From Myxococcales bacterium (lineage in GTDB: Bacteria; Myxococcota; Myxococcia; Myxococcales; Myxococcaceae): a stretch of 64,000 nucleotides of DNA. Below, piece after piece: positions 1-64,000 of this stretch. A program made the translations under genes and the position numbers. The stretch lies in assembly GCA_020846875.1 (NCBI GenBank), contig JADLDB010000099.1, positions 1-64,000 of the forward strand, written 5' to 3'. The first letter of the stretch is position 1, and each line of letters opens with the position of its first letter. A model generated the notes under the pieces. The model worked only from the letters and a program-made list of their open reading frames with translations. It searched no databases and was not told the DNA's origin.

Positions 1-53
1 GCCGCATTCTCGGCCTCGAGCTCGGTGATGCGCTGGTCGCGCGGGTCGGTCAC
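1..53 (-). CDS. Possible 5' end of a coiled-coil protein or transposase, cut by the window edge
   Basis: A minus-strand frame opens at a GTG at 53 and runs off the left edge. It encodes about 17 residues rich in charged, helix-forming amino acids (VTDPRDQRITELEAENAA). The pattern of a short polar start followed by ELEAEN resembles the N-terminal coiled coil of IS66-type transposases, but also many other coiled-coil proteins. No clear ribosome-binding site precedes the GTG. Too little is visible to assign a function; the sequence beyond the edge would decide it. Confidence 0.25.
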   Translation of the reverse strand, partial: MTDPRDQRITELEAENA

Positions 54-226
54 GCCCGCCGTAGATCACGCCCCCGCCCACGAAGCGACTCGCGGAAGTG
101 CGGGAACTGATCGCGCGGATACGCCCCGCTGATCGGCGCCCCTCCCCCTGAACGGTTACCGCAAACCTGGCTGACCTGGGTTACTGGGAGAACACCACTA
201 TCGGCGCAGCAGGCCCTGCGGTTTAC

Positions 227-859
227 GTGCCCCGACTTCGTGAACTGCTCAAACTCGACGACAACCGCTGGGGTCGAGCCTGCGCCGAACACGCCCTCCC
301 GCTCGGCTGGGAACAGATGGACTACGAGACATTCCTCCGGGAGCGCCGCAGCCGGATGGCCGACCTGATACGTGTCGCATTCCGACAACTCGGGGGAGAG
401 CCTGAGGCTGCGCCGATCGAGCCGCCATGGTTCATGCCGGGTGCCGAAGCGGTGTGGGCGCAGATTGCCGATACCGAGCGTGCGCTCCGTGCATTCGTTC
501 GCACGGCGTACACAGACCGTTTCGGCGACTCAGCCGCAGCGAAGCTGGAGGTCTCGATCCCCGAGAAGGAGCGGGAAGTCCTCAGCCGTGCGCTTCGGTC
601 CCGACCCTCTGGAAGCGACCCCTTGAGCCTCGTCGATTACCTATACCTCGCTCAGCTGCCGCCGCTCATTTTCTCCAACGAGATCTGGGCGTCGCTGAAG
701 GGTCGCCTCGCGAACGACGCGAAAGCACGCCTGAATGATGGCATCGGCAGAATCGCTCCCGTGAGGAACGAGATAGCGCACGTGCGTGAGGTGTCTCCCG
801 AACGTCTCCAGCGGGCGAGCGTCGCGTGCTCCGAGGTTCGCGAACTCCTTCGAGGCTGA
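227..859 (+). CDS. HEPN-like domain protein, probably lacking its 5' end
   Basis: The 210-residue product is helical and ends with the motif RNEIAH (R180, H185) inside a basic helix. This is the RX4H signature of HEPN domains, best compared with the Swt1-type HEPN fold; whether it is an active RNase cannot be told. The frame stays open upstream to 152 without an ATG, GTG or TTG, and no Shine-Dalgarno sequence precedes the GTG at 227. The peptide from 152 to 226 reads like normal protein. I infer the gene is the 3' part of a longer one, cut by a stop at 149-151 or by a rearrangement. Third-position GC is visibly lower than in the neighbours, suggesting acquired DNA. It converges with the lipoprotein gene ending at 868. 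Confidence 0.55.
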   Translation: MPRLRELLKLDDNRWGRACAEHALPLGWEQMDYETFLRERRSRMADLIRVAFRQLGGEPEAAPIEPPWFMPGAEAVWAQIADTERALRAFVRTAYTDRFGDSAAAKLEVSIPEKEREVLSRALRSRPSGSDPLSLVDYLYLAQLPPLIFSNEIWASLKGRLANDAKARLNDGIGRIAPVRNEIAHVREVSPERLQRASVACSEVRELLRG

Positions 860-867
860 GCCGGACG

Positions 868-3800
868 TCAGTCCGCCGGGATCGGCGGGATCCACGAGCA
901 ACTGTTGTCCTCCATGCAGGCCTCCATCGGCAGCTCCATGCCGCCGGTCTGCATGTAGCGCCCCAGCATGTTCATCATCACGCTGCCCAGATCGAAGCTC
1001 AACGAGGGATCCGGCGGGTCGAAGCCGTGGCGGCCCGTCGGAACCACCATGGGGAACAGCACCCCCACCTTGCCGCCGATCCGCTCCGAGTCCTTCACCA
1101 GCCGCAAGGGAGGGTTCAGCCGCGGCACGTCGAAGCCGTCGTCGCTGCCACTGAGCGCCGACAGCACCTCGATGTCCATGTGCACGTCCCTGCCCATCGA
1201 GTCCTTCCACGGCCCGTTGCGCTCCACCGCGTCGATGGTGCCGGTGTCGATCAGCACCCGGTTCTCCGTCTTCCCGTAGCGCGGATCCTTCTCGAACAGC
1301 TCGATGGTGCCCGCCGCCCGCGCGATGGCCGTCCCCGTGGCCACCGGCACGTTCATGTCGCCGATGGTGTTGCAGACCATCATCCGCGTGGCCACCTCTT
1401 CACCCGTGCCGAAGCGAAGGATGCGGCGCTTCTCGGAGAAGGGCACGTAGTTGACCGGATCGCCCTGCTCGATCGCCAACTGGGCCAGGCCCATGAAGCG
1501 GCGGATCTCCGGGGACTGGCGGCGCAACCCGAAGCCGTCTCCCAGCGCCTTGAGCTGCTCGCCCGCCGCGTGATCGACGCCCTGCCACTTGAAGGCGAAG
1601 CCCGTCTTGTCCGCCGTCCAGTACGGCACGGCGTCGTCGGGCACCGAGCACCCGTCGCGCTCCTTCGGCGGCAGCGCGCCCGCGTAGACGGACAGCTTGT
1701 AGTCGTCGCCCTCGTCGGAGCTGATCGCCGCGCGCAGAAGTCCCCCGGCGCCCACCCGGAAGCAGCGGTGCTCGCCGGAGGTGAGGTTGAAGAGGACCGC
1801 CGTGTCACCCTCGTTGAGCGGCTGATCCACCGTCGCCAGCTTGCGCCGGCCCAGGTCATTCAGATCCGGCAGCTCCGTCCACAGCTCCAGCGTGCCGGTG
1901 GCCGAGTCCTTCAGCGTGACCAGCAAGGGCCCCAGCATGCGCAGGTTGACCGCCTCGCGCACCCCGCCCTGAATGCTGCGCACGCCGATGTCCGGCAGGC
2001 CCGCGCCACCCGAGACGGGGACGGCCACGTCGAGCTGCGGCTCGAGGCCCGACATCATCGCGCTCATGATCCCGCCCAGCGAGCCGCCGGTGATGTTGAT
2101 CGCCGCGGTCCCGCCTACGTCGATCACCCCGTCGCCGTTGAAGTCCCCGGCCAGATCCTCCTTGCCGTCCTTGTTCCCGTCGTAGCGCCAGGTCTTCAGC
2201 CCGTCGAAGCCGCGCAGCACCCGCACCAACTGCATGTAGTCGATGGACGTCTGCCGCACGACGTCGCGGGTGTGCAGGATGTAGGCGGTCCAGAAGTCCG
2301 CCGCCGAGTCCTTGATCCCGTCGGCGTTCCAGTCGATCGCGCGATCGTTCTTCACCAGCGCGTCGAACATGTTGCCCAGGCCCTTGCTGGCCAGCAGCGC
2401 GCGACCGAGCTCCAGGTCCTCCTTGGACAGGCCGATCCCGTGGCTCACGTTCTCCATGCCGATCGCCGCCATGCCGTAGCGCGCGAAGTAGCCGCCGTAG
2501 AAGAGCGGATCGAGCTTGTTGCCGGTGTAGCCGTGCCCCAGCACCACCACCGGCGCCGGGCCACGGCGGTTCTTCGGCACCGTCAACCAGACGAAGATCT
2601 TCTCTGGCCGGGTGAAGGCCGCCCCGGTGATCGGGTCCACCTCGAACACCTGCCGGTAGAGCGGCAGCATCTTCCCCTCGCTGTCCACCCGGCGGAAGAA
2701 CTGCGGGGACTCGAACGAGAAGACCACGTGGAAGTCGATGAACTTGTGGCTGTCGATCACCGCCTGGTACGTCGGGCTCAGGTCGCCGCCGCCCATGGAC
2801 TTGAGCAGATCGATCGCCGCCTGGCGGAACTCCTCGCCGGGGACCAGCCGCACGTTGACCGTCACGCCCGGACCCATCGCGTCCTTCAAGGTGAGCAGCT
2901 CCTTCACCTCGGCGGGGAACTCGGTGGCCAGCCGCTGCATCGCCCCCAGGCCGTACATGCCGTCGCGGATCGCCACCAGATCCCGCGACACGCTCATCGT
3001 CGAGTACGCCCAGGTGAAGGCCACGTCCTGCAGGCCCAGGCCGTAGCGCGGCAGGCAGCGATCGAGAGGCTTGAGCACCTCCGTCTGGGAGGTGTGGTTG
3101 ATGTAGGCGAAGGGCGAGCGCACCGGCCGGCCGTCCTCGTCGGTGAGGCGCTTGGTGAGCACCACCGCGTAGCGGGTGTTCTCACGCAGGGGCAGCACCG
3201 GCTTGAGCAGCAGCGTGTTCGTCTCGCGCTCGTAGAACTCGAGGACGTCGAACTTCGACTGCCCGGGGTGGAGCGTGTTGGGGTGATCGAGCACCCCGTC
3301 CATGTCCAGGTCCTCGCCGGGATCGAGCACGTTGTTCCGGTTGAGGTCCTCCTCGCGATCCTCGAAGACGAGCTGCTCACCGTCGCGATCGTTGGAGAAG
3401 TAGGAGGGGCGCTCCAGCGTGAGCGGGAAGTTGCCTTCCCCCAGGTCAAGCGGAACGCGCTGGCAGAAGTCGGGCGAGTCGGGGGTGATGTCGATCAGGT
3501 ACGCCGCGTCGTCGCCGGCGAAGTAGTCGTCGCCCTGGTGGCGGGCGATCAGGTTCTGCACGTCGAGCGGCTTGGAGAAGCCGACGGTGATGGTCTGGTA
3601 GGTGCCCCAGCCGTCGAGCTGATCGAGCACCTCGCGGGTGGCGCGTTCCCACTTCGTCGCCGCCAGCATGGACGCGTTGACGCGCCGCTTGGTGGGCGAC
3701 GTGGCGTCGAAGCGGGTGGCGAAGTCGTTGGGCAGGGGGATCTCGGGCAGCGGCCGGTGGTAGACGTCGAACCTCACCTCGGCTCCGGTGCCCTCCGAGG

Positions 3801-3879
3801 TCTTCATCAGCCCGCTGCCTTCGGGGGACGTGCAGGCGGCCAGCGCGGCGGCGAGGGCGAAGGTGAGAAGTCGCGTCAT
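868..3879 (-). CDS. Large lipase-like alpha/beta-hydrolase lipoprotein with Ca-binding loops
   Basis: The 1003-residue protein starts with a lipoprotein signal (basic start, hydrophobic stretch, LAAC with Cys16). The C-terminal half holds an alpha/beta-hydrolase: VVVLGHGYTG around the oxyanion region and GGSLGG with the expected nucleophilic serine, followed by an Ala/Gly-rich helix. It most resembles bacterial secreted lipases with a long N-terminal domain. Aspartate-rich loops of the type DxNxDGxxD occur before and between the hydrolase motifs (e.g. DLNRNNVLDPGEDLDMDG, DFNGDGVID), pointing to structural calcium. ATG at 3879 has a GGGAG site. The longer reading frame upstream is a shadow of the next gene. 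It lies 32 bp downstream of the outer-membrane-type protein and is probably co-transcribed. The substrate is unknown. Confidence 0.8.
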   Translation of the reverse strand: MTRLLTFALAAALAACTSPEGSGLMKTSEGTGAEVRFDVYHRPLPEIPLPNDFATRFDATSPTKRRVNASMLAATKWERATREVLDQLDGWGTYQTITVGFSKPLDVQNLIARHQGDDYFAGDDAAYLIDITPDSPDFCQRVPLDLGEGNFPLTLERPSYFSNDRDGEQLVFEDREEDLNRNNVLDPGEDLDMDGVLDHPNTLHPGQSKFDVLEFYERETNTLLLKPVLPLRENTRYAVVLTKRLTDEDGRPVRSPFAYINHTSQTEVLKPLDRCLPRYGLGLQDVAFTWAYSTMSVSRDLVAIRDGMYGLGAMQRLATEFPAEVKELLTLKDAMGPGVTVNVRLVPGEEFRQAAIDLLKSMGGGDLSPTYQAVIDSHKFIDFHVVFSFESPQFFRRVDSEGKMLPLYRQVFEVDPITGAAFTRPEKIFVWLTVPKNRRGPAPVVVLGHGYTGNKLDPLFYGGYFARYGMAAIGMENVSHGIGLSKEDLELGRALLASKGLGNMFDALVKNDRAIDWNADGIKDSAADFWTAYILHTRDVVRQTSIDYMQLVRVLRGFDGLKTWRYDGNKDGKEDLAGDFNGDGVIDVGGTAAINITGGSLGGIMSAMMSGLEPQLDVAVPVSGGAGLPDIGVRSIQGGVREAVNLRMLGPLLVTLKDSATGTLELWTELPDLNDLGRRKLATVDQPLNEGDTAVLFNLTSGEHRCFRVGAGGLLRAAISSDEGDDYKLSVYAGALPPKERDGCSVPDDAVPYWTADKTGFAFKWQGVDHAAGEQLKALGDGFGLRRQSPEIRRFMGLAQLAIEQGDPVNYVPFSEKRRILRFGTGEEVATRMMVCNTIGDMNVPVATGTAIARAAGTIELFEKDPRYGKTENRVLIDTGTIDAVERNGPWKDSMGRDVHMDIEVLSALSGSDDGFDVPRLNPPLRLVKDSERIGGKVGVLFPMVVPTGRHGFDPPDPSLSFDLGSVMMNMLGRYMQTGGMELPMEACMEDNSCSWIPPIPAD

Positions 3880-3911
3880 CGGTTGCTCCCTGGTGATCTT
3901 CGAAAACCGGC

Positions 3912-5654
3912 TCACAGCGCCACCGTCAGCCGCAGGCGGCCGAAGCCGATCGGCGCCATCACCTGGCCATCGGGCAGCCTGAAGGCGTCGCCTGCCAGGA
4001 ACAAGCCCCCCTCGCCGGTGACGGAGATGGTGAGCTCCTTGATGGGGTGGAAGCGCACCTGGGCGCCCAGGTCGATCTCGGTGCCGAGGTAGCCACCGGG
4101 CGTGCCGCCCAGGAAGTTGAGCGACGTGCCCCCGCTGATGCGCGAGTTGTACGGATCGGTCAGCTTCGCGGTGCCGAAGGCGAACAGCGGCCCGCCGTAG
4201 AGATCGAACCAGTCGAACACCGCCACCTTGACGCGCGGGTACAGGTACCAGGCGCCGCTCAGGGAGCCGGCGTTGCCGAGCAGATCGGTCCCCTCGGGAG
4301 GAACGCCGACGACGTTGGGATCGGACGCGCGCGCGCCGGACCGGGCGGTCTGGTACGACAGCACCTGGTCGAAGAGGATGAGGCCCACCTTGTAGTCGCG
4401 GTCGAAGCGGAAGTTCTCCACCTTGTCGTCGGAGGGGTTCTGATCGCCCGAGGCGAAGCCGCCGTCGAGGTACAAGGTGGTGCGGCGGACCCGGTACGCC
4501 GTCTTCCACGCGAAGCCCAACTGCCGCACGCCCAGCACCGACGCGTTCTCGTTTCGCGCCTGGGTGGTGGTGCCGCCGATGCCGACGATCTCCCAGCCGA
4601 TCTTCAGGCCGCTCTGGTGGCGAGTGAGGAACTCCCATTTGCCCGCGAAGTCGAAGACGAAGGCCTGGGTCTTCTTGCCGCCGTCGGTGACGTGGATGTT
4701 CGACTGGTTGCGGTACACCGCGTACATGCCAAACCAGTTCTCGGGATCCTTCGCGAAGCGCAGCGCGATGATCCCCTGGAAGGCGCGATCGCCCTTGGCG
4801 AACTCTCCGAAGTTGTCGCGGACGATCAGATCCGCGGCGAAGGCGGTCTCGAAGGCGCGCCAGGCGCCGCCCTTGTTGAAGAGGGGCCGGGCCGCGAGCA
4901 GCGCGCGGTAGGTCAGGTTGCCGAACTGCTGCTGGCCGAAGTCGCCGGCCTCGGGATCCCTGCCGCCGTCGTTGGCGAGCAGGCCCAGGCCCCAGTTGGA
5001 CGTCTGCTGGCCGACGCGGAAGGCGCCCGACGCCCACTTGTACTCGAGGTACAGCTTGCGCAGCTCCAGGGCGGAGATGGGCGGGTACGGCACGCGGCGG
5101 GCGAGGTTCGACTTGGTGGTGGGCCAGCCCTCGTTGCCGGGGACCTCCTCGGGGAGATCGGCCGTCACGTCCGGCGCGCCGACGATGGCGCCGGTGGCGG
5201 CGTCTGCCTCCGCGATGAGGCCGAAGCCGCCCAGGTGGATTTCAGGCGTCACGCGGACGCGGGTGAGCAACGGGGCGATGGTGTACGGCGCCAGCGTCGC
5301 GTCGAGGGGAAAGGCGGTGGCGCCCTGGTAGGAAGCGCGGACGGAGCCGGCGAGCGCGGCCGAGAGGTTCCAGGCGCCCTCCTCTTCCTTCTTGGCGGGC
5401 TCCGCGGCGCTGGCTCCGGCGTCGGCCTCGAAGGCGGCGTCCACGGCGACGGCGACGGGCGCGTTGGGCGTGCCGGCGTCCCCGTCCGGCGCACCAGCGT
5501 CCACCTCCAGCTCGCGGACCAATTCGCCCGGCTTCGCCTCGGGGTTCGCGACCACCGGCGCCACCGGAATCCCGCCGTCTGCGATCTGGGCACTCTGCGC
5601 GTACGCGCCGCCAGCCAGCACCGCCGCCAGCAGCCCGAGCATCCTCTTCGTCAT
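3912..5654 (-). CDS. Myxobacterial outer-membrane beta-barrel-type protein (TIGR04551-like)
   Basis: The 580-residue product has a Sec signal peptide (MTKRMLG...AYA, cleavage near residue 19), an acidic Pro/Ala-rich stretch to about residue 115, then a long region of alternating hydrophobic and aromatic residues typical of outer-membrane beta-strands. It ends with RLRLTVAL. From memory it matches a myxobacteria-restricted family (TIGR04551) of unknown function; I cannot confirm this without a profile search. ATG at 5654 is preceded by GGGGAG. It is the first gene of a likely two-gene unit with the lipase-like lipoprotein 32 bp downstream, so it might serve as export partner or surface anchor, which is inference. 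Confidence 0.75.
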   Translation of the reverse strand: MTKRMLGLLAAVLAGGAYAQSAQIADGGIPVAPVVANPEAKPGELVRELEVDAGAPDGDAGTPNAPVAVAVDAAFEADAGASAAEPAKKEEEGAWNLSAALAGSVRASYQGATAFPLDATLAPYTIAPLLTRVRVTPEIHLGGFGLIAEADAATGAIVGAPDVTADLPEEVPGNEGWPTTKSNLARRVPYPPISALELRKLYLEYKWASGAFRVGQQTSNWGLGLLANDGGRDPEAGDFGQQQFGNLTYRALLAARPLFNKGGAWRAFETAFAADLIVRDNFGEFAKGDRAFQGIIALRFAKDPENWFGMYAVYRNQSNIHVTDGGKKTQAFVFDFAGKWEFLTRHQSGLKIGWEIVGIGGTTTQARNENASVLGVRQLGFAWKTAYRVRRTTLYLDGGFASGDQNPSDDKVENFRFDRDYKVGLILFDQVLSYQTARSGARASDPNVVGVPPEGTDLLGNAGSLSGAWYLYPRVKVAVFDWFDLYGGPLFAFGTAKLTDPYNSRISGGTSLNFLGGTPGGYLGTEIDLGAQVRFHPIKELTISVTGEGGLFLAGDAFRLPDGQVMAPIGFGRLRLTVAL

Positions 5655-5783
5655 CTTTCGAGTCTCCCCTTCGCAGCGAACCGGGCGGGCCTTAGCACCT
5701 GAAACCGGCGCGTGACTACCGCGTTGTCGAGGAGAAACCGTGGGTTCCGATTGGTTCTGGCTGGGAGACTCTTCGGTCGCGCT

Positions 5784-6428
5784 TCAACGACGACGCGTCT
5801 TCATCGCCGCGGCGACGATGGGCCTGGCCCACTTCGGGGTCTGCCCCAGCTCGGGCGGAGCCACGATCTGTCCCGCTCGCCAATGGAGCACGAGGCGAGG
5901 CTCTGGCGCGCGGCCACGATCCGGATCGCGATCCTCGCTGTTGTCGTAGAGGTGCAGCTCCGCCAGCCCGGGCAGCAGGTCGATGAGGTGCTCCCGGGCT
6001 GCGTCGTAGCGCTTGCGGATCATCGCCTCGGGAATGTCGTGGCCACCCTTCCCCACGCGTGAGCGCACGCGCTCGAGGTGGAGCTCGGGGCTCGCGAGCC
6101 CAGCGAACCAGATCCGCACCTCGAAGCCCTTCTGATGAGCCAGCTCGAGCAGCTTCGCGATCGTCCTCCCTCCCAGCGTCGTCTCGAGGGCGAAGCTCTT
6201 CCGCTCGGCGATGGCCCGCTCGAGGAGCCTCCGGCCGACTTCCCACGCCCGGCCGTTCGCGTCGGGAAGCGCGAGCCGGGGATTGCCCGCCCGCATCCGC
6301 CGCGCGGCCTCATCGGGGTTGAAGAACTCGAGCCCCTGCGCCGCGATGGAAGCGCCGCCGACGCTGCTCTTCCCCGCGCCGTTCGTCCCCGCGAGGACCC
6401 AGATCTGCGGCGGCCTTCGCTCAGCCAT
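5784..6428 (-). CDS. Zeta-toxin-like P-loop kinase (toxin of a TA pair)
   Basis: The 214-residue protein begins with a Walker A motif GTNGAGKSS (K20, S21). It also has NPDEAAR (candidate catalytic or substrate Asp), ETTLGGRT, and a lid segment RVGKGGHDIPEAMIRKRY with the arginines typical of zeta-toxin/AAA_33 kinases. Zeta toxins phosphorylate UDP-N-acetyl-sugars and block wall synthesis; chromosomal relatives of this size can have other targets, so the substrate is open. Its start overlaps the end of the antitoxin gene by 8 bp, indicating translational coupling. Confidence is high for the fold and moderate for toxin activity. Confidence 0.85.
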   Translation of the reverse strand: MAERRPPQIWVLAGTNGAGKSSVGGASIAAQGLEFFNPDEAARRMRAGNPRLALPDANGRAWEVGRRLLERAIAERKSFALETTLGGRTIAKLLELAHQKGFEVRIWFAGLASPELHLERVRSRVGKGGHDIPEAMIRKRYDAAREHLIDLLPGLAELHLYDNSEDRDPDRGRAPEPRLVLHWRAGQIVAPPELGQTPKWARPIVAAAMKTRRR

Positions 6429-6804
6429 GCTTCTTCGCAGCCGTCACCGCCGCCCGCCCCAGCTCCTGCGGACTCGCGCCGAAGGCTGCCTTCATCCCCT
6501 CGTTGAAGCCCGGGGCCTGCATCCGCTCGAACATCGCGTCGAACTCGGCAGTCAGCGCGTCCAACTGGCGCGTCCGCCCCGCCACCAGCTCGCGGTACTC
6601 CTCCATCGACAGCAGCACCGCCTTCGGCGCCTCGTGCCTGGTGATGACGACGGCTCCTGTCCGCAGCGCCTCATCCAGCACCCGGCCGAACTCGTTCTTC
6701 GCCTCGCTGGCCGTCACCCGGCTCGCGGTGACCTCGCCCGCGCTCCGGCGTACGTAGACCTCTGACTCGCTCTCCCGGCTCTTCCTGCCTCGCTTCGCGA
6801 CCAT
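6421..6804 (-). CDS. Phd/YefM-family antitoxin
   Basis: The 127-residue product has a basic, polar N-terminus. Residues from about 25 to 80 read as a Phd/YefM DNA-binding domain: VTASEAKNEFGRVLDEALRTG, then VVITRHEAPKAVLLSMEEYREL. The C-terminal 50 residues are predicted helical and should be the toxin-binding tail. In Phd/YefM systems the N-domain binds palindromes in its own promoter and the tail wraps the toxin. ATG at 6804 has GGAGG placed 8-12 bp upstream, inside an inverted-repeat cluster (6808-6851). The partner is a zeta-like kinase rather than the usual Doc or YoeB toxin. Confidence 0.87.
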   Translation of the reverse strand: MVAKRGRKSRESESEVYVRRSAGEVTASRVTASEAKNEFGRVLDEALRTGAVVITRHEAPKAVLLSMEEYRELVAGRTRQLDALTAEFDAMFERMQAPGFNEGMKAAFGASPQELGRAAVTAAKKHG

Positions 6805-6807
6805 GGC

Positions 6808-6851
6808 TGGCCTCCAGTGGCCAATTTAGCCAGATTGGCTGGTTGAGCCAA
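6808..6851. promoter_or_regulatory. Operator-like cluster of TGGC inverted repeats before the antitoxin
   Basis: Three perfect palindromes sit side by side within 44 bp: TGGCC-6-GGCCA (6808-6823), AGCCA-3-TGGCT (6828-6840) and TTGGCT-5-AGCCAA (6835-6851), the last two sharing an arm. They cover the antitoxin ribosome-binding site and a possible -10 (TAAATT read on the minus strand). This is the arrangement expected for autoregulation by a Phd/YefM antitoxin. Confidence 0.6.
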
Positions 6852-6862
6852 GCGCCGGGGGC

Positions 6863-6891
6863 TTGACTCCCGATGACGTGGCGCCTACACG
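6863..6891 (+). promoter_or_regulatory. Candidate sigma-70 promoter of the rpsF operon
   Basis: TTGACT (6863-6868) is separated by 17 bp from TACACG (6886-6891). The -35 matches the consensus in 5 of 6 positions and the -10 only weakly. It would give a leader of about 145 nt before rpsF, long enough for the hairpins seen there. Judged by eye only. Confidence 0.4.
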
Positions 6892-6944
6892 CGCTTCCGC
6901 TTTCCCGGCCATAGGGGTCTGGAAAGACATGAGTTCGCGACGGT

Positions 6945-7020
6945 GGTGGGCGCGATCACACCCACCCCCGGCTGGCTGGAGACAGCACGCCGCATCCCCG
7001 CTCGCCGGACTTGTCCGGTG
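6945..7020 (+). promoter_or_regulatory. Two hairpins in the rpsF leader
   Basis: The first hairpin pairs GGTGGG (6945-6950) with CCCACC (6961-6966) across 10 nt. The second is a 7-bp stem, 7003-7009 with 7014-7020 (one G-U), closed by the loop CTTG, which forms a stable tetraloop. It ends 13 nt before the GGGGAGG ribosome-binding site. Many bacteria have an rpsF leader that binds the S6:S18 complex; whether this is such an element needs covariance analysis. Confidence 0.4.
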
Positions 7021-7045
7021 GGCAGAACCCGTGGGGAGGAAGCAC

Positions 7046-7507
7046 ATGGCGGAAGCAGCAACCCTCGCGCTGATGCGTGAGTACGAGACGGTCTTTCTGG
7101 TGAAGCCGGATCTCACCGACGAGAACGTCGACAAGGTGAAGGAGAAGGTCCGCGGCGTGGTGAATCGCGACGGCGGCAAGTTCCTTCGCTTCACCATCTG
7201 GGGCAAGAAGAAGACGATGTACCCGGTGGCCAAGCAGCCGCGGGCCATCTACATCCACGCGCACTACCTCGGGCCGTCGAAGCTGGTGGCCGAGATCGAG
7301 CGCAACCTGCGCAACCTCGACGAGGTGTCCCGCTACCTGTCCAAGCGCCTGGCCGACGACGTGGATCCCTCCACGCGCCCGGAGCAGGAGGACCTGAAGC
7401 TGGCCGGCGACGTCGACGACAACAAGCCCTTCGGCGGCGCCGAGCGCGAGGGCTTCGGCGGCTACGACGACGGCGGCATGGAGGACGACTCCGGTTACGG
7501 CAGCTGA
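7046..7507 (+). CDS. rpsF: 30S ribosomal protein S6
   Basis: The 153-residue product contains the S6 core MREYETVFLVKPDLT...VNRDGGKF...YPVAKQPRAIYIHAHYLG...ERNLRNLDEVSRYLSKRL. S6 binds the central domain of 16S rRNA together with S18, whose gene follows 24 bp later. I take ATG 7046 because GGGGAGG sits just upstream; this adds nine residues before the canonical MREYETVF. An ATG at 7073 would give the standard N-terminus and cannot be excluded. The C-terminal tail is long and acidic/Gly-rich, as common in high-GC bacteria. First gene of rpsF-rpsR-rplI-dnaB. Confidence 0.95.
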   Translation: MAEAATLALMREYETVFLVKPDLTDENVDKVKEKVRGVVNRDGGKFLRFTIWGKKKTMYPVAKQPRAIYIHAHYLGPSKLVAEIERNLRNLDEVSRYLSKRLADDVDPSTRPEQEDLKLAGDVDDNKPFGGAEREGFGGYDDGGMEDDSGYGS

Positions 7508-7531
7508 CGCCACCTGGAACGGATACCGATC

Positions 7532-7843
7532 ATGAGCAAAGACATGGACAGCAAGTACGAGAAGGGCCCTCGCAAGGCGAAGGACAACGGCGACGCCGAG
7601 GGTGGCGACGAGAAGCGCGGGCGTGGCTTCTCCCGCCGCAAGGTGTGCCGCTTCTGCGCCGACAAGAACGCGAAGGTGGACTACAAGGATCAGGCCACGC
7701 TGAAGTACTTCGTCACCGAGCGCGGCAAGATCATCCCCCGTCGCATCTCCGGGAACTGCGCGCTGCACCAGCGCTCGGTGGCGCGCGCGATCAAGCAGTC
7801 GCGCGGCCTCGCCCTCATCCCCTACCTGGTCCTCGCGGGGTAA
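7532..7843 (+). CDS. rpsR: 30S ribosomal protein S18
   Basis: The 103-residue product has an N-terminal extension of about 32 mostly charged residues, then the S18 core: [52 protein letters not shown]. The cysteines in VCRFC and GNCALHQ make it the C+ (zinc-ribbon type) form of S18, which suggests it needs zinc for stability. It pairs with S6 on the 30S platform. It lies between rpsF (24-bp gap) and rplI (3-bp gap). Confidence 0.96.
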
Positions 7844-7846
7844 GCC

Positions 7847-8302
7847 ATGAAGCTCATTCTGCGTGAAGACGTGTACAACCTGGGCAAGTCGGGCGAGATC
7901 GTCAACGTCAAGGACGGCTACGCCCGCAACTTCCTGCTCCCCCGCAACCTGGCCATGCTGGCCAACGACGCCAACGTCCGCCAGCTGGAGCACGAGAAGG
8001 CGGTCATCGAGCTGCGCCAGCAGAAGATGAAGGGCGCCGCCCAGGAGCTGGCCAAGAAGTTCGAGAACGCCGCGGTGAAGATCACCCGCAAGGTGGGCGA
8101 GCAGGACAAGCTGTACGGCTCGGTCACCGCGCTGGACATCGCCGAGGCCCTGGCGGCCGCCAGCCTGAAGGTCGAGCGGCGGATGATCCACCTGCCGGAT
8201 CCGATCCGCGCGGTGGGTGAGTTCGAGGTGGAGCTGCGGCTGCACCGCGAGGTGACCGCGAAGGTCAAGGTCACCGTCGCGGGCGAAGCGGCTTCGGCCT
8301 GA
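7847..8302 (+). CDS. rplI: 50S ribosomal protein L9
   Basis: The 151-residue product is a full-length L9. The N-terminal RNA-binding domain carries [36 protein letters not shown], followed by the long connecting helix and a C-terminal domain with [13 protein letters not shown]9 binds 23S rRNA near the base of the L1 stalk and limits frameshifting. It starts 3 bp after rpsR and is almost certainly translated from the same mRNA. A strong hairpin separates it from dnaB. Confidence 0.96.
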
Positions 8303-8331
8303 CGTCGGTCGTCAGATCCATCTGGTAGAAC

Positions 8332-8371
8332 TCGCGGCCGCGCATCGTCACGACACGGTGCGCGGCCGTGG
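8332..8371 (+). terminator. Very strong hairpin between rplI and dnaB (attenuator or weak terminator)
   Basis: A 14-bp stem pairs 8335-8348 with 8355-8368; the only non-Watson-Crick pair is one T-G. The loop is CACGAC, and two or three outer wobble or GC pairs extend the stem to about 17 bp. A short GTTTT run follows, then AAAGGAGG, the dnaB ribosome-binding site. The position suits partial termination or mRNA processing that separates ribosomal-protein output from helicase output. Confidence 0.55.
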
Positions 8372-8391
8372 TGTTTTCAAAGGAGGCATCG

Positions 8392-9747
8392 ATGAGCTTG
8401 ACTGGTCCGCAGGCCTACCAGGACGTCGCCGCCGAGCGCGCGCTGCTCGGGGCGATCATCACCGACAACGCGGTGCTGGCCAACGTGCAGGAGGTGGTGA
8501 TCGGCGAGGACTTCGCCAACGCCGCCCACTCCGACATCTTCGGCGCCATGGTGTCGCTCGATCAGCGCCAGGAGCGGATCGATCCCCTGACGCTGGCCGA
8601 GCAGCTCAAGGTGCTGGGCAAGCTGGCGTCGGTGGGCGGGCCCAGCTACCTGTCCACGCTGGACCAGGCGGTCCCCTTCTCTCAGAACGCGGTCGAGTAC
8701 GCGAAGATCATCAAGAACCAGTCCACCCGTCGATCCCTCGCCAACGCCGGCCGGGAGATCATGGAGCTGGCCAGCCAGGAGACGGGCGACGTCGCCGAGC
8801 TGATGGACGAGGCCGAGCGGAAGGTCTTCCACATCGCCCAGAAGCGCCGCACCGGCGACTTGAGGCCGATGAACGAGCTGATGGGCGAGGCGCTCGATCT
8901 GCTGGACAAGATGAAGCAGTCGAGCTCCGGCATCACCGGGACGGCCACCGGCTTCATCGATCTCGACAACCAGCTCACCGGCCTGCACGGGGGCGAGCTG
9001 ATCATCCTCGCGGCGCGGCCCGGCATCGGGAAGACCTCGCTGGCGATGAACATCGCCATCCACGTAGGCCTGCACGAGAAGCTGCCGGTGGCGATCTTCA
9101 GCCTCGAGATGCCGGCGGTGCAGCTGCTCACCCGCATGCTGGCCACCCACGCGCGCCTGGACATGAAGAAGCTGCGCGGCGGGCGGCTCGCCCCCAACGA
9201 AGAGGAGCGGATCAGCGAAGCCGCCAACGAGCTCTTCGGCCTGAAGATGTTCATCGACGACTCGGGCGGGCTGTCGTCCTTCGATCTGCGCGCCAAGGCC
9301 CGGCGGCTCAAGCAGAAGGAAGGGAAGATCGGCCTCATCGTCGTCGACTACCTCCAGCTCATGCACCAGAAGGGCAAGGTAGAGAGCCGGCAGCTCGAGG
9401 TGGCCGAGATCTCCCGCGCCTTGAAGCAGCTCGCCAAGGAGCTCGACACGCCGATCGTCGCGCTCAGCCAGCTCAACCGGAAGGTGGAGGAGCGCAAGGG
9501 CGGCAAGCCCATGCTGTCGGACCTGCGCGAGTCGGGCGCCATCGAGCAGGACGCCGACGTGGTGATGTTCATCCACCGGGACGACGAGGGCGACGAAGAG
9601 GGCGGCGGAGGCATGCAGAACCGCTCGGCGATCCCCGTGGAGCTGATCGTCGCCAAGCAGCGCAACGGCCCGGTCGGATCGATCGACCTGGTCTTCCTGC
9701 CCGAGCTGACCCGCTTCGAGAGCCGCTCCCGCGGCTGGCAGGAGTGA
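8392..9747 (+). CDS. dnaB: Replicative DNA helicase DnaB
   Basis: The 451-residue product has the DnaB N-terminal helical domain (AAERALLGAIITDN...DHHR-type region IFGAMVSL, residues about 10-115). A linker and a RecA-like domain follow, with Walker A ARPGIGKTS near residue 210, Walker B IGLIVVDYLQLM and ALSQLNRKVEER. DnaB forms the hexamer that unwinds DNA at the fork and recruits primase. The start at 8392 is set by AGGAGG five bases upstream; the longer frame runs back into the leader hairpin. No intein is seen. It is the last gene of the ribosomal operon. Confidence 0.97.
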   Translation: MSLTGPQAYQDVAAERALLGAIITDNAVLANVQEVVIGEDFANAAHSDIFGAMVSLDQRQERIDPLTLAEQLKVLGKLASVGGPSYLSTLDQAVPFSQNAVEYAKIIKNQSTRRSLANAGREIMELASQETGDVAELMDEAERKVFHIAQKRRTGDLRPMNELMGEALDLLDKMKQSSSGITGTATGFIDLDNQLTGLHGGELIILAARPGIGKTSLAMNIAIHVGLHEKLPVAIFSLEMPAVQLLTRMLATHARLDMKKLRGGRLAPNEEERISEAANELFGLKMFIDDSGGLSSFDLRAKARRLKQKEGKIGLIVVDYLQLMHQKGKVESRQLEVAEISRALKQLAKELDTPIVALSQLNRKVEERKGGKPMLSDLRESGAIEQDADVVMFIHRDDEGDEEGGGGMQNRSAIPVELIVAKQRNGPVGSIDLVFLPELTRFESRSRGWQE

Positions 9748-9794
9748 AGGGGCCTTGCGCGAAGCCCCCGGAAGGCTTTAGGGGAGTGCCTGGC

Positions 9795-10844
9795 ATGACT
9801 GTCCCCGCGATCACCGATCCGCAGGCCGTCCCGACGTACGCGCCCACCCCCTTCCAGCGGTGGATCGAAGGCCAGCTCTACGAGGCGAGGGACGCGGTCT
9901 TCGTGCGGCTGACGCTGAAGGCGACGGTGTTCGTCCTGCCGCTGATCGTCGCCCTCTACGTGCACTTCGCCTGGTGGCTGGTGCCGGTGCTGTGGGGCGT
10001 GCAGCTCGCCTTCTTCGGGCCGCCGGTGATCCTCATGCTGCACAACACCATGCACCGGCCCTTCTTCAAGAAGCACCGGTGGCTCAACCGCGCGCACCCG
10101 TACCTGATGAGCGGGCTGTTCGGCATTCCCACCGGCTACATGGAGCACCACGTCGGCATGCACCACGCAGAGAACAACCTGCGCGCCGATCTCTCGTCGA
10201 CGATGAAGTACCAGCGGGACAACTTCTTCCACTGGCTCGTCTACCTGTTCCGCTTCCTGCTCCTCATCCACGTCGAGTTGACGACGTACCTGGTGTCGAA
10301 GAAGCGCGGGGCGCTGGCGCGGCGAGCGATGGTGAGCGACTTCCTCCACGTGGCCGCGATGGTGGGGCTGTGCTTCGTCAACTGGCAGGCCACCGTGGCG
10401 GCCTTCATCGTCCCCTACTTCTTCATGCGCGGCGCGATGATGTGGGGCAACTGGGGCCAGCACGCCTTCGTCGACGCGTCGCGGCCCGGCGACAGCTATG
10501 TCAATTCCATCACCTGCATCAACTCGCCGTACAACCAGCGCTGCTTCAACGACGGGTACCACATCGGCCACCACGTGAAGCAGAACCGGCACTGGACGGA
10601 GCTGCCGCAGGACTTCCTGGACAACGCCGAGCGCTACGCGAAGGAAGGCTGCATCGTCTTCGAGGGGCTGGACTTCTTCATGGTGTCTTTCTTCCTCTTC
10701 CTGCGCCGCTACGACGTGCTGGCGAAGCACTTCGTGCGGCTGCCGGGCGACACCCGGACCGACGCGCAGGTCATCGAGTTCCTCAAGTCGCGCACGAAGC
10801 GGATCCCCGAGGACGTCCCCGAGGGCGTCGTGATGAACGCGTGA
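9795..10844 (+). CDS. Membrane-bound fatty acid desaturase/hydroxylase-family enzyme
   Basis: The 349-residue protein has the three histidine boxes of the membrane di-iron family: HNTMH (near 83), HHVGMHH (near 118) and YHIGHH (near 255). These lie between hydrophobic helices (e.g. VFVLPLIVALYVHFAWWLVPVLW, FIVPYFFMRGAMMW). Family members insert double bonds or hydroxyls into acyl chains or related lipids at the cytoplasmic membrane. ATG at 9795 follows GGGGAG. It begins 47 bp after dnaB but is functionally unrelated. The substrate and position of desaturation cannot be read from the sequence; a sterol or carotenoid substrate is possible. Confidence 0.88.
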   Translation: MTVPAITDPQAVPTYAPTPFQRWIEGQLYEARDAVFVRLTLKATVFVLPLIVALYVHFAWWLVPVLWGVQLAFFGPPVILMLHNTMHRPFFKKHRWLNRAHPYLMSGLFGIPTGYMEHHVGMHHAENNLRADLSSTMKYQRDNFFHWLVYLFRFLLLIHVELTTYLVSKKRGALARRAMVSDFLHVAAMVGLCFVNWQATVAAFIVPYFFMRGAMMWGNWGQHAFVDASRPGDSYVNSITCINSPYNQRCFNDGYHIGHHVKQNRHWTELPQDFLDNAERYAKEGCIVFEGLDFFMVSFFLFLRRYDVLAKHFVRLPGDTRTDAQVIEFLKSRTKRIPEDVPEGVVMNA

Positions 10845-10880
10845 CAGTGCCACCTTCAGGTTGACCATTCTTCGCCTCGC

Positions 10881-11810
10881 ATGCAGCCCTCGGTCGACTT
10901 CAAAGACCGCCTGATCCTCGTGGTCGACGATGACGAGCACACCCGCAACCTGTTGCGGGATCTCTGCGAGTCTGCCGGCTTTCGGGTGGCCACGGCCGAC
11001 GACGGCGTCGAGGCCACCGAGAAGATCACCGCCCACAAGCCGGACCTGGTGCTGCTCGACCTGATGATGCCCCGGCGCGACGGGTTCGCCGTGCTGCGCT
11101 GGGTCCGCGAGGACGCCCGGTACGCGGAGCTGCCGGTGATCATCCTCACCGCCATCGGCGAGATGGACGGGAAGATCCGCGGCATGGAGCTGGGCGCGGA
11201 CGACTACGTCACCAAGCCCTTCAAGCTGATCGAGCTGCAGACGCGCATCAACTCCGCCCTCACCGTGCGCGAGTACCGGCGCCGCCTGATGGACGCGGAA
11301 GAGGAGCTGTCCCAGTTCCGCGCGCTCGATCCCGTCACCGGCGCGGGCACGTACTCCCAGCTCAAGGCCAGCCTGGACGGAGAGCTGGCCCGCAGCCGCC
11401 GCTACGGCCGCCCCGCCGCCTGCCTGATGCTCGGCTTCGATGACTACCAGGCCCTGCGCTACGAGCTGGGCCGCGACGCGTCCGATCAATACCTGGCCCG
11501 CGCCGCCCAGGGCATCAACGGGTGCCTGCGCGGCGCCGATCGCCTCTTCCGCGTCGACACCGACGAGTTCGTGATCCTCCTCCCCGAGACGGATCTTTCC
11601 GGCGCCCGCGTGGTGGCCGAGCGGCTCAGCAGCGTCTTGAAGACGATCTCGGCCGACGGGCCCAACGGGAAGGTCGGCGTGGTGGCGCGCTTCGGCGGGG
11701 CCGTGTTCCCCCACGAGCGCGTGCGCACCACCGAGGATCTGTTGCGCGAAGCGAACCAGTCCTTCCGGGGGCTGCAGCAGAAGGCCGGGGCGTTGATCTT
11801 CGAGGCGTGA
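10881..11810 (+). CDS. Response regulator with degenerate GGDEF output domain
   Basis: The 309-residue protein has a receiver domain (acidic DDD at 16-18, phospho-acceptor D60 in LVLLDLMMPRRDG, K in YVTKPF). A short linker leads to a GGDEF-type fold recognisable by LDPVTGAGTYSQL and FRVDTDEFVILLPETDLSGA. The GG of GGDEF is replaced by DT (VDTDEF, near residues 226-231), and no RxxD inhibitory site is evident. By family knowledge such a domain should not make c-di-GMP; it may bind GTP or act as an interaction module. ATG at 10881 has no strong Shine-Dalgarno sequence. No histidine kinase is adjacent. Confidence 0.87.
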   Translation: MQPSVDFKDRLILVVDDDEHTRNLLRDLCESAGFRVATADDGVEATEKITAHKPDLVLLDLMMPRRDGFAVLRWVREDARYAELPVIILTAIGEMDGKIRGMELGADDYVTKPFKLIELQTRINSALTVREYRRRLMDAEEELSQFRALDPVTGAGTYSQLKASLDGELARSRRYGRPAACLMLGFDDYQALRYELGRDASDQYLARAAQGINGCLRGADRLFRVDTDEFVILLPETDLSGARVVAERLSSVLKTISADGPNGKVGVVARFGGAVFPHERVRTTEDLLREANQSFRGLQQKAGALIFEA

Positions 11811-11829
11811 GGAGGGAGCTGCTCCCGGC

Positions 11830-12873
11830 TCACCCGCTGACGCCGTAGGTCCAGTGCCAGTACTCGCCGGACACGGTGTTGCGGAAGCCGAAGCGCCCGG
11901 CGTTGGCGCTCAACCAGGCGAAGGCGCGCGTGCCGTAGCCGCCGACGCCGCCGAGGTCCACGGCCACCCCGCCCTGGTGGTTGGAGTAGCCGGGAGGCGC
12001 CGCGAGGTTGCCCTGGCCGGACAGGTAGAGCTGGTAGAGGCGCCGCTGCTCGGCCATCGAGCGGAAGCCGCTCACCGCGGAGAGGCTGACGCCGGCCCGG
12101 TGGGCGGCCTTCACCATCTTCTTGTAGGCGCGGGCCGCGTCCGCGCGCAGCGCCTCGCCGTTGCCCACCGACACCACCCTGATGGGGCGAGGCGAGCCGT
12201 TGACGTAGCCGACGACGCGCCGCCCCGGGCGGATGACGTGGTCCACGGGGTCCAGGCCCAGCGCCCGGCGCGCGCGGTTGGTCTGCCGGAGGCCCATGCG
12301 GTACTCGGCCGGGCGCAGGTGGTCGAGCGCGCGGCGCCGCACGTCCTTGACGCGCTCCTTGTCCCGGGCGATCTCCCGTCGATCCCCTCGCACCTCGCGC
12401 TTGTCCTGCCGCACCTCGCGGCGGGTGTCCTCGAGGCGCTCGCGCCCGCGCGCCAGCCCCGCCACGCCACCGGCGATCTCCTGCTGCTTGCCATCGAGGC
12501 GGGCGTCGAAGCTGTCCACGAGCTTCTGGCGGCGCGCGCCGAGCGCCTCGAGCTGCGTCGCCAGCGCCGGATCGCCCTGGCCAGTGAGCGGATCGATGGT
12601 GGCGTCGTACGCAGCCTCAAGCGCCTGCCGCCGCTCGTCCACCTGGGCCAGCCGCGCTCGCCGCGCGTCGCGCAGGTGGGAGAGATCCTTCCGGTCGCCC
12701 TTGAGCTCCTTCCTGGCGTCCTCGAAGGCGTCGCGCTGCCGCTCCAGCCGCCGGCGGTCCTGCTTGAGCTCGCGGCGATCCTCCTTCAGCTCCCGGCGAT
12801 CCTTGGTCAACTCCCGGTGCGCCCCCCGGAGGTGGCGGAGATCCTTCATCAAGCGGCGAATGGGTGAGGCCAT
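11830..12873 (-). CDS. M15-family peptidoglycan D,D-peptidase with charged coiled-coil N-terminus
   Basis: The 347-residue protein (from ATG 12873) ends in an M15B/VanY-type domain: SGFRSMAEQRRLY, then SNHQGGVAVDLGG (zinc His and Asp, SxHxxGxAxD) and GEYWHW (catalytic Glu and zinc His). The first 190 residues are extremely charged with seven-residue repeats of the DRRELKE type, interrupted once by a neutral segment, predicting long antiparallel coiled coils. No signal peptide or membrane segment is visible, although the presumed substrate is periplasmic murein. A GTG at 12957 would add 28 residues, but those codons look non-coding. The ribosome-binding position is occupied by a hairpin. Confidence 0.82.
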   Translation of the reverse strand: MASPIRRLMKDLRHLRGAHRELTKDRRELKEDRRELKQDRRRLERQRDAFEDARKELKGDRKDLSHLRDARRARLAQVDERRQALEAAYDATIDPLTGQGDPALATQLEALGARRQKLVDSFDARLDGKQQEIAGGVAGLARGRERLEDTRREVRQDKREVRGDRREIARDKERVKDVRRRALDHLRPAEYRMGLRQTNRARRALGLDPVDHVIRPGRRVVGYVNGSPRPIRVVSVGNGEALRADAARAYKKMVKAAHRAGVSLSAVSGFRSMAEQRRLYQLYLSGQGNLAAPPGYSNHQGGVAVDLGGVGGYGTRAFAWLSANAGRFGFRNTVSGEYWHWTYGVSG

Positions 12874-12876
12874 GGT

Positions 12877-12896
12877 TCCGAAGTGTCGGCTTCGGA
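12877..12896 (-). promoter_or_regulatory. Hairpin at the ribosome-binding position of the M15 peptidase gene
   Basis: TCCGAAG (12877-12883) and CTTCGGA (12890-12896) form a perfect 7-bp stem with a 6-nt loop. It lies 3 nt before the proposed ATG at 12873, and no purine-rich Shine-Dalgarno sequence is present. It may control translation, or mark a different true start. Confidence 0.4.
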
Positions 12897-12959
12897 CACA
12901 CTCGGGTTTCAAGAGGCCACGGCAAGGGGCCTTACGTTTTCGCGGTATTTTCGTCACGC

Positions 12960-12995
12960 CTCTCCGCGGCGCCTCGAGGGGGCGTCGTCGGAGAG
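12960..12995 (-). terminator. Stem-loop after the CglD-like gene
   Basis: CTCTCCG (12960-12966) pairs perfectly with CGGAGAG (12989-12995). Inner CG and CGCC/GGCG pairs extend the stem to about 13 bp around a 7-nt loop. It begins 13 nt past the stop of the large lipoprotein gene. No T-run follows on the minus strand, so termination would need Rho, or the stem may protect the 3' end. Confidence 0.45.
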
Positions 12996-13008
12996 AGCCG
13001 CTGCTGCC

Positions 13009-16000
13009 TCAGTTGATGCCGCCCGTGCAGGAGCAGACCGACTGGTTGCAGGTGTCGCCCGGCTGGCAGCCACCGCAGTTGGGCTTGCACACGCAGGTGC
13101 AGGTGGCCGGATCGGCGTCATAGGTCGGGCCGCAGTTGAGGGCCGCCGTGTCACACACGCAGCCGCACACCCCCGCGCCGTTCTGGAAGCGGTAGCCGGG
13201 CGGGCACGACGCCGTCTGCTTGCACTCGCAGGCGCAGGCCGTCACGTTGCACTGCTGGAACGGCGAGCAGGTGCCGCCGCAGTCCTGGGTGCAGACGTAG
13301 TCACAGACCAGCCGGTTGGTGTCGCACACCCTGCCCGGCGGAGGCGTCCCGCCGCAGTTGGCCGGGCACTCGCAGACGTTCGTCATGAAGTTGCAGGCCA
13401 GCCGGCCGCGGCAGAAGTCTGGATCGGCCGGATCGTAGTAGGTGGTGTCCTGGCTGCAGGGCGGCGGGTTGCCTGACGGGTTGGGCGTGTTGTCCACCCA
13501 GTACCGGTACGACACCGCCGCGGCCATGGTGGTGGACCCCGGCCGGCACGCCCCGAAGAAGGAGATGGTGCGGTTGATCCCGTCGAAGTCGAAGCCGTTC
13601 ATCCGGCTGCGGGGAATGTCGTCCTTGTTGCACATGGTGCCGTCCAGCACGACGTCCATCGCCACCTTCACCGAGGCCCCGATGGGCGGCTTCTGCATGC
13701 GGTAGCCCGCCGCCGCGATCGACGACTGGACGATCGCCGCCATGGTGGTCTGGATCGACGCGGTGTTGTTGATCGCCCCGCGAATGCCGCCCGTGGCCGT
13801 CGTCACCTGCGGCGTGCGCTGCGGGTTGTTCTGCGTCTCACCGTTGCAGTTGGCGCCCGTCGGACAGACGATCGCGTGCACCGGCACGTTCACGTTGAGG
13901 CGATTCTTGGTCCCCGTGCCCTGCGCGGTGAAGAAGGTGACGAAGTTCTGGATGTTCTCGCGGGGCGAGCCGGTGGAGGTGTACCCGGACGTCTGATCGT
14001 CGGCGTCGCCGAGGATGATCACCGCCAACTGCGCGTCGGAGCGCACCCGGTTCACCTGCTCCGTCATCGGCAGCGGCAGCACGGTGACGTCGTCGACCGA
14101 CTTCCGCGCCGCGCCCAGCACGCCCTCGGTGCCGCTGCCGCCGATCCCCACCCAACACCCTCCGTTGGCGCCGTTGGGATCGCCGCCGTTGGAGTCGCAC
14201 GCCGGGAAGGGCATGGGCACGGTCCGGCAGGTGCCGCCGGTACAGGTGCTGTTCTGCGTCAGCCACGCCCGGAACTGGTTGATGTTGCGTGTGAAGCCGC
14301 GCCGCACGCTGCGGTTGTTGCTGGTGCCGGTGAGGTGGTACTCGCTCGTCACCAGCGCGATCCGCCAGTCCAGCGTGGAGTTCCCCAGCGCCGTGGCCAT
14401 CGCCCCGGCCGCGTCCGCCAGGGCCTGCTGGCTGCCGGCCATGGAGCACGAGTCGTCCACCACCACCAGGAAGTCCACCTTCCCGCTCGCCGGCGCGAAG
14501 GTTTCGCACTGGTAGGCGTTGTAGTCGCCAAACTGCGCCACCGCCGAGCCGCCCGCGGTGTCGCTCATCACGAAGAGGGGCGCGCCGTTGTAGGCGGCCA
14601 GAGGGGTGAGCGCGACGATCACCACCACCGCCGAGTTGGTGCGGTGCAGGTACTCCACCTGCACCTTGAAAGGGCCGGTGCCGCCGCCGGCGCCCATCAG
14701 CGAACCCGCGCCGGTACCCACCATGGCCTCGGCGATCGCGTTGGCGTGGGTCTTCACGTCTGCCCCGGCCGCCTGATCATAGAAGGCCTGCAGCGCGGGG
14801 ATCGCGTCCCAACTGGTGAAGGTCTGGGTGATCTCGTTGGACAGGGCGCCCAGGCCGGCCAGCACCGGCTTCAAGGCCGCTTCGTCGTCGGTGGGCGTCG
14901 TCGCCATGCCCGGCGCCGCCTGCCGCCAGGCGAGGAAGGCCGTCCCGTTCATCGGATCGAAGCCGATCAGCCCCTTCACCGAGCCGCCCACGGACATGGT
15001 GCGGATCTCCGTGTAGGTGGCGGGCAGGCCAAGCTGCAGATCGGGCAGCGCCTCGCCCCGGAACAGCACGGGCCTCAGGTTCATCACCGTGCAGACCTGG
15101 CCGGCGGGGCCAGTGCCGTCCGCCATGTTGTTGGGGTCCAGCTCCCCCGGATCCACGCGGCCGTTCTGGTTGGTGTCCTCGGCGCCGTCGTCGATGCCGT
15201 CACCGTCGGAGTCGCGGTTGGTCGGGTTGGTGGTGGTGCCGGGATCCAGATCCACCGGCACGTTCATACACAGCGTGGCGTCGGCGATGTTGGCGGTGAC
15301 CAGGCCTGTCTCCACGCCGTCGGACAGCCCGTCGCCATCCGTGTCCAGGCGGCGCGGATCCGTCTCGCCCAGATCCACCATGCCGTTGGCGTTCTGATCC
15401 TCGCCGCGGATCATCCCCTGGGTGGGCCCGTCGAGCAGCCCGTCGCAGTCCGTGTCGCGGCGCAGCGGGTTGGTCTCGCCCGGGTCGAGGAAGCCGTTGT
15501 GGCTCGCGTCCTCCACGCCGTCACGCAGGCCGTCCCCGTCGGTGTCGGCGTTCATCGGATCCGTCTCGCCCGGATCCACCGTGCCGTTCTGGTTCTTGTC
15601 CTCGACGCGGTTGGGGAGCCCGTCCATATCCGAGTCGGGGTTGTTGGACGGCCCGCAGTCGGTGGCCAGGTTGGGATCGGTCTCTCCCGTGTCCACGGTG
15701 CCGTTCTGGTTGGCGTCCTCCGCGCCGTCGAGGCAGGTGTCGCCGTCGGTGTCGTTGCGCAGGGGGTCGGTCATCGTCACCGTGACCTCGACGCCGTCGT
15801 TGATGAAGTCACCGTCGGTGTCCTTGCGCCGGGGATCCGTCTCCCCCGCGTCCACCGCGCCGTTGTGGTTGGCGTCCTCGGCCCCGTCGTTGAGCCCGTC
15901 GAAGTCCGTGTCGGGGTTGTTGGCGTCGGTCTCGGTGGGCTCGGCGCGGCCGTTGTGATCGACGTCCTCCGTGCCGTCGGGGATCCCGTCCCCGTCCGAG

Positions 16001-16455
16001 TCCGTCTCGGTGGGGTTGGTGCGGCTGGTCGGATCCGCGTCACCCGCGAAGGTGCAGCGGGGATCGACCGAGGACACCCGCCCCGCTTCGATGCCGTCGA
16101 TGATCCCGTCGCTGTCCGTGTCCGGGTTGGCCGGGTTGGTGCGCTTGCCGCCCGGGTAGATGTTGCCGAACTCTTCAGCGTCGTTGAGCCCGTCGCAGTC
16201 CGAGTCCTTCAGCGGGTTCTGCGGATCGTTCGGATCGACGATGATGGTGCCGCCGCCGCCTGTGCCCCCGCCGCCAGCGCCGCCGCCTCCGCCGCCGCCC
16301 GTTCCGCCTCCGGTCACGCCGCCGCCCGTGCCGCCTCCCCCGCCGTCCGGGTTGGAGGGTGGTGTTGAACAATTGCAGCCCGCGAGCATGACGGACAGCA
16401 CGGCAACCCACACGCCGCGCAGCAGCGTGGTCCTTCGAAGGTGAATGTCACTCAT
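13009..16455 (-). CDS. cglD: Large VWA/thrombospondin-type-3 lipoprotein, CglD-like
   Basis: The 1148-residue protein starts with a lipoprotein signal (VMLAGC, Cys27), then a Gly-rich linker (about 40-75). About 370 residues of Asp-rich calcium-binding repeats follow (DSDGDGIPDG...DxNxNGxxDPGETDP, TSP3 type). A von Willebrand A-like domain has a MIDAS motif DDSCS near residue 665. A cysteine-rich C-terminal third has repeats of the form CxxxCGGxCxPxxxCN. This architecture matches, from memory, the Myxococcus xanthus adventurous-gliding lipoprotein CglD, a calcium-dependent surface protein; CglB is much shorter. The start at 16455 is chosen because the signal peptide begins there. The longer frame adds nothing protein-like. 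Orthology should be tested by reciprocal search. Confidence 0.7.
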   Translation of the reverse strand: MSDIHLRRTTLLRGVWVAVLSVMLAGCNCSTPPSNPDGGGGGTGGGVTGGGTGGGGGGGAGGGGTGGGGTIIVDPNDPQNPLKDSDCDGLNDAEEFGNIYPGGKRTNPANPDTDSDGIIDGIEAGRVSSVDPRCTFAGDADPTSRTNPTETDSDGDGIPDGTEDVDHNGRAEPTETDANNPDTDFDGLNDGAEDANHNGAVDAGETDPRRKDTDGDFINDGVEVTVTMTDPLRNDTDGDTCLDGAEDANQNGTVDTGETDPNLATDCGPSNNPDSDMDGLPNRVEDKNQNGTVDPGETDPMNADTDGDGLRDGVEDASHNGFLDPGETNPLRRDTDCDGLLDGPTQGMIRGEDQNANGMVDLGETDPRRLDTDGDGLSDGVETGLVTANIADATLCMNVPVDLDPGTTTNPTNRDSDGDGIDDGAEDTNQNGRVDPGELDPNNMADGTGPAGQVCTVMNLRPVLFRGEALPDLQLGLPATYTEIRTMSVGGSVKGLIGFDPMNGTAFLAWRQAAPGMATTPTDDEAALKPVLAGLGALSNEITQTFTSWDAIPALQAFYDQAAGADVKTHANAIAEAMVGTGAGSLMGAGGGTGPFKVQVEYLHRTNSAVVVIVALTPLAAYNGAPLFVMSDTAGGSAVAQFGDYNAYQCETFAPASGKVDFLVVVDDSCSMAGSQQALADAAGAMATALGNSTLDWRIALVTSEYHLTGTSNNRSVRRGFTRNINQFRAWLTQNSTCTGGTCRTVPMPFPACDSNGGDPNGANGGCWVGIGGSGTEGVLGAARKSVDDVTVLPLPMTEQVNRVRSDAQLAVIILGDADDQTSGYTSTGSPRENIQNFVTFFTAQGTGTKNRLNVNVPVHAIVCPTGANCNGETQNNPQRTPQVTTATGGIRGAINNTASIQTTMAAIVQSSIAAAGYRMQKPPIGASVKVAMDVVLDGTMCNKDDIPRSRMNGFDFDGINRTISFFGACRPGSTTMAAAVSYRYWVDNTPNPSGNPPPCSQDTTYYDPADPDFCRGRLACNFMTNVCECPANCGGTPPPGRVCDTNRLVCDYVCTQDCGGTCSPFQQCNVTACACECKQTASCPPGYRFQNGAGVCGCVCDTAALNCGPTYDADPATCTCVCKPNCGGCQPGDTCNQSVCSCTGGIN
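15130..16210 (-). repeat. Tandem calcium-binding (TSP3-type) repeats in the CglD-like gene
   Basis: About eleven degenerate units of roughly 30-35 residues alternate DTDGDGxxDGxE with DxNxNGxxDPGETDP. At DNA level the pieces ccgtcg-gtgtc and cccggatccaccg-type blocks recur on the plus strand at about 90-110 bp spacing. The region is a likely site of repeat-number change by recombination. Confidence 0.7.
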
Positions 16456-16508
16456 AGTCTGGCTCGGGGCTCCCGCTTTCGTGTCTCGGCCCGGAACTAA
16501 CGCTGACC

Positions 16509-16514
16509 AGTATA
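16509..16514 (-). promoter_or_regulatory. Candidate -10 element of the CglD-like gene
   Basis: TATACT (minus strand) lies 53 bp before the start codon, in the 128-bp gap after the amidotransferase gene. It matches the consensus in 5 of 6 positions. No convincing -35 is seen at 16-18 bp upstream, so an activator or extended -10 would be needed. Confidence 0.35.
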
Positions 16515-16583
16515 GACGCCACCCCTCACCGAGGGCAGTTTGCGGCCACACGCCCGCCACAGGCATGTAGGTCCGTGTCGGCG

Positions 16584-17339
16584 CTAGTGCCGGCGCTCGC
16601 GGGCGCGGTTCACCAGCGCCTTGTAGACGCCCAGCTGCGGGGGGACGGAGTCGATCATCAGCTCCGGGTGCCACTGCACACCCACCACGAAGGTGCCCGC
16701 GCCGGGCTGCTCCACCGCCTCCACGAGGCCGTCCGGGGAGTGGGCCGAGGCGACCAGGCCTTCCCCCACCTTCTTCACCGCCTGGTGGTGGGTGGAGTTC
16801 ACCATCAACTGGCCCTTGCCCACGGAGTCGGCGAGCGCGGTGTCGGCCTTCACCTCCACCGGGTGCTGGGGCTGGGTGCGATCGTGGGCCTGCTCGTGCG
16901 GCCGGGCGTCAGGCACCTCGCGGGCGATGTCCTGGAAGAGCGTCCCTCCGAAGGCGACGTTGATGAGCTGCATGCCTCCGCAGATCCCGAGGATCGGCAG
17001 GTGGCGCTGCAGCGCAGCCTTGAGCAGGGCCAGCTCGAAGCCGGTGCGGGCGGCCTTCACCGGGCCCAGCCCCTCGCGGGCCGTCTCGCCGTAGTGCTCG
17101 GGCGCGATGTCGAAGGCGCCGCCGGTGATGACGAGGCCGGAGAGGCGATCGAGCCAGCAGTCGATGACCGTCCGGTCCTCCGAGTAGGGCAGCACGAAGG
17201 GAAGGCCTCCGGCGCGCAGCACCGCATCGGCGTAGGCGGCCTTCACGTCGTACCTGGGGAAGGGCTGTGACGCGGTGGGCTCCGAGGAGTCGGGGGTGAT
17301 CCCGATGCTCGGCCGGCGGGGGTGGCCATGGTGCTTCAT
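16584..17339 (-). CDS. Class I glutamine-amidotransferase-like hydrolase (peptidase C26, PuuD-like)
   Basis: The 251-residue protein has the C26 layout: GLVITGGAFDIAPEHYGE near the start, the nucleophile elbow GICGGMQLINVAFGG, NSTHHQAVKKVGEG, and WHPE with the catalytic His-Glu. PuuD-type enzymes hydrolyse gamma-glutamyl-GABA; others in the family act on gamma-glutamyl-polyamines or similar. No other putrescine-degradation gene is nearby, so the substrate is uncertain. Its start overlaps the thiE stop by 4 bp (ATGA), so the two are translationally coupled. Confidence 0.85.
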   Translation of the reverse strand: MKHHGHPRRPSIGITPDSSEPTASQPFPRYDVKAAYADAVLRAGGLPFVLPYSEDRTVIDCWLDRLSGLVITGGAFDIAPEHYGETAREGLGPVKAARTGFELALLKAALQRHLPILGICGGMQLINVAFGGTLFQDIAREVPDARPHEQAHDRTQPQHPVEVKADTALADSVGKGQLMVNSTHHQAVKKVGEGLVASAHSPDGLVEAVEQPGAGTFVVGVQWHPELMIDSVPPQLGVYKALVNRARERRH

Positions 17340-17971
17340 CTGGCGGCCAAGAATGCCCGGTGCAGGTCGCGAGCGCGAGCAGGCAGATCGTCCGCGCGCA
17401 GCAGCTCACCCGCCACCGCCGCGCAGGTGGCCCCGGCCTTCGCCACCTCGGCGATGGTGCCCAGGGTGATCCCCCCGATGCCCACCACCGGCAGCGGCGA
17501 GGCCCGGACGAGCTGCGCGAAGCGCAGGAGGCCCAGCGGCGGGTGGCCGACCTCCTTGGTGGCGGTGGGGAAGATCGGCCCCAGCCCGACGTGATCCGCG
17601 CCGGCGGCCTTCGCCTGCTCGATGTCCTCCAGCGAGCGGGTGGTGGCGCCGATCATCGCCTCGACGCCCAGCAGCCGCCGCGCCACGGAAGGAGCGAGAT
17701 CGTCCGCGCCCAGGTGCACCCCGTCCGCGCCGCCGGCGAGGCAGAGATCCACCCGATCGTTGACGATCACCCGCGCGTCCCTCGGCCGGGCCAGCGCCAC
17801 CACCGCGCGGATCGCCTCCAGCGCAGGGCGATCGGCGGTCGTCTCCAGCCGAAGCTGCAGCACCGGCGCGCCGCCCTCCAGCGCCGCCCGGGCCTTCTCA
17901 ACCAGCGAACGCTCGGGCCGGACCGCGTCGTCGATCAGCGCGTACAACCCGCGGGGGAGCTTGTAGGGCAT
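17336..17971 (-). CDS. thiE: Thiamine-phosphate synthase-type protein
   Basis: The 211-residue TIM-barrel protein carries VIVNDRVDLCLAGGADGVHLGADDLAP, IGATTRSLEDIEQAKAAGADHVGLGPIFPTATK and VVGIGGIT, the standard ThiE signatures. ThiE joins hydroxymethylpyrimidine diphosphate and thiazole phosphate to thiamine phosphate. The phosphate-binding R-x-K after strand 2 reads RLE here (QLRLETT), so the usual lysine is a glutamate. This could weaken activity or mark a TenI-like relative. No other thi gene is in the window. ATG at 17971 follows no obvious site. Downstream the C26 hydrolase overlaps by 4 bp. Confidence 0.82.
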   Translation of the reverse strand: MPYKLPRGLYALIDDAVRPERSLVEKARAALEGGAPVLQLRLETTADRPALEAIRAVVALARPRDARVIVNDRVDLCLAGGADGVHLGADDLAPSVARRLLGVEAMIGATTRSLEDIEQAKAAGADHVGLGPIFPTATKEVGHPPLGLLRFAQLVRASPLPVVGIGGITLGTIAEVAKAGATCAAVAGELLRADDLPARARDLHRAFLAAR

Positions 17972-17988
17972 TCCGCGCCTGTTATAAG
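17961..17988 (+). promoter_or_regulatory. Candidate promoter for the 18.0-19.2 kb operon
   Basis: TTGTAG (17961-17966), a 16-bp spacer and TATAAG (17983-17988) lie 36 bp before the first ATG at 18024. The -10 is 5/6. The -35 overlaps the thiE start codon on the other strand, so the two units may interfere. Confidence 0.45.
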
Positions 17989-18023
17989 CGCCGCGTCACT
18001 TTCCGCAGCAGGAGCCACCGGCC

Positions 18024-18209
18024 ATGTCGAACGACATCGACTACACGACCCTGGACAAGCGCACGATCGACCGCCTCGTCCGTCAGGGGATCGCCGACGA
18101 GAAGACGATCGACAAGGCGCTCAAGGCGCTGCCGGACCTCGCGGACCGGGCCGCGAAGGTTGAGGCCTCGCTGATCGACGACGACCTCGACGACGAGGAC
18201 GAGGAGTAG
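18024..18209 (+). CDS. Small acidic conserved-type protein
   Basis: The 61-residue product (MSNDIDYTTLDKRTIDRL...) is one or two predicted helices ending in a strongly acidic tail (DDDLDDEDEE). It has no transmembrane segment or cysteine. I do not recognise a family, but codon use is typical of the genome and CAGGAG precedes the ATG. It is followed 8 bp later by the DUF1844 gene, suggesting a shared mRNA. Function unknown. Confidence 0.7.
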   Translation: MSNDIDYTTLDKRTIDRLVRQGIADEKTIDKALKALPDLADRAAKVEASLIDDDLDDEDEE

Positions 18210-18217
18210 GGACCGCC

Positions 18218-18517
18218 ATGGCCGAGCGCCGCGGAGAGACCTTCGTGATGCGCGAGGAGGCCGGCCCGCTGACCTTCAGCGCCGTGCTGCTGGGCGTGGC
18301 CTCCACCACCTTGATCCACCTGGGCGTCTCGCCTCACCCGGAGACCGGTGAGAAGCGCGTCGACCTCGACACCGCCCGCGAGTGGATCGACGTGCTCGAG
18401 CTCTTGCGGGAGAAGACGAAGGGCAACCTCACCTCGGACGAGGAGAAGCTGCTCGGCTCCCTCCTCAACGATCTGCGCCTGCGCTTCGTCGAACACAGCA
18501 CCGCCTCCCGGGGATGA
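18218..18517 (+). CDS. DUF1844 family protein
   Basis: The 99-residue product contains FSAVLLGVASTTLIHLGV followed by RVDLDTAREWIDVLELLREKTKGNLTSDEEKLLGSLLNDLRLRFV, the DUF1844 signature. This small family occurs in deltaproteobacteria and relatives and its role is unknown. Its stop overlaps the next start by 4 bp (ATGA). It sits between a small acidic protein and a membrane protein, probably as one operon. Confidence 0.88.
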   Translation: MAERRGETFVMREEAGPLTFSAVLLGVASTTLIHLGVSPHPETGEKRVDLDTAREWIDVLELLREKTKGNLTSDEEKLLGSLLNDLRLRFVEHSTASRG

Positions 18518-19152
18518 AGGCCCCCCCGCCCTACCCCACGATCTTCCGCGTGGCCCTGCTGGCCGCCGTCACGGCGGGGGCGTTGATGTCCTTCAGCGCG
18601 GCGCAGGGCGTGGGCCTGGCGATCATGGCTCCAGACGCCCCCCGCGACGCCGAGGTGAAGCTGGGCGCGCTCGCAGGCCTGACGCCCTGGGCGAAGGAGC
18701 AGGAAGCGGCGCTCCAGGCCAGCCGCCGCGCCACCTTCGCGGCGATCGAGTCGATGGGCGCTGCCCGCGTGGTGATCCTGCTCGGCCTGTCGGCGACGGC
18801 GTCGATGGTCTTCCTGGGCGCCCTCTTCCTGCGCTGGTCCGCCAACACCCCGAGGTGGGCGATCGCCCGCCTCCTCGGCCGGGCCGCCCTGGCGGTGGCC
18901 TTCTTCCGCACCCTCGACGGTGCGCAGGAGCTGGTGATCACCCGCCGCGCCACCGACGCCGCGATCAAGGTGCTCATCGCCGCCGAGGTGCCCGACGCCT
19001 CCGCCGGGGCCGGCTACACGCTGGGGGTGATCAGCGCGCTGAGCGTGGGCTGGACGGCCTTCGTGGTGGCCCTCTTCCTGGCGCTGGGCGGCTACTTCAA
19101 GAGCGAGAAGGTCAGGAGCCTCTTGAGCGCGACCTCGGGCGACGAGGGCTGA
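18514..19152 (+). CDS. Integral membrane protein of unknown function
   Basis: The 212-residue protein has three or four hydrophobic segments: FRVALLAAVTAGALMSF (about 10-28), VVILLGLSATASMVFLGALF (about 88-108), a weaker one near 120-135, and a long C-terminal one (about 170-198). A polar segment of about 50 residues between the first two would lie on one side of the membrane. I do not recognise the family. It starts at an ATG that overlaps the DUF1844 stop (4 bp), so it is co-translated with it. Confidence 0.75.
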   Translation: MKAPPPYPTIFRVALLAAVTAGALMSFSAAQGVGLAIMAPDAPRDAEVKLGALAGLTPWAKEQEAALQASRRATFAAIESMGAARVVILLGLSATASMVFLGALFLRWSANTPRWAIARLLGRAALAVAFFRTLDGAQELVITRRATDAAIKVLIAAEVPDASAGAGYTLGVISALSVGWTAFVVALFLALGGYFKSEKVRSLLSATSGDEG

Positions 19153-19170
19153 CGCTCCAGGTCGCGGGTT

Positions 19171-19758
19171 TCAGCGCACCGCGGCGAGCACCGCCTGGTG
19201 CTGGAGCACCTGCGCCGGCTCGGGGAAGAGCTGCCACAGGGGCCGGGGCGAGAGCGCCTGGCCGAGATCGATGAAGGCGGTGGCGTGCCGGGGGATCCGC
19301 AAGAGCTGCTCCCGGCGAATGCCCAGCACGCGCGCCACGTACCCCAGCGGCCACTTCGCCTGGGCCCGCTCGAAGGCGCGCTCGTCCTCGTCGTCGGGCA
19401 GCTCCGCGTCCTCGTAGCGCAGGGCCTCGCCGCCCACCCGCCGGCCCGCGGCGTACGCCACCACCTGCTCCACCTCGTCGGGATCGAAGGCGTAGGCGTG
19501 GACGGTGACGCGCAGGTGCTCGGACAGCCTCCGGGCCAGCGCGTGGTGCGAGAGGTACCAGCGCGCCCCCGCCCGGCCGTAGGTGAAGGGCCCGTCGAAG
19601 GCGAAGCGGGCGATCCGCGGCCCGCCCAGCACCGTCACCAACAGGGCCGCGTCGTCGGGCGACTGGCCGTCTTCCTCGAGTGCTTCACGCGCCAGCCGCT
19701 GCAACCACGCCGCGTCGACGTCCTCGTACTGGCACAGGTACCCACCGTGCGATTCCAC
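19171..19758 (-). CDS. Hypothetical cytoplasmic protein
   Basis: The 195-residue product has no signal peptide or membrane segment. It is rich in Ala, Arg and Glu, with a helical central part (VEQVVAYAAGRRVGG) and an acidic insertion LPDDEDERAF. I do not recognise a family. I choose the GTG at 19758 because AAGGGGGG lies 8 bp upstream on the minus strand. A start at 19827 would add residues that look non-coding. It is divergent from clpB with a 202-bp gap. It faces the membrane-protein gene ending at 19152. Confidence 0.68.
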   Translation of the reverse strand: MESHGGYLCQYEDVDAAWLQRLAREALEEDGQSPDDAALLVTVLGGPRIARFAFDGPFTYGRAGARWYLSHHALARRLSEHLRVTVHAYAFDPDEVEQVVAYAAGRRVGGEALRYEDAELPDDEDERAFERAQAKWPLGYVARVLGIRREQLLRIPRHATAFIDLGQALSPRPLWQLFPEPAQVLQHQAVLAAVR

Positions 19759-19960
19759 TTCGAAGGCCCCCCTTGAAGTCGGCAAAAAAGGCCCGCGGCG
19801 AATACACCTTCCGACCTCGCCCGACAAGAGAAGCCCCGCAGAAAGGGCCGATTTTCTTCAGGTTTATGACGCGCCGCGACACAACCCGGTCAGGGAGTTG
19901 ATTCGGCGGTCAACGTGCCCCGCAGCTTGCGCGCCAAGGCTCGGCCCTTAGCTTGGGCGC

Positions 19961-22555
19961 ATGCGAATGGACAAGTTTACGCTCAAGGCGCAGGAGGCGA
20001 TCCAGGAAGGCCAGGCCCTGGCGCGCCGAGCGAGCCACTCCAGCTACGAGCCCGAGCACCTGCTGCGGGCGCTGGTGGATCAGTCCGACGGCGTGGTGGT
20101 GCCGCTGCTGCAGAAGATCGGCGTGGACGTGCGGCTGGTCGGCCAGCGGGTGGACGAGGCGATCGCGCGGCTGCCGACGATCAAGGGCGCCAACACGCAG
20201 CTGTCGAACCGGCTGGTGCAGTTGTTGGAGCGGGCGGAGGACGAGGCCAAGGCGCTCAAGGACGAGTACACCTCGAGCGAGCACCTGCTGTTGTCCTTCG
20301 CGCAGGACAAGGGGGCGGCGGGCGAGCTCTTGAAGAGCTCCGGGGTGACGAAGGAGCGGATCGCCACGGCGGTGAAGGGGCTGCGCGGCACGGGGCGCGT
20401 CACCAGCCAGGACGCGGAAGGCACCTACCGGGCGCTGGAGAAGTACGGGCGCGATCTGACCGAGGCGGCGAAGGGCGGGAAGCTGGATCCGGTGATCGGC
20501 CGCGACGAGGAGATCCGCCGCACCATCCAGGTCCTCTCCCGGCGCACCAAGAACAACCCGGTGCTGATCGGCGAGCCCGGCGTGGGGAAGACGGCGATCG
20601 CGGAAGGGCTGGCGCGGCGGATCGTCGACGGGGACGTGCCCGAGAGCCTCAAGCGCAAGAAGCTGGTGTCGCTGGATCTGGGGGCGATGGTGGCGGGCGC
20701 CAAGTTCCGCGGCGAGTTCGAGGAGCGGCTCAAGGCCGTGCTGAAGGAGGTCGCCCAGGCCCAGGGGGAGATCATCGTCTTCATCGACGAGCTGCACACG
20801 CTGGTGGGCGCGGGGAAGGCGGAGGGCTCGATGGACGCGGGCAACATGCTCAAGCCCGCGCTGGCCCGCGGCGAATTGCACTGCATCGGCGCCACCACCC
20901 TGGACGAGTACAGGAAGCACATCGAGAAGGACGCGGCCCTCGAGCGCCGCTTCCAGCCGGTGCTGGTGGGCGAGCCGTCGGTGGCCGACACCATCTCCAT
21001 CCTGCGGGGGCTCAAGGAGCGCTACGAGGTGCACCACGGCGTGCGGATCCAGGACTCGGCGCTGGTCGCCGCGGCGACCCTGTCCAACCGGTACATCAGC
21101 GACCGCTTCCTGCCGGACAAGGCGATCGACCTGGTGGACGAGTCGGCGTCCCGGCTGCGGATCGAGATCGACTCCATGCCCACCGAGGTGGACGAGGTGC
21201 GCCGCAAGCTGATGCAGCTGGAGATCGAGCGCGAGGGCCTGAAGAAGGAGTCCGACGTGCACTCGAAGGAGCGCCTGTCCACGCTGGAGAAGGAGATCGC
21301 CGAGGCCCACGAGAAGCTGTCCGGCATGAAGGCCCACTGGGAGGCGGAGAAGGCGATCATCACCTCCATCCGCGCGGTGAAGGAGAAGATCGAGCTGGCC
21401 CGCAATGATCAAGCCGACGCCGAGCGGCGCAGCGATCTGAACAAGGCGGCGGAGATCAAGTTCGGCGTGCTGCCGTCGCTGGAGAAGGAGCTCGGCCAGC
21501 AGCAGGCGCGCCTCTCGGAGCTGCAGCAGCGGCAGCGCTTCCTCAAGGAGGAGGTGGACTCCGAGGACATCGCCGAGGTGGTGGGCAAGTGGACGGGCAT
21601 CCCCGTGTCGCGCCTTCTGGAGGGCGAGGTGCAGAAGCTGGTGAAGATGGAGGAGCGGCTGGAGCTGCGTGTCATCGGCCAGAAGAGCCCGATCGAGGCG
21701 GTGTCGAACGCGGTGCGGCGCGCGAGATCCGGCTTGCAGGATCCCCACCGGCCGATCGGCTCCTTCATCTTCCTGGGGCCCACCGGCGTGGGGAAGACGG
21801 AGACGGCCAAGGCGCTGGCGGAGTTCCTGTTCGACTCCGATCAGGCGATCGTCCGCATCGACATGTCGGAGTACATGGAGAAGCACGCCGTCTCGCGGCT
21901 GATCGGCGCGCCCCCGGGGTACGTGGGCTACGACGAGGGCGGGCAGTTGACGGAGGCGGTGCGGCGGCGGCCGTACTCGGTGGTGCTCTTCGACGAGATC
22001 GAGAAGGCCCACCCCGACGTGTTCAACGTGCTCCTGCAGATCCTCGACGAGGGGCGGCTGACGGACGGCCAGGGGCGGACGGTGGACTTCAAGAACACGG
22101 TGTTGATCATGACGTCCAACATCGGCGCGCAGGCGATCCAGGAAGGCCTCGCCGGCTCGAAGTCGCTGGACGCGCACACCCGGCGCGAGGTGATGGAGGC
22201 CCTCAAGCAGCAGTTCCGGCCGGAGTTTCTGAATCGCGTGGACGAGGTGGTGCTGTTCGAGCCGCTCACGCAGGAGGACATCGCCAGGGTGGTGGACCTG
22301 CAGATGGCGCGGCTCAAGGCGCTGGCGGCGGACAAGCGGATCACCCTGGAGCTGACGGCGGGCGCGCGCGGCTTCTTGGCGCAGCAGGGGTACGATCCGG
22401 TGTACGGGGCGCGGCCCCTGAAGCGGGCGATCCAGAAGTTCGTGCAGGATCCGCTGGCGCTGAAGATCCTCGGCGGCGAGTTCGTCCCCGGCGATCACGT
22501 GACGATCGACGCGGCGGGCGAGGCGCTGGCGATGAAGGCGCAGCCCCGCGCGTGA
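19961..22555 (+). CDS. clpB: ATP-dependent disaggregase ClpB
   Basis: The 864-residue protein has the Clp N-domain ([23 protein letters not shown], to about 150), AAA-1 with GEPGVGKTA near 204, a long M-domain coiled coil (about 400-530) that marks ClpB rather than ClpA or ClpC, AAA-2 with GPTGVGKTE near 607, and a D2-small domain. ClpB resolves protein aggregates with DnaK-DnaJ-GrpE. The start may be either of two nearby ATGs (19961 or 19967). No CIRCE element is seen upstream. The 3' end abuts a 164-bp foldback element one base after the stop. Confidence 0.97.
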
Positions 22556-22556
22556 C

Positions 22557-22720
22557 TAACCCCGGAGTTCACCTGGGTAGAGCATGGATCGCGCAGGACG
22601 TTGCCCGGAGGTCGAGAAGCGAGGAGGGAGCGGGCTGGTGGGCCCGTGACCGACGAGCGACGACGAGATCCGAGCAAGGGACCAGCGAGGCGTGCTCTGC
22701 TCAGGCGATCTCCGGGGTTA
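22557..22720. repeat. 164-bp imperfect foldback element filling the clpB-membrane protein gap
   Basis: The outer 11 bp are perfect inverted repeats, TAACCCCGGAG at 22557-22567 and CTCCGGGGTTA at 22710-22720. The first 30 bp of each arm match at about 25 positions. A second well-paired block includes TTGCCCGGA with TCGGAGCAAG-type complement, and CGGGC/GCCCG closes the centre near 22631-22645. It begins one base after the clpB stop, and its last three bases are the TAA stop of the convergent gene. It resembles a non-coding mobile (MITE- or REP-like) element or an unusually large bidirectional terminator. Confidence 0.6.
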
Positions 22721-23374
22721 ATCCTCCCTGTCCCCCTGGGGAGAGGGTTGGGGAGCGGGGCTGCTCTTCCCTTCAGCCCGCGCGAGAAACTCCGCGTACT
22801 CCGCCTTCCGCTTCTCGGCCTCGACGTCGGCGACGGCCTGCGCGGCGTCCGCCGAGGCGAGCCCTCGCGACACGGCCCAGGAGACCAGGCCCACGCCGCC
22901 CACCAGGGTGAGCGCGCGCGCGACCATGTCACCGGGGCTGCCCATCACCCAGTCCAGGCCGTCGCTGGCGGTGGCGAGCATGAGGCCGAAGGCCTCGCCG
23001 GACAGGGTGGCGGTGACGGCGAAGCGCAGGGCCTGCACGCCGAGGTAGCGGCCGGCGGCCCACCCGAGGAAGGGGAGGATCGCCCACAGCCAGGTGCGCA
23101 GGAGGATCCAGTGGAGGAGCCACGCGGCGGCCTCGTTGGAGATTGCCCCGAGGCGCTCGCCGACGCGCACCGACAGGCCGCTCATCACGAAGCCGCCCAG
23201 GATGAAGGCGAAGACGCCGGAGCCGACGAGGAGGACGGCGCGGCGGGAGGCGCTCTCGGCGCGGCCCAAGCGGCCAGGCTCCTTCTTGTTGGGACCCGGC
23301 GCGGGAGGCGCGACCGCCTTGTCCGGTCCCCTCGCCTCCCCGGCCGCCCCGTCTCCGCTGGTCGGCTCACTCAT
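22718..23374 (-). CDS. Membrane protein of unknown function
   Basis: The 218-residue protein has a Pro/Gly-rich cytoplasmic N-terminus of about 45 residues and hydrophobic segments near 47-70 (VLLVGSGVFAFILGGFVMSGL), 80-105 (Trp-rich) and 155-172. It ends in a charged helical tail. I do not recognise a family. ATG 23374 is preceded by GGGGAAG and overlaps the truA stop by 8 bp. An upstream ATG (23386) is possible. Its stop codon is supplied by the right end of the foldback element, so the C-terminus may have been reset by that insertion. Confidence 0.72.
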   Translation of the reverse strand: MSEPTSGDGAAGEARGPDKAVAPPAPGPNKKEPGRLGRAESASRRAVLLVGSGVFAFILGGFVMSGLSVRVGERLGAISNEAAAWLLHWILLRTWLWAILPFLGWAAGRYLGVQALRFAVTATLSGEAFGLMLATASDGLDWVMGSPGDMVARALTLVGGVGLVSWAVSRGLASADAAQAVADVEAEKRKAEYAEFLARAEGKSSPAPQPSPQGDRED

Positions 23375-24140
23375 CGTCTTCCCCATCCTCGCGCGGTCCC
23401 TGGCCGTAGAACACCTCGTCGAGGCACAGCCCGTGGGGAGGCGCGGTCGGCCCGGCGCGGGTGCGATCCCGCGAGTCGAGCAACTCGGCCACCCACCTGG
23501 GCTCCTGCTTGCTGCGGCCGATCTCCACCAGGCTGCCCACGAGGTTGCGGACCATGTGCTTGAGAAACGCCGTCCCCTCCACCACCAGGGTGAGCTCGTC
23601 GCCGGCAGCGCCGGTGAGCTCGATCCGCTTGAGCTCCCGCACCGCGCCCTTCGCCTGGCAGTCCGAGGCGCGAAACGCAGAGAAGTCGTGCTCGCCGATC
23701 AGCTGACGCGCCGCTTCCTGCATGGCCGGGACGTTCAAGGGCAGGAAAATTTCCCAGTGGGAGTGGCGACGCAGCGGCGAGCGCGACCGCCGGTTGCTGA
23801 CCCGGTACACGTACCGTTTGCCGCGCGACCAGCGACGAGGATCGAACGCGGGATCGACCTCCTCGGCCTTCACCACCGCAATGTCTTCGGGCAGATGGGT
23901 GTTGAGGCCCATCCACCAGGCCTTCATCGGGAGGCTCAAGGGCGCGTCGAAGGACACCACCTGCCCCCGCGCGTGGACGCCTGAGTCGGTCCGGCCCGCG
24001 GCGTGTACGGAGATGGCGTGGCCGGTGAGTTCCTGGAGGGCGCGCTGCACCCTGCCCTGCACCGAGGTGCCGTTCTGCTGGATCTGCCAGCCGACGTAGT
24101 TGGTCCCGTCGTACTCCAGCACGAGCTTCACGCGGGCCAT
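23367..24140 (-). CDS. truA: tRNA pseudouridine(38-40) synthase
   Basis: The 257-residue protein has the TruA signatures LVLEYDGTNYVGWQ, AAGRTDSGVHARGQ (catalytic Asp in RTDSGVHA), RWSRGKRYVYRV and FLKHMVRNLVG. TruA converts uridines 38-40 of the tRNA anticodon stem to pseudouridine. It overlaps the membrane-protein gene by 8 bp downstream and diverges from a small anchored protein at 24197. The C-terminus has an acidic tail of about ten residues. Confidence 0.96.
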   Translation of the reverse strand: MARVKLVLEYDGTNYVGWQIQQNGTSVQGRVQRALQELTGHAISVHAAGRTDSGVHARGQVVSFDAPLSLPMKAWWMGLNTHLPEDIAVVKAEEVDPAFDPRRWSRGKRYVYRVSNRRSRSPLRRHSHWEIFLPLNVPAMQEAARQLIGEHDFSAFRASDCQAKGAVRELKRIELTGAAGDELTLVVEGTAFLKHMVRNLVGSLVEIGRSKQEPRWVAELLDSRDRTRAGPTAPPHGLCLDEVFYGQGPREDGEDDE

Positions 24141-24196
24141 GTGTCGCCACTATCCCACATGGAACCCGGAATCGGGATGGGTTGTCCTAGCCGCCC

Positions 24197-24616
24197 ATGC
24201 CGCCCGACGTGCTCCTCGCCCTCGCTTCGAGTGGTCTCACGCTGGTCGCCTCGCTGATGTTCCTGGTGGGCGACGGGCCGTTGGAAGAGGCGCCGGACGA
24301 TCCACGCAACCACGTCGCCTTCTGTCTGCCCCCGGCGCGCGCGCGCCCCCAGCCCCGGCCTCCTCCCCTCCCCTCGTCGCCGGAGTGCGCCGTCTCGGTG
24401 AGGACGCCGGCGGTGGAAGGCGTGCTGACGCTCAAGCCACAGGGTGACGAGTGGGTGGTGACGCTGGACTGGGCGCCGATGGCCGACGTCCCCGCGCTGG
24501 CGCTCAACGAGCACGGCGAGGGCACGGGCGCGGTGCACGATCTGCGCTGGCACGGGAAGGCCGGCGTGGCGCGGCCGGTGCGTCGCACCTGGAAGCAGAA
24601 GCCAGGGCAGGCGTAA
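24197..24616 (+). CDS. Small protein with N-terminal membrane anchor, unknown function
   Basis: The 139-residue product begins with a hydrophobic segment (VLLALASSGLTLVASLMFLVG) that could be a signal anchor, then a Pro-rich stretch (about 45-62) and a small beta-rich domain (VLTLKPQGDEWVVTLDWAPM). Third codon positions are almost all G or C in this frame, which supports it over the antisense frames. No strong ribosome-binding site is visible before the ATG. I do not recognise a family. It diverges from truA, leaving only 56 bp for both promoters. Confidence 0.65.
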   Translation: MPPDVLLALASSGLTLVASLMFLVGDGPLEEAPDDPRNHVAFCLPPARARPQPRPPPLPSSPECAVSVRTPAVEGVLTLKPQGDEWVVTLDWAPMADVPALALNEHGEGTGAVHDLRWHGKAGVARPVRRTWKQKPGQA

Positions 24617-24691
24617 GGCCTCGCGTTTGCGGGCCCCCCGGCCGAGCTGCCGAGTCGTCTCTCACGCGGACCTCGTGAAAGAAATGAAGGC

Positions 24692-24719
24692 CAGGGCCTG
24701 TCCTCGTCGATGAGCCCTG
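24692..24719 (-). terminator. Possible terminator of the Ser/Thr kinase gene
   Basis: CAGGGC (24692-24697) and GCCCTG (24714-24719) form a 6-bp stem with a 16-nt loop. It lies 17 bp after the kinase stop and is followed on the minus strand by a T-rich stretch (CCTTCATTTCTTTC). This is the only T-rich follow-up I found in the window, though the loop is long. The 119-bp gap holds nothing else recognisable. Confidence 0.35.
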
Positions 24720-24735
24720 CGCGCGGCAGCGCTGA

Positions 24736-25944
24736 TCAGCGGTACTTGAGGAACCCGCCCAGCACGTCGCGCACCAGGCTGCTCACCGACACGCCGTGCC
24801 GCTTGGCGATCGCCGCCAGTTGCTCGAACTCGCGGCCGCCGACCTGGACAGTGAGCGCCTTGTCGGCGCCGTTGCCCGACGCCGGTAGGTCCGCCACCTC
24901 GCTGATCGGCTCGATGCTGGAGATGATCTCCTCGGCCTCCTCGACGATCTCCTCGGGGCCGGCGGGGCTGCGCAGGGACGCCAGGCGCTCCCGCTCCTCC
25001 TCCAGCTCGTCGTTGAAGAGCTGCTTGAGGAAGTTGGAGAGGTGGATGTTGGACGGGGTGAACTCGTACTGGGAGAGGAACTGGTCCAGATCGTACTGCA
25101 TCTCCCAGGCGGTCTGGTACCGGCGCTCGCGATCCTTCTCCAGCGCCTTCATCAGGATCGCCTCGACCGCCTCGGGGATGTCCGCCTTGAAGTAGCTGGG
25201 CGCGTAGATCTTCCCCTCGGTGATCGACTTGAGGATCGCCACCTCGCTGTCGCCGGTGAAGAGCTTGAAGCCAGTCAACCACTCGTACAGCACCACCCCC
25301 AGCGAGAAGAGGTCGCTGCGGTTGTCCAGCGACTTGCCCATGCACTGCTCGGGCGACATATAGGACAGCTTGCCTTTGATCTCCCCGGCGCGCGTCTGCT
25401 CGATCTGGTTGGCGGCCTTGGCGATGCCGAAGTCCAGCACCTTCACCGTGCCGTCGAAGGACACGAAGATGTTCTCGGGCGTGACGTCGCGGTGCACGAT
25501 GTGCAGCGGGTGCCCGTAGAGATCGGCGCGCTGGTGGGCGTAGTACAGGCCCTCGCACACGCTGGAGGCGATCTTCAGCGCGTACACCATGGGGAACGGG
25601 ATCCCCAGGGCGTCGGCTTTGGGGATGATCCGCCGCATGTCGCGGCCGAAGATGTATTCCATCGCGATGAAGTACGACTCGTTGATCTTCCCGAGGTCGT
25701 AGATCTGCACGATGTTGGGGTGGTTCAACTGCGCCGCCAGCTTCGCTTCGTTGAGGAACATCTTCACGAAGTTGGGCTGCTTGGAGAGGTGCGGGCGGAT
25801 CCGCTTGATGACGATCGTCTTCTCGAAGCCCTCGAGGCCCGCCTGGCGCGCGAGGAAGATCTCCGCCATCCCGCCCACGGCGATACGGTCGACCAGCGTG
25901 TACTTGCCGAAGCGGACGGGCTTCTTTGCTTCCGAGGCGGACAT
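24736..25944 (-). CDS. Hanks-type Ser/Thr kinase with C-terminal ribbon-helix-helix-like domain
   Basis: The 402-residue protein has a complete kinase domain (about 10-290): glycine loop IAVGGMAEIFLAR, K47 in VIKRI, HRDVTPENIF, VLDFGIAKA and MSPEQ. There is no transmembrane helix, so it is cytosolic. An acidic linker (EEIVEEAEEIISSIEP) precedes a C-terminal segment, LTVQVGGREFEQLAAIAKRHGVSVSSLVRDVLGGFLKYR. This reads as strand-helix-turn-helix of the CopG/Arc class. Kinases of this family act on diverse substrates; a fused DNA-binding module would be unusual. It lies 46 bp after gcvP on the same strand. Confidence 0.9.
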   Translation of the reverse strand: MSASEAKKPVRFGKYTLVDRIAVGGMAEIFLARQAGLEGFEKTIVIKRIRPHLSKQPNFVKMFLNEAKLAAQLNHPNIVQIYDLGKINESYFIAMEYIFGRDMRRIIPKADALGIPFPMVYALKIASSVCEGLYYAHQRADLYGHPLHIVHRDVTPENIFVSFDGTVKVLDFGIAKAANQIEQTRAGEIKGKLSYMSPEQCMGKSLDNRSDLFSLGVVLYEWLTGFKLFTGDSEVAILKSITEGKIYAPSYFKADIPEAVEAILMKALEKDRERRYQTAWEMQYDLDQFLSQYEFTPSNIHLSNFLKQLFNDELEEERERLASLRSPAGPEEIVEEAEEIISSIEPISEVADLPASGNGADKALTVQVGGREFEQLAAIAKRHGVSVSSLVRDVLGGFLKYR

Positions 25945-25990
25945 CGAGCGGCGCGGACTGTAGCAGGGTGTGCGCCGCCCTGCGCAGATC

Positions 25991-28852
<2,862 letters not shown>

Positions 28853-28955
28853 GCGCGGGCTTCTACAGCCCGGCGGCGCGCAGTTCCACCGGCGCCGAGG
28901 GCGGAATTAGCCCGGCTCATCAGCACCAACGGGGCCGCCGCGAGAATGGGTGCGA

Positions 28956-28982
28956 CTCACTCGACCGAAACGGTGAAGTGAG
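28956..28982 (-). promoter_or_regulatory. Stem-loop in the gcvH-gcvP intergenic region
   Basis: CTCACT (28956-28961) pairs with AGTGAG (28977-28982). A 2x2 internal loop leads to ACCG/CGGT with a 3-nt loop. It starts 22 nt after the gcvH stop on the minus strand. With no T-run it may be a processing or stability element that sets the gcvH:gcvP ratio. The rest of this 152-bp gap shows no ORF. Confidence 0.45.
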
Positions 28983-29004
28983 CAGCAACGGATTCAGGCC
29001 GGGC

Positions 29005-29391
29005 CTACTTCGCGGCCTCGAGCAGCCGGGTGTACGCGGCTTGATCGAGCAGCGCGTCGTAGTCGGCGGGGTTGGCGGGCTCGATCTCGATGAGCCAGGC
29101 CTTGTAGGGATCGTCGTTGACGGTGCCGGGGTTGGCGGACACGTCATCGTTCACCTTCGCCACCTTGCCGGAGATGGGGGCAAACAGCTCGCTGACGGCC
29201 TTGGTGGACTCGATGACGCCGAAGGACTCGTGGGCCTTCACCTGCGCGCCCACCTTGGGCAGCTCCACGTAGACGACGGCCCCCAGGGCGTCCTGCGCGT
29301 GCCAGGTGACGCCCACGGCGACGGCGCCGCCGGCCTTCTTCGCCCACTCGTGGTCCTTGGTGTACTTGAGATCGCTGGGGTAGTTGGACAT
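29005..29391 (-). CDS. gcvH: Glycine cleavage system H protein
   Basis: The 128-residue product is a standard H protein: KYTKDHEWAKK, then GVIESTKAVSELFAPISGKV with the lipoyl-acceptor K64, and a C-terminal WLIEIEP. It shuttles the aminomethyl group among GcvP, GcvT and the lipoamide dehydrogenase. ATG at 29391 lies 20 bp after the gcvT stop. The larger frame that contains it is an out-of-frame extension over gcvT and is not real. Confidence 0.97.
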   Translation of the reverse strand: MSNYPSDLKYTKDHEWAKKAGGAVAVGVTWHAQDALGAVVYVELPKVGAQVKAHESFGVIESTKAVSELFAPISGKVAKVNDDVSANPGTVNDDPYKAWLIEIEPANPADYDALLDQAAYTRLLEAAK

Positions 29392-29411
29392 GGCTGTCTC
29401 CGGGTGGGGGC

Positions 29412-30494
29412 TTACGGCTTTCTGTAGAACGGGGTCTTCACGACGCGCGCGGCGACGGGGCGCCCGCGGATCTCCACGTGGAAGGTGGCGCCTTCGGATG
29501 AGAGCGCGGAGGGCACGTAGCCGATTCCGATCGCCTTCTTCACCGAGGGGCCCATGGTGCCGCTGGTGACCTCGCCCACCTTCTGGCCGTCCTTGAAGAT
29601 CGGGTAGTGCGCGCGCGGGATCCCGGACTCGGTGAGCTCGAAGCCGACCAGCTTGCGGGGGACGCCCGCGGCCTTCTGCCTCTCGAGCGCGGCCTTGCCC
29701 ACGAAGTCGGGCTTGTCCAGCTTGACGATCCAGCTCAGGCCGGCTTCCAGCGGCGTGTGTACATCGTCGATGTCGTTGCCGTAGAGGGCGTACTTCATCT
29801 CGGTGCGCAGGCTGTCGCGGGCGCCGAGGCCGCACGGGAGGATGCCGTCGCGCTGGCCTTCCTCCAGGAGCGCGAACCAGAGGCGCTCGGCGTCCTTCGG
29901 GGGGCAGTACAGCTCGAAGCCGTCCTCCCCGGTGTAGCCGGTGCGGCTGATGATGCAGTCCACCTTCGCGACCTGGCCTTGCGTGAAGCGGTAGACGCCG
30001 ATCGCCTCGAGCTTCGCGGAGGTGAGGCGCTGGACGATGCCAGCGGCCTTCGGGCCCTGGACGGCGATCTGCGCGAAGTCGTTGGAGCGGTTGACGGGCT
30101 TCACGGCCTTCGCGTTCGAGGACATCCACTGGAAGTCCTTGTCGGCGTTGGAGGCGTTGACGCAGATGAAGATGTGCTCGGGGGAGAAGCGGTAGGCGAC
30201 GATGTCGTCGACGAAGCCGCCGTTCTCGTTGAGGAGGCCGGCGTACACGGCTTGGCCATCGGCGCAGCGGGCGAGATCGTTGGTGATGAGGCGGTTGGCT
30301 TCGTCGACGGCGCCCTTCCCTTTGAACTCGACCTCGCCCATGTGGCTGACGTCGAAGAGGCCCGCGGCGGTGCGGACGGCTTGGTGCTCCTCAATCAGGC
30401 CGGAGTACTGGACGGGCATCTCCCAGCCGGCGAAGTCGACGAGGCGGCCTTTGAGCTTCTGGTGGGCGGCGTAGAGCGGGGTCTGGCGGGCCAT
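29412..30494 (-). CDS. gcvT: Aminomethyltransferase, glycine cleavage T protein
   Basis: The 360-residue product has the GcvT folate-binding fold: TPLYAAHQKLKGRLVDFAGWEMPVQYSG, DVSHMGEVEFKG, ISRTGYTGEDGFELY, GLGARDSLRTEMKYALYGND. It transfers the methylene group from aminomethyl-GcvH to tetrahydrofolate and releases ammonia. First gene of the operon, with a candidate promoter 40-67 bp upstream. No glycine riboswitch fits in the 107-bp gap to metF. Confidence 0.97.
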   Translation of the reverse strand: MARQTPLYAAHQKLKGRLVDFAGWEMPVQYSGLIEEHQAVRTAAGLFDVSHMGEVEFKGKGAVDEANRLITNDLARCADGQAVYAGLLNENGGFVDDIVAYRFSPEHIFICVNASNADKDFQWMSSNAKAVKPVNRSNDFAQIAVQGPKAAGIVQRLTSAKLEAIGVYRFTQGQVAKVDCIISRTGYTGEDGFELYCPPKDAERLWFALLEEGQRDGILPCGLGARDSLRTEMKYALYGNDIDDVHTPLEAGLSWIVKLDKPDFVGKAALERQKAAGVPRKLVGFELTESGIPRAHYPIFKDGQKVGEVTSGTMGPSVKKAIGIGYVPSALSSEGATFHVEIRGRPVAARVVKTPFYRKP

Positions 30495-30533
30495 GGAGGC
30501 GCTCCTGTGGGCCTCGATGAGCGAGGCGCGGGC

Positions 30534-30561
30534 ACCATAGCGGGCGGGGCGGGGAGTTCAA
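30534..30561 (-). promoter_or_regulatory. Candidate sigma-70 promoter of gcvTHP
   Basis: On the minus strand TTGAAC (30556-30561), a 16-bp GC-rich spacer and TATGGT (30534-30539) match the -35 and -10 consensus in 4 of 6 positions each. The predicted leader is about 33 nt. It shares the gap with the divergent metF gene. Confidence 0.45.
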
Positions 30562-30601
30562 CGATGGACTCGGGAGGGGCCGTGGGGCAGGAAGGAGGAC
30601 C

Positions 30602-31483
30602 GTGAAGATCCGCTCACGCCTGAACCCCTCGAGGCCGTGCTTCTCCTTCGAGTTCTTCCCGCCGAGGACGGCCGAGGGCGAGGCGCAGCTGTGGGACACG
30701 CTGGAGGACTTGAGGAGCCTCTCGCCCGGCTTCGTGTCGGTGACGTACGGGGCGGGCGGCAGCACGAGGGATCGGACCATCGAGCTCGTCACCCACATCA
30801 AGGAGCGCACCGGGATCGAGGCGATGGCGCACCTGACGTGCGTGGGGCACACGAAGGAGGAGCTGGGGCAGCTCCTCGACACCCTGGCGCACGCGCGGAT
30901 CGAGAACGTGCTGGCCCTGCGGGGCGATGCGCCGAGGGGGCAGGCGGGCTTCGCCGCCACGCCGGGGGGCTTCCAGTACGCGAGCGAGCTGGTGGGGTAC
31001 ATTCGCGAGCGGGATCACGGCTTCTGCGTGGGCGGGGCGGCGTACCCGGAAGGGCACATCGAGACCGCGTCGCGCGAGGCCGACCTGAAGCACCTGAAGG
31101 CCAAAGTGGACGAGGGGTGTGACTTCGTGATCACCCAGCTCTTCTTCGACAACGCCTTCTACTTCGACTTCGTGGAGCGGGCGCGGCGGGCGGGCGTGAA
31201 TGTGCCGATCGTCCCGGGGATCATGCCGATCACCAACTACGAGCAGGTGCAGCGCTTCGTGCGGATGTGCGGGGCGACGGTGCCGATGCGGCTGCAGCTG
31301 GAGTTGGAGAAGGTGAAGGACGATTCGGCGGCGGTCATGCAGCTGGGAGTGGCGCACGCGACGGTGCAGTGCATGGAGCTGCTCGCCCGCGGGGTGCCGG
31401 GGATTCACTTCTACACGCTGAACAAGAGCCCGGCGTCGCGGATGATCGTGACCGCGCTGCGGGGGAGCAGCGCGGGCGCCTGA
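30602..31483 (+). CDS. metF: 5,10-methylenetetrahydrofolate reductase
   Basis: The 293-residue flavoprotein shows FSFEFFPPRT (catalytic Glu), SVTYGAGGSTRDRT, AHLTCVGHTKEEL, LALRGDAPRG and FVITQLFFDNAFYFDFVERARRAGVNVPIVPGIMPI. It reduces methylene-THF to methyl-THF for methionine synthesis. The GTG start at 30602 is set by GGAAGGAGG just upstream. It diverges from gcvTHP, which makes methylene-THF, so the two units are metabolically linked. It converges with the Ig-repeat lipoprotein (9-bp gap). Confidence 0.96.
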   Translation: MKIRSRLNPSRPCFSFEFFPPRTAEGEAQLWDTLEDLRSLSPGFVSVTYGAGGSTRDRTIELVTHIKERTGIEAMAHLTCVGHTKEELGQLLDTLAHARIENVLALRGDAPRGQAGFAATPGGFQYASELVGYIRERDHGFCVGGAAYPEGHIETASREADLKHLKAKVDEGCDFVITQLFFDNAFYFDFVERARRAGVNVPIVPGIMPITNYEQVQRFVRMCGATVPMRLQLELEKVKDDSAAVMQLGVAHATVQCMELLARGVPGIHFYTLNKSPASRMIVTALRGSSAGA

Positions 31484-31492
31484 ACACGCGCC

Positions 31493-34400
31493 TCAGGGGA
31501 TGTGCACACGCAAGTCTCGAGCGGCATCGACATAGAAGAAGCCCGGCTGCGTTCCCAGGAGCACCGGCTTGAACTCGACGGCGCCCGGGAGGGGGCTCCC
31601 GACGGGCGTCCAGGTATTACAGTCCGTCGTCCGGTAAAGCTGCGCGCCACCAACCGTGGTGCCGACGCCGAGGAGGGTATTGCCGGCGCCCTTTCCTACG
31701 ACGAAGTCGCTGGTCGGCGCGTCCGATTTGCTCACCGGCAACCCAAAGCTGCAAAGGCCGGGACAGACTCTCTGCGCGCTGTCCTCGATGTTGGCGATGA
31801 ATCGGCCGCCGCTCGAGGACGGGAAGCTCAGCATCGTGCAGCCGTTCTCGGCGGTGGCCATCGACAGGTTACCCGGGGTGCCAGAATCTTGCTTCCACCA
31901 CCAGGCGGACGGCGCCACGTCCGTGACGGTTGCCGATCGCTCGCTGCACCACCACGTACCCAACCCGAACGCGCACATGTAGCTGCTCACGTGGATAGTC
32001 GCGGACGTGTTCGCAGGAGGGATCAAGCTGGGTGAGGTCGCGGCGTTCCACCGTCTCCCGCTCGCGGCGATGACGGTTGGCTCATCCGAGAGGGTGTAGC
32101 TGAGGCTGGGCTGCCGCAAGTACGTATTCGAATCGATGACCCCGACTCTGGCGGTGCCGTCACTGGGCGCGTAGGGGGGCGTTGGTACGAGCAGATAGTT
32201 GGATTCCAGGGTGAAGGCCTGCCCCGGGGCGCTGTAGGCGCGGGAAAGCCGAGGGTTGATGACACAGATCGGACTGCAGACCACCTCGCCCGACGCGCTC
32301 GACGCGCCCCTCGTGGGCGCGGCCGACAGGTCGGCGTTGATGTCGCGCCAAGCATACGCCTGGAGCCGGTCTAAGGCGTATTGATTGCTGAGCGAGAAGG
32401 CCCACGAGCTGAACGTGGCGCTGCTTCCATTCATCATGGTGGACCAGATGGTGTAGTTCGGCCCTGGCCGTTTCGTCGAGACGACAACCATCGGCACACC
32501 ATCCGGATCGCTGGCGACATCGTAGGTCCACACTCCCCTCGCCACGGTCGCCCCGTTGAGAGGAATGCGCGCGCTGGTGTGAAAGCGGCTCGTGGCTGCG
32601 GTCGCGGGGTTGCCGGCTCTATCCGTGACACGCGCAGCAGTCGACGCGGTGAAGACCGAGTAGGGCTCGAGACCGGATCTGGTGAACACCGTACGCGCCG
32701 CCCCTTGCCATGAGCCAGCCGGAGCCGACGTCGCTGGGGTGATCACCTGGGGGTCCGCCACCATCGCCATCTCCTCGCTGAAGGTGAACGTCACGTCGCG
32801 AGGCTCCACGTTGCGGGAGTCGTTGGCCGGCGAGATGCTCACCGTCGGCGCCACGCGATCCACGATGAACTTCGCATTTCGCGTGACCGAGTTGCTCATT
32901 CGGTCGCTCGCGACCACGGGGACGTCGTAGGTCCGGAAATTGTCCGTCGTCACCGTCGGCCACGGAGCGCTGGTCCCTGCTCCGATGGCTATGCCGCCGA
33001 CCGTGTTGACGCGCGCCTGGGGATCTCCGTCGGTCACCGTCCAACTGATGGTGACGTTCCCGGACGCAGCAAAGTCCGCGATGTTGAACACCTGGTTGAG
33101 CCCAGGCCCGGTGATGGTCAGCACCGGCGTCACGTTGTCCACGATGACGTCGGTATTGGACGAGCGCATGTTCCCGGCGGCATCGGTCGCCGTCGCCGTC
33201 AGCGTCGTGGTGACGAAGTCCTGGCCCGAGGGGATCGTTACGCTCGCCGTCCAGTTGTTGGTCGAGCCCTGACGCACCGCGGAGCTCGTGGCCCCGGTAC
33301 CCAGGGCCACGGTGACTGCTCCCACACCACCAGGGTCGACGGCGCTCACCGTGACGGGGAACGTCGTCGCCGTTCCCCCGACGATCGTGCCTGCCGTGGG
33401 GACCGCCACCGAGACCGTGGGCGCGACGTTGTCCACGGTGACGGTGCGAGTGATCGTCGAAGCGTTCCCCACCCCGTCGGTGAAGCGCGCCGTCACCAGG
33501 TGCGCCACCTCATCTTCGGTGGCGGACAGGGGGAGGGTGAGGCTCCAGGTACCTCCGGTCACCACGGCGGGCCGGAAGCTCTGCCCGTCGGCGAAGTCGA
33601 GCTCGACGGACTGGACGGTCGTCGTGTCGGTGACGGTCCCGGAGAACGTGGCCATCGCACCGCTGAGCCGGGCGCTGGCGGCGGGACTGGTGATCGCGCC
33701 CACTGGCGCCACGGTGTCGACGGTGATCGTCCCCATCCCCGTGCCGACATTGCCGCGCGCGTCCCGCGCCGAGAGCCCCACGGAGCGGGTCACGCCATCG
33801 AGCCCGGCCGGGAAGTTGAGCGCGAGGCGCCACACGTCATTCATGAAGCTGTCGACGGGCACGGGCCCCGCGCTGCCCTGGAGGTTCACCGTGACCTCGG
33901 ACACGGGCTTGGCGGAATCGACCGCGGTGCCAGTCAGCTCGCCCGAAGCGCCGATGACCATGGGCCCGGTGAGCGTCACGGTCGGCCCGCGGGTGTCGAT
34001 GGTGAGGTCGAAGTCGCCCGAGCCGGTGTTCCCGAATTGATCGACCGCGGTGAAGGTGACCGGCCGGGCCTCGCCATCGAGGCCCTGGGGCAGCGCCACG
34101 GTCGCGGTGAAGGCCCCGCCAGTGGCGCTGACGTCTTGCGAGGGGCCTCCGAAGCGCACCGACACCATGGTGGGGACATTGCTCGTGTCCGTGACGGTCC
34201 CGGCGACGTCGACCGTAGCTCCGCCGACGGTGGTGGTGGGCGCGGTCAGCGTGAAGGTCGGGCCTCTTGTGTCGACTTTGACCGAGAGCTGCATGGAGCT
34301 CTCGTTGCCGTACTTGTCTCTGGCGAGGACGGTCACCGGAGTGTCTTCGGCGTCGCGACCGGCGGGGGGCGTGAGTTGGACGGTCCAGGTGTTGTCGCCG

Positions 34401-34954
34401 GCGAGCGTCGCAGTGACGGGACCGGAGCCGAAGTCAGCCTGAACCTGGCTCACTTCCCCGCAGCCGTCCTGCGAGCTGCCGGCGATGGACACGGAAGCGC
34501 CACCCACGACGGTGTTCGGATCCGTGAGGCTGACCACGGGCCCGACGCGATCGACGGTGGTGGAGACCCGCGTCTCGGCTGCCTGCTGGGCGGTGTCCAG
34601 GACCTTCACGAGGATCGACGTCTCAGCCGAGTCCAGCATCGGCACGTCGAGCTCGACAGTGAAGGCGTTGTCCGTCACCGTGAAGGAGACCGGGGTCTGC
34701 CCATCGAAAGACGCTTCCCCACCGGTGACGCCGAGATCGTCGGTGGTCGTCCCGCGCACGGTGACCTTCGCCGTCGTCAGCGGGTTGGGGAGCGCCTCGA
34801 CGGTGACGGTGGGCTCGCCGTCCTTCACACAGATGCCGGTGGCCGTGTCGCACTTCTGGCCTCCAGGACAGCCGTTGACGCATTCCTTCACCACCGCGCC
34901 GCCACACCCGCTCATCGCTCCGGCAACAAGAAGCCCCGCTAGAACACGTCGCAT
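31493..34954 (-). CDS. Large lipoprotein with multiple bacterial Ig-like repeats
   Basis: The 1153-residue protein starts with a lipoprotein signal (GAMSGC, Cys17), then a short cysteine module (CVNGCPGGQKCDTATGIC). About eight Ig-like repeats follow, each ending in VTVDxxxPTVxxTxP (near 55-690), then a SbsA-type Ig domain (NDSRNVEPRDVTFTFSEEM). A C-terminal domain of about 380 residues has several cysteines and lower GC codons. ATG 34954 follows GGGGAGGAAG. The layout suggests a surface stalk with a distal domain, perhaps for adhesion; function is unknown. The C-terminal part differs enough in composition to have a separate origin. Confidence 0.78.
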   Translation of the reverse strand: MRRVLAGLLVAGAMSGCGGAVVKECVNGCPGGQKCDTATGICVKDGEPTVTVEALPNPLTTAKVTVRGTTTDDLGVTGGEASFDGQTPVSFTVTDNAFTVELDVPMLDSAETSILVKVLDTAQQAAETRVSTTVDRVGPVVSLTDPNTVVGGASVSIAGSSQDGCGEVSQVQADFGSGPVTATLAGDNTWTVQLTPPAGRDAEDTPVTVLARDKYGNESSMQLSVKVDTRGPTFTLTAPTTTVGGATVDVAGTVTDTSNVPTMVSVRFGGPSQDVSATGGAFTATVALPQGLDGEARPVTFTAVDQFGNTGSGDFDLTIDTRGPTVTLTGPMVIGASGELTGTAVDSAKPVSEVTVNLQGSAGPVPVDSFMNDVWRLALNFPAGLDGVTRSVGLSARDARGNVGTGMGTITVDTVAPVGAITSPAASARLSGAMATFSGTVTDTTTVQSVELDFADGQSFRPAVVTGGTWSLTLPLSATEDEVAHLVTARFTDGVGNASTITRTVTVDNVAPTVSVAVPTAGTIVGGTATTFPVTVSAVDPGGVGAVTVALGTGATSSAVRQGSTNNWTASVTIPSGQDFVTTTLTATATDAAGNMRSSNTDVIVDNVTPVLTITGPGLNQVFNIADFAASGNVTISWTVTDGDPQARVNTVGGIAIGAGTSAPWPTVTTDNFRTYDVPVVASDRMSNSVTRNAKFIVDRVAPTVSISPANDSRNVEPRDVTFTFSEEMAMVADPQVITPATSAPAGSWQGAARTVFTRSGLEPYSVFTASTAARVTDRAGNPATAATSRFHTSARIPLNGATVARGVWTYDVASDPDGVPMVVVSTKRPGPNYTIWSTMMNGSSATFSSWAFSLSNQYALDRLQAYAWRDINADLSAAPTRGASSASGEVVCSPICVINPRLSRAYSAPGQAFTLESNYLLVPTPPYAPSDGTARVGVIDSNTYLRQPSLSYTLSDEPTVIAASGRRWNAATSPSLIPPANTSATIHVSSYMCAFGLGTWWCSERSATVTDVAPSAWWWKQDSGTPGNLSMATAENGCTMLSFPSSSGGRFIANIEDSAQRVCPGLCSFGLPVSKSDAPTSDFVVGKGAGNTLLGVGTTVGGAQLYRTTDCNTWTPVGSPLPGAVEFKPVLLGTQPGFFYVDAARDLRVHIP

Positions 34955-35043
34955 GAACTTCCTCCCCTGAAGACCGTCGACAGGAAAAGCAACCGAACCT
35001 CCCAACCCAATACCTGGGCCGCAATGGAATCACCAGCGGTGAC

Positions 35044-37326
35044 TTACGGGCACCGGAAGCGCGTCAGGTCCTGGGAGTGACTGCGAGTGCCCTGGGGGTC
35101 GTGGGTCGGCATGGGCCAGTCGGCCGTAGCGTCGATTCCCCTGGCGTCGATGACGATCGAGGAGAGCGTGTAGTCGTCGCCGCCAAGTGCGATGCCGGTG
35201 CCCTGAAGCTGGCCGCACACGACGCCGGCGAGGATCCTGGGACCAGGCCCTTCCCAGATGACGTCGAGCGTCGTGCGATCGCGCTCCTGAATCCAGGTGG
35301 TGTTCGCACGGTAGGCGGACGTAAGGAGACGGCCGTCGGCCGTGAGGATGGGGGGGGCGTACACGCTCTCGGCGTTGTTCGAAGAGCAGGTCGCTGCGCT
35401 GCCGAGAGTGGCGCGGCAGATCCTGTCCAGGGGTTGCGCGCCGAGGTAATCCCTCTGCACGAACCAGACAGTGCCGCCGGCCACCAGCGGGGCCGACATG
35501 GAATGGATCGTGGACGGCGTGGTGATGAAGGGCGCGGTAGGGTAGGTCATGCGGAAGAGGCGGCTGTTGGGGCCGGTCGTCGCCACACCGATGAGGTTGT
35601 TGAGGGTGCCCATGCCCTCGACGGCGAGGTCGCCGTAGCTATTGGAGAAGCCGGTGAGGGTCCCAGGGTAGCCGAGCGAGCTCTCTTCGGGGGTGCCCAG
35701 GTTGGTGGCGGTGGTGAAGCCGAAGATGCGGTTGTCACCCGCCACGAAGAGGTCGCGGCCCCGGCCGACGAAGGAGCCGAGCCAGCCCACGGAGGCGATG
35801 GCGATCGACGGTACGCGGGTCTGGGTCTGCAAGGTCCCGGTCGTGATGTCGGACCACTGCATCGCGGTGCGGGAGGTGGCCCCGTCGATATAGGCGACGA
35901 AGACACCTTCGTACGAGTTGGCCACGTCCGAGAGCACGACGGGGCCGGTCGCGGCGAGGCGAGTGCCGGGGGCTTGCCAGACACGCACTGGCGCGGCCGG
36001 ACGACCGGTGGGGAACGCTTCGCCGAGCACAGCGGTGCCACCATCCGAAACCTGCTCGAGGGCGTAGAGCAGCGCTCCGTCAGTCGTCTTGACCGTCCCC
36101 AATGCGATCCGAAGAGGAATCCCTGCGGCGGTACGGGACCACAACGGGGAGCCTTCCCGAGAGACGGCCTCGATCTGCTGGCCGGAGACCCTGAAGATGT
36201 TCCCCTCGGAGTCGACGACCATCTGCTGCCCGGTAGATGGGCGCCACCAACGGAACCGGGTGACGGGGATCGTGCCGCCGTCGGCAGTCTGGCTGTTGCC
36301 GAGGTCGTCGGAGGCGCTCACCGAGATCGGGAAGGTGCCGCGGTAGGCGTTGAGCGTCGGCGCCCACAGCGAGACGGACACGTCGAAGCCGCCATCCGCC
36401 ATCGGGGTGATGGGGTTGGCTGGGCCTCCGTCGGAGAGGAGCACGGCGTCGCCGATGGCCACCCGGAGAGACGCCGCGTCGAGATCGGTCGCGCTGGTCG
36501 AGAGGTGCAGGGTGGCGCGCTCATCGCGCCGGAAGCCGTTGGGCATGCCCGGGTCGACCTCGCTGGGCGCACCGCCGTCCCCAATCTTGCGGACTGGGGG
36601 CGGGTCGATCGTCACGACGAAGGATGGTGGCGTGGTGTCGACGAGGGTGCTGGAAGAGGCCGACAACCCGGCCCCGGCGTCGGCCCAGGCGGAGACGGTG
36701 ACGAGCCAGGCGCCCTCGGTCGCGGGGAACGGGGTAGAGAGAAACGTGCCCCCGTCGAAGGCAGCGATGGCAGCCGAAGCAGGCGCGGCGTCGCGGGTGG
36801 CGGTGATGGTGAGCGGAGCACCCGGGAACGGTGTCCGCCCAGGCGCGAGCTGGAGCGCGCCAGTCACGGTGAAGGAAGTGTTGGTGCGCGGTGGCGCGGT
36901 GAGGACGATGCCGGAGTAGCGGGGGAAACACGTGGTGCCGGAGCACTCCTGCCAGTCGGAGCAAGCCGGGGAGCAAGTCGGGGTGCCTCCGCCGGCGCCA
37001 CCGCCCATGCCGCCACCGCCGCCGCCTGTGCCTCCGCCGGCCCCACCGCCGGTGACGCCACCACCGCTCCCGCCGCCTGTGCCTCCGCCGGCCCCGCCGC
37101 CGGTGACCCCACCACCGCTGCCGCCACCTGTACCTCCGCCGGCCCCACCGCCGTTGCCGCCTCCTGTGCCTCCACCGGCCCCGCCGCCCGCCATTCCTTC
37201 GACACACGTTCCGTTCGCGCCGCACACCTGCCCAGCAGGACAGCCGAGGTTGTCGACACACTTCTTGCCGTCGGAGCCGCAGCCCAGCACGGTGAGGACG
37301 GCACCGCAGATCAACCAGCGTCGCAT
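35044..37326 (-). CDS. Lipoprotein with Cys module, Gly-rich linker and beta-propeller-like C-terminus
   Basis: The 760-residue protein has a lipoprotein signal (LTVLGC, Cys16) and a module CVDNLGCPAGQVCGANGTCVEG. A repetitive Gly-rich linker (about 55-125) leads to CSPACSDWQECSGTTCF, one or two Ig-like domains (about 150-330), and a long C-terminal region (about 360-760) with repeating strands. These read like a PQQ- or WD-type propeller (VVDSEGNIFRVSGQQIEAVSREG, LLYALEQVSDGG, TVWFVQRDYLG). Function is unknown; it is a second surface lipoprotein directly upstream of the Ig-repeat one, 89 bp apart. ATG 37326 follows GGGAG. Confidence 0.78.
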   Translation of the reverse strand: MRRWLICGAVLTVLGCGSDGKKCVDNLGCPAGQVCGANGTCVEGMAGGGAGGGTGGGNGGGAGGGTGGGSGGGVTGGGAGGGTGGGSGGGVTGGGAGGGTGGGGGGMGGGAGGGTPTCSPACSDWQECSGTTCFPRYSGIVLTAPPRTNTSFTVTGALQLAPGRTPFPGAPLTITATRDAAPASAAIAAFDGGTFLSTPFPATEGAWLVTVSAWADAGAGLSASSSTLVDTTPPSFVVTIDPPPVRKIGDGGAPSEVDPGMPNGFRRDERATLHLSTSATDLDAASLRVAIGDAVLLSDGGPANPITPMADGGFDVSVSLWAPTLNAYRGTFPISVSASDDLGNSQTADGGTIPVTRFRWWRPSTGQQMVVDSEGNIFRVSGQQIEAVSREGSPLWSRTAAGIPLRIALGTVKTTDGALLYALEQVSDGGTAVLGEAFPTGRPAAPVRVWQAPGTRLAATGPVVLSDVANSYEGVFVAYIDGATSRTAMQWSDITTGTLQTQTRVPSIAIASVGWLGSFVGRGRDLFVAGDNRIFGFTTATNLGTPEESSLGYPGTLTGFSNSYGDLAVEGMGTLNNLIGVATTGPNSRLFRMTYPTAPFITTPSTIHSMSAPLVAGGTVWFVQRDYLGAQPLDRICRATLGSAATCSSNNAESVYAPPILTADGRLLTSAYRANTTWIQERDRTTLDVIWEGPGPRILAGVVCGQLQGTGIALGGDDYTLSSIVIDARGIDATADWPMPTHDPQGTRSHSQDLTRFRCP
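37022..37195 (-). repeat. 51-bp minisatellite coding the Gly-rich linker
   Basis: Units beginning at 37022, 37073 and 37124 repeat with a period of 51 bp (17 codons, GGGVTGGGAGGGTGGGS type), followed by a shorter copy. Differences between units are mostly single bases. Copy number could change by slippage without breaking the frame. Confidence 0.8.
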
Positions 37327-37491
37327 GGCGTAGCTCCCAAAAGTGTCGAAGGACAGCAAGACCGCAAGCTACAGGCTTAGGCCATCACAGCGGAGCCAGG
37401 CAAGGAGGAACTCAGGGGCAGGCCTTGGACGAGGCGAGGTTGCCGGTGGTGCGCGCGTCGTGCCTGGCCGCCGGAGCACCACTCCCGTCGG

Positions 37492-38349
37492 CTACCCGCG
37501 CGAGAGCGCCGCCTTCGCCGCCGCCACCGTGTTGTGCATCAACATGGCGATCGTCATCGGCCCCACCCCCCCCGGCACCGGGGTGATCCACGAGGCCTTC
37601 TCCTTCGCCGCGTCGAAGTCCACGTCGCCCGACAGCTTGCCGTCCGCCCCCCGGTTCATCCCCACGTCGATCACCACCGCGCCCGGCCTCACCCACTCGC
37701 CCTTGACGAGCCGCGACACGCCCACCGCCGCCACCACCAGGTCCGCCCGCCGCACCTCCGCCGCCACGTCCGACTTCGAGTGGCAGATCGTCACCGTCGC
37801 GCTCGCGTTGAGCAGCAGCATCGCCATCGGCCGGCCCACGATGTTGCTGCGGCCGATCACCACGCAGCTCTTCCCCGTGGGGTTGAACTTGATCTCCTCC
37901 AGCATCTTCATCACCCCCGCCGGCGTGCAGGGGACGAGGCCCGGGCGGCCCTGGAAGAGGTGGCCCGCGTTCACCGCGTGGAAGCCGTCCACGTCCTTCG
38001 CCGGGGACACCGCCTCCAGCACCGCGTTCGAGTCGAGGTGCTTGGGGAGCGGGAGCTGCACCAGGATCCCGTCCACCGACGGATCCGCGTTGAGCTGGTG
38101 CACCAGCGCCAACAATTCGGCCTGGGAGGTCCCCGCGTCCAGGTGGTGGTGCCAACTGCCGAAGCCCAGCTCCGTGGCCGTCTTCTCCTTCGAGGTGACG
38201 TACACCTTCGACGCAGGGTCCTCCCCCACCCGCACCACCGCGATCCCCGGCGGCCGCCCGTACCTCGCGTGGATGTCCGCCGCCTCGCCCTTCAATGAGT
38301 CGCGGACCTTCAGGGCCAACGCCTTGCCGTCGATGAGCTGGGCCGTCAT
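37492..38349 (-). CDS. folD: Methylenetetrahydrofolate dehydrogenase/cyclohydrolase
   Basis: The 285-residue product is a typical bifunctional Fol[23 protein letters not shown] (Y50 and K54 of the catalytic YxxxK), [27 protein letters not shown] (dinucleotide binding) and [20 protein letters not shown]. It interconverts methylene-, methenyl- and formyl-THF with NADP. ATG 38349 gives the standard start; upstream in-frame sequence belongs to the antisense djlA-like gene. Together with gcvTHP, metF and trmFO it makes a regional cluster of one-carbon genes. Confidence 0.96.
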
Positions 38350-38395
38350 GGGAGTTGGGGTGTACCTCGCCGCGGTGTGAAATGCTCCGGGCATC

Positions 38396-39235
38396 ATGTG
38401 GGGAAAGGTCCTCGGCGCCATGATCGGCGGTGCGATCGGGATGATCCTCGCGTGGTCGCCGATCCTCGCCGTGACGCTCGCCGCGGTGGGCGCGTTGCTT
38501 GGGCACTTGATCGTCGACCGGGAGACGACCGCCCCGCGGGTGGAGGCGCCGCCGTCCGAGGAGGAGCTGCTCGGAGGTCGACGCTCGGAGAGGCGCGGCT
38601 CCCCTCTGCCTGCCCCCACGGGGAGGGGGAGCAGCAGCTCGCGCGACGAGCAGAAGCTCCTGGCCGACCTGCTCTGCCCCATCTTCATCGAGGTCGCCCG
38701 CGCCGACTCCGGCGTCGTGCAGCCCGAGATCCGCGTGGTGCGCGAGTTCTTTCAGCACACCCTGGGCTTCGACGACGCCGGCATGGAGCTCGTCCGCCTG
38801 GCGCTCAAGGACGCCCTCGCCGCCAGCGAGCAGGACATGGAGCACCTCGTCAAGCGCGCCCGCACCGAGATCAAGCCTTCCCTGCGGATCACCGTCGTCC
38901 GCGCCCTCTACGACATGGGCCTGGCCGACGCCGAGCTGTCCACCCGAGAGCGCGACCTGCTCAAGCACGTCACCGGGAACTTCAACCTCTCCGACGAGCA
39001 GTTGCAGCAGATCACCACCCAGTATTTCGGCGGCGGCGACGCGCACTACGCGACGCTGGGCCTCACCGCCGCCGCCACCGACGAGGAGCTCAAGAGCGCC
39101 TTCCGCAAGCTGGCCGCCGAGCACCACCCCGATCGCGCCACCGCCCTGGGGCCGAAGGAGGCCGAGGCCGCCGCCGAGCGCTTCCGCAAGGTGAAGGACG
39201 CCTGGGAGGCGTTGCGGAAGATCCGCGGCAACTGA
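38396..39235 (+). CDS. DjlA-like membrane J-domain protein
   Basis: The 279-residue protein begins with a Gly-rich transmembrane segment ([34 protein letters not shown]). A variable linker leads to a TerB/DjlA-type helical domain (about 85-200) and a C-terminal J-domain (about 218-279) with the HPD motif in AEHHPDRA. This is the DjlA layout. DjlA stimulates DnaK at the inner membrane. It diverges from folD with 46 bp between starts. The linker contains a Pro/Ser/Arg stretch not usual in DjlA. A second J-protein occurs in the 52.8-53.8 kb operon. Confidence 0.87.
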
Positions 39236-39241
39236 GGCGCG

Positions 39242-39925
39242 CTAGAAGCTGACGCCTGCGCCGCCGCCCACGGAGATGAAGGCCGCCCCGCCGTTGAAGG
39301 TGAGCCCCGCCTGGGCGAACAGGCTGAACGGCCCGGCGACGGGGAACACACCCGTGCCGAGGACCGTCCCCATCACTCCTGTCGCCGAGCCGTCGAGCGC
39401 GCTGAGCACCACCACCGAGGGCCCGATGGACAGCGTGAAGTGCACGTCGCCGCCCAGGCGGAAGCCGGGCGCGAAGGACACCGTCATCACGCTCCCGCCG
39501 TTGAAGACCATCAGGAAGTCCACCACCAGCACCACTCCAGCCCAGGAGTTGAGCCGCGCGCCGATCTCACCGAACAGATCGAAGCCGCCTCCGATCCCCG
39601 TCGCACCGGCTGCCAGGAACGTCTCGAACGCGCCCAGCGCGCCGAAGGACGCGGTGAACGTCGGGAACGAGGACTTCGGCGCGAACCTCCCGGGGCGGCA
39701 GACGGTGCCGATCGTCCCGTCTTCCTTCACCGACTGCTGGCAGATCTGATCGCCCCGGCGGACGACGCGCGGGTACTCGGGCGGCGCCTTGTCCTCGAAG
39801 GGCACTTGATCGTCCGGGACGGGACTGGCGAAGTCCTCGGCCAGCGGCGCGGTGGGGGGGGGAGGTGGCGGTTCCGCCGGCTGGGCCAGCGTCGTCGCGG
39901 CGATCATCCACAAGGCAAGCGGCAT
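39242..39925 (-). CDS. Secreted, outer-membrane-like protein of unknown function
   Basis: The 227-residue protein has a short signal peptide (MPLALWMIAATTLAQ), a Pro-rich segment (about 20-55), one cysteine pair (QICQQ...TVCRPG) and a region of alternating small and hydrophobic residues ending in GGGAGVSF. This suggests a small beta-barrel or lipid-binding sandwich. ATG 39925 has GGGAG seven bases upstream; a TTG at 39937 is less likely. It follows the EF-hand gene by 13 bp and faces the djlA-like gene. I do not recognise a family. Confidence 0.7.
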   Translation of the reverse strand: MPLALWMIAATTLAQPAEPPPPPPTAPLAEDFASPVPDDQVPFEDKAPPEYPRVVRRGDQICQQSVKEDGTIGTVCRPGRFAPKSSFPTFTASFGALGAFETFLAAGATGIGGGFDLFGEIGARLNSWAGVVLVVDFLMVFNGGSVMTVSFAPGFRLGGDVHFTLSIGPSVVVLSALDGSATGVMGTVLGTGVFPVAGPFSLFAQAGLTFNGGAAFISVGGGAGVSF

Positions 39926-39938
39926 TTTGGCTCCCAAG

Positions 39939-40475
39939 TCAGTGTGAGGACCACCAGGCCTTGAACTCGTCCCAACTGATCCGCCCCGAGCGGTTCGAGT
40001 CCACCACGTCCAGCGCGATGGCCAGCTCTTCCTCGGAGATCTCCATGCCCAGGGCCTCGAGCAGCCGGGAGAACTCGCCGCGATCGATGCTGCCCGACGC
40101 GTCGCGATCGTAGGCGCGGAAGATCTCGAACACCTCGTCGCGCTCGTCTCCAGCGTCCTCGAGCTCGGGGTGAGCCACGCTGGTGTGCATGGGCGGCAGG
40201 CTGCGGCGCGGCGGAGGGGTCGCGTCCGGCGGAGGAGGCGGCGGCGGCGCGGCGACGGGCGCCACCACCGGCGGGCTGGTCCGGGGCAAGGGCGCCGGCG
40301 CGGCAGGCCTCTTCGCCGCCGGCTTCTTCCGCACGGCGGGCCGGGCGCGCTGCTTCGCGCGCGTCGCCCCGCGCCTCTTCGGGGACTTCTTCGCCGGCTT
40401 CTGCGCCAGCTTCCGGGCGGGCCTCTTCCCGCTCCGCTTCACCGGGCGCTTCGCCTTCCTTCTCTTTGCGGCCAC
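39939..40475 (-). CDS. EF-hand protein with histone-H1-like basic tail
   Basis: The 178-residue protein has an N-terminal tail of about 60 residues made almost only of Lys, Arg, Ala and Pro (KRPVKRSGKRPARKLAQKPAKK type), then a poly-Pro hinge. Two EF-hands follow at about 118-175: DRDASGSIDRGEF and DSNRSGRISWDEF, both with the Asp/Ser/Gly/Glu positions of a calcium loop. The tail resembles histone H1 C-termini and should bind nucleic acid. The combination suggests a calcium-responsive DNA- or RNA-associated protein, which is inference. There is no signal peptide. Upstream partner of the 39242 gene (13-bp gap). Confidence 0.85.
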   Translation of the reverse strand: MAAKRRKAKRPVKRSGKRPARKLAQKPAKKSPKRRGATRAKQRARPAVRKKPAAKRPAAPAPLPRTSPPVVAPVAAPPPPPPPDATPPPRRSLPPMHTSVAHPELEDAGDERDEVFEIFRAYDRDASGSIDRGEFSRLLEALGMEISEEELAIALDVVDSNRSGRISWDEFKAWWSSH

Positions 40476-40548
40476 GTTGTTCCCCTCCTCGCAAGCCCGT
40501 TCCTACCACGGCTCTTCCGCAGCGGGTCACCTTGTGGCAGGTAAGGCC

Positions 40549-41547
40549 ATGCCCCGCGAGTTGATCGATCTGCACATCCACGTAGGCGGCGCCGTCGCTC
40601 CCCACATCCTCTGGTCCATCGCCCACCAGCAGGGCTTCAAGCTGCCGGTGAAGAACTACTTCGAGTTCGTGGACTTGATCACCGCCACCCCGGACAAGGT
40701 GGGCGGGCTGGACGACTACCTGAAGATCATGCACCAGTGGACCGAGAAGATTCAGAGTTCGCCGTCGGCCATCGAGCGCTCCGTCTACGAGGTGATCGGC
40801 AAGGAGTACCGATCCAGCCGCGTCACGCAGATCGAGCTGCGCTTCAACCCGATGAAGCGCAACCTGGGCAGCGAGCTGGACCTGGATCACATCATCCACG
40901 CGGCGCTCCACGGCATGGACAGGGCGACCCTGGAGTACGGGGTCAAGGCGTGCCTGATCTTCTGCCTGGCGCGCGAGTTCGATCACCGCCTCAACTCGAT
41001 CATCGTGGACAAGGCGATCAAGTACCGCAGCCGCGGGGTGCTGGGGATCGACCTGGCCGGCACCGAGTCCAACGCGCTCGAGCTCAAGCCGGAGGTGGTC
41101 ACTCAGTACGTCGATCTCTTCGACAGGGCGCGCCGGGCGGGGCTCAAGACGACCGTGCACACCGGCGAGACGAAGGGCACCGGCGCGGAAGGAGTGATCG
41201 CCGTGGTGGAGAAGCTCAAGCCCAACCGGATCGGCCATGGGATCCGCGCCGCCTACGACGAGGCGGCCATGAAGCTGCTCAAGGAGCGCGACATCGTGCT
41301 CGAGCTGTGCCCCACCTCGAACCTGCAGACGCACGCGGTGGAAGGCGTGAAGGAGCTGGAGCACATCGTCCGCACCTTCTGGGAGCGCGGCGTGAAGATC
41401 ACCTTGAACACCGACGGCCCCTACCTGCTCAACACCGACATGAAGCACGAGATCGAGCTCGTCGAGCACAACCGGATCCTCACCCCGGAGCAGATCGAGC
41501 AGACCCTGGTGTGGGCGCGGGAGTACTCGTTCATCCCGAAGGCATGA
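40549..41547 (+). CDS. Adenosine-deaminase-family amidohydrolase, atypical active site
   Basis: The 332-residue TIM-barrel protein has the zinc ligands H9 and H11 (LHIHVGG), H204 and E207 in HTGE, H230 in RIGHG, CPTSNLQT and D289 in NTDGP. Two substrate-binding aspartates of adenosine deaminase are missing: the Asp of HxHLDG is Gly13, and the second Asp of NTDDP is Gly290. The fold and chemistry (hydrolytic deamination at zinc) are well supported, but adenosine may not be the substrate. ATG 40549 lacks a strong ribosome-binding site; a GTG 15 bp upstream is in frame. pyrD follows after 4 bp. Confidence 0.87.
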   Translation: MPRELIDLHIHVGGAVAPHILWSIAHQQGFKLPVKNYFEFVDLITATPDKVGGLDDYLKIMHQWTEKIQSSPSAIERSVYEVIGKEYRSSRVTQIELRFNPMKRNLGSELDLDHIIHAALHGMDRATLEYGVKACLIFCLAREFDHRLNSIIVDKAIKYRSRGVLGIDLAGTESNALELKPEVVTQYVDLFDRARRAGLKTTVHTGETKGTGAEGVIAVVEKLKPNRIGHGIRAAYDEAAMKLLKERDIVLELCPTSNLQTHAVEGVKELEHIVRTFWERGVKITLNTDGPYLLNTDMKHEIELVEHNRILTPEQIEQTLVWAREYSFIPKA

Positions 41548-41551
41548 CGCC

Positions 41552-42610
41552 GTGTACGAGGCGCTCCTCCGTCCCCTGCTCTTCCGGCTGCCCCCGGAGC
41601 CGGCCCACCACCTCGGGCTGTGGGGCCTGGGGCTGTTGGAGCTCGCGCCGGGGATCGCCCGTTCGAGACGCAGGGCCGCGCGGGCGGAGCGATCCTCGCT
41701 GAAGGTCCACGTCGCGGGCCTGGACTTCCCCAACCCTCTCGGGCTGGCGGCGGGCCTGGACAAGGACGGCGAGGCGATCATCGGGCTCTTCTCGCTGGGC
41801 TTCGGCGCGGTGGAGGTGGGCACCGTCACCCCCCGGCCGCAGCCCGGCAACCCGCCCCCGCGCCTCTTCCGCCTCCCGGAGGAACGAGCGCTGATCAACC
41901 GCCTGGGCTTCAACAACCTGGGCATGCACGCCCTGGGCGCACGGCTGCGCGAGCTCGAGTGGCGGCCCGGGCCGGTGGGCGTCAACCTCGGCAAGAACAA
42001 GGACACCCCCAACGAGGCCGCCGTCGAGGACTACGTCGTGGGCGCGCGCGCGCTGTCGCCCCTGGCGGATTACGTCGTCGTCAACTTGAGCAGCCCGAAT
42101 ACGCCGGGCCTGCGCGCCCTGCAGGAGCCGGAGGCGCTGGCCCGGTTGCTCGCCGCCGTGCGCGAGGAGGTCGTCGCGCGGCCGCTGTTCCTCAAGATCG
42201 CCCCGGATCTCGAAGACGACGCCGTCGACGAGGTGGTGGACGTGGCGCGCGCTTCGGAGCTCGACGGGATCATCTGCACCAACACCACCGTCAGGCGCCC
42301 CGTCGCCCATCCGCTCGCGAAGGAGGCCGGCGGGCTGTCGGGCAGGCCCCTGTTTGATCGCTCGACGCAGGTGCTGCGGCGCGCCTTCCGCAGGAGCGAC
42401 GGGAAGCTGCCGCTCGTCGGCGTGGGGGGAGTGTTCGACGGGGAGGACGCGTGGCGGAAGATCTGCGCCGGCGCCAGCCTCGTGCAGCTCTTCACCGGGT
42501 TCATCTACGGCGGACCGGGGCTGCCCAGGCGCATCCTCGACACCCTCGAGGAGCGGGTGTCCGCCGCCGGGCTGGACTCCGTGGCGAAGGCCGTGGGCCG
42601 GGACGTGTAG
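41552..42610 (+). CDS. pyrD: Dihydroorotate dehydrogenase (quinone), class 2
   Basis: The 352-residue protein has an N-terminal amphipathic helix for membrane contact (MYEALLRPLLFRLPPEPAHHL), NPLGLAAGLDKDG, VEVGTVTPRPQPGNPPPRLFR, NLSSPNTPGLR with the class 2 catalytic serine, and ICTNTT and GVGGVFDGEDA near the FMN. It oxidises dihydroorotate to orotate with quinone as acceptor in pyrimidine synthesis. The GTG start at 41552 lies 4 bp after the deaminase-like gene, so both nucleotide-related genes share an mRNA. Confidence 0.96.
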   Translation: MYEALLRPLLFRLPPEPAHHLGLWGLGLLELAPGIARSRRRAARAERSSLKVHVAGLDFPNPLGLAAGLDKDGEAIIGLFSLGFGAVEVGTVTPRPQPGNPPPRLFRLPEERALINRLGFNNLGMHALGARLRELEWRPGPVGVNLGKNKDTPNEAAVEDYVVGARALSPLADYVVVNLSSPNTPGLRALQEPEALARLLAAVREEVVARPLFLKIAPDLEDDAVDEVVDVARASELDGIICTNTTVRRPVAHPLAKEAGGLSGRPLFDRSTQVLRRAFRRSDGKLPLVGVGGVFDGEDAWRKICAGASLVQLFTGFIYGGPGLPRRILDTLEERVSAAGLDSVAKAVGRDV

Positions 42611-42659
42611 GGCCTTCCGCGCTCCCCGGCCCTCTGCCCCGATGGAGCCGAGGGAGGCC
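42611..42659. terminator. Bidirectional hairpin between pyrD and the DUF6178-type gene
   Basis: GGCCTTCC (42611-42618) pairs with GGGAGGCC (42652-42659, one G-U). An inner stem GCTCC/GGAGC (42621-42625 with 42644-42648) holds an 18-nt loop. The element fills the whole 48-bp gap and touches the last stop codon. There is no T-run on either side. Confidence 0.4.
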
Positions 42660-44287
42660 TACTGGCCGGCGATCGGCAGCGCCAGCACCCGCTTGGCGTC
42701 GACTCGTCCGTCCTTTTGCCACGCGGCGCCGAAGTCCTTGAGGAAGCCCTGGAGGACGCGCTGCACCATCGTGTCCAGCTCGGCGCCCGCCTGCGTCAGC
42801 GAGCCCCGCAAGGCGTCCAGCGCCCGCCGCCCCGCCGCCTCCCGCAGCACCACCGCCGGCCCGCGCTCCTCGAACAGCCGCGTGCACAGCTCCGTCAGGA
42901 AGAGCTCGGGGAAGGGCGCAGCGTCCACCACGCCTTCCACCTCCGCCCGCGCCACCACCGCGCCAAACAGCCGCTGCGGCGTCAGCTCCGCCAGGCTCAC
43001 CCCGAAGCGCGCCACCACGTCGCCCGGAGAGGAGCCGAGCAGCGCCGAGAGCACCGTGCGCTGGGCCCGCACCCGCTCGAGCAGCTCACCCGCCTCGTGC
43101 AATTCCTTCTTCGAGCGGAAGGGCACCGGATCCGCCCCCGGCACCTTCACGGCCTTGAGCGGTCGCCGACGCAGCAGGGCGTTGAGCGCCGCCGCCTCCT
43201 CGTCCAGCGCCAGCCAGGTGTCGCCGAACTTCGCGCCTTCCTCCTTCGCCAGCTTCTCCACCTGCCGCTTGAGCTTCAGCGTCAGCGAGAAGCCCAACTG
43301 GAAGATCTCCTTGAGGGGCCTGGCGCGCACCGCGCCGCCCGCCTGCTCCGCCCGCCCGCCCGTCAGGTGCTCCAGCCCCAGATCGAGGATGTCGCGCGCG
43401 TACTCCGAGTACTGGCGGATCGCGCCTGGATCGCCCGGCTCCGCCGCCTCGGCCACCAGCACGCAGTTCACCAGCGCGCGCACCTCAGCCTCCAGGTTCT
43501 GCCGCTCCACCTCGTCCAGCCCGCGGAAGGCCGCGCTCACCAGATCCAGGTGCCCCTGCGCTGCGGCCAGCCCCACCCCGCCGCCTGCGGGCGCCAGCTT
43601 CTCCGGATCCACCCAGGCGAACACCTTCGCCGCCTCCTCCAGCGGAGGGAAGCCGAGATCCTGCAGCCGCGCCTGCCGGAACTGGTAGGCGGCCTCTTCG
43701 ATCTCCGTGGGCAGCTCCCAGCGCACCGCCTCGAGGAAGCGGGACAACTCGAAGGGGTTGTGGGCCATGAGATCGAAGGTGAGGCGGCGCAGCGCGGCCT
43801 CGTCCACCCCTTCGATCAGAAACTCCACCAAGAACTTCCCGTCGGGCGTCTCCAGGGTGACGCCTTCGGTGTCGACGTCGGGGTTCTCTGCGAGGTCGTG
43901 GATCCGCGCGAGCTTCTTGTACATGAGCTCGAGCAGCTCGATGTCCAGCGACGACAGCTTCTGGATGAAGGCCTGATCGTCGTCTCCCCGCGCCGCGCGC
44001 AGCCAGTGCAGCACCTCCAGCGGATCGACCCGATCCTTCTGCCAGGACGCGAGATCGACGTAGGTGACGAACTGCTCGGCCGTGGACCACTGCACCAGCT
44101 CGGTGGAGTCGGCCAGGCCCACGTCGAGGATCGTCGAGTACACGTCCTCGGCGGGCAGCGTGGCCACCAGCGGGCGGCCGTCGACGGTCTCCAGCATCGC
44201 CAGGGCGCGCTTCCTGGGCCCCAGCTCGCTCAGTCGTCTCACCAGCTCGGCCCGAGCGGACGGGCGGTTGTCCCCGGCGGAGGTCAC
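42659..44287 (-). CDS. Conserved helical protein (DUF6178-like)
   Basis: The 542-residue protein has no signal or membrane segment and is almost wholly helical (ARAELVRRLSELGPRKRALAML, VDEAALRRLTFDLMAHNPFELSRFLEAVRWELPTEIEEAAYQFRQARLQDLGF). From memory it matches DUF6178, a family seen mainly in Myxococcota; this needs a profile search. Nothing in it suggests catalysis. It may be co-transcribed with engB upstream (63-bp gap). The GTG or ATG context at 44287 is weak, so the start is approximate. Confidence 0.75.
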   Translation of the reverse strand: MTSAGDNRPSARAELVRRLSELGPRKRALAMLETVDGRPLVATLPAEDVYSTILDVGLADSTELVQWSTAEQFVTYVDLASWQKDRVDPLEVLHWLRAARGDDDQAFIQKLSSLDIELLELMYKKLARIHDLAENPDVDTEGVTLETPDGKFLVEFLIEGVDEAALRRLTFDLMAHNPFELSRFLEAVRWELPTEIEEAAYQFRQARLQDLGFPPLEEAAKVFAWVDPEKLAPAGGGVGLAAAQGHLDLVSAAFRGLDEVERQNLEAEVRALVNCVLVAEAAEPGDPGAIRQYSEYARDILDLGLEHLTGGRAEQAGGAVRARPLKEIFQLGFSLTLKLKRQVEKLAKEEGAKFGDTWLALDEEAAALNALLRRRPLKAVKVPGADPVPFRSKKELHEAGELLERVRAQRTVLSALLGSSPGDVVARFGVSLAELTPQRLFGAVVARAEVEGVVDAAPFPELFLTELCTRLFEERGPAVVLREAAGRRALDALRGSLTQAGAELDTMVQRVLQGFLKDFGAAWQKDGRVDAKRVLALPIAGQ

Positions 44288-44350
44288 GGCGCGCGCGTAC
44301 TCCGGTACAGGTGAAGTGTCACCGCGTTTTCGTCGGCCGCGAGGGGCCCC

Positions 44351-44965
44351 TCACCGCCCCTCCTCCACGGAGGCCAGCAGGATCCCCCACACCTCGTCAA
44401 CGCCGATCCCGTCCGTGGCCGAGAAGCCGATGAGCGCCCCCGCCGGAACCTCGAGCTGCCGGGCGATCGCGTCGAGGCGCGGCCGGCGCGCGGCCTTCCC
44501 CAGCCGGTCCAGCTTCGTGGCCACCACCAGGATCCGCGGCGGCATGTCCTGCAGCAGATCGATCATCTGCACGTCGTCGGCGGTCGGCCCCACCTCGGCG
44601 TCGACGATCGACACCACCACCTTGAGCGTGTGGCGCTCGCGCAGGTAGGTGGTGATCATCTGCTGCCACTGCTCCCGCTCGGCCTTCGACACCTTCGCGA
44701 AGCCGTAGCCGGGCAGATCGCACAGGCGCAGCTTCTTCCGGGTGGCGCGGCGCTCCAGCGACACGTCGAAGAAGTTCAAGGTGCGGGTGCGGCCCGGCGT
44801 GTTGGACACCCGCACCAGCTTCTTGCGGTGGGCCAGCGCGTTGATCATCGACGACTTACCGACGTTGCTGCGGCCCACGAAGGCCACCTCGGGCACCGGC
44901 TCGCGCGGGTACTGCCCGGGCTCGGTGGCGGTGGTGACGAAGGTGGCGTCGACGACCTTGATCAT
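44351..44965 (-). CDS. engB: Ribosome-biogenesis GTPase EngB (YihA/YsxC)
   Basis: The 204-residue GTPase shows the G-motifs G1 GRSNVGKSS, G2/G3 with NTPGRTRTLNFF and LCDLPGYGFAKVSK, G4 ATKLDRL and G5 SATDGIG. EngB is needed for large-subunit assembly. Its ATG overlaps the stop of the upstream tetrahaem cytochrome gene by 4 bp, an unusual coupling of a cytosolic assembly factor to an exported electron carrier. Confidence 0.96.
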   Translation of the reverse strand: MIKVVDATFVTTATEPGQYPREPVPEVAFVGRSNVGKSSMINALAHRKKLVRVSNTPGRTRTLNFFDVSLERRATRKKLRLCDLPGYGFAKVSKAEREQWQQMITTYLRERHTLKVVVSIVDAEVGPTADDVQMIDLLQDMPPRILVVATKLDRLGKAARRPRLDAIARQLEVPAGALIGFSATDGIGVDEVWGILLASVEEGR

Positions 44966-45504
44966 CGACGGGCCGCGGCCAGCCGGGCGAAGGCCGGGAA
45001 GCGGCGCTTTCCCTCACCGGTCCTCGGCTTCGCGCCCTTGCCGTCTTTGGGGGCACGCTTCGCCCGCTCCACCGTCCAGTGATCCATGGCCTTGAGGGCG
45101 GCGGCGAAGTCGAAGGGCTTGAGCGAGGGGCTGGAGTCGTCGTGGCAGGATCGGCAGGCCTTCTCCACCGGATCGACGAGGCCCACCAGGCGCGCCAGCT
45201 CGGGATCCTTCATCACGAAGCGGGCCGAGTAGTACTGGCCGCCCCCGTGGCACGTCTCGCAGGCCACCTGGGCGGTGCGCTGATCTGCTTCGTTGGGCGA
45301 GTGGCAGGACAGGCAGCGGGCGTCCTTCTGCTGCTGGGGCGAGAGGACGTCGCGGGCGCGGGCGTGCGCCGAGGCCTGCCAGGCGGCGAAGGCGTCGGGG
45401 TGGCAGCTCTGGCAGCTCTCGGAGCCCAGGAAGTCGTAGGCCAGGGCCGCCTGGGCCCAGGTGGCAGAAAGTGCGAGGGCGGCGCGGAGGACCAGCGTGC
45501 GCAT
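44962..45504 (-). CDS. Exported tetrahaem c-type cytochrome
   Basis: The 180-residue protein has a Sec signal peptide (MRTLVLRAALALSATWAQAALA) and four CxxCH haem-binding motifs: CQSCH, CLSCH, CETCH and CRSCH. Conserved-type spacing (DFLGSESCQSCHPDAFAAWQASAHA) is that of the cytochrome c554/multihaem family. It should carry electrons in the periplasm; partner and direction are unknown. The C-terminus is Lys/Arg-rich. It overlaps engB by 4 bp and diverges from the 45537 gene with 32 bp between starts. Confidence 0.87.
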   Translation of the reverse strand: MRTLVLRAALALSATWAQAALAYDFLGSESCQSCHPDAFAAWQASAHARARDVLSPQQQKDARCLSCHSPNEADQRTAQVACETCHGGGQYYSARFVMKDPELARLVGLVDPVEKACRSCHDDSSPSLKPFDFAAALKAMDHWTVERAKRAPKDGKGAKPRTGEGKRRFPAFARLAAARR

Positions 45505-45536
45505 GACGCGAAACGAAGTAGCATTGCCGGCGCCCC

Positions 45537-46016
45537 ATGTCGCGCCCCGTCTTCGCCGCCTGGCTCCTCACGGCCCTCGTCCCCTGCGCCGCGCTGGCCA
45601 AGCCGTGGAACGGGATCCACCCGGGGGTGTCGTCAACCCTCGACGTGATCGGCAAGTTCGGCGAGCCGACCAAGCGGGTGACGGCCAAGGGGCAGGAGAT
45701 CCTCGTCTACTCCGGGCCCGCGGCGATCACCGGGACGATCCAGGCACAGTTCAAGTGCAACGCCGCCACCTACATCGTCGAGCGGATCGACGTGTACCCC
45801 TCTCCGGTGATCCCCGTGGGCGCGGTGGAGAAGTCCTACGGGAAGCAGTGCGACCCGATGGAGGCGAAGGAGCCCTGCTACTACCGCAAGGAAGGCACCG
45901 GCCAGAAGGTGTACTTCCTGTACGTGAAGCTGGGCCTCGCCGTGTTCTTCAAGGAGGACGGCAAGACGGTGCAGTCCTTCGTCTTCCTCCCGGACTCCTT
46001 GCAGCAGCCCGAGTAG
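45537..46016 (+). CDS. Periplasmic BamE/SmpA-like small protein
   Basis: The 159-residue protein has a signal peptide (MSRPVFAAWLLTALVPCAALA). A segment GVSSTLDVIGKFGEPTKRV resembles the helix-turn of the BamE/OmlA fold (G-x-S/T...LG-x-P). Three cysteines in the second half (FKC, KQC, EPCYY) are not typical of BamE. Function is unknown; a role at the outer membrane is only a guess. The coaE ATG follows its TAG directly (TAGATG), so the two are coupled. Confidence 0.7.
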   Translation: MSRPVFAAWLLTALVPCAALAKPWNGIHPGVSSTLDVIGKFGEPTKRVTAKGQEILVYSGPAAITGTIQAQFKCNAATYIVERIDVYPSPVIPVGAVEKSYGKQCDPMEAKEPCYYRKEGTGQKVYFLYVKLGLAVFFKEDGKTVQSFVFLPDSLQQPE

Positions 46017-46622
46017 ATGCACCTGTTCGGGCTCACCGGGGGGATCGCCACGGGCAAGTCCACCGTGTCGCGGATGTTTTCCGAGCTGGGCGTGGCGATC
46101 ATCGACGCGGATCTGGTGGCGCGCGAGGTGGTCGAGCCCGGGCAGCCCGCGCTCGCGGAGATCGCCGGCCGCTTCCCCGGGGTGGTGGACGCGCAGGGGC
46201 GGCTCGATCGCCCGAAGCTGGCCGCGCGGATCTTCCAGGATCCGCAGGAGCGCGCCGCGCTCAACGCCATCACCCACCCGCGCATCCAGGCGGCGGTGCT
46301 GGAGAAGACGCGCCTGCTGGCCGAGGCCGGCGCCCCGCGCGTGCTCTACGACGCCGCACTGCTGATCGAGAACGGCCTCCACCGCGGCATGCACGGCGTG
46401 GTGCTGGTGGTGGCCCCGCCCGAGGTGCAGCGCGCCCGGCTGATGGCCCGGGATCGCCTGAGCCAGAAGGACGCGGAGGCGCGGATCGCCTCCCAGATGC
46501 CGCTGGACGAGAAGCGGGCCCACGCCACCTGGATCGTCGACAACGGTGGCCCCCTGGAGGACACCCACCGGCAGGTGCGCGCCGTCTTCGAGGCGATGCA
46601 GACGCTGCCCCCCGACGCGTGA
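46017..46622 (+). CDS. coaE: Dephospho-CoA kinase
   Basis: The 201-residue P-loop kinase shows FGLTGGIATGKSTV, IIDADLVAREVV, ITHPRI and DAALLIENGLH, all CoaE signatures. It phosphorylates dephospho-CoA in the last step of CoA synthesis. It starts directly after the stop of the BamE-like gene and precedes three genes with acyl-chain themes (SDR and MaoC pair). Confidence 0.95.
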   Translation: MHLFGLTGGIATGKSTVSRMFSELGVAIIDADLVAREVVEPGQPALAEIAGRFPGVVDAQGRLDRPKLAARIFQDPQERAALNAITHPRIQAAVLEKTRLLAEAGAPRVLYDAALLIENGLHRGMHGVVLVVAPPEVQRARLMARDRLSQKDAEARIASQMPLDEKRAHATWIVDNGGPLEDTHRQVRAVFEAMQTLPPDA

Positions 46623-46662
46623 TCTGTGGGCATCGCGGCGGGCTCTTTGTAGGGTCCGCGCC

Positions 46663-47769
46663 GTGAGCGTCTACGCCTTCGTCACCGGGTACCCGGGCTT
46701 CATCGGCAAGCGGCTGGTGAAGCACCTGGCCCAGCAAAACCCCGGCGGGCACATCGCGCTCCTGGTCCAGCCCAAGTTCGTCAAGGAGGCGACACAGTAC
46801 GCCAGCCGGCTGAAGGGCGCGCAGATCGAGATCCTCGCCGGCGACATCGTCGACATGCACCTGGGCCTGTCCGGTGGCGAGTACCAGCGCGTCACCCAGG
46901 CGACGACGCACCTCTTCCACCTCGCGGCGATCAGCTACCTGGGCATGCCTCGCGAGACGGCCCGCCGGGTGAACGTCGACGGCACCCGCAACGTGCTGGA
47001 GCTGGCCCGCGCCTGCCCGAAGCTGGAGCGCCTGGTGCACTTCTCCACCACCTACGTGTCCGGCGATCGCGTAGGGGTGATCGCCGAGGACGAATTGGAC
47101 GCCGGCCAGGCCTTCCGCAACGCCTACGAGGAGACCAAGTTCGAGGCCGAGAAGCTGGTGCAGAAGGCGAAGGGAAAGCTGCCCGTCACGATCATCCGGC
47201 CGTCCACCGTGGTGGGTGACTCGAAGACGGGAGAGATCGATCGCTTCGAGGGCCCCTACTACCTGGGCATGCTGCTGGTGATGTCGCCGCTGGTGCTGCC
47301 CCTGCCCCTGCCCGGCAACGGCGTGGCGCCCTTGAACGTGATCCCGGTGGACTTCGCGGTCGAGGCCACCTGGGAATTGGCCAGAAGCCCGCGGGCGACG
47401 GGGAAGACGGTCCACCTGGTCGATCCCAACCCGATGAGCGCCCGGCGCGTGTACGAGCTGATCGCCGAGAGGGCCAACAAGAAGCTGCCCCGCTTCACCC
47501 TGTCGGCCAGGGCCACGGATCTGTTCCTGCGGCTGCCGGGCGTGGAGAAGCTGGCCAGGCCCCAGCGGGCGGCGATCCACTACGTGAATCACCTCGCGCT
47601 GTACAACTGCCACACCGCGCTGGAGCTGCTCGACGGCACCGGGGTGCGCTGCCCGCCCCTGGCCACGTACCTGGACAAGCTGATCGACTTCGCGCTCAAG
47701 ACCTGGAAGGCGAAGAAGGAGCGCGAGGCAGAAGAGGTGGACGATCCGCTGGATCGGCCGTCACGCTGA
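46663..47769 (+). CDS. Extended SDR-type NAD(P)-dependent reductase
   Basis: The 368-residue protein starts with the Rossmann motif VTGYPGFIGKRLVKHL and has the SDR serine region HFSTTYVSG and the catalytic YEETKFE (YxxxK). The N-terminal two-thirds resembles the NAD-binding-4 group (fatty acyl-CoA reductases, male-sterility type), which would suit the neighbouring acyl dehydratase-like genes. The GTG start at 46663 fits the family; no strong ribosome-binding site is visible. The MaoC pair follows 10 bp later. Confidence 0.86.
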   Translation: MSVYAFVTGYPGFIGKRLVKHLAQQNPGGHIALLVQPKFVKEATQYASRLKGAQIEILAGDIVDMHLGLSGGEYQRVTQATTHLFHLAAISYLGMPRETARRVNVDGTRNVLELARACPKLERLVHFSTTYVSGDRVGVIAEDELDAGQAFRNAYEETKFEAEKLVQKAKGKLPVTIIRPSTVVGDSKTGEIDRFEGPYYLGMLLVMSPLVLPLPLPGNGVAPLNVIPVDFAVEATWELARSPRATGKTVHLVDPNPMSARRVYELIAERANKKLPRFTLSARATDLFLRLPGVEKLARPQRAAIHYVNHLALYNCHTALELLDGTGVRCPPLATYLDKLIDFALKTWKAKKEREAEEVDDPLDRPSR

Positions 47770-47779
47770 AGGGAGCGCC

Positions 47780-48172
47780 ATGCCGAAGCCGTACGCCGTC
47801 GGAGACACCTTCACCCTGGTCCGCACCTGCGATCCGTACCGGCCGATCTACTACGCGGCCGCGTCGGGTGACTTCAACCCGATCCACCTCGACCCTCGGG
47901 TGGGCGAGCAGGCGGGGCTGGGCGGGGTGATCCTCCAGGGCCTGTGCACCCTGGGCTGGGCGGTGGACGCCTTCATCCACTACCTCGGGGATCCAGGGAA
48001 GGTGGCGAAGGTGAAGGTGCGCTTCTCCCGGCCCGTGGCGCCGCTGGACACCATCACCTTCACCGGCACGGTGACGGCGGTGGGCCAAGGCCGCCTCACC
48101 GCCCTGCTGAGCGCGAAGAACCAGCGGGGCGAGGACGTGCTCAAGGGCGCGGAGATCGAGGGGAAGATCTGA
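47780..48172 (+). CDS. MaoC-fold (R)-hydratase subunit (HadB-like)
   Basis: The 130-residue hot-dog protein has the hydratase motif AAASGDFNPIHLDPRVGEQAGLGGVILQG, with Asp and His of the (R)-specific enoyl hydratase site (DxNPIH). It ends with LKVKVRFSRPVAPLDTITF-type strands. Alone it resembles the catalytic subunit of HadAB-type 3-hydroxyacyl dehydratases. The next gene overlaps by one base (TGATG) and encodes the matching non-catalytic-type half. Confidence 0.87.
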   Translation: MPKPYAVGDTFTLVRTCDPYRPIYYAAASGDFNPIHLDPRVGEQAGLGGVILQGLCTLGWAVDAFIHYLGDPGKVAKVKVRFSRPVAPLDTITFTGTVTAVGQGRLTALLSAKNQRGEDVLKGAEIEGKI

Positions 48173-48654
48173 TGGCGCTCGATCCGAGGTTCCTCGGCAG
48201 GGAGTACGGCCCCTTCACCTACGAGGTGGGCGTGGAGAAGCTGCGCGAGTTCGCGTACGCGGTGGGCGGCTCCGTGCCGTCGATGGGCTTCTCGGGCGTG
48301 GGGCCTCCGAAAGAGCTCCACCCCTGGCTCCACGACAAGGACGCGGCCGCGCTCTCGCCGTACGGCGCCGTGGTGGCGCTGCCCAACTTCGCGGTGGTGT
48401 ACGCGATCACCCCGTTCTCGAAGGCCTGCACCGATCCCGAGCTGAAGGTGGATCTGTTGCGCCTGGTGCACGGCGAGCAGGAGTTCGAGTTCTTCGAGGT
48501 GGTGCGCCCGGGCGACGTGCTCACCACCCGCGGGAAGATCACCGACCTCTCGTCGAAGAAGAGCCTGGACTTCCTCACCGTCACCACCGAGAGCCACAAC
48601 CAGCAGGGCCGGCTGGTGGTGCGCGCGAAGTGGACCGCGATCATCCGCGGCTGA
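48172..48654 (+). CDS. MaoC N-terminal-type hot-dog protein (HadA-like partner)
   Basis: The 160-residue product has the FAS1_DH/MaoC_N-like layout: GREYGPFTYEVGVEKLREFAYAVG, PPKELHPWL, LVHGEQEFEFFEVVRPGDVLTTRGKITD and VRAKWTAIIR. It lacks the DxNPIH catalytic motif found in its partner. Such pairs form heterodimers that dehydrate 3-hydroxyacyl thioesters. The start overlaps the upstream stop by one base. Its 3' end overlaps the convergent TPR gene by 14 bp. Confidence 0.86.
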   Translation: MALDPRFLGREYGPFTYEVGVEKLREFAYAVGGSVPSMGFSGVGPPKELHPWLHDKDAAALSPYGAVVALPNFAVVYAITPFSKACTDPELKVDLLRLVHGEQEFEFFEVVRPGDVLTTRGKITDLSSKKSLDFLTVTTESHNQQGRLVVRAKWTAIIRG

Positions 48655-50962
48655 TCACGCCTTCGTCCACCAACTGGGCGAGGATCCGTGCCGTGTCCAG
48701 CCGGGACATGCCCGACACGGCGAAGAGATCTTCGAAGGTGACCGTGCCGTCGATCTGCGCCAGCACGAAGCCGGCGCGGTGATCGAGGTTCAGCCAGATG
48801 ATCTCGTCGTCCTTGAGCAGCACCCGGGGGAGCTTCTCCAGGTGCCCCAGCCTGGACTCGAACATCGCCAGGAGGGTGCGCTCGCTGCGCTCCTTGAGCT
48901 GCCGCACCTCGGGCGAGTCGGGGCTCAGCTTCTCGGCCTTGTCGATCAGCTCCATCGCCCCGGTGTGATCGTCGAGATCGAGCAGATCGCGGGCGCCCCG
49001 CAGGATGGTGGCGATCTCGTCCTGCTTCGCCTTCGCGGGATCGCGCTGCACCTTCGAGTCGCTGCTGAGCAGATCCATCGCGCGGTCCGCCCCCACCACC
49101 GCCTCCAGCTTGATGCCGGGGTTGGACCGGAGATCCCACGCCGACTGGGCCTTGGGATCGAGCGTGGGCGAGGGGCGAGGGACCGGCGCCTCTTCGGTGA
49201 TCTGGGGCGGCGTGCTGGACGCCTTCCATTGCCAGGCGCTGTCCGGCGGGGCGTCCGGCTTGCGCGCGAGGCCGGGCGGCGCAGGGGCGCTCAGCAGCGC
49301 GGGGTTGAAGGCCGCCATCGGATCCGGCGCGCCGCCGCTGAACATGGACGGAGTGCCCGGCTCCGCCTCGGGGATGGAGAAGAGCGGCGGCGTGGCCTTG
49401 GGAGGCTCCGGAGGGGGCGCGTCGCCTGTCAGCACCACCGTCTCGGGCGGCCTCGGCGCCTCTTCGCCCGACAGGGAGATCGTCTTCGGCACCGGGTGCG
49501 GCTCGGGCGGCAGCTCCTGCCGCACGTCCTTCGGCAGGGCGAACTGCAGCGTGCCCGATGGCGAACTGGACCGCGCGGGCGCGACCTCCCTGGGCATGGC
49601 GAACTGCTGAGTGCTCCCCGGCTGGGACGGGCTGGAGTACGCGGGCGGCGGCGGCAGCCCGGCGGACGAAGGGGTGGCGGCCAGGCTGTCGGAGCCGGCG
49701 GCGCGCCCGGTGTCCTCGGTGAGGTGGCCCCAGTCCTCGGGCTGCGCTGGAGCAGGCGCCTCTCTCGCGGCGGCGCCCTTCTTCCCCGGGCCTTTCCGGG
49801 CCGCCGGCTTCGGCAGCGGGGCCACGCGCTTGCTGCCCCTGGAGGAGAGGGGGATCTCCTCCGCCTCGTCGGCCAGCTTGTCGAACTCGTCGGCTTCGGC
49901 CTGCGGCTTCACCACCTGCTCCACCGCGGAGGGCCGGGCGAACACCATCGTGCCCGAGGGCGACGACGAGACTTGCGAGGGTGACGACGGTGACGACGCC
50001 GGCGCCTGCCCCAGCGCAGCCCTCACCTCGTCGGGAATGGCGAAGTGCAGAGTGCCGGACGGGGAGCTCGCCTGGGCCGGAGGGGATAGCGGCGTGGCGA
50101 CGCGGCTCGACGGCGACGACTTGAGCGGCCGGCGCTCCACCGGCAGGCTGGTGTCGACGGGGGCCTCCTCGGCCATCGCCTGGAAGTCGTCTTCGGCGCT
50201 GGGCTTCGGGCTGAAGGGCGCCGGCATCGCAGCGAAGCGATCGGTCGCGCCCGGCGGGGCGTCACCCAGGGCCGCCTTCACCTCGTCCGGCATGGCGAAG
50301 GCCAGGGTGCCCGACGGGGAGCTGGCGGCCGACGGCGACGACGCCTGGCGCACCTCGTCGGGCATGGCGAAGCGCAGCGTGCCCGACGGCGAGCTGGACG
50401 CAGGCGCGGCGGCGGCCTGCCGCACCTCGTCGGGCATGGCGAACACCATCGTCCCGGGCGCAGAGGGCGAGGACGGCGCGGCGCCCCTCACCTCCTTCGG
50501 CATGGCGAACTGCGCTGTGGCCTGCGACGGGGAGGTGGAGAAGGCCGGCGGAGGCGGGAGCCCGGCGGCCGAGGGCGCCGCGACCGGGGGGATCACCGGC
50601 GCCACCTTCGGCACCGGAGACTCGGCGCCCGTCATCCGGCCCCAGTCCTGATCGAGGGACGAGTCCCCCGAGCGGAACGGCGCCGGCGTCTTCGTCCCCC
50701 CCGGGCCGGTGACGATCCCCCACTCCCGCTCCACGGCCGACGGAGAGGAGGCCCCGGCGCGCTCGAAGGGGTTGGACGTCTCCGCCGAGGGCGAGGAGGT
50801 GGGCACCTCGCCGGTGGGCGCCGCGAGGAGCTGCCTGGCCTTCTCGTTGCCGGGATCCAGCTTGAGCGCGCGCTCGAACAGGCGTCTGGCGCCGTCGAGA
50901 TCGCCCGACAGCTTCAGCCAGACACCTGCGTCGACGAGCTGTGCCGCGCGCTCCTTGCTCAT
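48641..50962 (-). CDS. TPR protein with arrays of two short linear motifs
   Basis: The 773-residue protein starts with one TPR-like helix pair (to about 45). Residues about 150-480 are low-complexity Ser/Pro/Ala with eight copies of the consensus S-G-T-[LM]-x-F-A-[MLI]-P-x-[ED]-V-[RK]. Three copies of [DE]-W-G-x-x-T lie at about 80, 105 and 405, and the phrase GLPPPPA[FY]S occurs twice. A second TPR segment (about 640-690) and a C-terminal wHTH-like domain (GFVLAQIDGTVTFEDLF...) end it. There is no signal peptide. It starts 3 bp after the DnaK paralogue stop, so it is likely a client or adaptor of that chaperone. Function unknown. Confidence 0.82.
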   Translation of the reverse strand: MSKERAAQLVDAGVWLKLSGDLDGARRLFERALKLDPGNEKARQLLAAPTGEVPTSSPSAETSNPFERAGASSPSAVEREWGIVTGPGGTKTPAPFRSGDSSLDQDWGRMTGAESPVPKVAPVIPPVAAPSAAGLPPPPAFSTSPSQATAQFAMPKEVRGAAPSSPSAPGTMVFAMPDEVRQAAAAPASSSPSGTLRFAMPDEVRQASSPSAASSPSGTLAFAMPDEVKAALGDAPPGATDRFAAMPAPFSPKPSAEDDFQAMAEEAPVDTSLPVERRPLKSSPSSRVATPLSPPAQASSPSGTLHFAIPDEVRAALGQAPASSPSSPSQVSSSPSGTMVFARPSAVEQVVKPQAEADEFDKLADEAEEIPLSSRGSKRVAPLPKPAARKGPGKKGAAAREAPAPAQPEDWGHLTEDTGRAAGSDSLAATPSSAGLPPPPAYSSPSQPGSTQQFAMPREVAPARSSSPSGTLQFALPKDVRQELPPEPHPVPKTISLSGEEAPRPPETVVLTGDAPPPEPPKATPPLFSIPEAEPGTPSMFSGGAPDPMAAFNPALLSAPAPPGLARKPDAPPDSAWQWKASSTPPQITEEAPVPRPSPTLDPKAQSAWDLRSNPGIKLEAVVGADRAMDLLSSDSKVQRDPAKAKQDEIATILRGARDLLDLDDHTGAMELIDKAEKLSPDSPEVRQLKERSERTLLAMFESRLGHLEKLPRVLLKDDEIIWLNLDHRAGFVLAQIDGTVTFEDLFAVSGMSRLDTARILAQLVDEGVISRG
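49518..50540 (-). repeat. Eight FAMP-type linear-motif repeats
   Basis: The motif copies read AQFAMPKEV, MVFAMPDEV, LRFAMPDEV, LAFAMPDEV, LHFAIPDEV, MVFARPSAV, QQFAMPREV and LQFALPKDV, usually after SSPSGT. On the plus strand the shared block gCATGGCGAA recurs near 50030, 50290, 50360, 50430, 50495 and 49590. Spacing is irregular and linkers differ, so selection for the motif rather than recent duplication is likely. Confidence 0.85.
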
Positions 50963-50965
50963 CTC

Positions 50966-52804
50966 TCACCGCCCGATGCGCTGGAGCACGCCCTTGAACA
51001 GACTGATGGTGCGCGTCAGCGTGTCGATGCTCTCGGTCACCCGGGCCAGATCCGCCGCCTCCGACGCCTTGCTGGCCTGCTCCAGCGCCCGGTTGGCCTT
51101 CGAGATCGCGTCCTGCCCGAACTCGGAGCCCCTCGTCGCCTCCTGGAGCTGGGGGATCAGCTCCGTCACCTCCTGGGCCAGGGCCTTGAGCTCGGCCACC
51201 TTCTTCTTCTTCTCCTCCTCGCTCTTCACCTCGAGCAGCAGGTCCGCCTGCTCGTCGAGGATCTTCTTCAGCTCGTCCTCGGTGAGGCCGCCGGACGCGG
51301 TGACCTGAATGGACTGCTGCTGGCCCGTCTCCCGATCCCGCGCCGACACCGACACGATGCCCTCCGAGTTGATGTCGAAGGTGACGTCGATCTCCACCTC
51401 ACCGCGCTTGGCCTCGCGCAGCCCGGTGAGGATGAATTCGCCCAACAGCTCGTTCTGGTGCGCGGCCTCGGCCTCGCCCTGCAGCACCATGATCTTCACC
51501 GTGCTCTGCTGATCCTTGGAGGTGTTGAAGACCTCGGTGACGGACGTGGGCACGGTGGTGTTCCGGGGGATGAGGCGCCGCACGTAGCCGCCGGCGATCG
51601 CCACGCCCAGAGACTGCGGGGTGACGTCCAGCAGCACCACGTCGGTGCCCGCGCCGGTGAGCGCCTCGGCCTGCACCGCCGCACCCAGGGCCACCACCTC
51701 GTCCGGGTGCACGCCCTTGGAGGGATCGCGCCGGAAGTACTCCTTCACCGCGGCCTGCACCGCGGGCATGCGCGTCATCCCGCCGACCAGCACCATCTCT
51801 TTGAGATCGATCGGCTTGACCTTCGCCTCCTCCAGCACCTGCTCGCAGATGGTGATCGCCTTCTTCACCAGCGCGCCGCACATCTCCTCCAACTGCTCGC
51901 GGGTGAGCGTCTTCTGCAGGTGCAGCGCGGCCCCTCCACCCTGGGGAGTGGAGATGAACGGCAGGTTGAGCTGCGTCTCGCGCGCGGTGGAGAGCTCGAT
52001 CTTCGCCTTCTCCGAGGCGTCCTTGAGCCGCTGGAGCGCCATGCGATCGCCCCTCAAGTCGACGCTGTGCTCCTTCTGGAAGTCCGCCACCAGCCAGTCG
52101 ATCACCCGGGCGTCGAAGTCCTCGCCACCCAGGAAGGTGTCCCCGCCGGTGGCGATCACGTCGAAGACGCCGTTACCCACCTCCAGCACCGAGATGTCGA
52201 AGGTGCCGCCCCCTAAGTCGAACACGGCGATCTTCCCGTTGATCGTCCTGCCGAGCCCGTAGGCGAGCGCCGCCGCGGTGGGCTCGTTGATGATCCGCAA
52301 GACGTCCAGCCCGGCGATCTTCCCCGCGTCCTTGGTGGCCTGCCGCTGGCCGTCGTTGAAGTAGGCGGGCACCGTCACCACCGCCTTCTTCACCGGCTTG
52401 CCGAAGAAGGCCTCCGCGTCGGCCTTGAGCTCGCGCAGCACCAGCGCCGAGATCTCCGGCAGCGCGTACTCCCGCTCCCCCAGGTGGATGCGAATGTCGT
52501 CGTGCTCACCCGCGCGCACCCGGTACGGCAGCACCTTGAGCGCTTCCTGCGTCTGAGACGCGGAGAACTTGCGGCCGATCAGCCGCTTCGCCGCGTAGAC
52601 GGTGTCGGTGGGGTTGGTGATCGCCTGCCGCTTGGCGATCGCCCCTACCAGCATCTTCCCGGCCTTCGACACCGCCACCACCGATGGCGTGAGGTTCGAT
52701 CCCGATCGGCTCCGGATGACGACGGGCTGCGTGCCTTGAACGGTCGCGACGACGCTGTTGGTCGTACCTAGATCGATGCCGATGACAGGCTCGCGCTCGG
52801 CCAT
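50966..52804 (-). CDS. DnaK paralogue (Hsp70), StkA/SglK type
   Basis: The 612-residue Hsp70 has both phosphate motifs (IGIDLGTTNSVVA and AVFDLGGGTFDISVLEV), the adenosine motif VLVGGMTRMP and a beta-sandwich substrate domain (DVTPQSLGVAIAGG...VSARDRETGQ). A short helical lid follows, without the acidic EEVD-like tail of housekeeping DnaK. Its setting between a DnaJ-TPR gene (15 bp upstream) and a TPR gene (3 bp downstream), without grpE, matches the kind of dedicated DnaK operon known from Myxococcus xanthus motility and exopolysaccharide loci (stkA, sglK). I cannot tell which it is. Confidence 0.92.
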   Translation of the reverse strand: MAEREPVIGIDLGTTNSVVATVQGTQPVVIRSRSGSNLTPSVVAVSKAGKMLVGAIAKRQAITNPTDTVYAAKRLIGRKFSASQTQEALKVLPYRVRAGEHDDIRIHLGEREYALPEISALVLRELKADAEAFFGKPVKKAVVTVPAYFNDGQRQATKDAGKIAGLDVLRIINEPTAAALAYGLGRTINGKIAVFDLGGGTFDISVLEVGNGVFDVIATGGDTFLGGEDFDARVIDWLVADFQKEHSVDLRGDRMALQRLKDASEKAKIELSTARETQLNLPFISTPQGGGAALHLQKTLTREQLEEMCGALVKKAITICEQVLEEAKVKPIDLKEMVLVGGMTRMPAVQAAVKEYFRRDPSKGVHPDEVVALGAAVQAEALTGAGTDVVLLDVTPQSLGVAIAGGYVRRLIPRNTTVPTSVTEVFNTSKDQQSTVKIMVLQGEAEAAHQNELLGEFILTGLREAKRGEVEIDVTFDINSEGIVSVSARDRETGQQQSIQVTASGGLTEDELKKILDEQADLLLEVKSEEEKKKKVAELKALAQEVTELIPQLQEATRGSEFGQDAISKANRALEQASKASEAADLARVTESIDTLTRTISLFKGVLQRIGR

Positions 52805-52819
52805 TCTCAGCGGAGAATT

Positions 52820-53770
52820 CTAGAACGCCCAGCGCTTCTTGACGTGTTTTTTGACCTCGGGATCGTCAGGCGCCAGGCGCGCCGCCTCCTCGAGGTGCTT
52901 CTTCGCCAGCACCTTCATCCCCGCCGCCTCCATATGGAGTCCGAGTAGGAGACGGTAGGATGCGTTGTCGGGAGCCGCGTCGACGGCCTTCTGCGCGAAG
53001 GAGATGATCTCCCGGACGTCTCCCCCCTTGCGCTCGAGCAAAGTGGCGGCCTTGTACGCCGCCTGGTGGTGCGCCGCGCTGGCCGCCACCGCGGATCGAA
53101 AGGCCGTCAACGCCCCATCGTCGTCTTGCCGCTCCAGGGCTTCCTCCCCGGCCTTGAAGGCCGCATCAGCCCGGATTTGCTCGTTCTTCCGCCGGACCTC
53201 CACCAGCAGCGTCTTGACCTCCTGGTTGTTCGGATCAAACTGGCTGGCCTGATTCAAGAAGGTGAAGGCCTGGCTGTACTCGCCTTTGGCGATCGCCTCC
53301 CGGGCCTTGCCGAGCTGATCGAAGACGCGGGTGGCCTTGGACAAGTAGGGGTGCCGGGCCAGGCGCTGCTGACGCTCTGCGTCGCGCTTCTTCTCGTCTT
53401 CGCTCTTCTCCTTGGCGACTGAGAAGATCCCGCTGCTGCCGGATCTGGCGCGGACGGCGGCGCGGATGAGGGGGTTGGCCTCGAGCCAGCCTTGGCGCTT
53501 CTGGAGATCGGTGAGGACGGTGTGGGCCTCCACCAGGCGGCGGAAGATCTTCTCCAGCCGGCCCTTGAAGCTGCCGAGCTGCTTTCCGAAGTAGCGATCG
53601 GGGTGGAACTTCTTGGAGGCCTCGCGGAAGGCGCTGGTGACCTCCTCGACCGTGGCGCCGGCCGGCACGCCGAGGATCTCATAGTGGTTGGGCGAGGCGA
53701 GCTTCTGCTCGAACTCGAGGATCTCCCGCTTCCGCCCGTCTTCGATGTCGACCTTCTCGTCGGCTGTCAC
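52820..53770 (-). CDS. DnaJ-TPR co-chaperone
   Basis: The 316-residue protein has an N-terminal J-domain (about 28-95) with the HPD motif at 56-58 (KKFHPDRYF). A charged linker precedes three or four TPR-like helical pairs (about 150-310: GEYSQAFTFLNQASQFDPNNQEV, AFKAGEEALERQDDDGALTAFRSAV, LEEAARLAPDDPEV). It lacks the Gly/Phe and zinc regions of DnaJ and should recruit specific clients to the adjacent DnaK paralogue. Start 53770 lies 42 bp after the aminotransferase stop. Similar in size and TPR content to the SglT-type partner of SglK, which is only an analogy. Confidence 0.88.
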   Translation of the reverse strand: MTADEKVDIEDGRKREILEFEQKLASPNHYEILGVPAGATVEEVTSAFREASKKFHPDRYFGKQLGSFKGRLEKIFRRLVEAHTVLTDLQKRQGWLEANPLIRAAVRARSGSSGIFSVAKEKSEDEKKRDAERQQRLARHPYLSKATRVFDQLGKAREAIAKGEYSQAFTFLNQASQFDPNNQEVKTLLVEVRRKNEQIRADAAFKAGEEALERQDDDGALTAFRSAVAASAAHHQAAYKAATLLERKGGDVREIISFAQKAVDAAPDNASYRLLLGLHMEAAGMKVLAKKHLEEAARLAPDDPEVKKHVKKRWAF

Positions 53771-53812
53771 GCGACCTGTCCCCCCGGGCCCTTCAACCGC
53801 CCGGAGCGAATG

Positions 53813-55006
53813 TCACAGGGAACGCTCGAAGATGGCAAGCCCTTCGCCGAGCTGCTCGCGGGTGGTGACGTAGGCGGGGGCAAAGCGGACCGTCTTCTCG
53901 CCGGCCAGGTTGGCGAGCAAGCCGTTGACCCGGCACCGCGCCAGCACGTCGGCGGCGCCGGTGTCCACCTCGATCCCGAACAGCAGGCCGCGGCCGCGCA
54001 CGTCCTTCACGCGCTCGGGGCGCCGGGCCTTGAGCGCCTCCGCAAGGTCTCGCAGGTGCTCGCCCTTCGCCTCGTTCTCCTTCATCGTCTCGGGGGCGGT
54101 CGCGAGATCCCACGTGGCGCAGGCGGCCGTCGCGGTCACCGGGTTGCCGCCGAAGGTGGAGCCGTGGGTGCCGGACGGTAGCGCCTTGCCCACCTCGTCG
54201 CTGCACACCATCGCGCCGATCGGCAGCCCGTTCCCCAGCGACTTGGCCAGGGAGAAGGCGTCGGGGGTGATCCCCTCGTGCTGGAAGGCGAACGGCTTGC
54301 CGGTGCGGCCGATCCCCGTCTGCACCTCGTCGAGGAGCAGCAACAGCCCGTGCTGCGCGCAGAGCTGCTGGAGGCCGGCCAAGAAGCCCTTCGGCGCGGG
54401 CCGCACCCCGCCCTCGCCCTGGATCGGCTCGACGAGGATGGCCGCGGTCTGCGGGCCGAGGAGGCGCTTCACCGCGTCGAGATCGCCGTACGGCGCGTAG
54501 ACGAAGCCTTGCGGCAAGGGCTCGAAGCCCTGCTGGTACTTGGGCTGCGCGGTGGCGGTGACGGTGGCCAGGGTGCGGCCGTGGAAGCCGCCCTCGAAGG
54601 TGATGATCTCGAAGCGGTCTTTCTGGCCCCGCTCCCGCTGGCACCGGCGCGCCAGCTTGATCAACGCCTCGTTGGCCTCAGCGCCGGAGTTGCAGAAGAA
54701 GGCCCGCGCCCCGGGCAGGCCAGACGCCTTCGTGAGCCGCTCGGCCAGGGCGATCTGCGGCTCGGAGTAGAAGACGTTGGAGACGTGCCACAGCGTGTCC
54801 AACTGCTGCTTCGCCGCGGCGATGACGCCCGGGTGGCAGTGCCCCAGCGCGCAGGTGGCGATGCCGGCGATCAGATCCAGGTACCGGCGCCCCTCGGCGT
54901 CCCACACGTACGCGCCTTCTCCGCGGACCAGCACGACGGGCTGCTGCTTGTAGTTCAGCAGCAACACCTGCTTCGCGCGGGCGATCACCTCGTCGGTGCG
55001 GCTCAT
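53813..55006 (-). CDS. argD: Acetylornithine-type class III aminotransferase
   Basis: The 397-residue PLP enzyme shows LDLIAGIATCALGHCHPGV, NSGAEANEALIKLAR, FHGRTLATVTAT, EPIQGEGGV, LLLDEVQTGIGRTG, the PLP lysine in SLAKSLGNGLP and HGSTFGGNPV. These fit acetylornithine/succinyl-diaminopimelate aminotransferases (ArgD/DapC). Related ornithine or lysine aminotransferases are possible, because no arg gene is adjacent. It lies in a proteostasis run, 13 bp after hslU and 42 bp before the DnaJ-TPR gene. Confidence 0.87.
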   Translation of the reverse strand: MSRTDEVIARAKQVLLLNYKQQPVVLVRGEGAYVWDAEGRRYLDLIAGIATCALGHCHPGVIAAAKQQLDTLWHVSNVFYSEPQIALAERLTKASGLPGARAFFCNSGAEANEALIKLARRCQRERGQKDRFEIITFEGGFHGRTLATVTATAQPKYQQGFEPLPQGFVYAPYGDLDAVKRLLGPQTAAILVEPIQGEGGVRPAPKGFLAGLQQLCAQHGLLLLLDEVQTGIGRTGKPFAFQHEGITPDAFSLAKSLGNGLPIGAMVCSDEVGKALPSGTHGSTFGGNPVTATAACATWDLATAPETMKENEAKGEHLRDLAEALKARRPERVKDVRGRGLLFGIEVDTGAADVLARCRVNGLLANLAGEKTVRFAPAYVTTREQLGEGLAIFERSL

Positions 55007-55019
55007 GGCTTGCTCTCTC

Positions 55020-56390
55020 TTAGAGGATGTACTTCGAAAGATCCTCGTCCTTGACCAGCTCGGTCAGCTTGCGGCGGACGTAGTCGACGTCGACGGTGAC
55101 GTGCTTGTGGGCCAGCTCGGTGGCCTCGAAGGACACCTCGTCGAGCAGCTTCTCCAGCACGGTGTGCAGCCGGCGCGCGCCGATCGACTGGCTGCGCTCG
55201 TTCACCCGCTGGGCCATGGCGGCGATCTCCACCAGCGCGTCGTCGGTGAAGGCCAGCGTCACGCCCTCGGTCGCCAGCAGCGCCTGGTACTGCTTGATCA
55301 GCGCGTTCTTCGGCTCCTTGAGGATCCGCACCAGGTCCTCGCCGGACAGGGGCTCCAGCTCGACGCGGATCGGGAAGCGCCCCTGCAGCTCGGGGATCAG
55401 ATCCGACGGCTTGGACACGTGGAAGGCCCCGGCGGCGATGAACAGCACGTGATCGGTCTTCACCGGGCCGTACTTGGTGTTGACGGTGCTGCCCTCGACG
55501 ACCGGCAGCAGATCCCGCTGCACGCCCTCTCGCGACACGTCCGGGCCCACGCCCTTCGCGCCTTCCCTGCTGGCGATCTTGTCGATCTCATCGAGGAAGA
55601 GGATCCCGTCGTTCTCCGCGCGCTTGACCGCCTCCCGGTTCACCCGGTCCTGATCGATCAACTTGGCGGCCTCCTCCTGCTCGAGCAGCTTCAAGGCCTC
55701 GGGGACGGTGGCGCGGCGGCGGCGGGTGCGGCTGCCCATGCCCGGCATGCCCTTGAACAGGTCCTGCAGATTGACCCCCAGCTCCTCCAGACCCTGCCCC
55801 GAGAAGTTGCGGATGAACATCAGGTTGGAGTCGGACACGTCGACCTCCACCTGCGTGTCGTCCAGCGTCCCGGCGGCCACCTGCGCGCGGAACTTCTCCC
55901 GCTCGGCGTCCGTCAGCCGCGGAGGCGGCGCATTCCCACCCGGCGCCACCCCGAAGGCCCCGCCCTTCGCGCCCCCCAGCTTCACCAGCTCGGCCAGGCG
56001 ATCCTCCGCGTTCTCCTGCGCGCGGGCGCGGACCCGCTGCGTCTCCTCTTCCCGCACCAGAGAGATGGCCGCCTCCACCAGATCCCTCACCATCGACTCC
56101 ACGTCGCGGCCCACGTAGCCCACCTCGGTGAACTTCGACGCCTCCACCTTCACGAAGGGGGCCTGGGCCAGCTTCGCCAGCCGGCGGGCGATCTCTGTCT
56201 TCCCCACCCCGGTGGGGCCCATGAGGATGATGTTCTTCGGGGTGATATCCTCGCGCAGCTCGGGCGCGGCGTTCTGCCGGCGCCACCGGTTCCGCAGGGC
56301 AATGGCCACGGCCCGCTTCGCCGCCGCCTGGCCGACGATGTAGCGATCCAGCTCGCTGACGATCTCCCGCGGCGTCAAAGAAGCGCGCAT
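55020..56390 (-). CDS. hslU: HslU ATPase of the HslVU protease
   Basis: The 456-residue AAA+ unfoldase shows [34 protein letters not shown], Walker [16 protein letters not shown], the intermediate I-domain (about 110-230), Walker [12 protein letters not shown], and the C-terminal [20 protein letters not shown] tail that inserts into HslV. It unfolds substrates for HslV. Its gene starts 4 bp after hslV. Length and motifs are normal. Confidence 0.97.
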
Positions 56391-56394
56391 CGGC

Positions 56395-56913
56395 TCACAG
56401 CTCCTCGAAGCTCAAGTTGGCGTTGGTGTAGATGCAGATGTCCGCGGCGATGCCCAGCGACTGCTCGACGATCTGCTTCGCGGACAGGGACGAGTGCGAC
56501 AACAGCGCCCGCGCCGCCGCCAGCGCGTACGGCCCTCCGCTGCCCACCGCGGCGATCCCGTGATCCGGCTCCACCACGTCGCCCGCGCCCGAGAGGATGA
56601 AGGTCTTCTCCTTGTCCGCCACCACCAGGAGCGCCTCCAGCTTCCGCAGGTAGCGATCGGTGCGCCAGTCCTTGCCCAGCTCCACGCAGGCCCGCGCCAG
56701 GTTCTGCTGGTACTCCTTCAGCTTGGCCTCGAAGCGCTCGAAGAGGGTGAAGGCGTCGGCCGTCCCGCCCGCGAAGCCGGCGATCACCGAGCCGTCGGAC
56801 AGGCGCCGCACCTTCCGGGCGGAGCCCTTCATCACCGTCTTGTCCAGGGTGACCTGGCCGTCGCCGCCCAGCACCGTCTTGCCGTCGCGGCGAACGCAGA
56901 GAATGGTCGTCAT
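56395..56913 (-). CDS. hslV: HslV peptidase subunit
   Basis: The 172-residue product is a proteasome-like peptidase. After removal of Met the N-terminal Thr of [21 protein letters not shown] is the nucleophile. [27 protein letters not shown] and [14 protein letters not shown] follow the family. ATG 56913 is required to expose that Thr, so the longer upstream frame is not used. First gene of the minus-strand run to 48.6 kb. The 64-bp gap to the divergent lipoprotein gene holds its promoter, in which I see no clear heat-shock consensus. Confidence 0.96.
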
Positions 56914-56977
56914 GGTCGCGCGGGTACTTAACAGCCCGGCCGCCCGTTTGCTCCCGGCCGGTGTAGATCTGCTGCCC

Positions 56978-59038
56978 ATGCGCCGAGCCACCCTGCCCGC
57001 CCTGCTGTTCCTCGCGTCGGCCTGCAGCAGCGGTCCAGCGCCGTGCGGCCCTTCCTCCTGCTCGGGCTGCTGTGATCCTTCCGGCGCCTGCGTGACGGGC
57101 GATTCCAGCGCCGCCTGCGGGCGCGGCGGTGCCGCGTGCCTCGAGTGCCTCGGAGGCTCGTGCACCCAGGGGATGTGCCAGGGGACCGGCGGCGGCGGCG
57201 GCACCGGAGGCGGAGGCGGAGGCGGTGGCGGCGCGGTGGGGCCCTGCGACGTGGACAACGGTGGCTGCGACGCGGTGGCCACCTGCACCCCTTCTGGATC
57301 CACCCGCGCCTGCGCCTGCCCCGCCGGCTCCGAGGGCGACGGGCTGACCTGCTCGCCGCGGCTCTCGGCGCTGACGGTGACGCCCGCGTCCCTGGCGCCC
57401 CTCTTCTCGCCGGGCGTGACCAGCTACGTGGCGTCGGTGCCGTACTCGCAGACGCTGGTGACCGTCACCGCGGCCACCGCCGCGCCTGGGGCCACCCTCC
57501 TCATCGACGGCCAGCCCATGAGCTCGCGGATGATCCCCCTCGCCGCCCCCACCCGCCCGGTGGCGATCACCGTGCGCTTCGACGCCACCCAGCGCAGCAC
57601 GCCCTACTCGGTGCTGCTCACCCGCGCGCGCCGCACGGTCCAGCAGGGCTACCTGAAGGCCGAGGTGCCCGCGATGGGCGACGGCTTCGGCTCCTCGGTA
57701 GCCATGTCCCGCGACGGCAACACCCTGGTGGTGGGGGCGCCGTCCGACGATGGGCCCGGTGGGGCGGTGTCGAATGGCGGCGCGGCCTTCGTCTTCCTCC
57801 GCATCGCGGGCACCTGGACCTTCGTCACCGCGCTGCGGGCCTCCAACGCGGGCGCGGAGGACGGCTTCGGCACCAGCGTCGCGATCTCGGCGGACGGCCA
57901 GACGATCGCCGTGGGCGCGCCGAAGGAGGACTCGGACGGCACCGGCGGCGGCAACGACGCGCGGCCAGACTCGGGCGCGGTGTACGTCTTCCGGCGCGAC
58001 GCCGGGGGCTGGAGCCAAGAGGCGCTCCTCAAGGCTGCGGTGGTGGGCAGCGGCGACGGCTTCGGCGCCAGCGTGGCCCTCTCAGGCGACGGCGCGGTGA
58101 TCGCCGCCGGCGGCCCCGACGAGGACAGCGCAGCCCGAGGCCTCGACGGCGACGCGACGGATGAGACGGCGACGTCGGCGGGCGCGGTGTGGGTGTTGGC
58201 GAAGAGCGGCTCCGCCTGGGCGCAGCAGGCGTACGTGAAGGCGTCCAACACCGGCGCGCAGGATCGCTTCGGCGCCGCGGTGGCCCTCAACGACGACGGC
58301 ACGGCCCTGGTAGTGGGCGCCACCGGCGAGGCGAGCAACGCGCGCACCATCGACGGCGCGCCGGAAGACGACTCGGCCCCCAACGCGGGCGCCGCCTACG
58401 TCTTCCGCAAGGGCGCGGCCTGGGCGCAGGAGGCGCGCCTCAAGGCGTCCAACAGCGGCGCGGGCGACGTCTTCGGGGCGTCTGTCTCCGTCTCCGGCGA
58501 CGGCCAGCGCGTCGCCGCGGGCGCCTGGGGGGAAGACTCTGGCCGGGTGGGGATCAACGGCCCCGACGACGAGGCCGCAGATCTCTCCGGCGCGGCCTAC
58601 GTCTTCGTCCGGGAGTCGGGCACCTGGCGGCAAGACGCGCGGCTGAAGGCGTCCAACGCGGATCCGGGCGATCGCTTCGGACAGGCGGTGTCCTTCTCAC
58701 GCGACGGCGCGGGCCTCCTCGTCGGCGCGCAGGCCGAGGCCAGCAACGCGCTGGGGCTCGATGGCGACCAGTCCATGAACAACGTGCTGTCCGCCGGCGC
58801 GGCGTACCTCTTCGGCAGGACGACGGCTGGCTGGGTGCAGGAGGTGTACGTCAAGGCGTCCAACACGGGCGTGGCGGACACCTTCGGGAAGTCCGTGTCC
58901 CTGGCGGGGGACGGCGTGTCCTTCGTCTGCGGCGCCCCGGCGGAGGCGTCCAACGCCGGCGGGGTGAACGGCAACCAGGCGGACGACTCTGCGCCCGGCG
59001 CGGGCGCGGCGTACGCCTTCACCCGGCTGCCTCTGTAG
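56978..59038 (+). CDS. Surface lipoprotein with EGF-like module and seven-repeat FG-GAP propeller
   Basis: The 686-residue protein has a lipoprotein signal (FLASAC, Cys16), a Cys-rich stretch, a poly-Gly linker and an EGF-like module ([14 protein letters not shown]...[14 protein letters not shown], about 88-125). A cadherin-like beta-sandwich (about 128-215) is followed by seven FG-GAP repeats of the form DxFGxSVxxSxDGxxxxVGAPxEDS (about 225-680). These would make one integrin-type seven-bladed propeller. Such propellers mediate surface or cell contact; the ligand is unknown. ATG 56978 gives the signal peptide; upstream frame overlaps hslV antisense. Converges with the Smr gene (5-bp gap). 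Confidence 0.88.
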
Positions 59039-59043
59039 CTGCT

Positions 59044-59712
59044 TCACCGCCGCAGCAGCACGTAAACGGCTCCTGCCCCGCCGTCCTGCGGCCGCGCGGA
59101 GCAGAACGCCAGCACGTGCTTCGCCGGCCGGCCGTGCGACAGCCACACCTGCACGCCCTGCTTCAGCACGGGAAGCTGGTCCTTCGAGTGCAGCCCCCGT
59201 CCGTGCACCACCAGCACGCAGCGCAGCCCCGCCACCCGGCTCTTCGAGATGAACTGCTCCAGCGCGACCTTCGCCTCGTCCTTCTTGAGCCCGTGGAGAT
59301 CGACGTGCGCCTGGAACGAGAAGGCCCCCGCCCGCAGCTTGCGCAGCACGCGCTCGTCGAAGCCGTGCACCGCCCCCTCGAGGAACTCGTCCGAGTCGGC
59401 CAGCTCGAAAACCCCTTCCCCGCTCACCAGCTCCGCCAGGCGCGCCAGCGACTCCGCCTCCTCGCTGGGAATATTCACCTGCGCCGCCGTCCTCGGAGGG
59501 GGCGCCGGGGCTCTCCCCGCCGACTCCTTCACCGGCCTCACCTCGCCCACCGACTCGAGGAACAGCGCCGCGTCCTCGTCTTCGGCCGCGGGCCGGGCCT
59601 TCCTCGGCACAGCCGGCGGCGCGGCCTTCGGCGCCTCCTTCGGCTTCTCGGGCAGCTTGAGCCGGCCGAAGGGGTTGTTGAAGGGCTCGGGTTTCTTCTT
59701 CGACACGTGCAT
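59044..59712 (-). CDS. Smr-domain protein
   Basis: The 222-residue protein has an unstructured Pro/Lys/Ala-rich N-terminal half and a C-terminal Smr domain (about 130-222): VDLHGLKKDEAKVALEQFISKSRVAGLRCVLVVHGRGLHSK...VLKQGVQVWLSH...AVYVLLRR. The LDxHG-like DLHG and the HGxG motif (VHGRGLHS) are present. Smr domains nick DNA or cleave RNA, for instance at stalled ribosomes. ATG shares one base with the xerC stop (TGATG), so it is coupled to it. Confidence 0.9.
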   Translation of the reverse strand: MHVSKKKPEPFNNPFGRLKLPEKPKEAPKAAPPAVPRKARPAAEDEDAALFLESVGEVRPVKESAGRAPAPPPRTAAQVNIPSEEAESLARLAELVSGEGVFELADSDEFLEGAVHGFDERVLRKLRAGAFSFQAHVDLHGLKKDEAKVALEQFISKSRVAGLRCVLVVHGRGLHSKDQLPVLKQGVQVWLSHGRPAKHVLAFCSARPQDGGAGAVYVLLRR

Positions 59713-60602
59713 CACGCTCGCGGGTGCGCCGCGTCGTACACCTTCTGCAACTGCTCGAAGGACACGGCGGTGTAGCGCTGGGTGGTGGACAGGCTGGCGT
59801 GGCCCAGCAGCTCCTGAATGCTGCGGATGTCCGCGCCGCCGGCCAGCAGGTGCGTGGCGAAGGAGTGGCGCAGCGCGTGCGGCGACAGCTTGCGGTTGAG
59901 CGCCAGCGCCCGCACGTACTTGTCGAGGTGGCGTTCCACGCTGCGGCTGGTGAGGCGACCCCCCCGGAAGTTGAGGAACAGGGCCGAGGGATCCTGCTTC
60001 TTCGCCGGCCTCACCAGCAGCTCCCCGCGGCGGGCCATCCATTCGGACAACGCCTCCACCGCCGGGGCGCTCAAGGGGCAGAACCGCTCCTTGTTCCCCT
60101 TCCCCAGCACCCGGGCCACGCCGGCCTTCAAGTCCACGCTGTCCAGCGACAGGCCGCACAGCTCCGAGACGCGCAGGCCCGAGCCGTACAGCACCTCCAG
60201 CATCGCGCGATCGCGCAGGCCCAGCAGCGCCTCGGCGTCGGGCGCCTCCATCAACGCGAAGGCCTCGTCCACCGGCACCGCCCGCGGCAGCCGCTGGGGC
60301 AGCTTCGGCGTCTTCACCCGCCGCGCGGGGTTGGCGTCGATCACCTTCCGCCGGGCGAGGAACTTGTAGAAGGACTTGAGCCCCGCCAGCCGCCGCGCCC
60401 GCGTGGACGCCGCCAGCTCGACCGACTGCGTGCCCAGAAAGCCGCGCAGGTGCAGGTGGCTCACCTTCTCCAGCGCCACCCCCAGGGGCGCGAGGTATCC
60501 CTCCAGCGCCTTCAGATCCTGCGCGTAGGCCTTGAGGGTGTGCGGCGAGGCCGCGCGGGACACCTCGAGGTAGCGCAGGAAGTCGGCGACGTGCGGGCTC
60601 AC
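59712..60602 (-). CDS. xerC: Tyrosine recombinase XerC
   Basis: The 296-residue recombinase has a SAM-like N-domain (SPHTLKAYAQDLKALEGYL) and a catalytic domain with Arg in GSGLRVSELCGL, Lys in GKGNKERFCPL, HALRHSFATHLL (HxxR), GHASLSTTQRY with His and the nucleophile Tyr. Chromosomal XerC resolves dimers at dif. The GTG start at 60602 gives the normal length; the ATG-like start at 60737 would add residues with no family match. No dif-like site is noticed nearby. Smr gene follows with a one-base overlap. Confidence 0.93.
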   Translation of the reverse strand: MSPHVADFLRYLEVSRAASPHTLKAYAQDLKALEGYLAPLGVALEKVSHLHLRGFLGTQSVELAASTRARRLAGLKSFYKFLARRKVIDANPARRVKTPKLPQRLPRAVPVDEAFALMEAPDAEALLGLRDRAMLEVLYGSGLRVSELCGLSLDSVDLKAGVARVLGKGNKERFCPLSAPAVEALSEWMARRGELLVRPAKKQDPSALFLNFRGGRLTSRSVERHLDKYVRALALNRKLSPHALRHSFATHLLAGGADIRSIQELLGHASLSTTQRYTAVSFEQLQKVYDAAHPRA

Positions 60603-60640
60603 GACGGCGAGTGTAGCGGCCCGGCCCCCCGGGGCGACTT

Positions 60641-62308
60641 TCACGGCGACTTCGCCACGTACACCCCGGCCCGCTGCTTCTCCTTCACCAGGTAGGCCAC
60701 GCTCGCCCCGTCCGGCCCCAGGCTGAGCGCCGGCCACTCCACGTACTGATCCACCGTCTTCTGCTCGCCGCTGCTCATGTTCCGCAGCGCGAGATCGAAC
60801 GTCTGATCGGTGAGGTGCGCGTAGGCCACCATGGCCCGGCTGCCGTCCTTCGAGAACTTGAAGCTGTACACGCCTTCCAGCACCTTCTTCGGCAGGGCGT
60901 CCTTCGGCGCGTCGAGCGCCACCCGCAGCACGTCACAGGCCCGCCCCTCGCGCAGGCAGTCGGCGCGGAACACCAGCTCCTGCCCCCCGGGCCGGAAGGC
61001 GTACTCGTACAGCCAGTCCTTGAGGGCCACGGCCTCGGTGGCGCCCGGCTTGAGCAACAGCAGGCGCCGCGTCACCTCCGGGTTCTCGATCCGCGCCGTG
61101 TAGGCCAGCGCCGCGCCGTCGGGGGAGAAGAGGTAGTTGGGGCACAGCCGCTGCAGCTTCTTCGGCGCGCCGTCGGGCAACTCGACCAGCATCAGATCGC
61201 CCACCTTCTCCACCTTCGGGTCGCCCAGCTTCGCCTCGCGTCCGCCCAGCGGCAGCTCGAGGTAGTTATCGCGGAAGACCAGCCGCTTCGAGTCGGGGGA
61301 GAACTCGAAGTCCTTCACCTTGTCGGCCAGCTTGCGCGGCTTGCCTCCCACCACCGGCGACAACCACAGCTCGCCCGTCTGCGCCACTCCGCCCCCGTTG
61401 GCGAACCACGCCACGTATTGCCCGTCGGGCGTCACCCGGAAGCGCTCCGCGTCGTCCGTCAGCTTCCGATCGTCCAGGCTGGCCACCTCGATCGCGTGCA
61501 ACTGGAAGGTGCGATCCCCCGGAGTGGCGCGGGCGTTCACCAGCACGTGCTTGCCGCTGCGCAGCACCGTGTACTCGGCCACCTGATCGAGCAGCCGCTT
61601 CGGCTGGGCGCGCTCGTCGGCGATCGCCACCTGGAAGAGGCCCCCGGCCGCGCTGTACCGGCGCCGGAAGTAGACGTACTTCCCGTCGGCGCTGAACTCC
61701 GCGGTGGACACCTCGCCCGCCACCTGACGGAAGGGCCCCGCGGGCAGCGGCCCCACGTGCAGCACCCCGTTGGCCACGAAGGCCAGCTGCTTCGAGTCGT
61801 CGCTGGGCACGAAGTACGTCACCCGCGCCGCCAGCCGCTGCCGCTCCGCCTTCAGGTTCCGCGCGTCCTGCACGTAGAGCTCGCCCAGTTGCTGGGTGGG
61901 ATCCCAGCCCGCCGCCATCAGGATCCACCTCGAGTCGGCGCTGAACAGCCACCCGCCCGGCATGTTGGTGACGCCGTTGCCCAGCTTCACCGGCTCCCCC
62001 TTCTCGGCCGACGCCGCCCACAGCTCGCCCAGCCGCATCGGCGGAGGCGCCCCCTGGAGGTTCGGCTTCTGCGCGTCGAGCAGCACCGTCAGCACCGCGC
62101 CGTCGGGGGACGCCCTCAAGTCCTGCGGCACGCCGGGGATCCGCAGCTCCCCCAGCACCGGCAGCCGGGGCGCCGACTTCTCCTTCTGCACCCGCTCGAT
62201 GACGCCCCTGGGCCCGGCCCCACCCCTGGCCGGCGGGGGGTTCTCCTTGCAGGCCGCGCCTCCCAGGCAGAGGGCCGCGAAGAGGACAGCGAGGCAACTG
62301 GAGCGCAT
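60641..62308 (-). CDS. TolB/WD40-like beta-propeller lipoprotein
   Basis: The 555-residue protein has a lipoprotein signal (LGGAAC, Cys20, followed by Lys). About ten PD40-type blades follow, with the motif SPDGxxLxF or SxDSxxLAFV (LFSADSRWILMAAG, PSDDSKQLAFVANG, SPDSKRLVFRDN, SPDGAALAYTAR). The Lys at +2 of the lipid cysteine has been associated in Myxococcus with extracellular-matrix location, which I recall without being able to check. Function is unknown; TolB-like propellers bind partner proteins. It starts 23 bp before the trmFO stop. Confidence 0.83.
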   Translation of the reverse strand: MRSSCLAVLFAALCLGGAACKENPPPARGGAGPRGVIERVQKEKSAPRLPVLGELRIPGVPQDLRASPDGAVLTVLLDAQKPNLQGAPPPMRLGELWAASAEKGEPVKLGNGVTNMPGGWLFSADSRWILMAAGWDPTQQLGELYVQDARNLKAERQRLAARVTYFVPSDDSKQLAFVANGVLHVGPLPAGPFRQVAGEVSTAEFSADGKYVYFRRRYSAAGGLFQVAIADERAQPKRLLDQVAEYTVLRSGKHVLVNARATPGDRTFQLHAIEVASLDDRKLTDDAERFRVTPDGQYVAWFANGGGVAQTGELWLSPVVGGKPRKLADKVKDFEFSPDSKRLVFRDNYLELPLGGREAKLGDPKVEKVGDLMLVELPDGAPKKLQRLCPNYLFSPDGAALAYTARIENPEVTRRLLLLKPGATEAVALKDWLYEYAFRPGGQELVFRADCLREGRACDVLRVALDAPKDALPKKVLEGVYSFKFSKDGSRAMVAYAHLTDQTFDLALRNMSSGEQKTVDQYVEWPALSLGPDGASVAYLVKEKQRAGVYVAKSP

Positions 62309-62331
62309 GGGTAAAGTCTCCTCGAGCAGGT

Positions 62332-63726
62332 TCAGGGCGCGGGCGGCGGCGTCAGGGCTTGAGCGACGGAGGGCGCAGGCGCCGCGGACACGGGGTGCGG
62401 CGCCGAAGCCGCCCACGCGTCGAAGGCCCCCTGCGCCCGGCACGCGTAGCGCTCGCGCTTGTCGCTCTTCGTCACCCGTCCCTCCAGGGGCGGAAAGAGC
62501 GCGAACACCACGTTGGTGGGCTGGTAGCGGTAGTCGTCCGGGTGGGCCTCGCCGGTGACGTGGCGGTACAGCGCGCCCAGCGCCGTGACGGCCGGGGGCG
62601 GGAGGAAGGCCGTGCCGGTGAGCCGCGCGTGCACCGCCAGCGCCGCCAGGTAGCCACAGGCCGCAGACTCCACGTACCCCTCCACCCCGGTGATCTGCCC
62701 GGCGAAGAAGATCCGCGGCTCGCTCTTGAGGCAGAGATCGCGCGCGAGCAGCCGCGGCGCGTCGAGGAAGGTGTTCCGGTGGATCTGCCCCATGCGCACC
62801 CACTCGGCCCTCTGGAGGCCGGGGATCATCCCGAAGATCCGCTTCTGCTCCGGCCAGGTGAGGCGCGTCTGGAAGCCCACCAGGTTCCAGGCGGTGCCCG
62901 CGCGGTCCTCCATGCGCAGCTGCACCACCGCGTGCGGCCAACGCCCGGTGCGGGGATCAGTGAGGCCAACCGGCTTCATCGGCCCGTGGGAAAGCACCTC
63001 GTCGCCCCGCTCGGCCATCACCTCGATCGGCAGGCAGCCCTCGAAGTACCGGGGCTCCTCGAAGTCGTGGGGCGTCACCTTCGCGCCGGCGCGCACCGCC
63101 TGGACGAAGGCCAGGTACTCCTCCTTCGTCATCGGGAGGTTCAGGTAGTCGGCCCCGTCGCCCTTCCCCCAGCGGCTCGCGCGGAAGGCGATGGTTTGAT
63201 CGATCGAGTCGCCGGACACGATGGGGGCGATCGCGTCGTAGAAGTACAGCTTCTCCCCCACCAGCGGGGCGAGCGCGGCGGTGAGCGCCGGCGAGGTGAG
63301 CGGCCCGGTGGCGATCACCACCACCCCCTCGGGGATCGCCGTCACTTCCCCCGCCTGAAACTCCACCCCGCCCGAACGCCGCAGCCGCCCCTCGACGGCC
63401 GCGGCGAAGCGCTCCCGATCCACCGCCAGGGCCTCCCCGGCCGGCACCTTCGTCTCGTCGGCGCTCCTGAGGATCAGCGATCCCACCCGCCGCAGCTCCG
63501 CGTGCAGCATGCCGATCGCGCTCTGCGGGTTGTCGGATCTCAGGGAGTTGCTGCACACCAGCTCGGCCAGGGCGTTGGACTGGTGAGCCGGCGATCTCTT
63601 CTGGGGCTTCTGCTCCCGAAGCACCACCCGGTGACCCAGGCGCGCCAGTTGGAAGGCGCACTCGGTGCCGGCGAGCCCTCCGCCCACCACGGTGACGGCC
63701 TGCGCTGGTGGTGCGGCGAAAGACAA
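62332..63726 (-). CDS. trmFO: Folate-dependent tRNA (uracil-54) methyltransferase TrmFO
   Basis: The 464-residue flavoprotein has an FAD motif [16 protein letters not shown], the TrmFO segment [42 protein letters not shown] with the catalytic-type Cys, [26 protein letters not shown] and [12 protein letters not shown]. It makes ribothymidine at tRNA position 54 with methylene-THF as carbon donor. The C-terminal Pro/Ala-rich tail of about 30 residues is extra. ATG 63726. The exbD gene ends 82 bp upstream. Confidence 0.95.
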
Positions 63727-63808
63727 GGCTTCACCTTCGCTTCGAGGCGTCCCATGCCGCCCTCTGCGAGATCGATCAAGTGCGGAGCGCCTGAAAAGCG
63801 CTCGCGCG

Positions 63809-64000
63809 TCACTCCGGGCTCTTCTGCAGCACCACGAACCGGAAGTTCTCCAGCTCGTTCTGCCCCGCGGTGTACAGCACCGAGGACAACAGCTCGTAGG
63901 GCACTCGCTTGTCCCCGATGATCGACACCTCGCGGTTGAACGGGGCGCCAGGGTTGCGCTCGGCGATGTATTTGAGCTTCTCGACTTCCTTCTGGAGCGC
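63809..64000 (-). CDS. C-terminal end of an ExbD/TolR-type biopolymer transporter subunit (partial)
   Basis: Reading the minus strand from 64000, 63 codons remain before TGA at 63811-63809: [40 protein letters not shown] and [13 protein letters not shown]. The pattern of a short helix, strand, then [25 protein letters not shown] is the periplasmic domain of ExbD/TolR/MotB-type proteins in myxobacterial energy-transduction complexes. The membrane-anchor part lies beyond the window. It should convert proton-motive force with ExbB/TolQ partners encoded upstream. Confidence 0.75.

Follow-up and report, generated by a model that had tools for sequence, protein, structure and literature searches.

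The 773-residue protein described here is best read, from its sequence and gene context, as the third member of a chaperone cluster found across the phylum, the other two being a J-domain/TPR protein and a DnaK paralogue. Between its conserved ends lies a linker with a repeated threonine-centred motif, T-x-x-F, and we tentatively propose that this scaffold may present an array of pT-x-x-hydrophobic docking sites bound by FHA domains. The gene family is unnamed and undescribed, conserved, mostly single-copy and usually located directly behind dnaK. The member under study lies in the window, the 64,000-nucleotide stretch of a Myxococcales genome (contig JADLDB010000099.1, positions 1 to 64,000) that was analysed, where the minus strand reads hslV, hslU, argD, dnaJ/TPR, dnaK and the focal gene (Table 1).

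The open reading frame is real, as the initial annotation had it, with G+C by codon position of 0.69/0.58/0.92, a strong third-position bias, and an N-terminal TPR segment recognized by Pfam. The 3-bp gap reported after the DnaK paralogue gene was also confirmed, and the description of the protein as encoded with its own DnaK and DnaJ-TPR is right for an old arrangement found across the phylum. Family relatives retain the gene order as far as their contigs extend, except for losses in groups g3, g7, g20, g23 and g8, and outside the family dnaK lies upstream of the focal gene in 19 of 20 loci, the twentieth being cut by a contig end.

Relatives conserve both ends of the protein, namely the N-terminal TPR-like segment and, at the C terminus, the TPR with the wHTH-like domain. 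The linker is not conserved and ranges in length from 45 to over 600 residues. Both TPR-like segments are single (residues 12-47 and about 642-705), with fewer than three consecutive repeats. No Pfam or NCBIfam family spans the whole protein, and a search of a plasmid collection gave no match. Two AlphaFold models, built with 12 sequences, reached mean pLDDT values of 65 and 59. The C-terminal wHTH-like domain named in the initial annotation is weakly backed: 13 of 29 relatives match HTH_Crp_2 (best 5e-4; 17.8 bits, the cut-off being 27), and its helices are modelled at pLDDT 78-81, with the strand part under 50. No fold was assigned to this part from either model, and a fold search with the first model gave matches mainly to its TPR part. 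The PDB profile search returned mostly TPR repeats, and the wHTH alone retrieved nothing credible and no solved relative by sequence. A PqqD/RRE-like resemblance, considered on the basis of its sequence pattern, had no Pfam match listed. Just ahead of the C-terminal TPR, the linker of relatives such as L002, L005 and L032 has another conserved phrase, SAWDxRSNPGIKL, which reads SPWDDGP in outgroups.

Table 1. Features of the chaperone cluster and of the 773-residue protein (window positions).
Feature	Position	Strand	Evidence
TPR / disordered linker / TPR / wHTH-like protein, 773 aa	48641..50962	(-)	ORF; ATG at 50962, stop at 48641
C-terminal wHTH-like domain, about residues 706-773, most conserved part	48644..48847	(-)	HTH_Crp_2 in 13/29 relatives, alignment
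C-terminal TPR-like helices, about residues 642-705	48848..49039	(-)	AlphaFold helices, pLDDT about 83-86; Pfam TPR in 20/29 relatives
T-x-x-F motif 8 PSGTLQFALPKDVRQE	49514..49561	(-)	
T-x-x-F motif 7 PGSTQQFAMPREVAPA	49574..49621	(-)	
GLPPPPAYS phrase, residue 435	49634..49660	(-)	
WG motif 3, W411, WGHLT of DWGHLT	49718..49732	(-)	
T-x-x-F motif 6 PSGTMVFARPSAVEQV	49913..49960	(-)	
T-x-x-F motif 5 PSGTLHFAIPDEVRAA	50015..50062	(-)	
T-x-x-F motif 4 PSGTLAFAMPDEVKAA	50270..50317	(-)	
T-x-x-F motif 3 PSGTLRFAMPDEVRQA	50342..50389	(-)	
T-x-x-F motif 2 APGTMVFAMPDEVRQA	50414..50461	(-)	
T-x-x-F motif 1 SQATAQFAMPKEVRGA	50480..50527	(-)	
GLPPPPAFS phrase, residue 134	50537..50563	(-)	
WG motif 2, W107, WGRMT of DWGRMT	50630..50644	(-)	
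WG motif 1, W81, WGIVT of EWGIVT	50708..50722	(-)	
N-terminal TPR-like segment, residues 1-47, kept in relatives	50822..50962	(-)	Pfam TPR_14 9e-9 and alignment
DnaK paralogue, 612 aa, ends GVLQRIGR, without disordered C-terminal tail	50966..52804	(-)	Pfam HSP70 1.2e-203; NCBIfam
J-domain/TPR protein, 316 aa	52820..53770	(-)	Pfam
ArgD-like aminotransferase, operon neighbour, kept in relatives	53813..55006	(-)	Translation
HslU, operon neighbour, kept in relatives	55020..56390	(-)	Translation
HslV, 172 aa from internal ATG of longer ORF	56395..56913	(-)	172-175-aa gene at the same place in relatives

The eight T-x-x-F copies start at residues 146, 168, 192, 216, 301, 335, 448 and 468 and have T-x-x-F-A-x-P-x-x-V in common. 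The consensus first given for them, SGT[LM]xFA[MLI]PxEV, was correct as to eight related copies and too strict in its lettering, which only three of the eight fit exactly; the three [DE]WGxxT and two GLPPPPA[FY]S copies are present as described. These counts far exceed those of composition shuffles: T..F occurs 9 times (0.85 expected), T..[FY][AGS] 9 times (0.32) and [DEQN]WG 3 times (0.05), and none of 400 shuffles reached the observed values. In a proteome background of 977 genes, called from the window and about 1.2 Mb of the same genome, the protein stands out most strongly, no other gene carries a motif array, and GLPPPPA is limited to it. Elsewhere in the genome the DNA pattern for T[LM]xFAxP occurs at six places as isolated single motifs. 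Motifs 2-4 sit within an imperfect 72-bp tandem repeat (50279-50483), identical codons occur between copies only slightly more often than expected (167 against 142), and the invariant threonine is coded in four ways (ACG, ACT, ACA and ACC). The imperfect repeat and the varied threonine codons indicate that the array grew partly by duplication, with its core kept at the protein level.

A profile of the C-terminal 178 residues matched 85 of 96 genomes of the same family, with one match apiece, and 152 of 193 genomes sampled across the phylum, nearly all with a single match. The exact FAMP form was absent from the orthologues read and was seen in the source genome alone, and a conserved FAMP motif in the literal sense, as the initial annotation had implied, therefore fails. 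What its broader claim of motif conservation within diverged linkers correctly anticipated is a looser, Thr-centred core, Thr-x-x-[Phe/Tyr/Leu] and then either Phe or a small residue, which is kept across genera in one to about nine copies as the rest of the linker changes. On this comparison of sequences, T-x-x-[F/Y/L] is the older core and FAMP the source genome's local form of Thr-x-x-Phe.

The core is dressed differently in each lineage, as TQEFGLP, TMQFARP, TTLQLF or TLVFG. For instance, in the corresponding place L002 has KTTLQLF and RTTQQLF, L005 RSTMVFSG, L008 SGTQQLFPEP, L010 GGGTMQFARP, L012 STLVFG, and L124 GGTTLPFAQRP. L124 also contains near-identical tandem units. In Myxococcus-like (g19) and Corallococcus-like (g6) genomes the linkers are short, at 90-130 residues, yet T[QD]E[FY]G[VLI]P persists once or twice directly in front of the C-terminal TPR, with two to three acidic residues per site; the tandem type ascribed to the M. 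xanthus orthologue reads GDTDEYGxPxGxTQEFGLP. In the phylogeny, the T..F core occurs mainly in a grouping of the Myxococcaceae with two neighbouring families (support 91/83), and the arrays change 7 times, at least 2 of these changes being forced. In shuffle tests T..F was not enriched in dnaK-linked outgroup orthologues. All groups tested, the outgroups among them, showed enrichment of the WG motif. The g21 orthologues L091 and L092 have another repeat, TTGAIPLPP / STGPVPLPP, which likewise combines a threonine with a hydrophobic residue at +3; there the threonine offset scan lies only slightly above expectation.

The core is specific for threonine. At the residue three positions before [FY][AGS] or [LIFM]F in 24 linkers from motif-bearing lineages, Thr was counted 93 times against 9.1 expected and Ser 2 times against 13.8, although the sequences are related and hence not independent trials. 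With one sequence per lineage the counts were 57 against 6.0 for Thr and 3 against 9.8 for Ser, and 7 of 12 lineages individually fell below p = 0.005. Likewise, shuffles showed enrichment of T..F, and not of S..F, in the window, long-linker relatives, Myxococcus-like and Corallococcus-like genomes. Since the site pattern itself fixes the hydrophobic residue at +3, independent support for that position comes from an offset scan, in which +3 was highest or tied after Thr in the window, Archangium-like genomes, L010-L047, Myxococcus-like genomes and g26, but neither highest nor tied in Corallococcus-like genomes or L124/L126.

FHA domains are highly specific readers of phosphothreonine (PMC3146460), and the +3 residue sets their specificity (PMC6733907, PMC5549992). 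A Thr-only site with a hydrophobic +3 is the kind of signature on which FHA phosphothreonine readers rely, which favours FHA domains as readers. In the mechanism that we propose, the two short TPR-like segments and the C-terminal wHTH-like domain would form a constant body, and the disordered linker between them would serve as a docking strip. Some of the many Hanks-type kinases in the cell would phosphorylate the linker threonines, FHA domains would bind the resulting pT-x-x-hydrophobic sites, and phosphorylation would tune how many FHA-bearing partners gather at the Hsp70 system, with the separate WG motif contacting DnaK or DnaJ. The further step, in which a kinase/FHA network recruits or tunes the dedicated DnaJ-DnaK pair through the number of occupied pT-x-x-F sites, is more doubtful. 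More copies would mean stronger binding, which would explain why copy number changes as the core stays; arrays have also changed often, and part of the copy number may therefore be drift.

The source genome offers both kinds of component, with 62 FHA matches and, above the family cut-off, about 137 kinase matches, and relatives of 2.1-2.7 Mb still have 16-24 FHA matches. Outgroup families without motif enrichment also carry FHA domains (15 in G155). No kinase or FHA gene was found adjoining the locus, and no phosphoproteome record for the protein was found in the literature. The only kinase among the window genes scanned is a Ser/Thr protein kinase gene at 24736-25944 (Pfam Pkinase 2.6e-37), about 23 kb from the locus. 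Myxobacterial genomes encode dozens of FHA domains and more than 100 kinases each, with few known ligands, and a Thr-specific motif repeated in one protein family offers a convenient peptide bait for finding readers. If the proposal is true, it would link bacterial Ser/Thr signalling to an Hsp70 system.

The threonine preference may have other reasons, for example an extended backbone, and the strongest alternative to the phosphothreonine reading is that T-x-x-F is a phosphorylation-independent linear motif for a groove-type domain, possibly the TPR of the protein itself or of the J-protein, with Thr serving shape or hydrogen bonding. The conserved core and the multivalency are consistent with such a motif, as is the presence in both proteins of TPR segments, which are often peptide binders; the near-exclusion of Ser is less natural without a phosphothreonine reader, and we consider this alternative unlikely. 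Neutral repeat slippage in a disordered spacer would account for the tandem repeat under motifs 2-4, the near-identical units of L124 and the wide range of linker lengths. As the main origin of the array it is nevertheless improbable, given that the core recurs across genera in unrelated flanks, that Thr is kept through different codons and that one or two copies survive in the short Corallococcus-like and Myxococcus-like linkers.

The initial annotation had proposed a multivalent peptide-binding partner and named both FHA-type domains and the neighbouring DnaK; the former are good candidates on the grounds given above, while DnaK is disfavoured. Pseudo-substrate sites that tether or regulate the chaperone would fit two genes paired 3 bp apart throughout the phylum, and some versions (KTTLQLF) resemble a hydrophobic stretch beside a basic residue. 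DnaK binding sites, however, usually avoid acidic residues, and the Myxococcus-like and Corallococcus-like copies are acidic; moreover, group g23 retains TDRFPA[FV] with both dnaJ and dnaK missing from the locus, and dnaK-linked outgroup orthologues lack motif enrichment, all of which makes DnaK a very doubtful reader. The lowest probability among these alternatives goes to a protein that acts mainly as a transcription regulator, in which the wHTH would bind DNA and the linker and TPR would form a sensor arm for chaperone load. The wHTH-like C terminus is better conserved than any other part and matches a Crp-type HTH in the relatives mentioned above, but that match is weak, the strand part is modelled with low confidence and sequence searches revealed no solved structure related to the domain. 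By eye, a beta-clamp motif (QL[SD]LF) was rejected for the TTLQLF versions: they have Thr in place of the key Gln, and the TQEFGLP forms do not match this motif either.

For the WG motif, lineages without the chaperone genes at the locus are informative. In g3, g7, g20 and g23, dnaJ and dnaK are missing between argD or hslU and the focal gene, and a search of eight genomes with such loci revealed no full-length dnaJ/TPR orthologue elsewhere. The focal gene survives there with a reduced linker (L093-L095 in g23; L096-L101 in g3, g7 and g20). The g3, g7 and g20 linkers contain neither T..[FY] nor WG, a single WG in L098 lying upstream of the probable start; an ITADVLAFLSE-like stretch is common to five of the six loci read (L096-L100). 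The three g23 relatives, which have small genomes, lost WG and kept TDRFPA[FV]. The WG motif was found in none of nine linkers without dnaK at the locus. Enrichment of WG in all groups tested, together with its absence where dnaK is missing from the locus, fits WG as a DnaK or DnaJ contact and T..F as serving something else. Because linker shortening is a confounder and there were perhaps only two or so independent losses, this putative contact is a lead. One g8 genome (L212, G036:C2:1183500-1193500) shows the dnaJ/TPR gene retained behind hslV-hslU-argD, with dnaK absent from the locus, an esterase-like gene next and the focal TPR/wHTH gene not found in the genome.

The proposed docking strip resembles the FHA ligand tails of GarA/OdhI and Bdellovibrio DgcB in having a disordered stretch, a conserved Thr and a hydrophobic +3 residue; these tails are read by an FHA domain when phosphorylated, and the self-ligands of GarA, OdhI and DgcB, with which three M. 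xanthus FHA-GGDEF proteins have been aligned, share hydrophobic residues at +2 and +3 (PMC6733907). Whereas those are single sites acting on the FHA domain of the same protein, the present family has up to nine putative sites and its protein no FHA domain. It also resembles TPR co-chaperones such as Sti1/Hop, Cpr7 and P58IPK in its TPR helices and in being co-encoded with DnaK and a J-protein, and the top structural neighbours of its TPR part are Hsp70/Hsp90 TPR co-chaperones, with Z up to 11, as is often seen among helical repeats. It differs from them in having a single TPR-like segment at either end, a long disordered strip and a wHTH, and its partner DnaK ends in QRIGR and thus offers no EEVD tail for a TPR clamp.

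In Myxococcus xanthus, MXAN_3016 is a DnaK without a C-terminal tail and MXAN_3015 a J-protein; strains lacking MXAN_3016 sporulated less and survived oxidative stress less well, and of the two DnaKs tested MXAN_3015 bound MxDnaK1 but not MxDnaK2 (PMC8265645, PMC11019930). Judging by their adjacent locus numbers, their roles and the absent C-terminal tail, they are probably the orthologues of the pair described here. No mention of a third gene beside them was found in the papers searched, and the present family, if the two are orthologues as they seem, provides a third gene to study.

Three minor observations concern the surroundings of the locus and its motifs. The J-domain/TPR protein ends in KKRWAF and its g8 orthologue in RKARWPF, a possible C-terminal aromatic tag. 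On the plus strand, an FG-GAP repeat/EGF/cadherin-like gene occupies 56660-59038; its longest ORF overlaps hslV in antisense, and the true start probably lies further in. Besides the focal protein, a search for T[HQDE][DE][FY]GxP retrieved one enzyme, stray frames and a recurrent lipoprotein-like family with a TEE[YF]GLPVxHL-type phrase (TEEYGLPVFHL), found in Myxococcus-like and Corallococcus-like genomes (L106, L112, L114, L115, L117 and L118).
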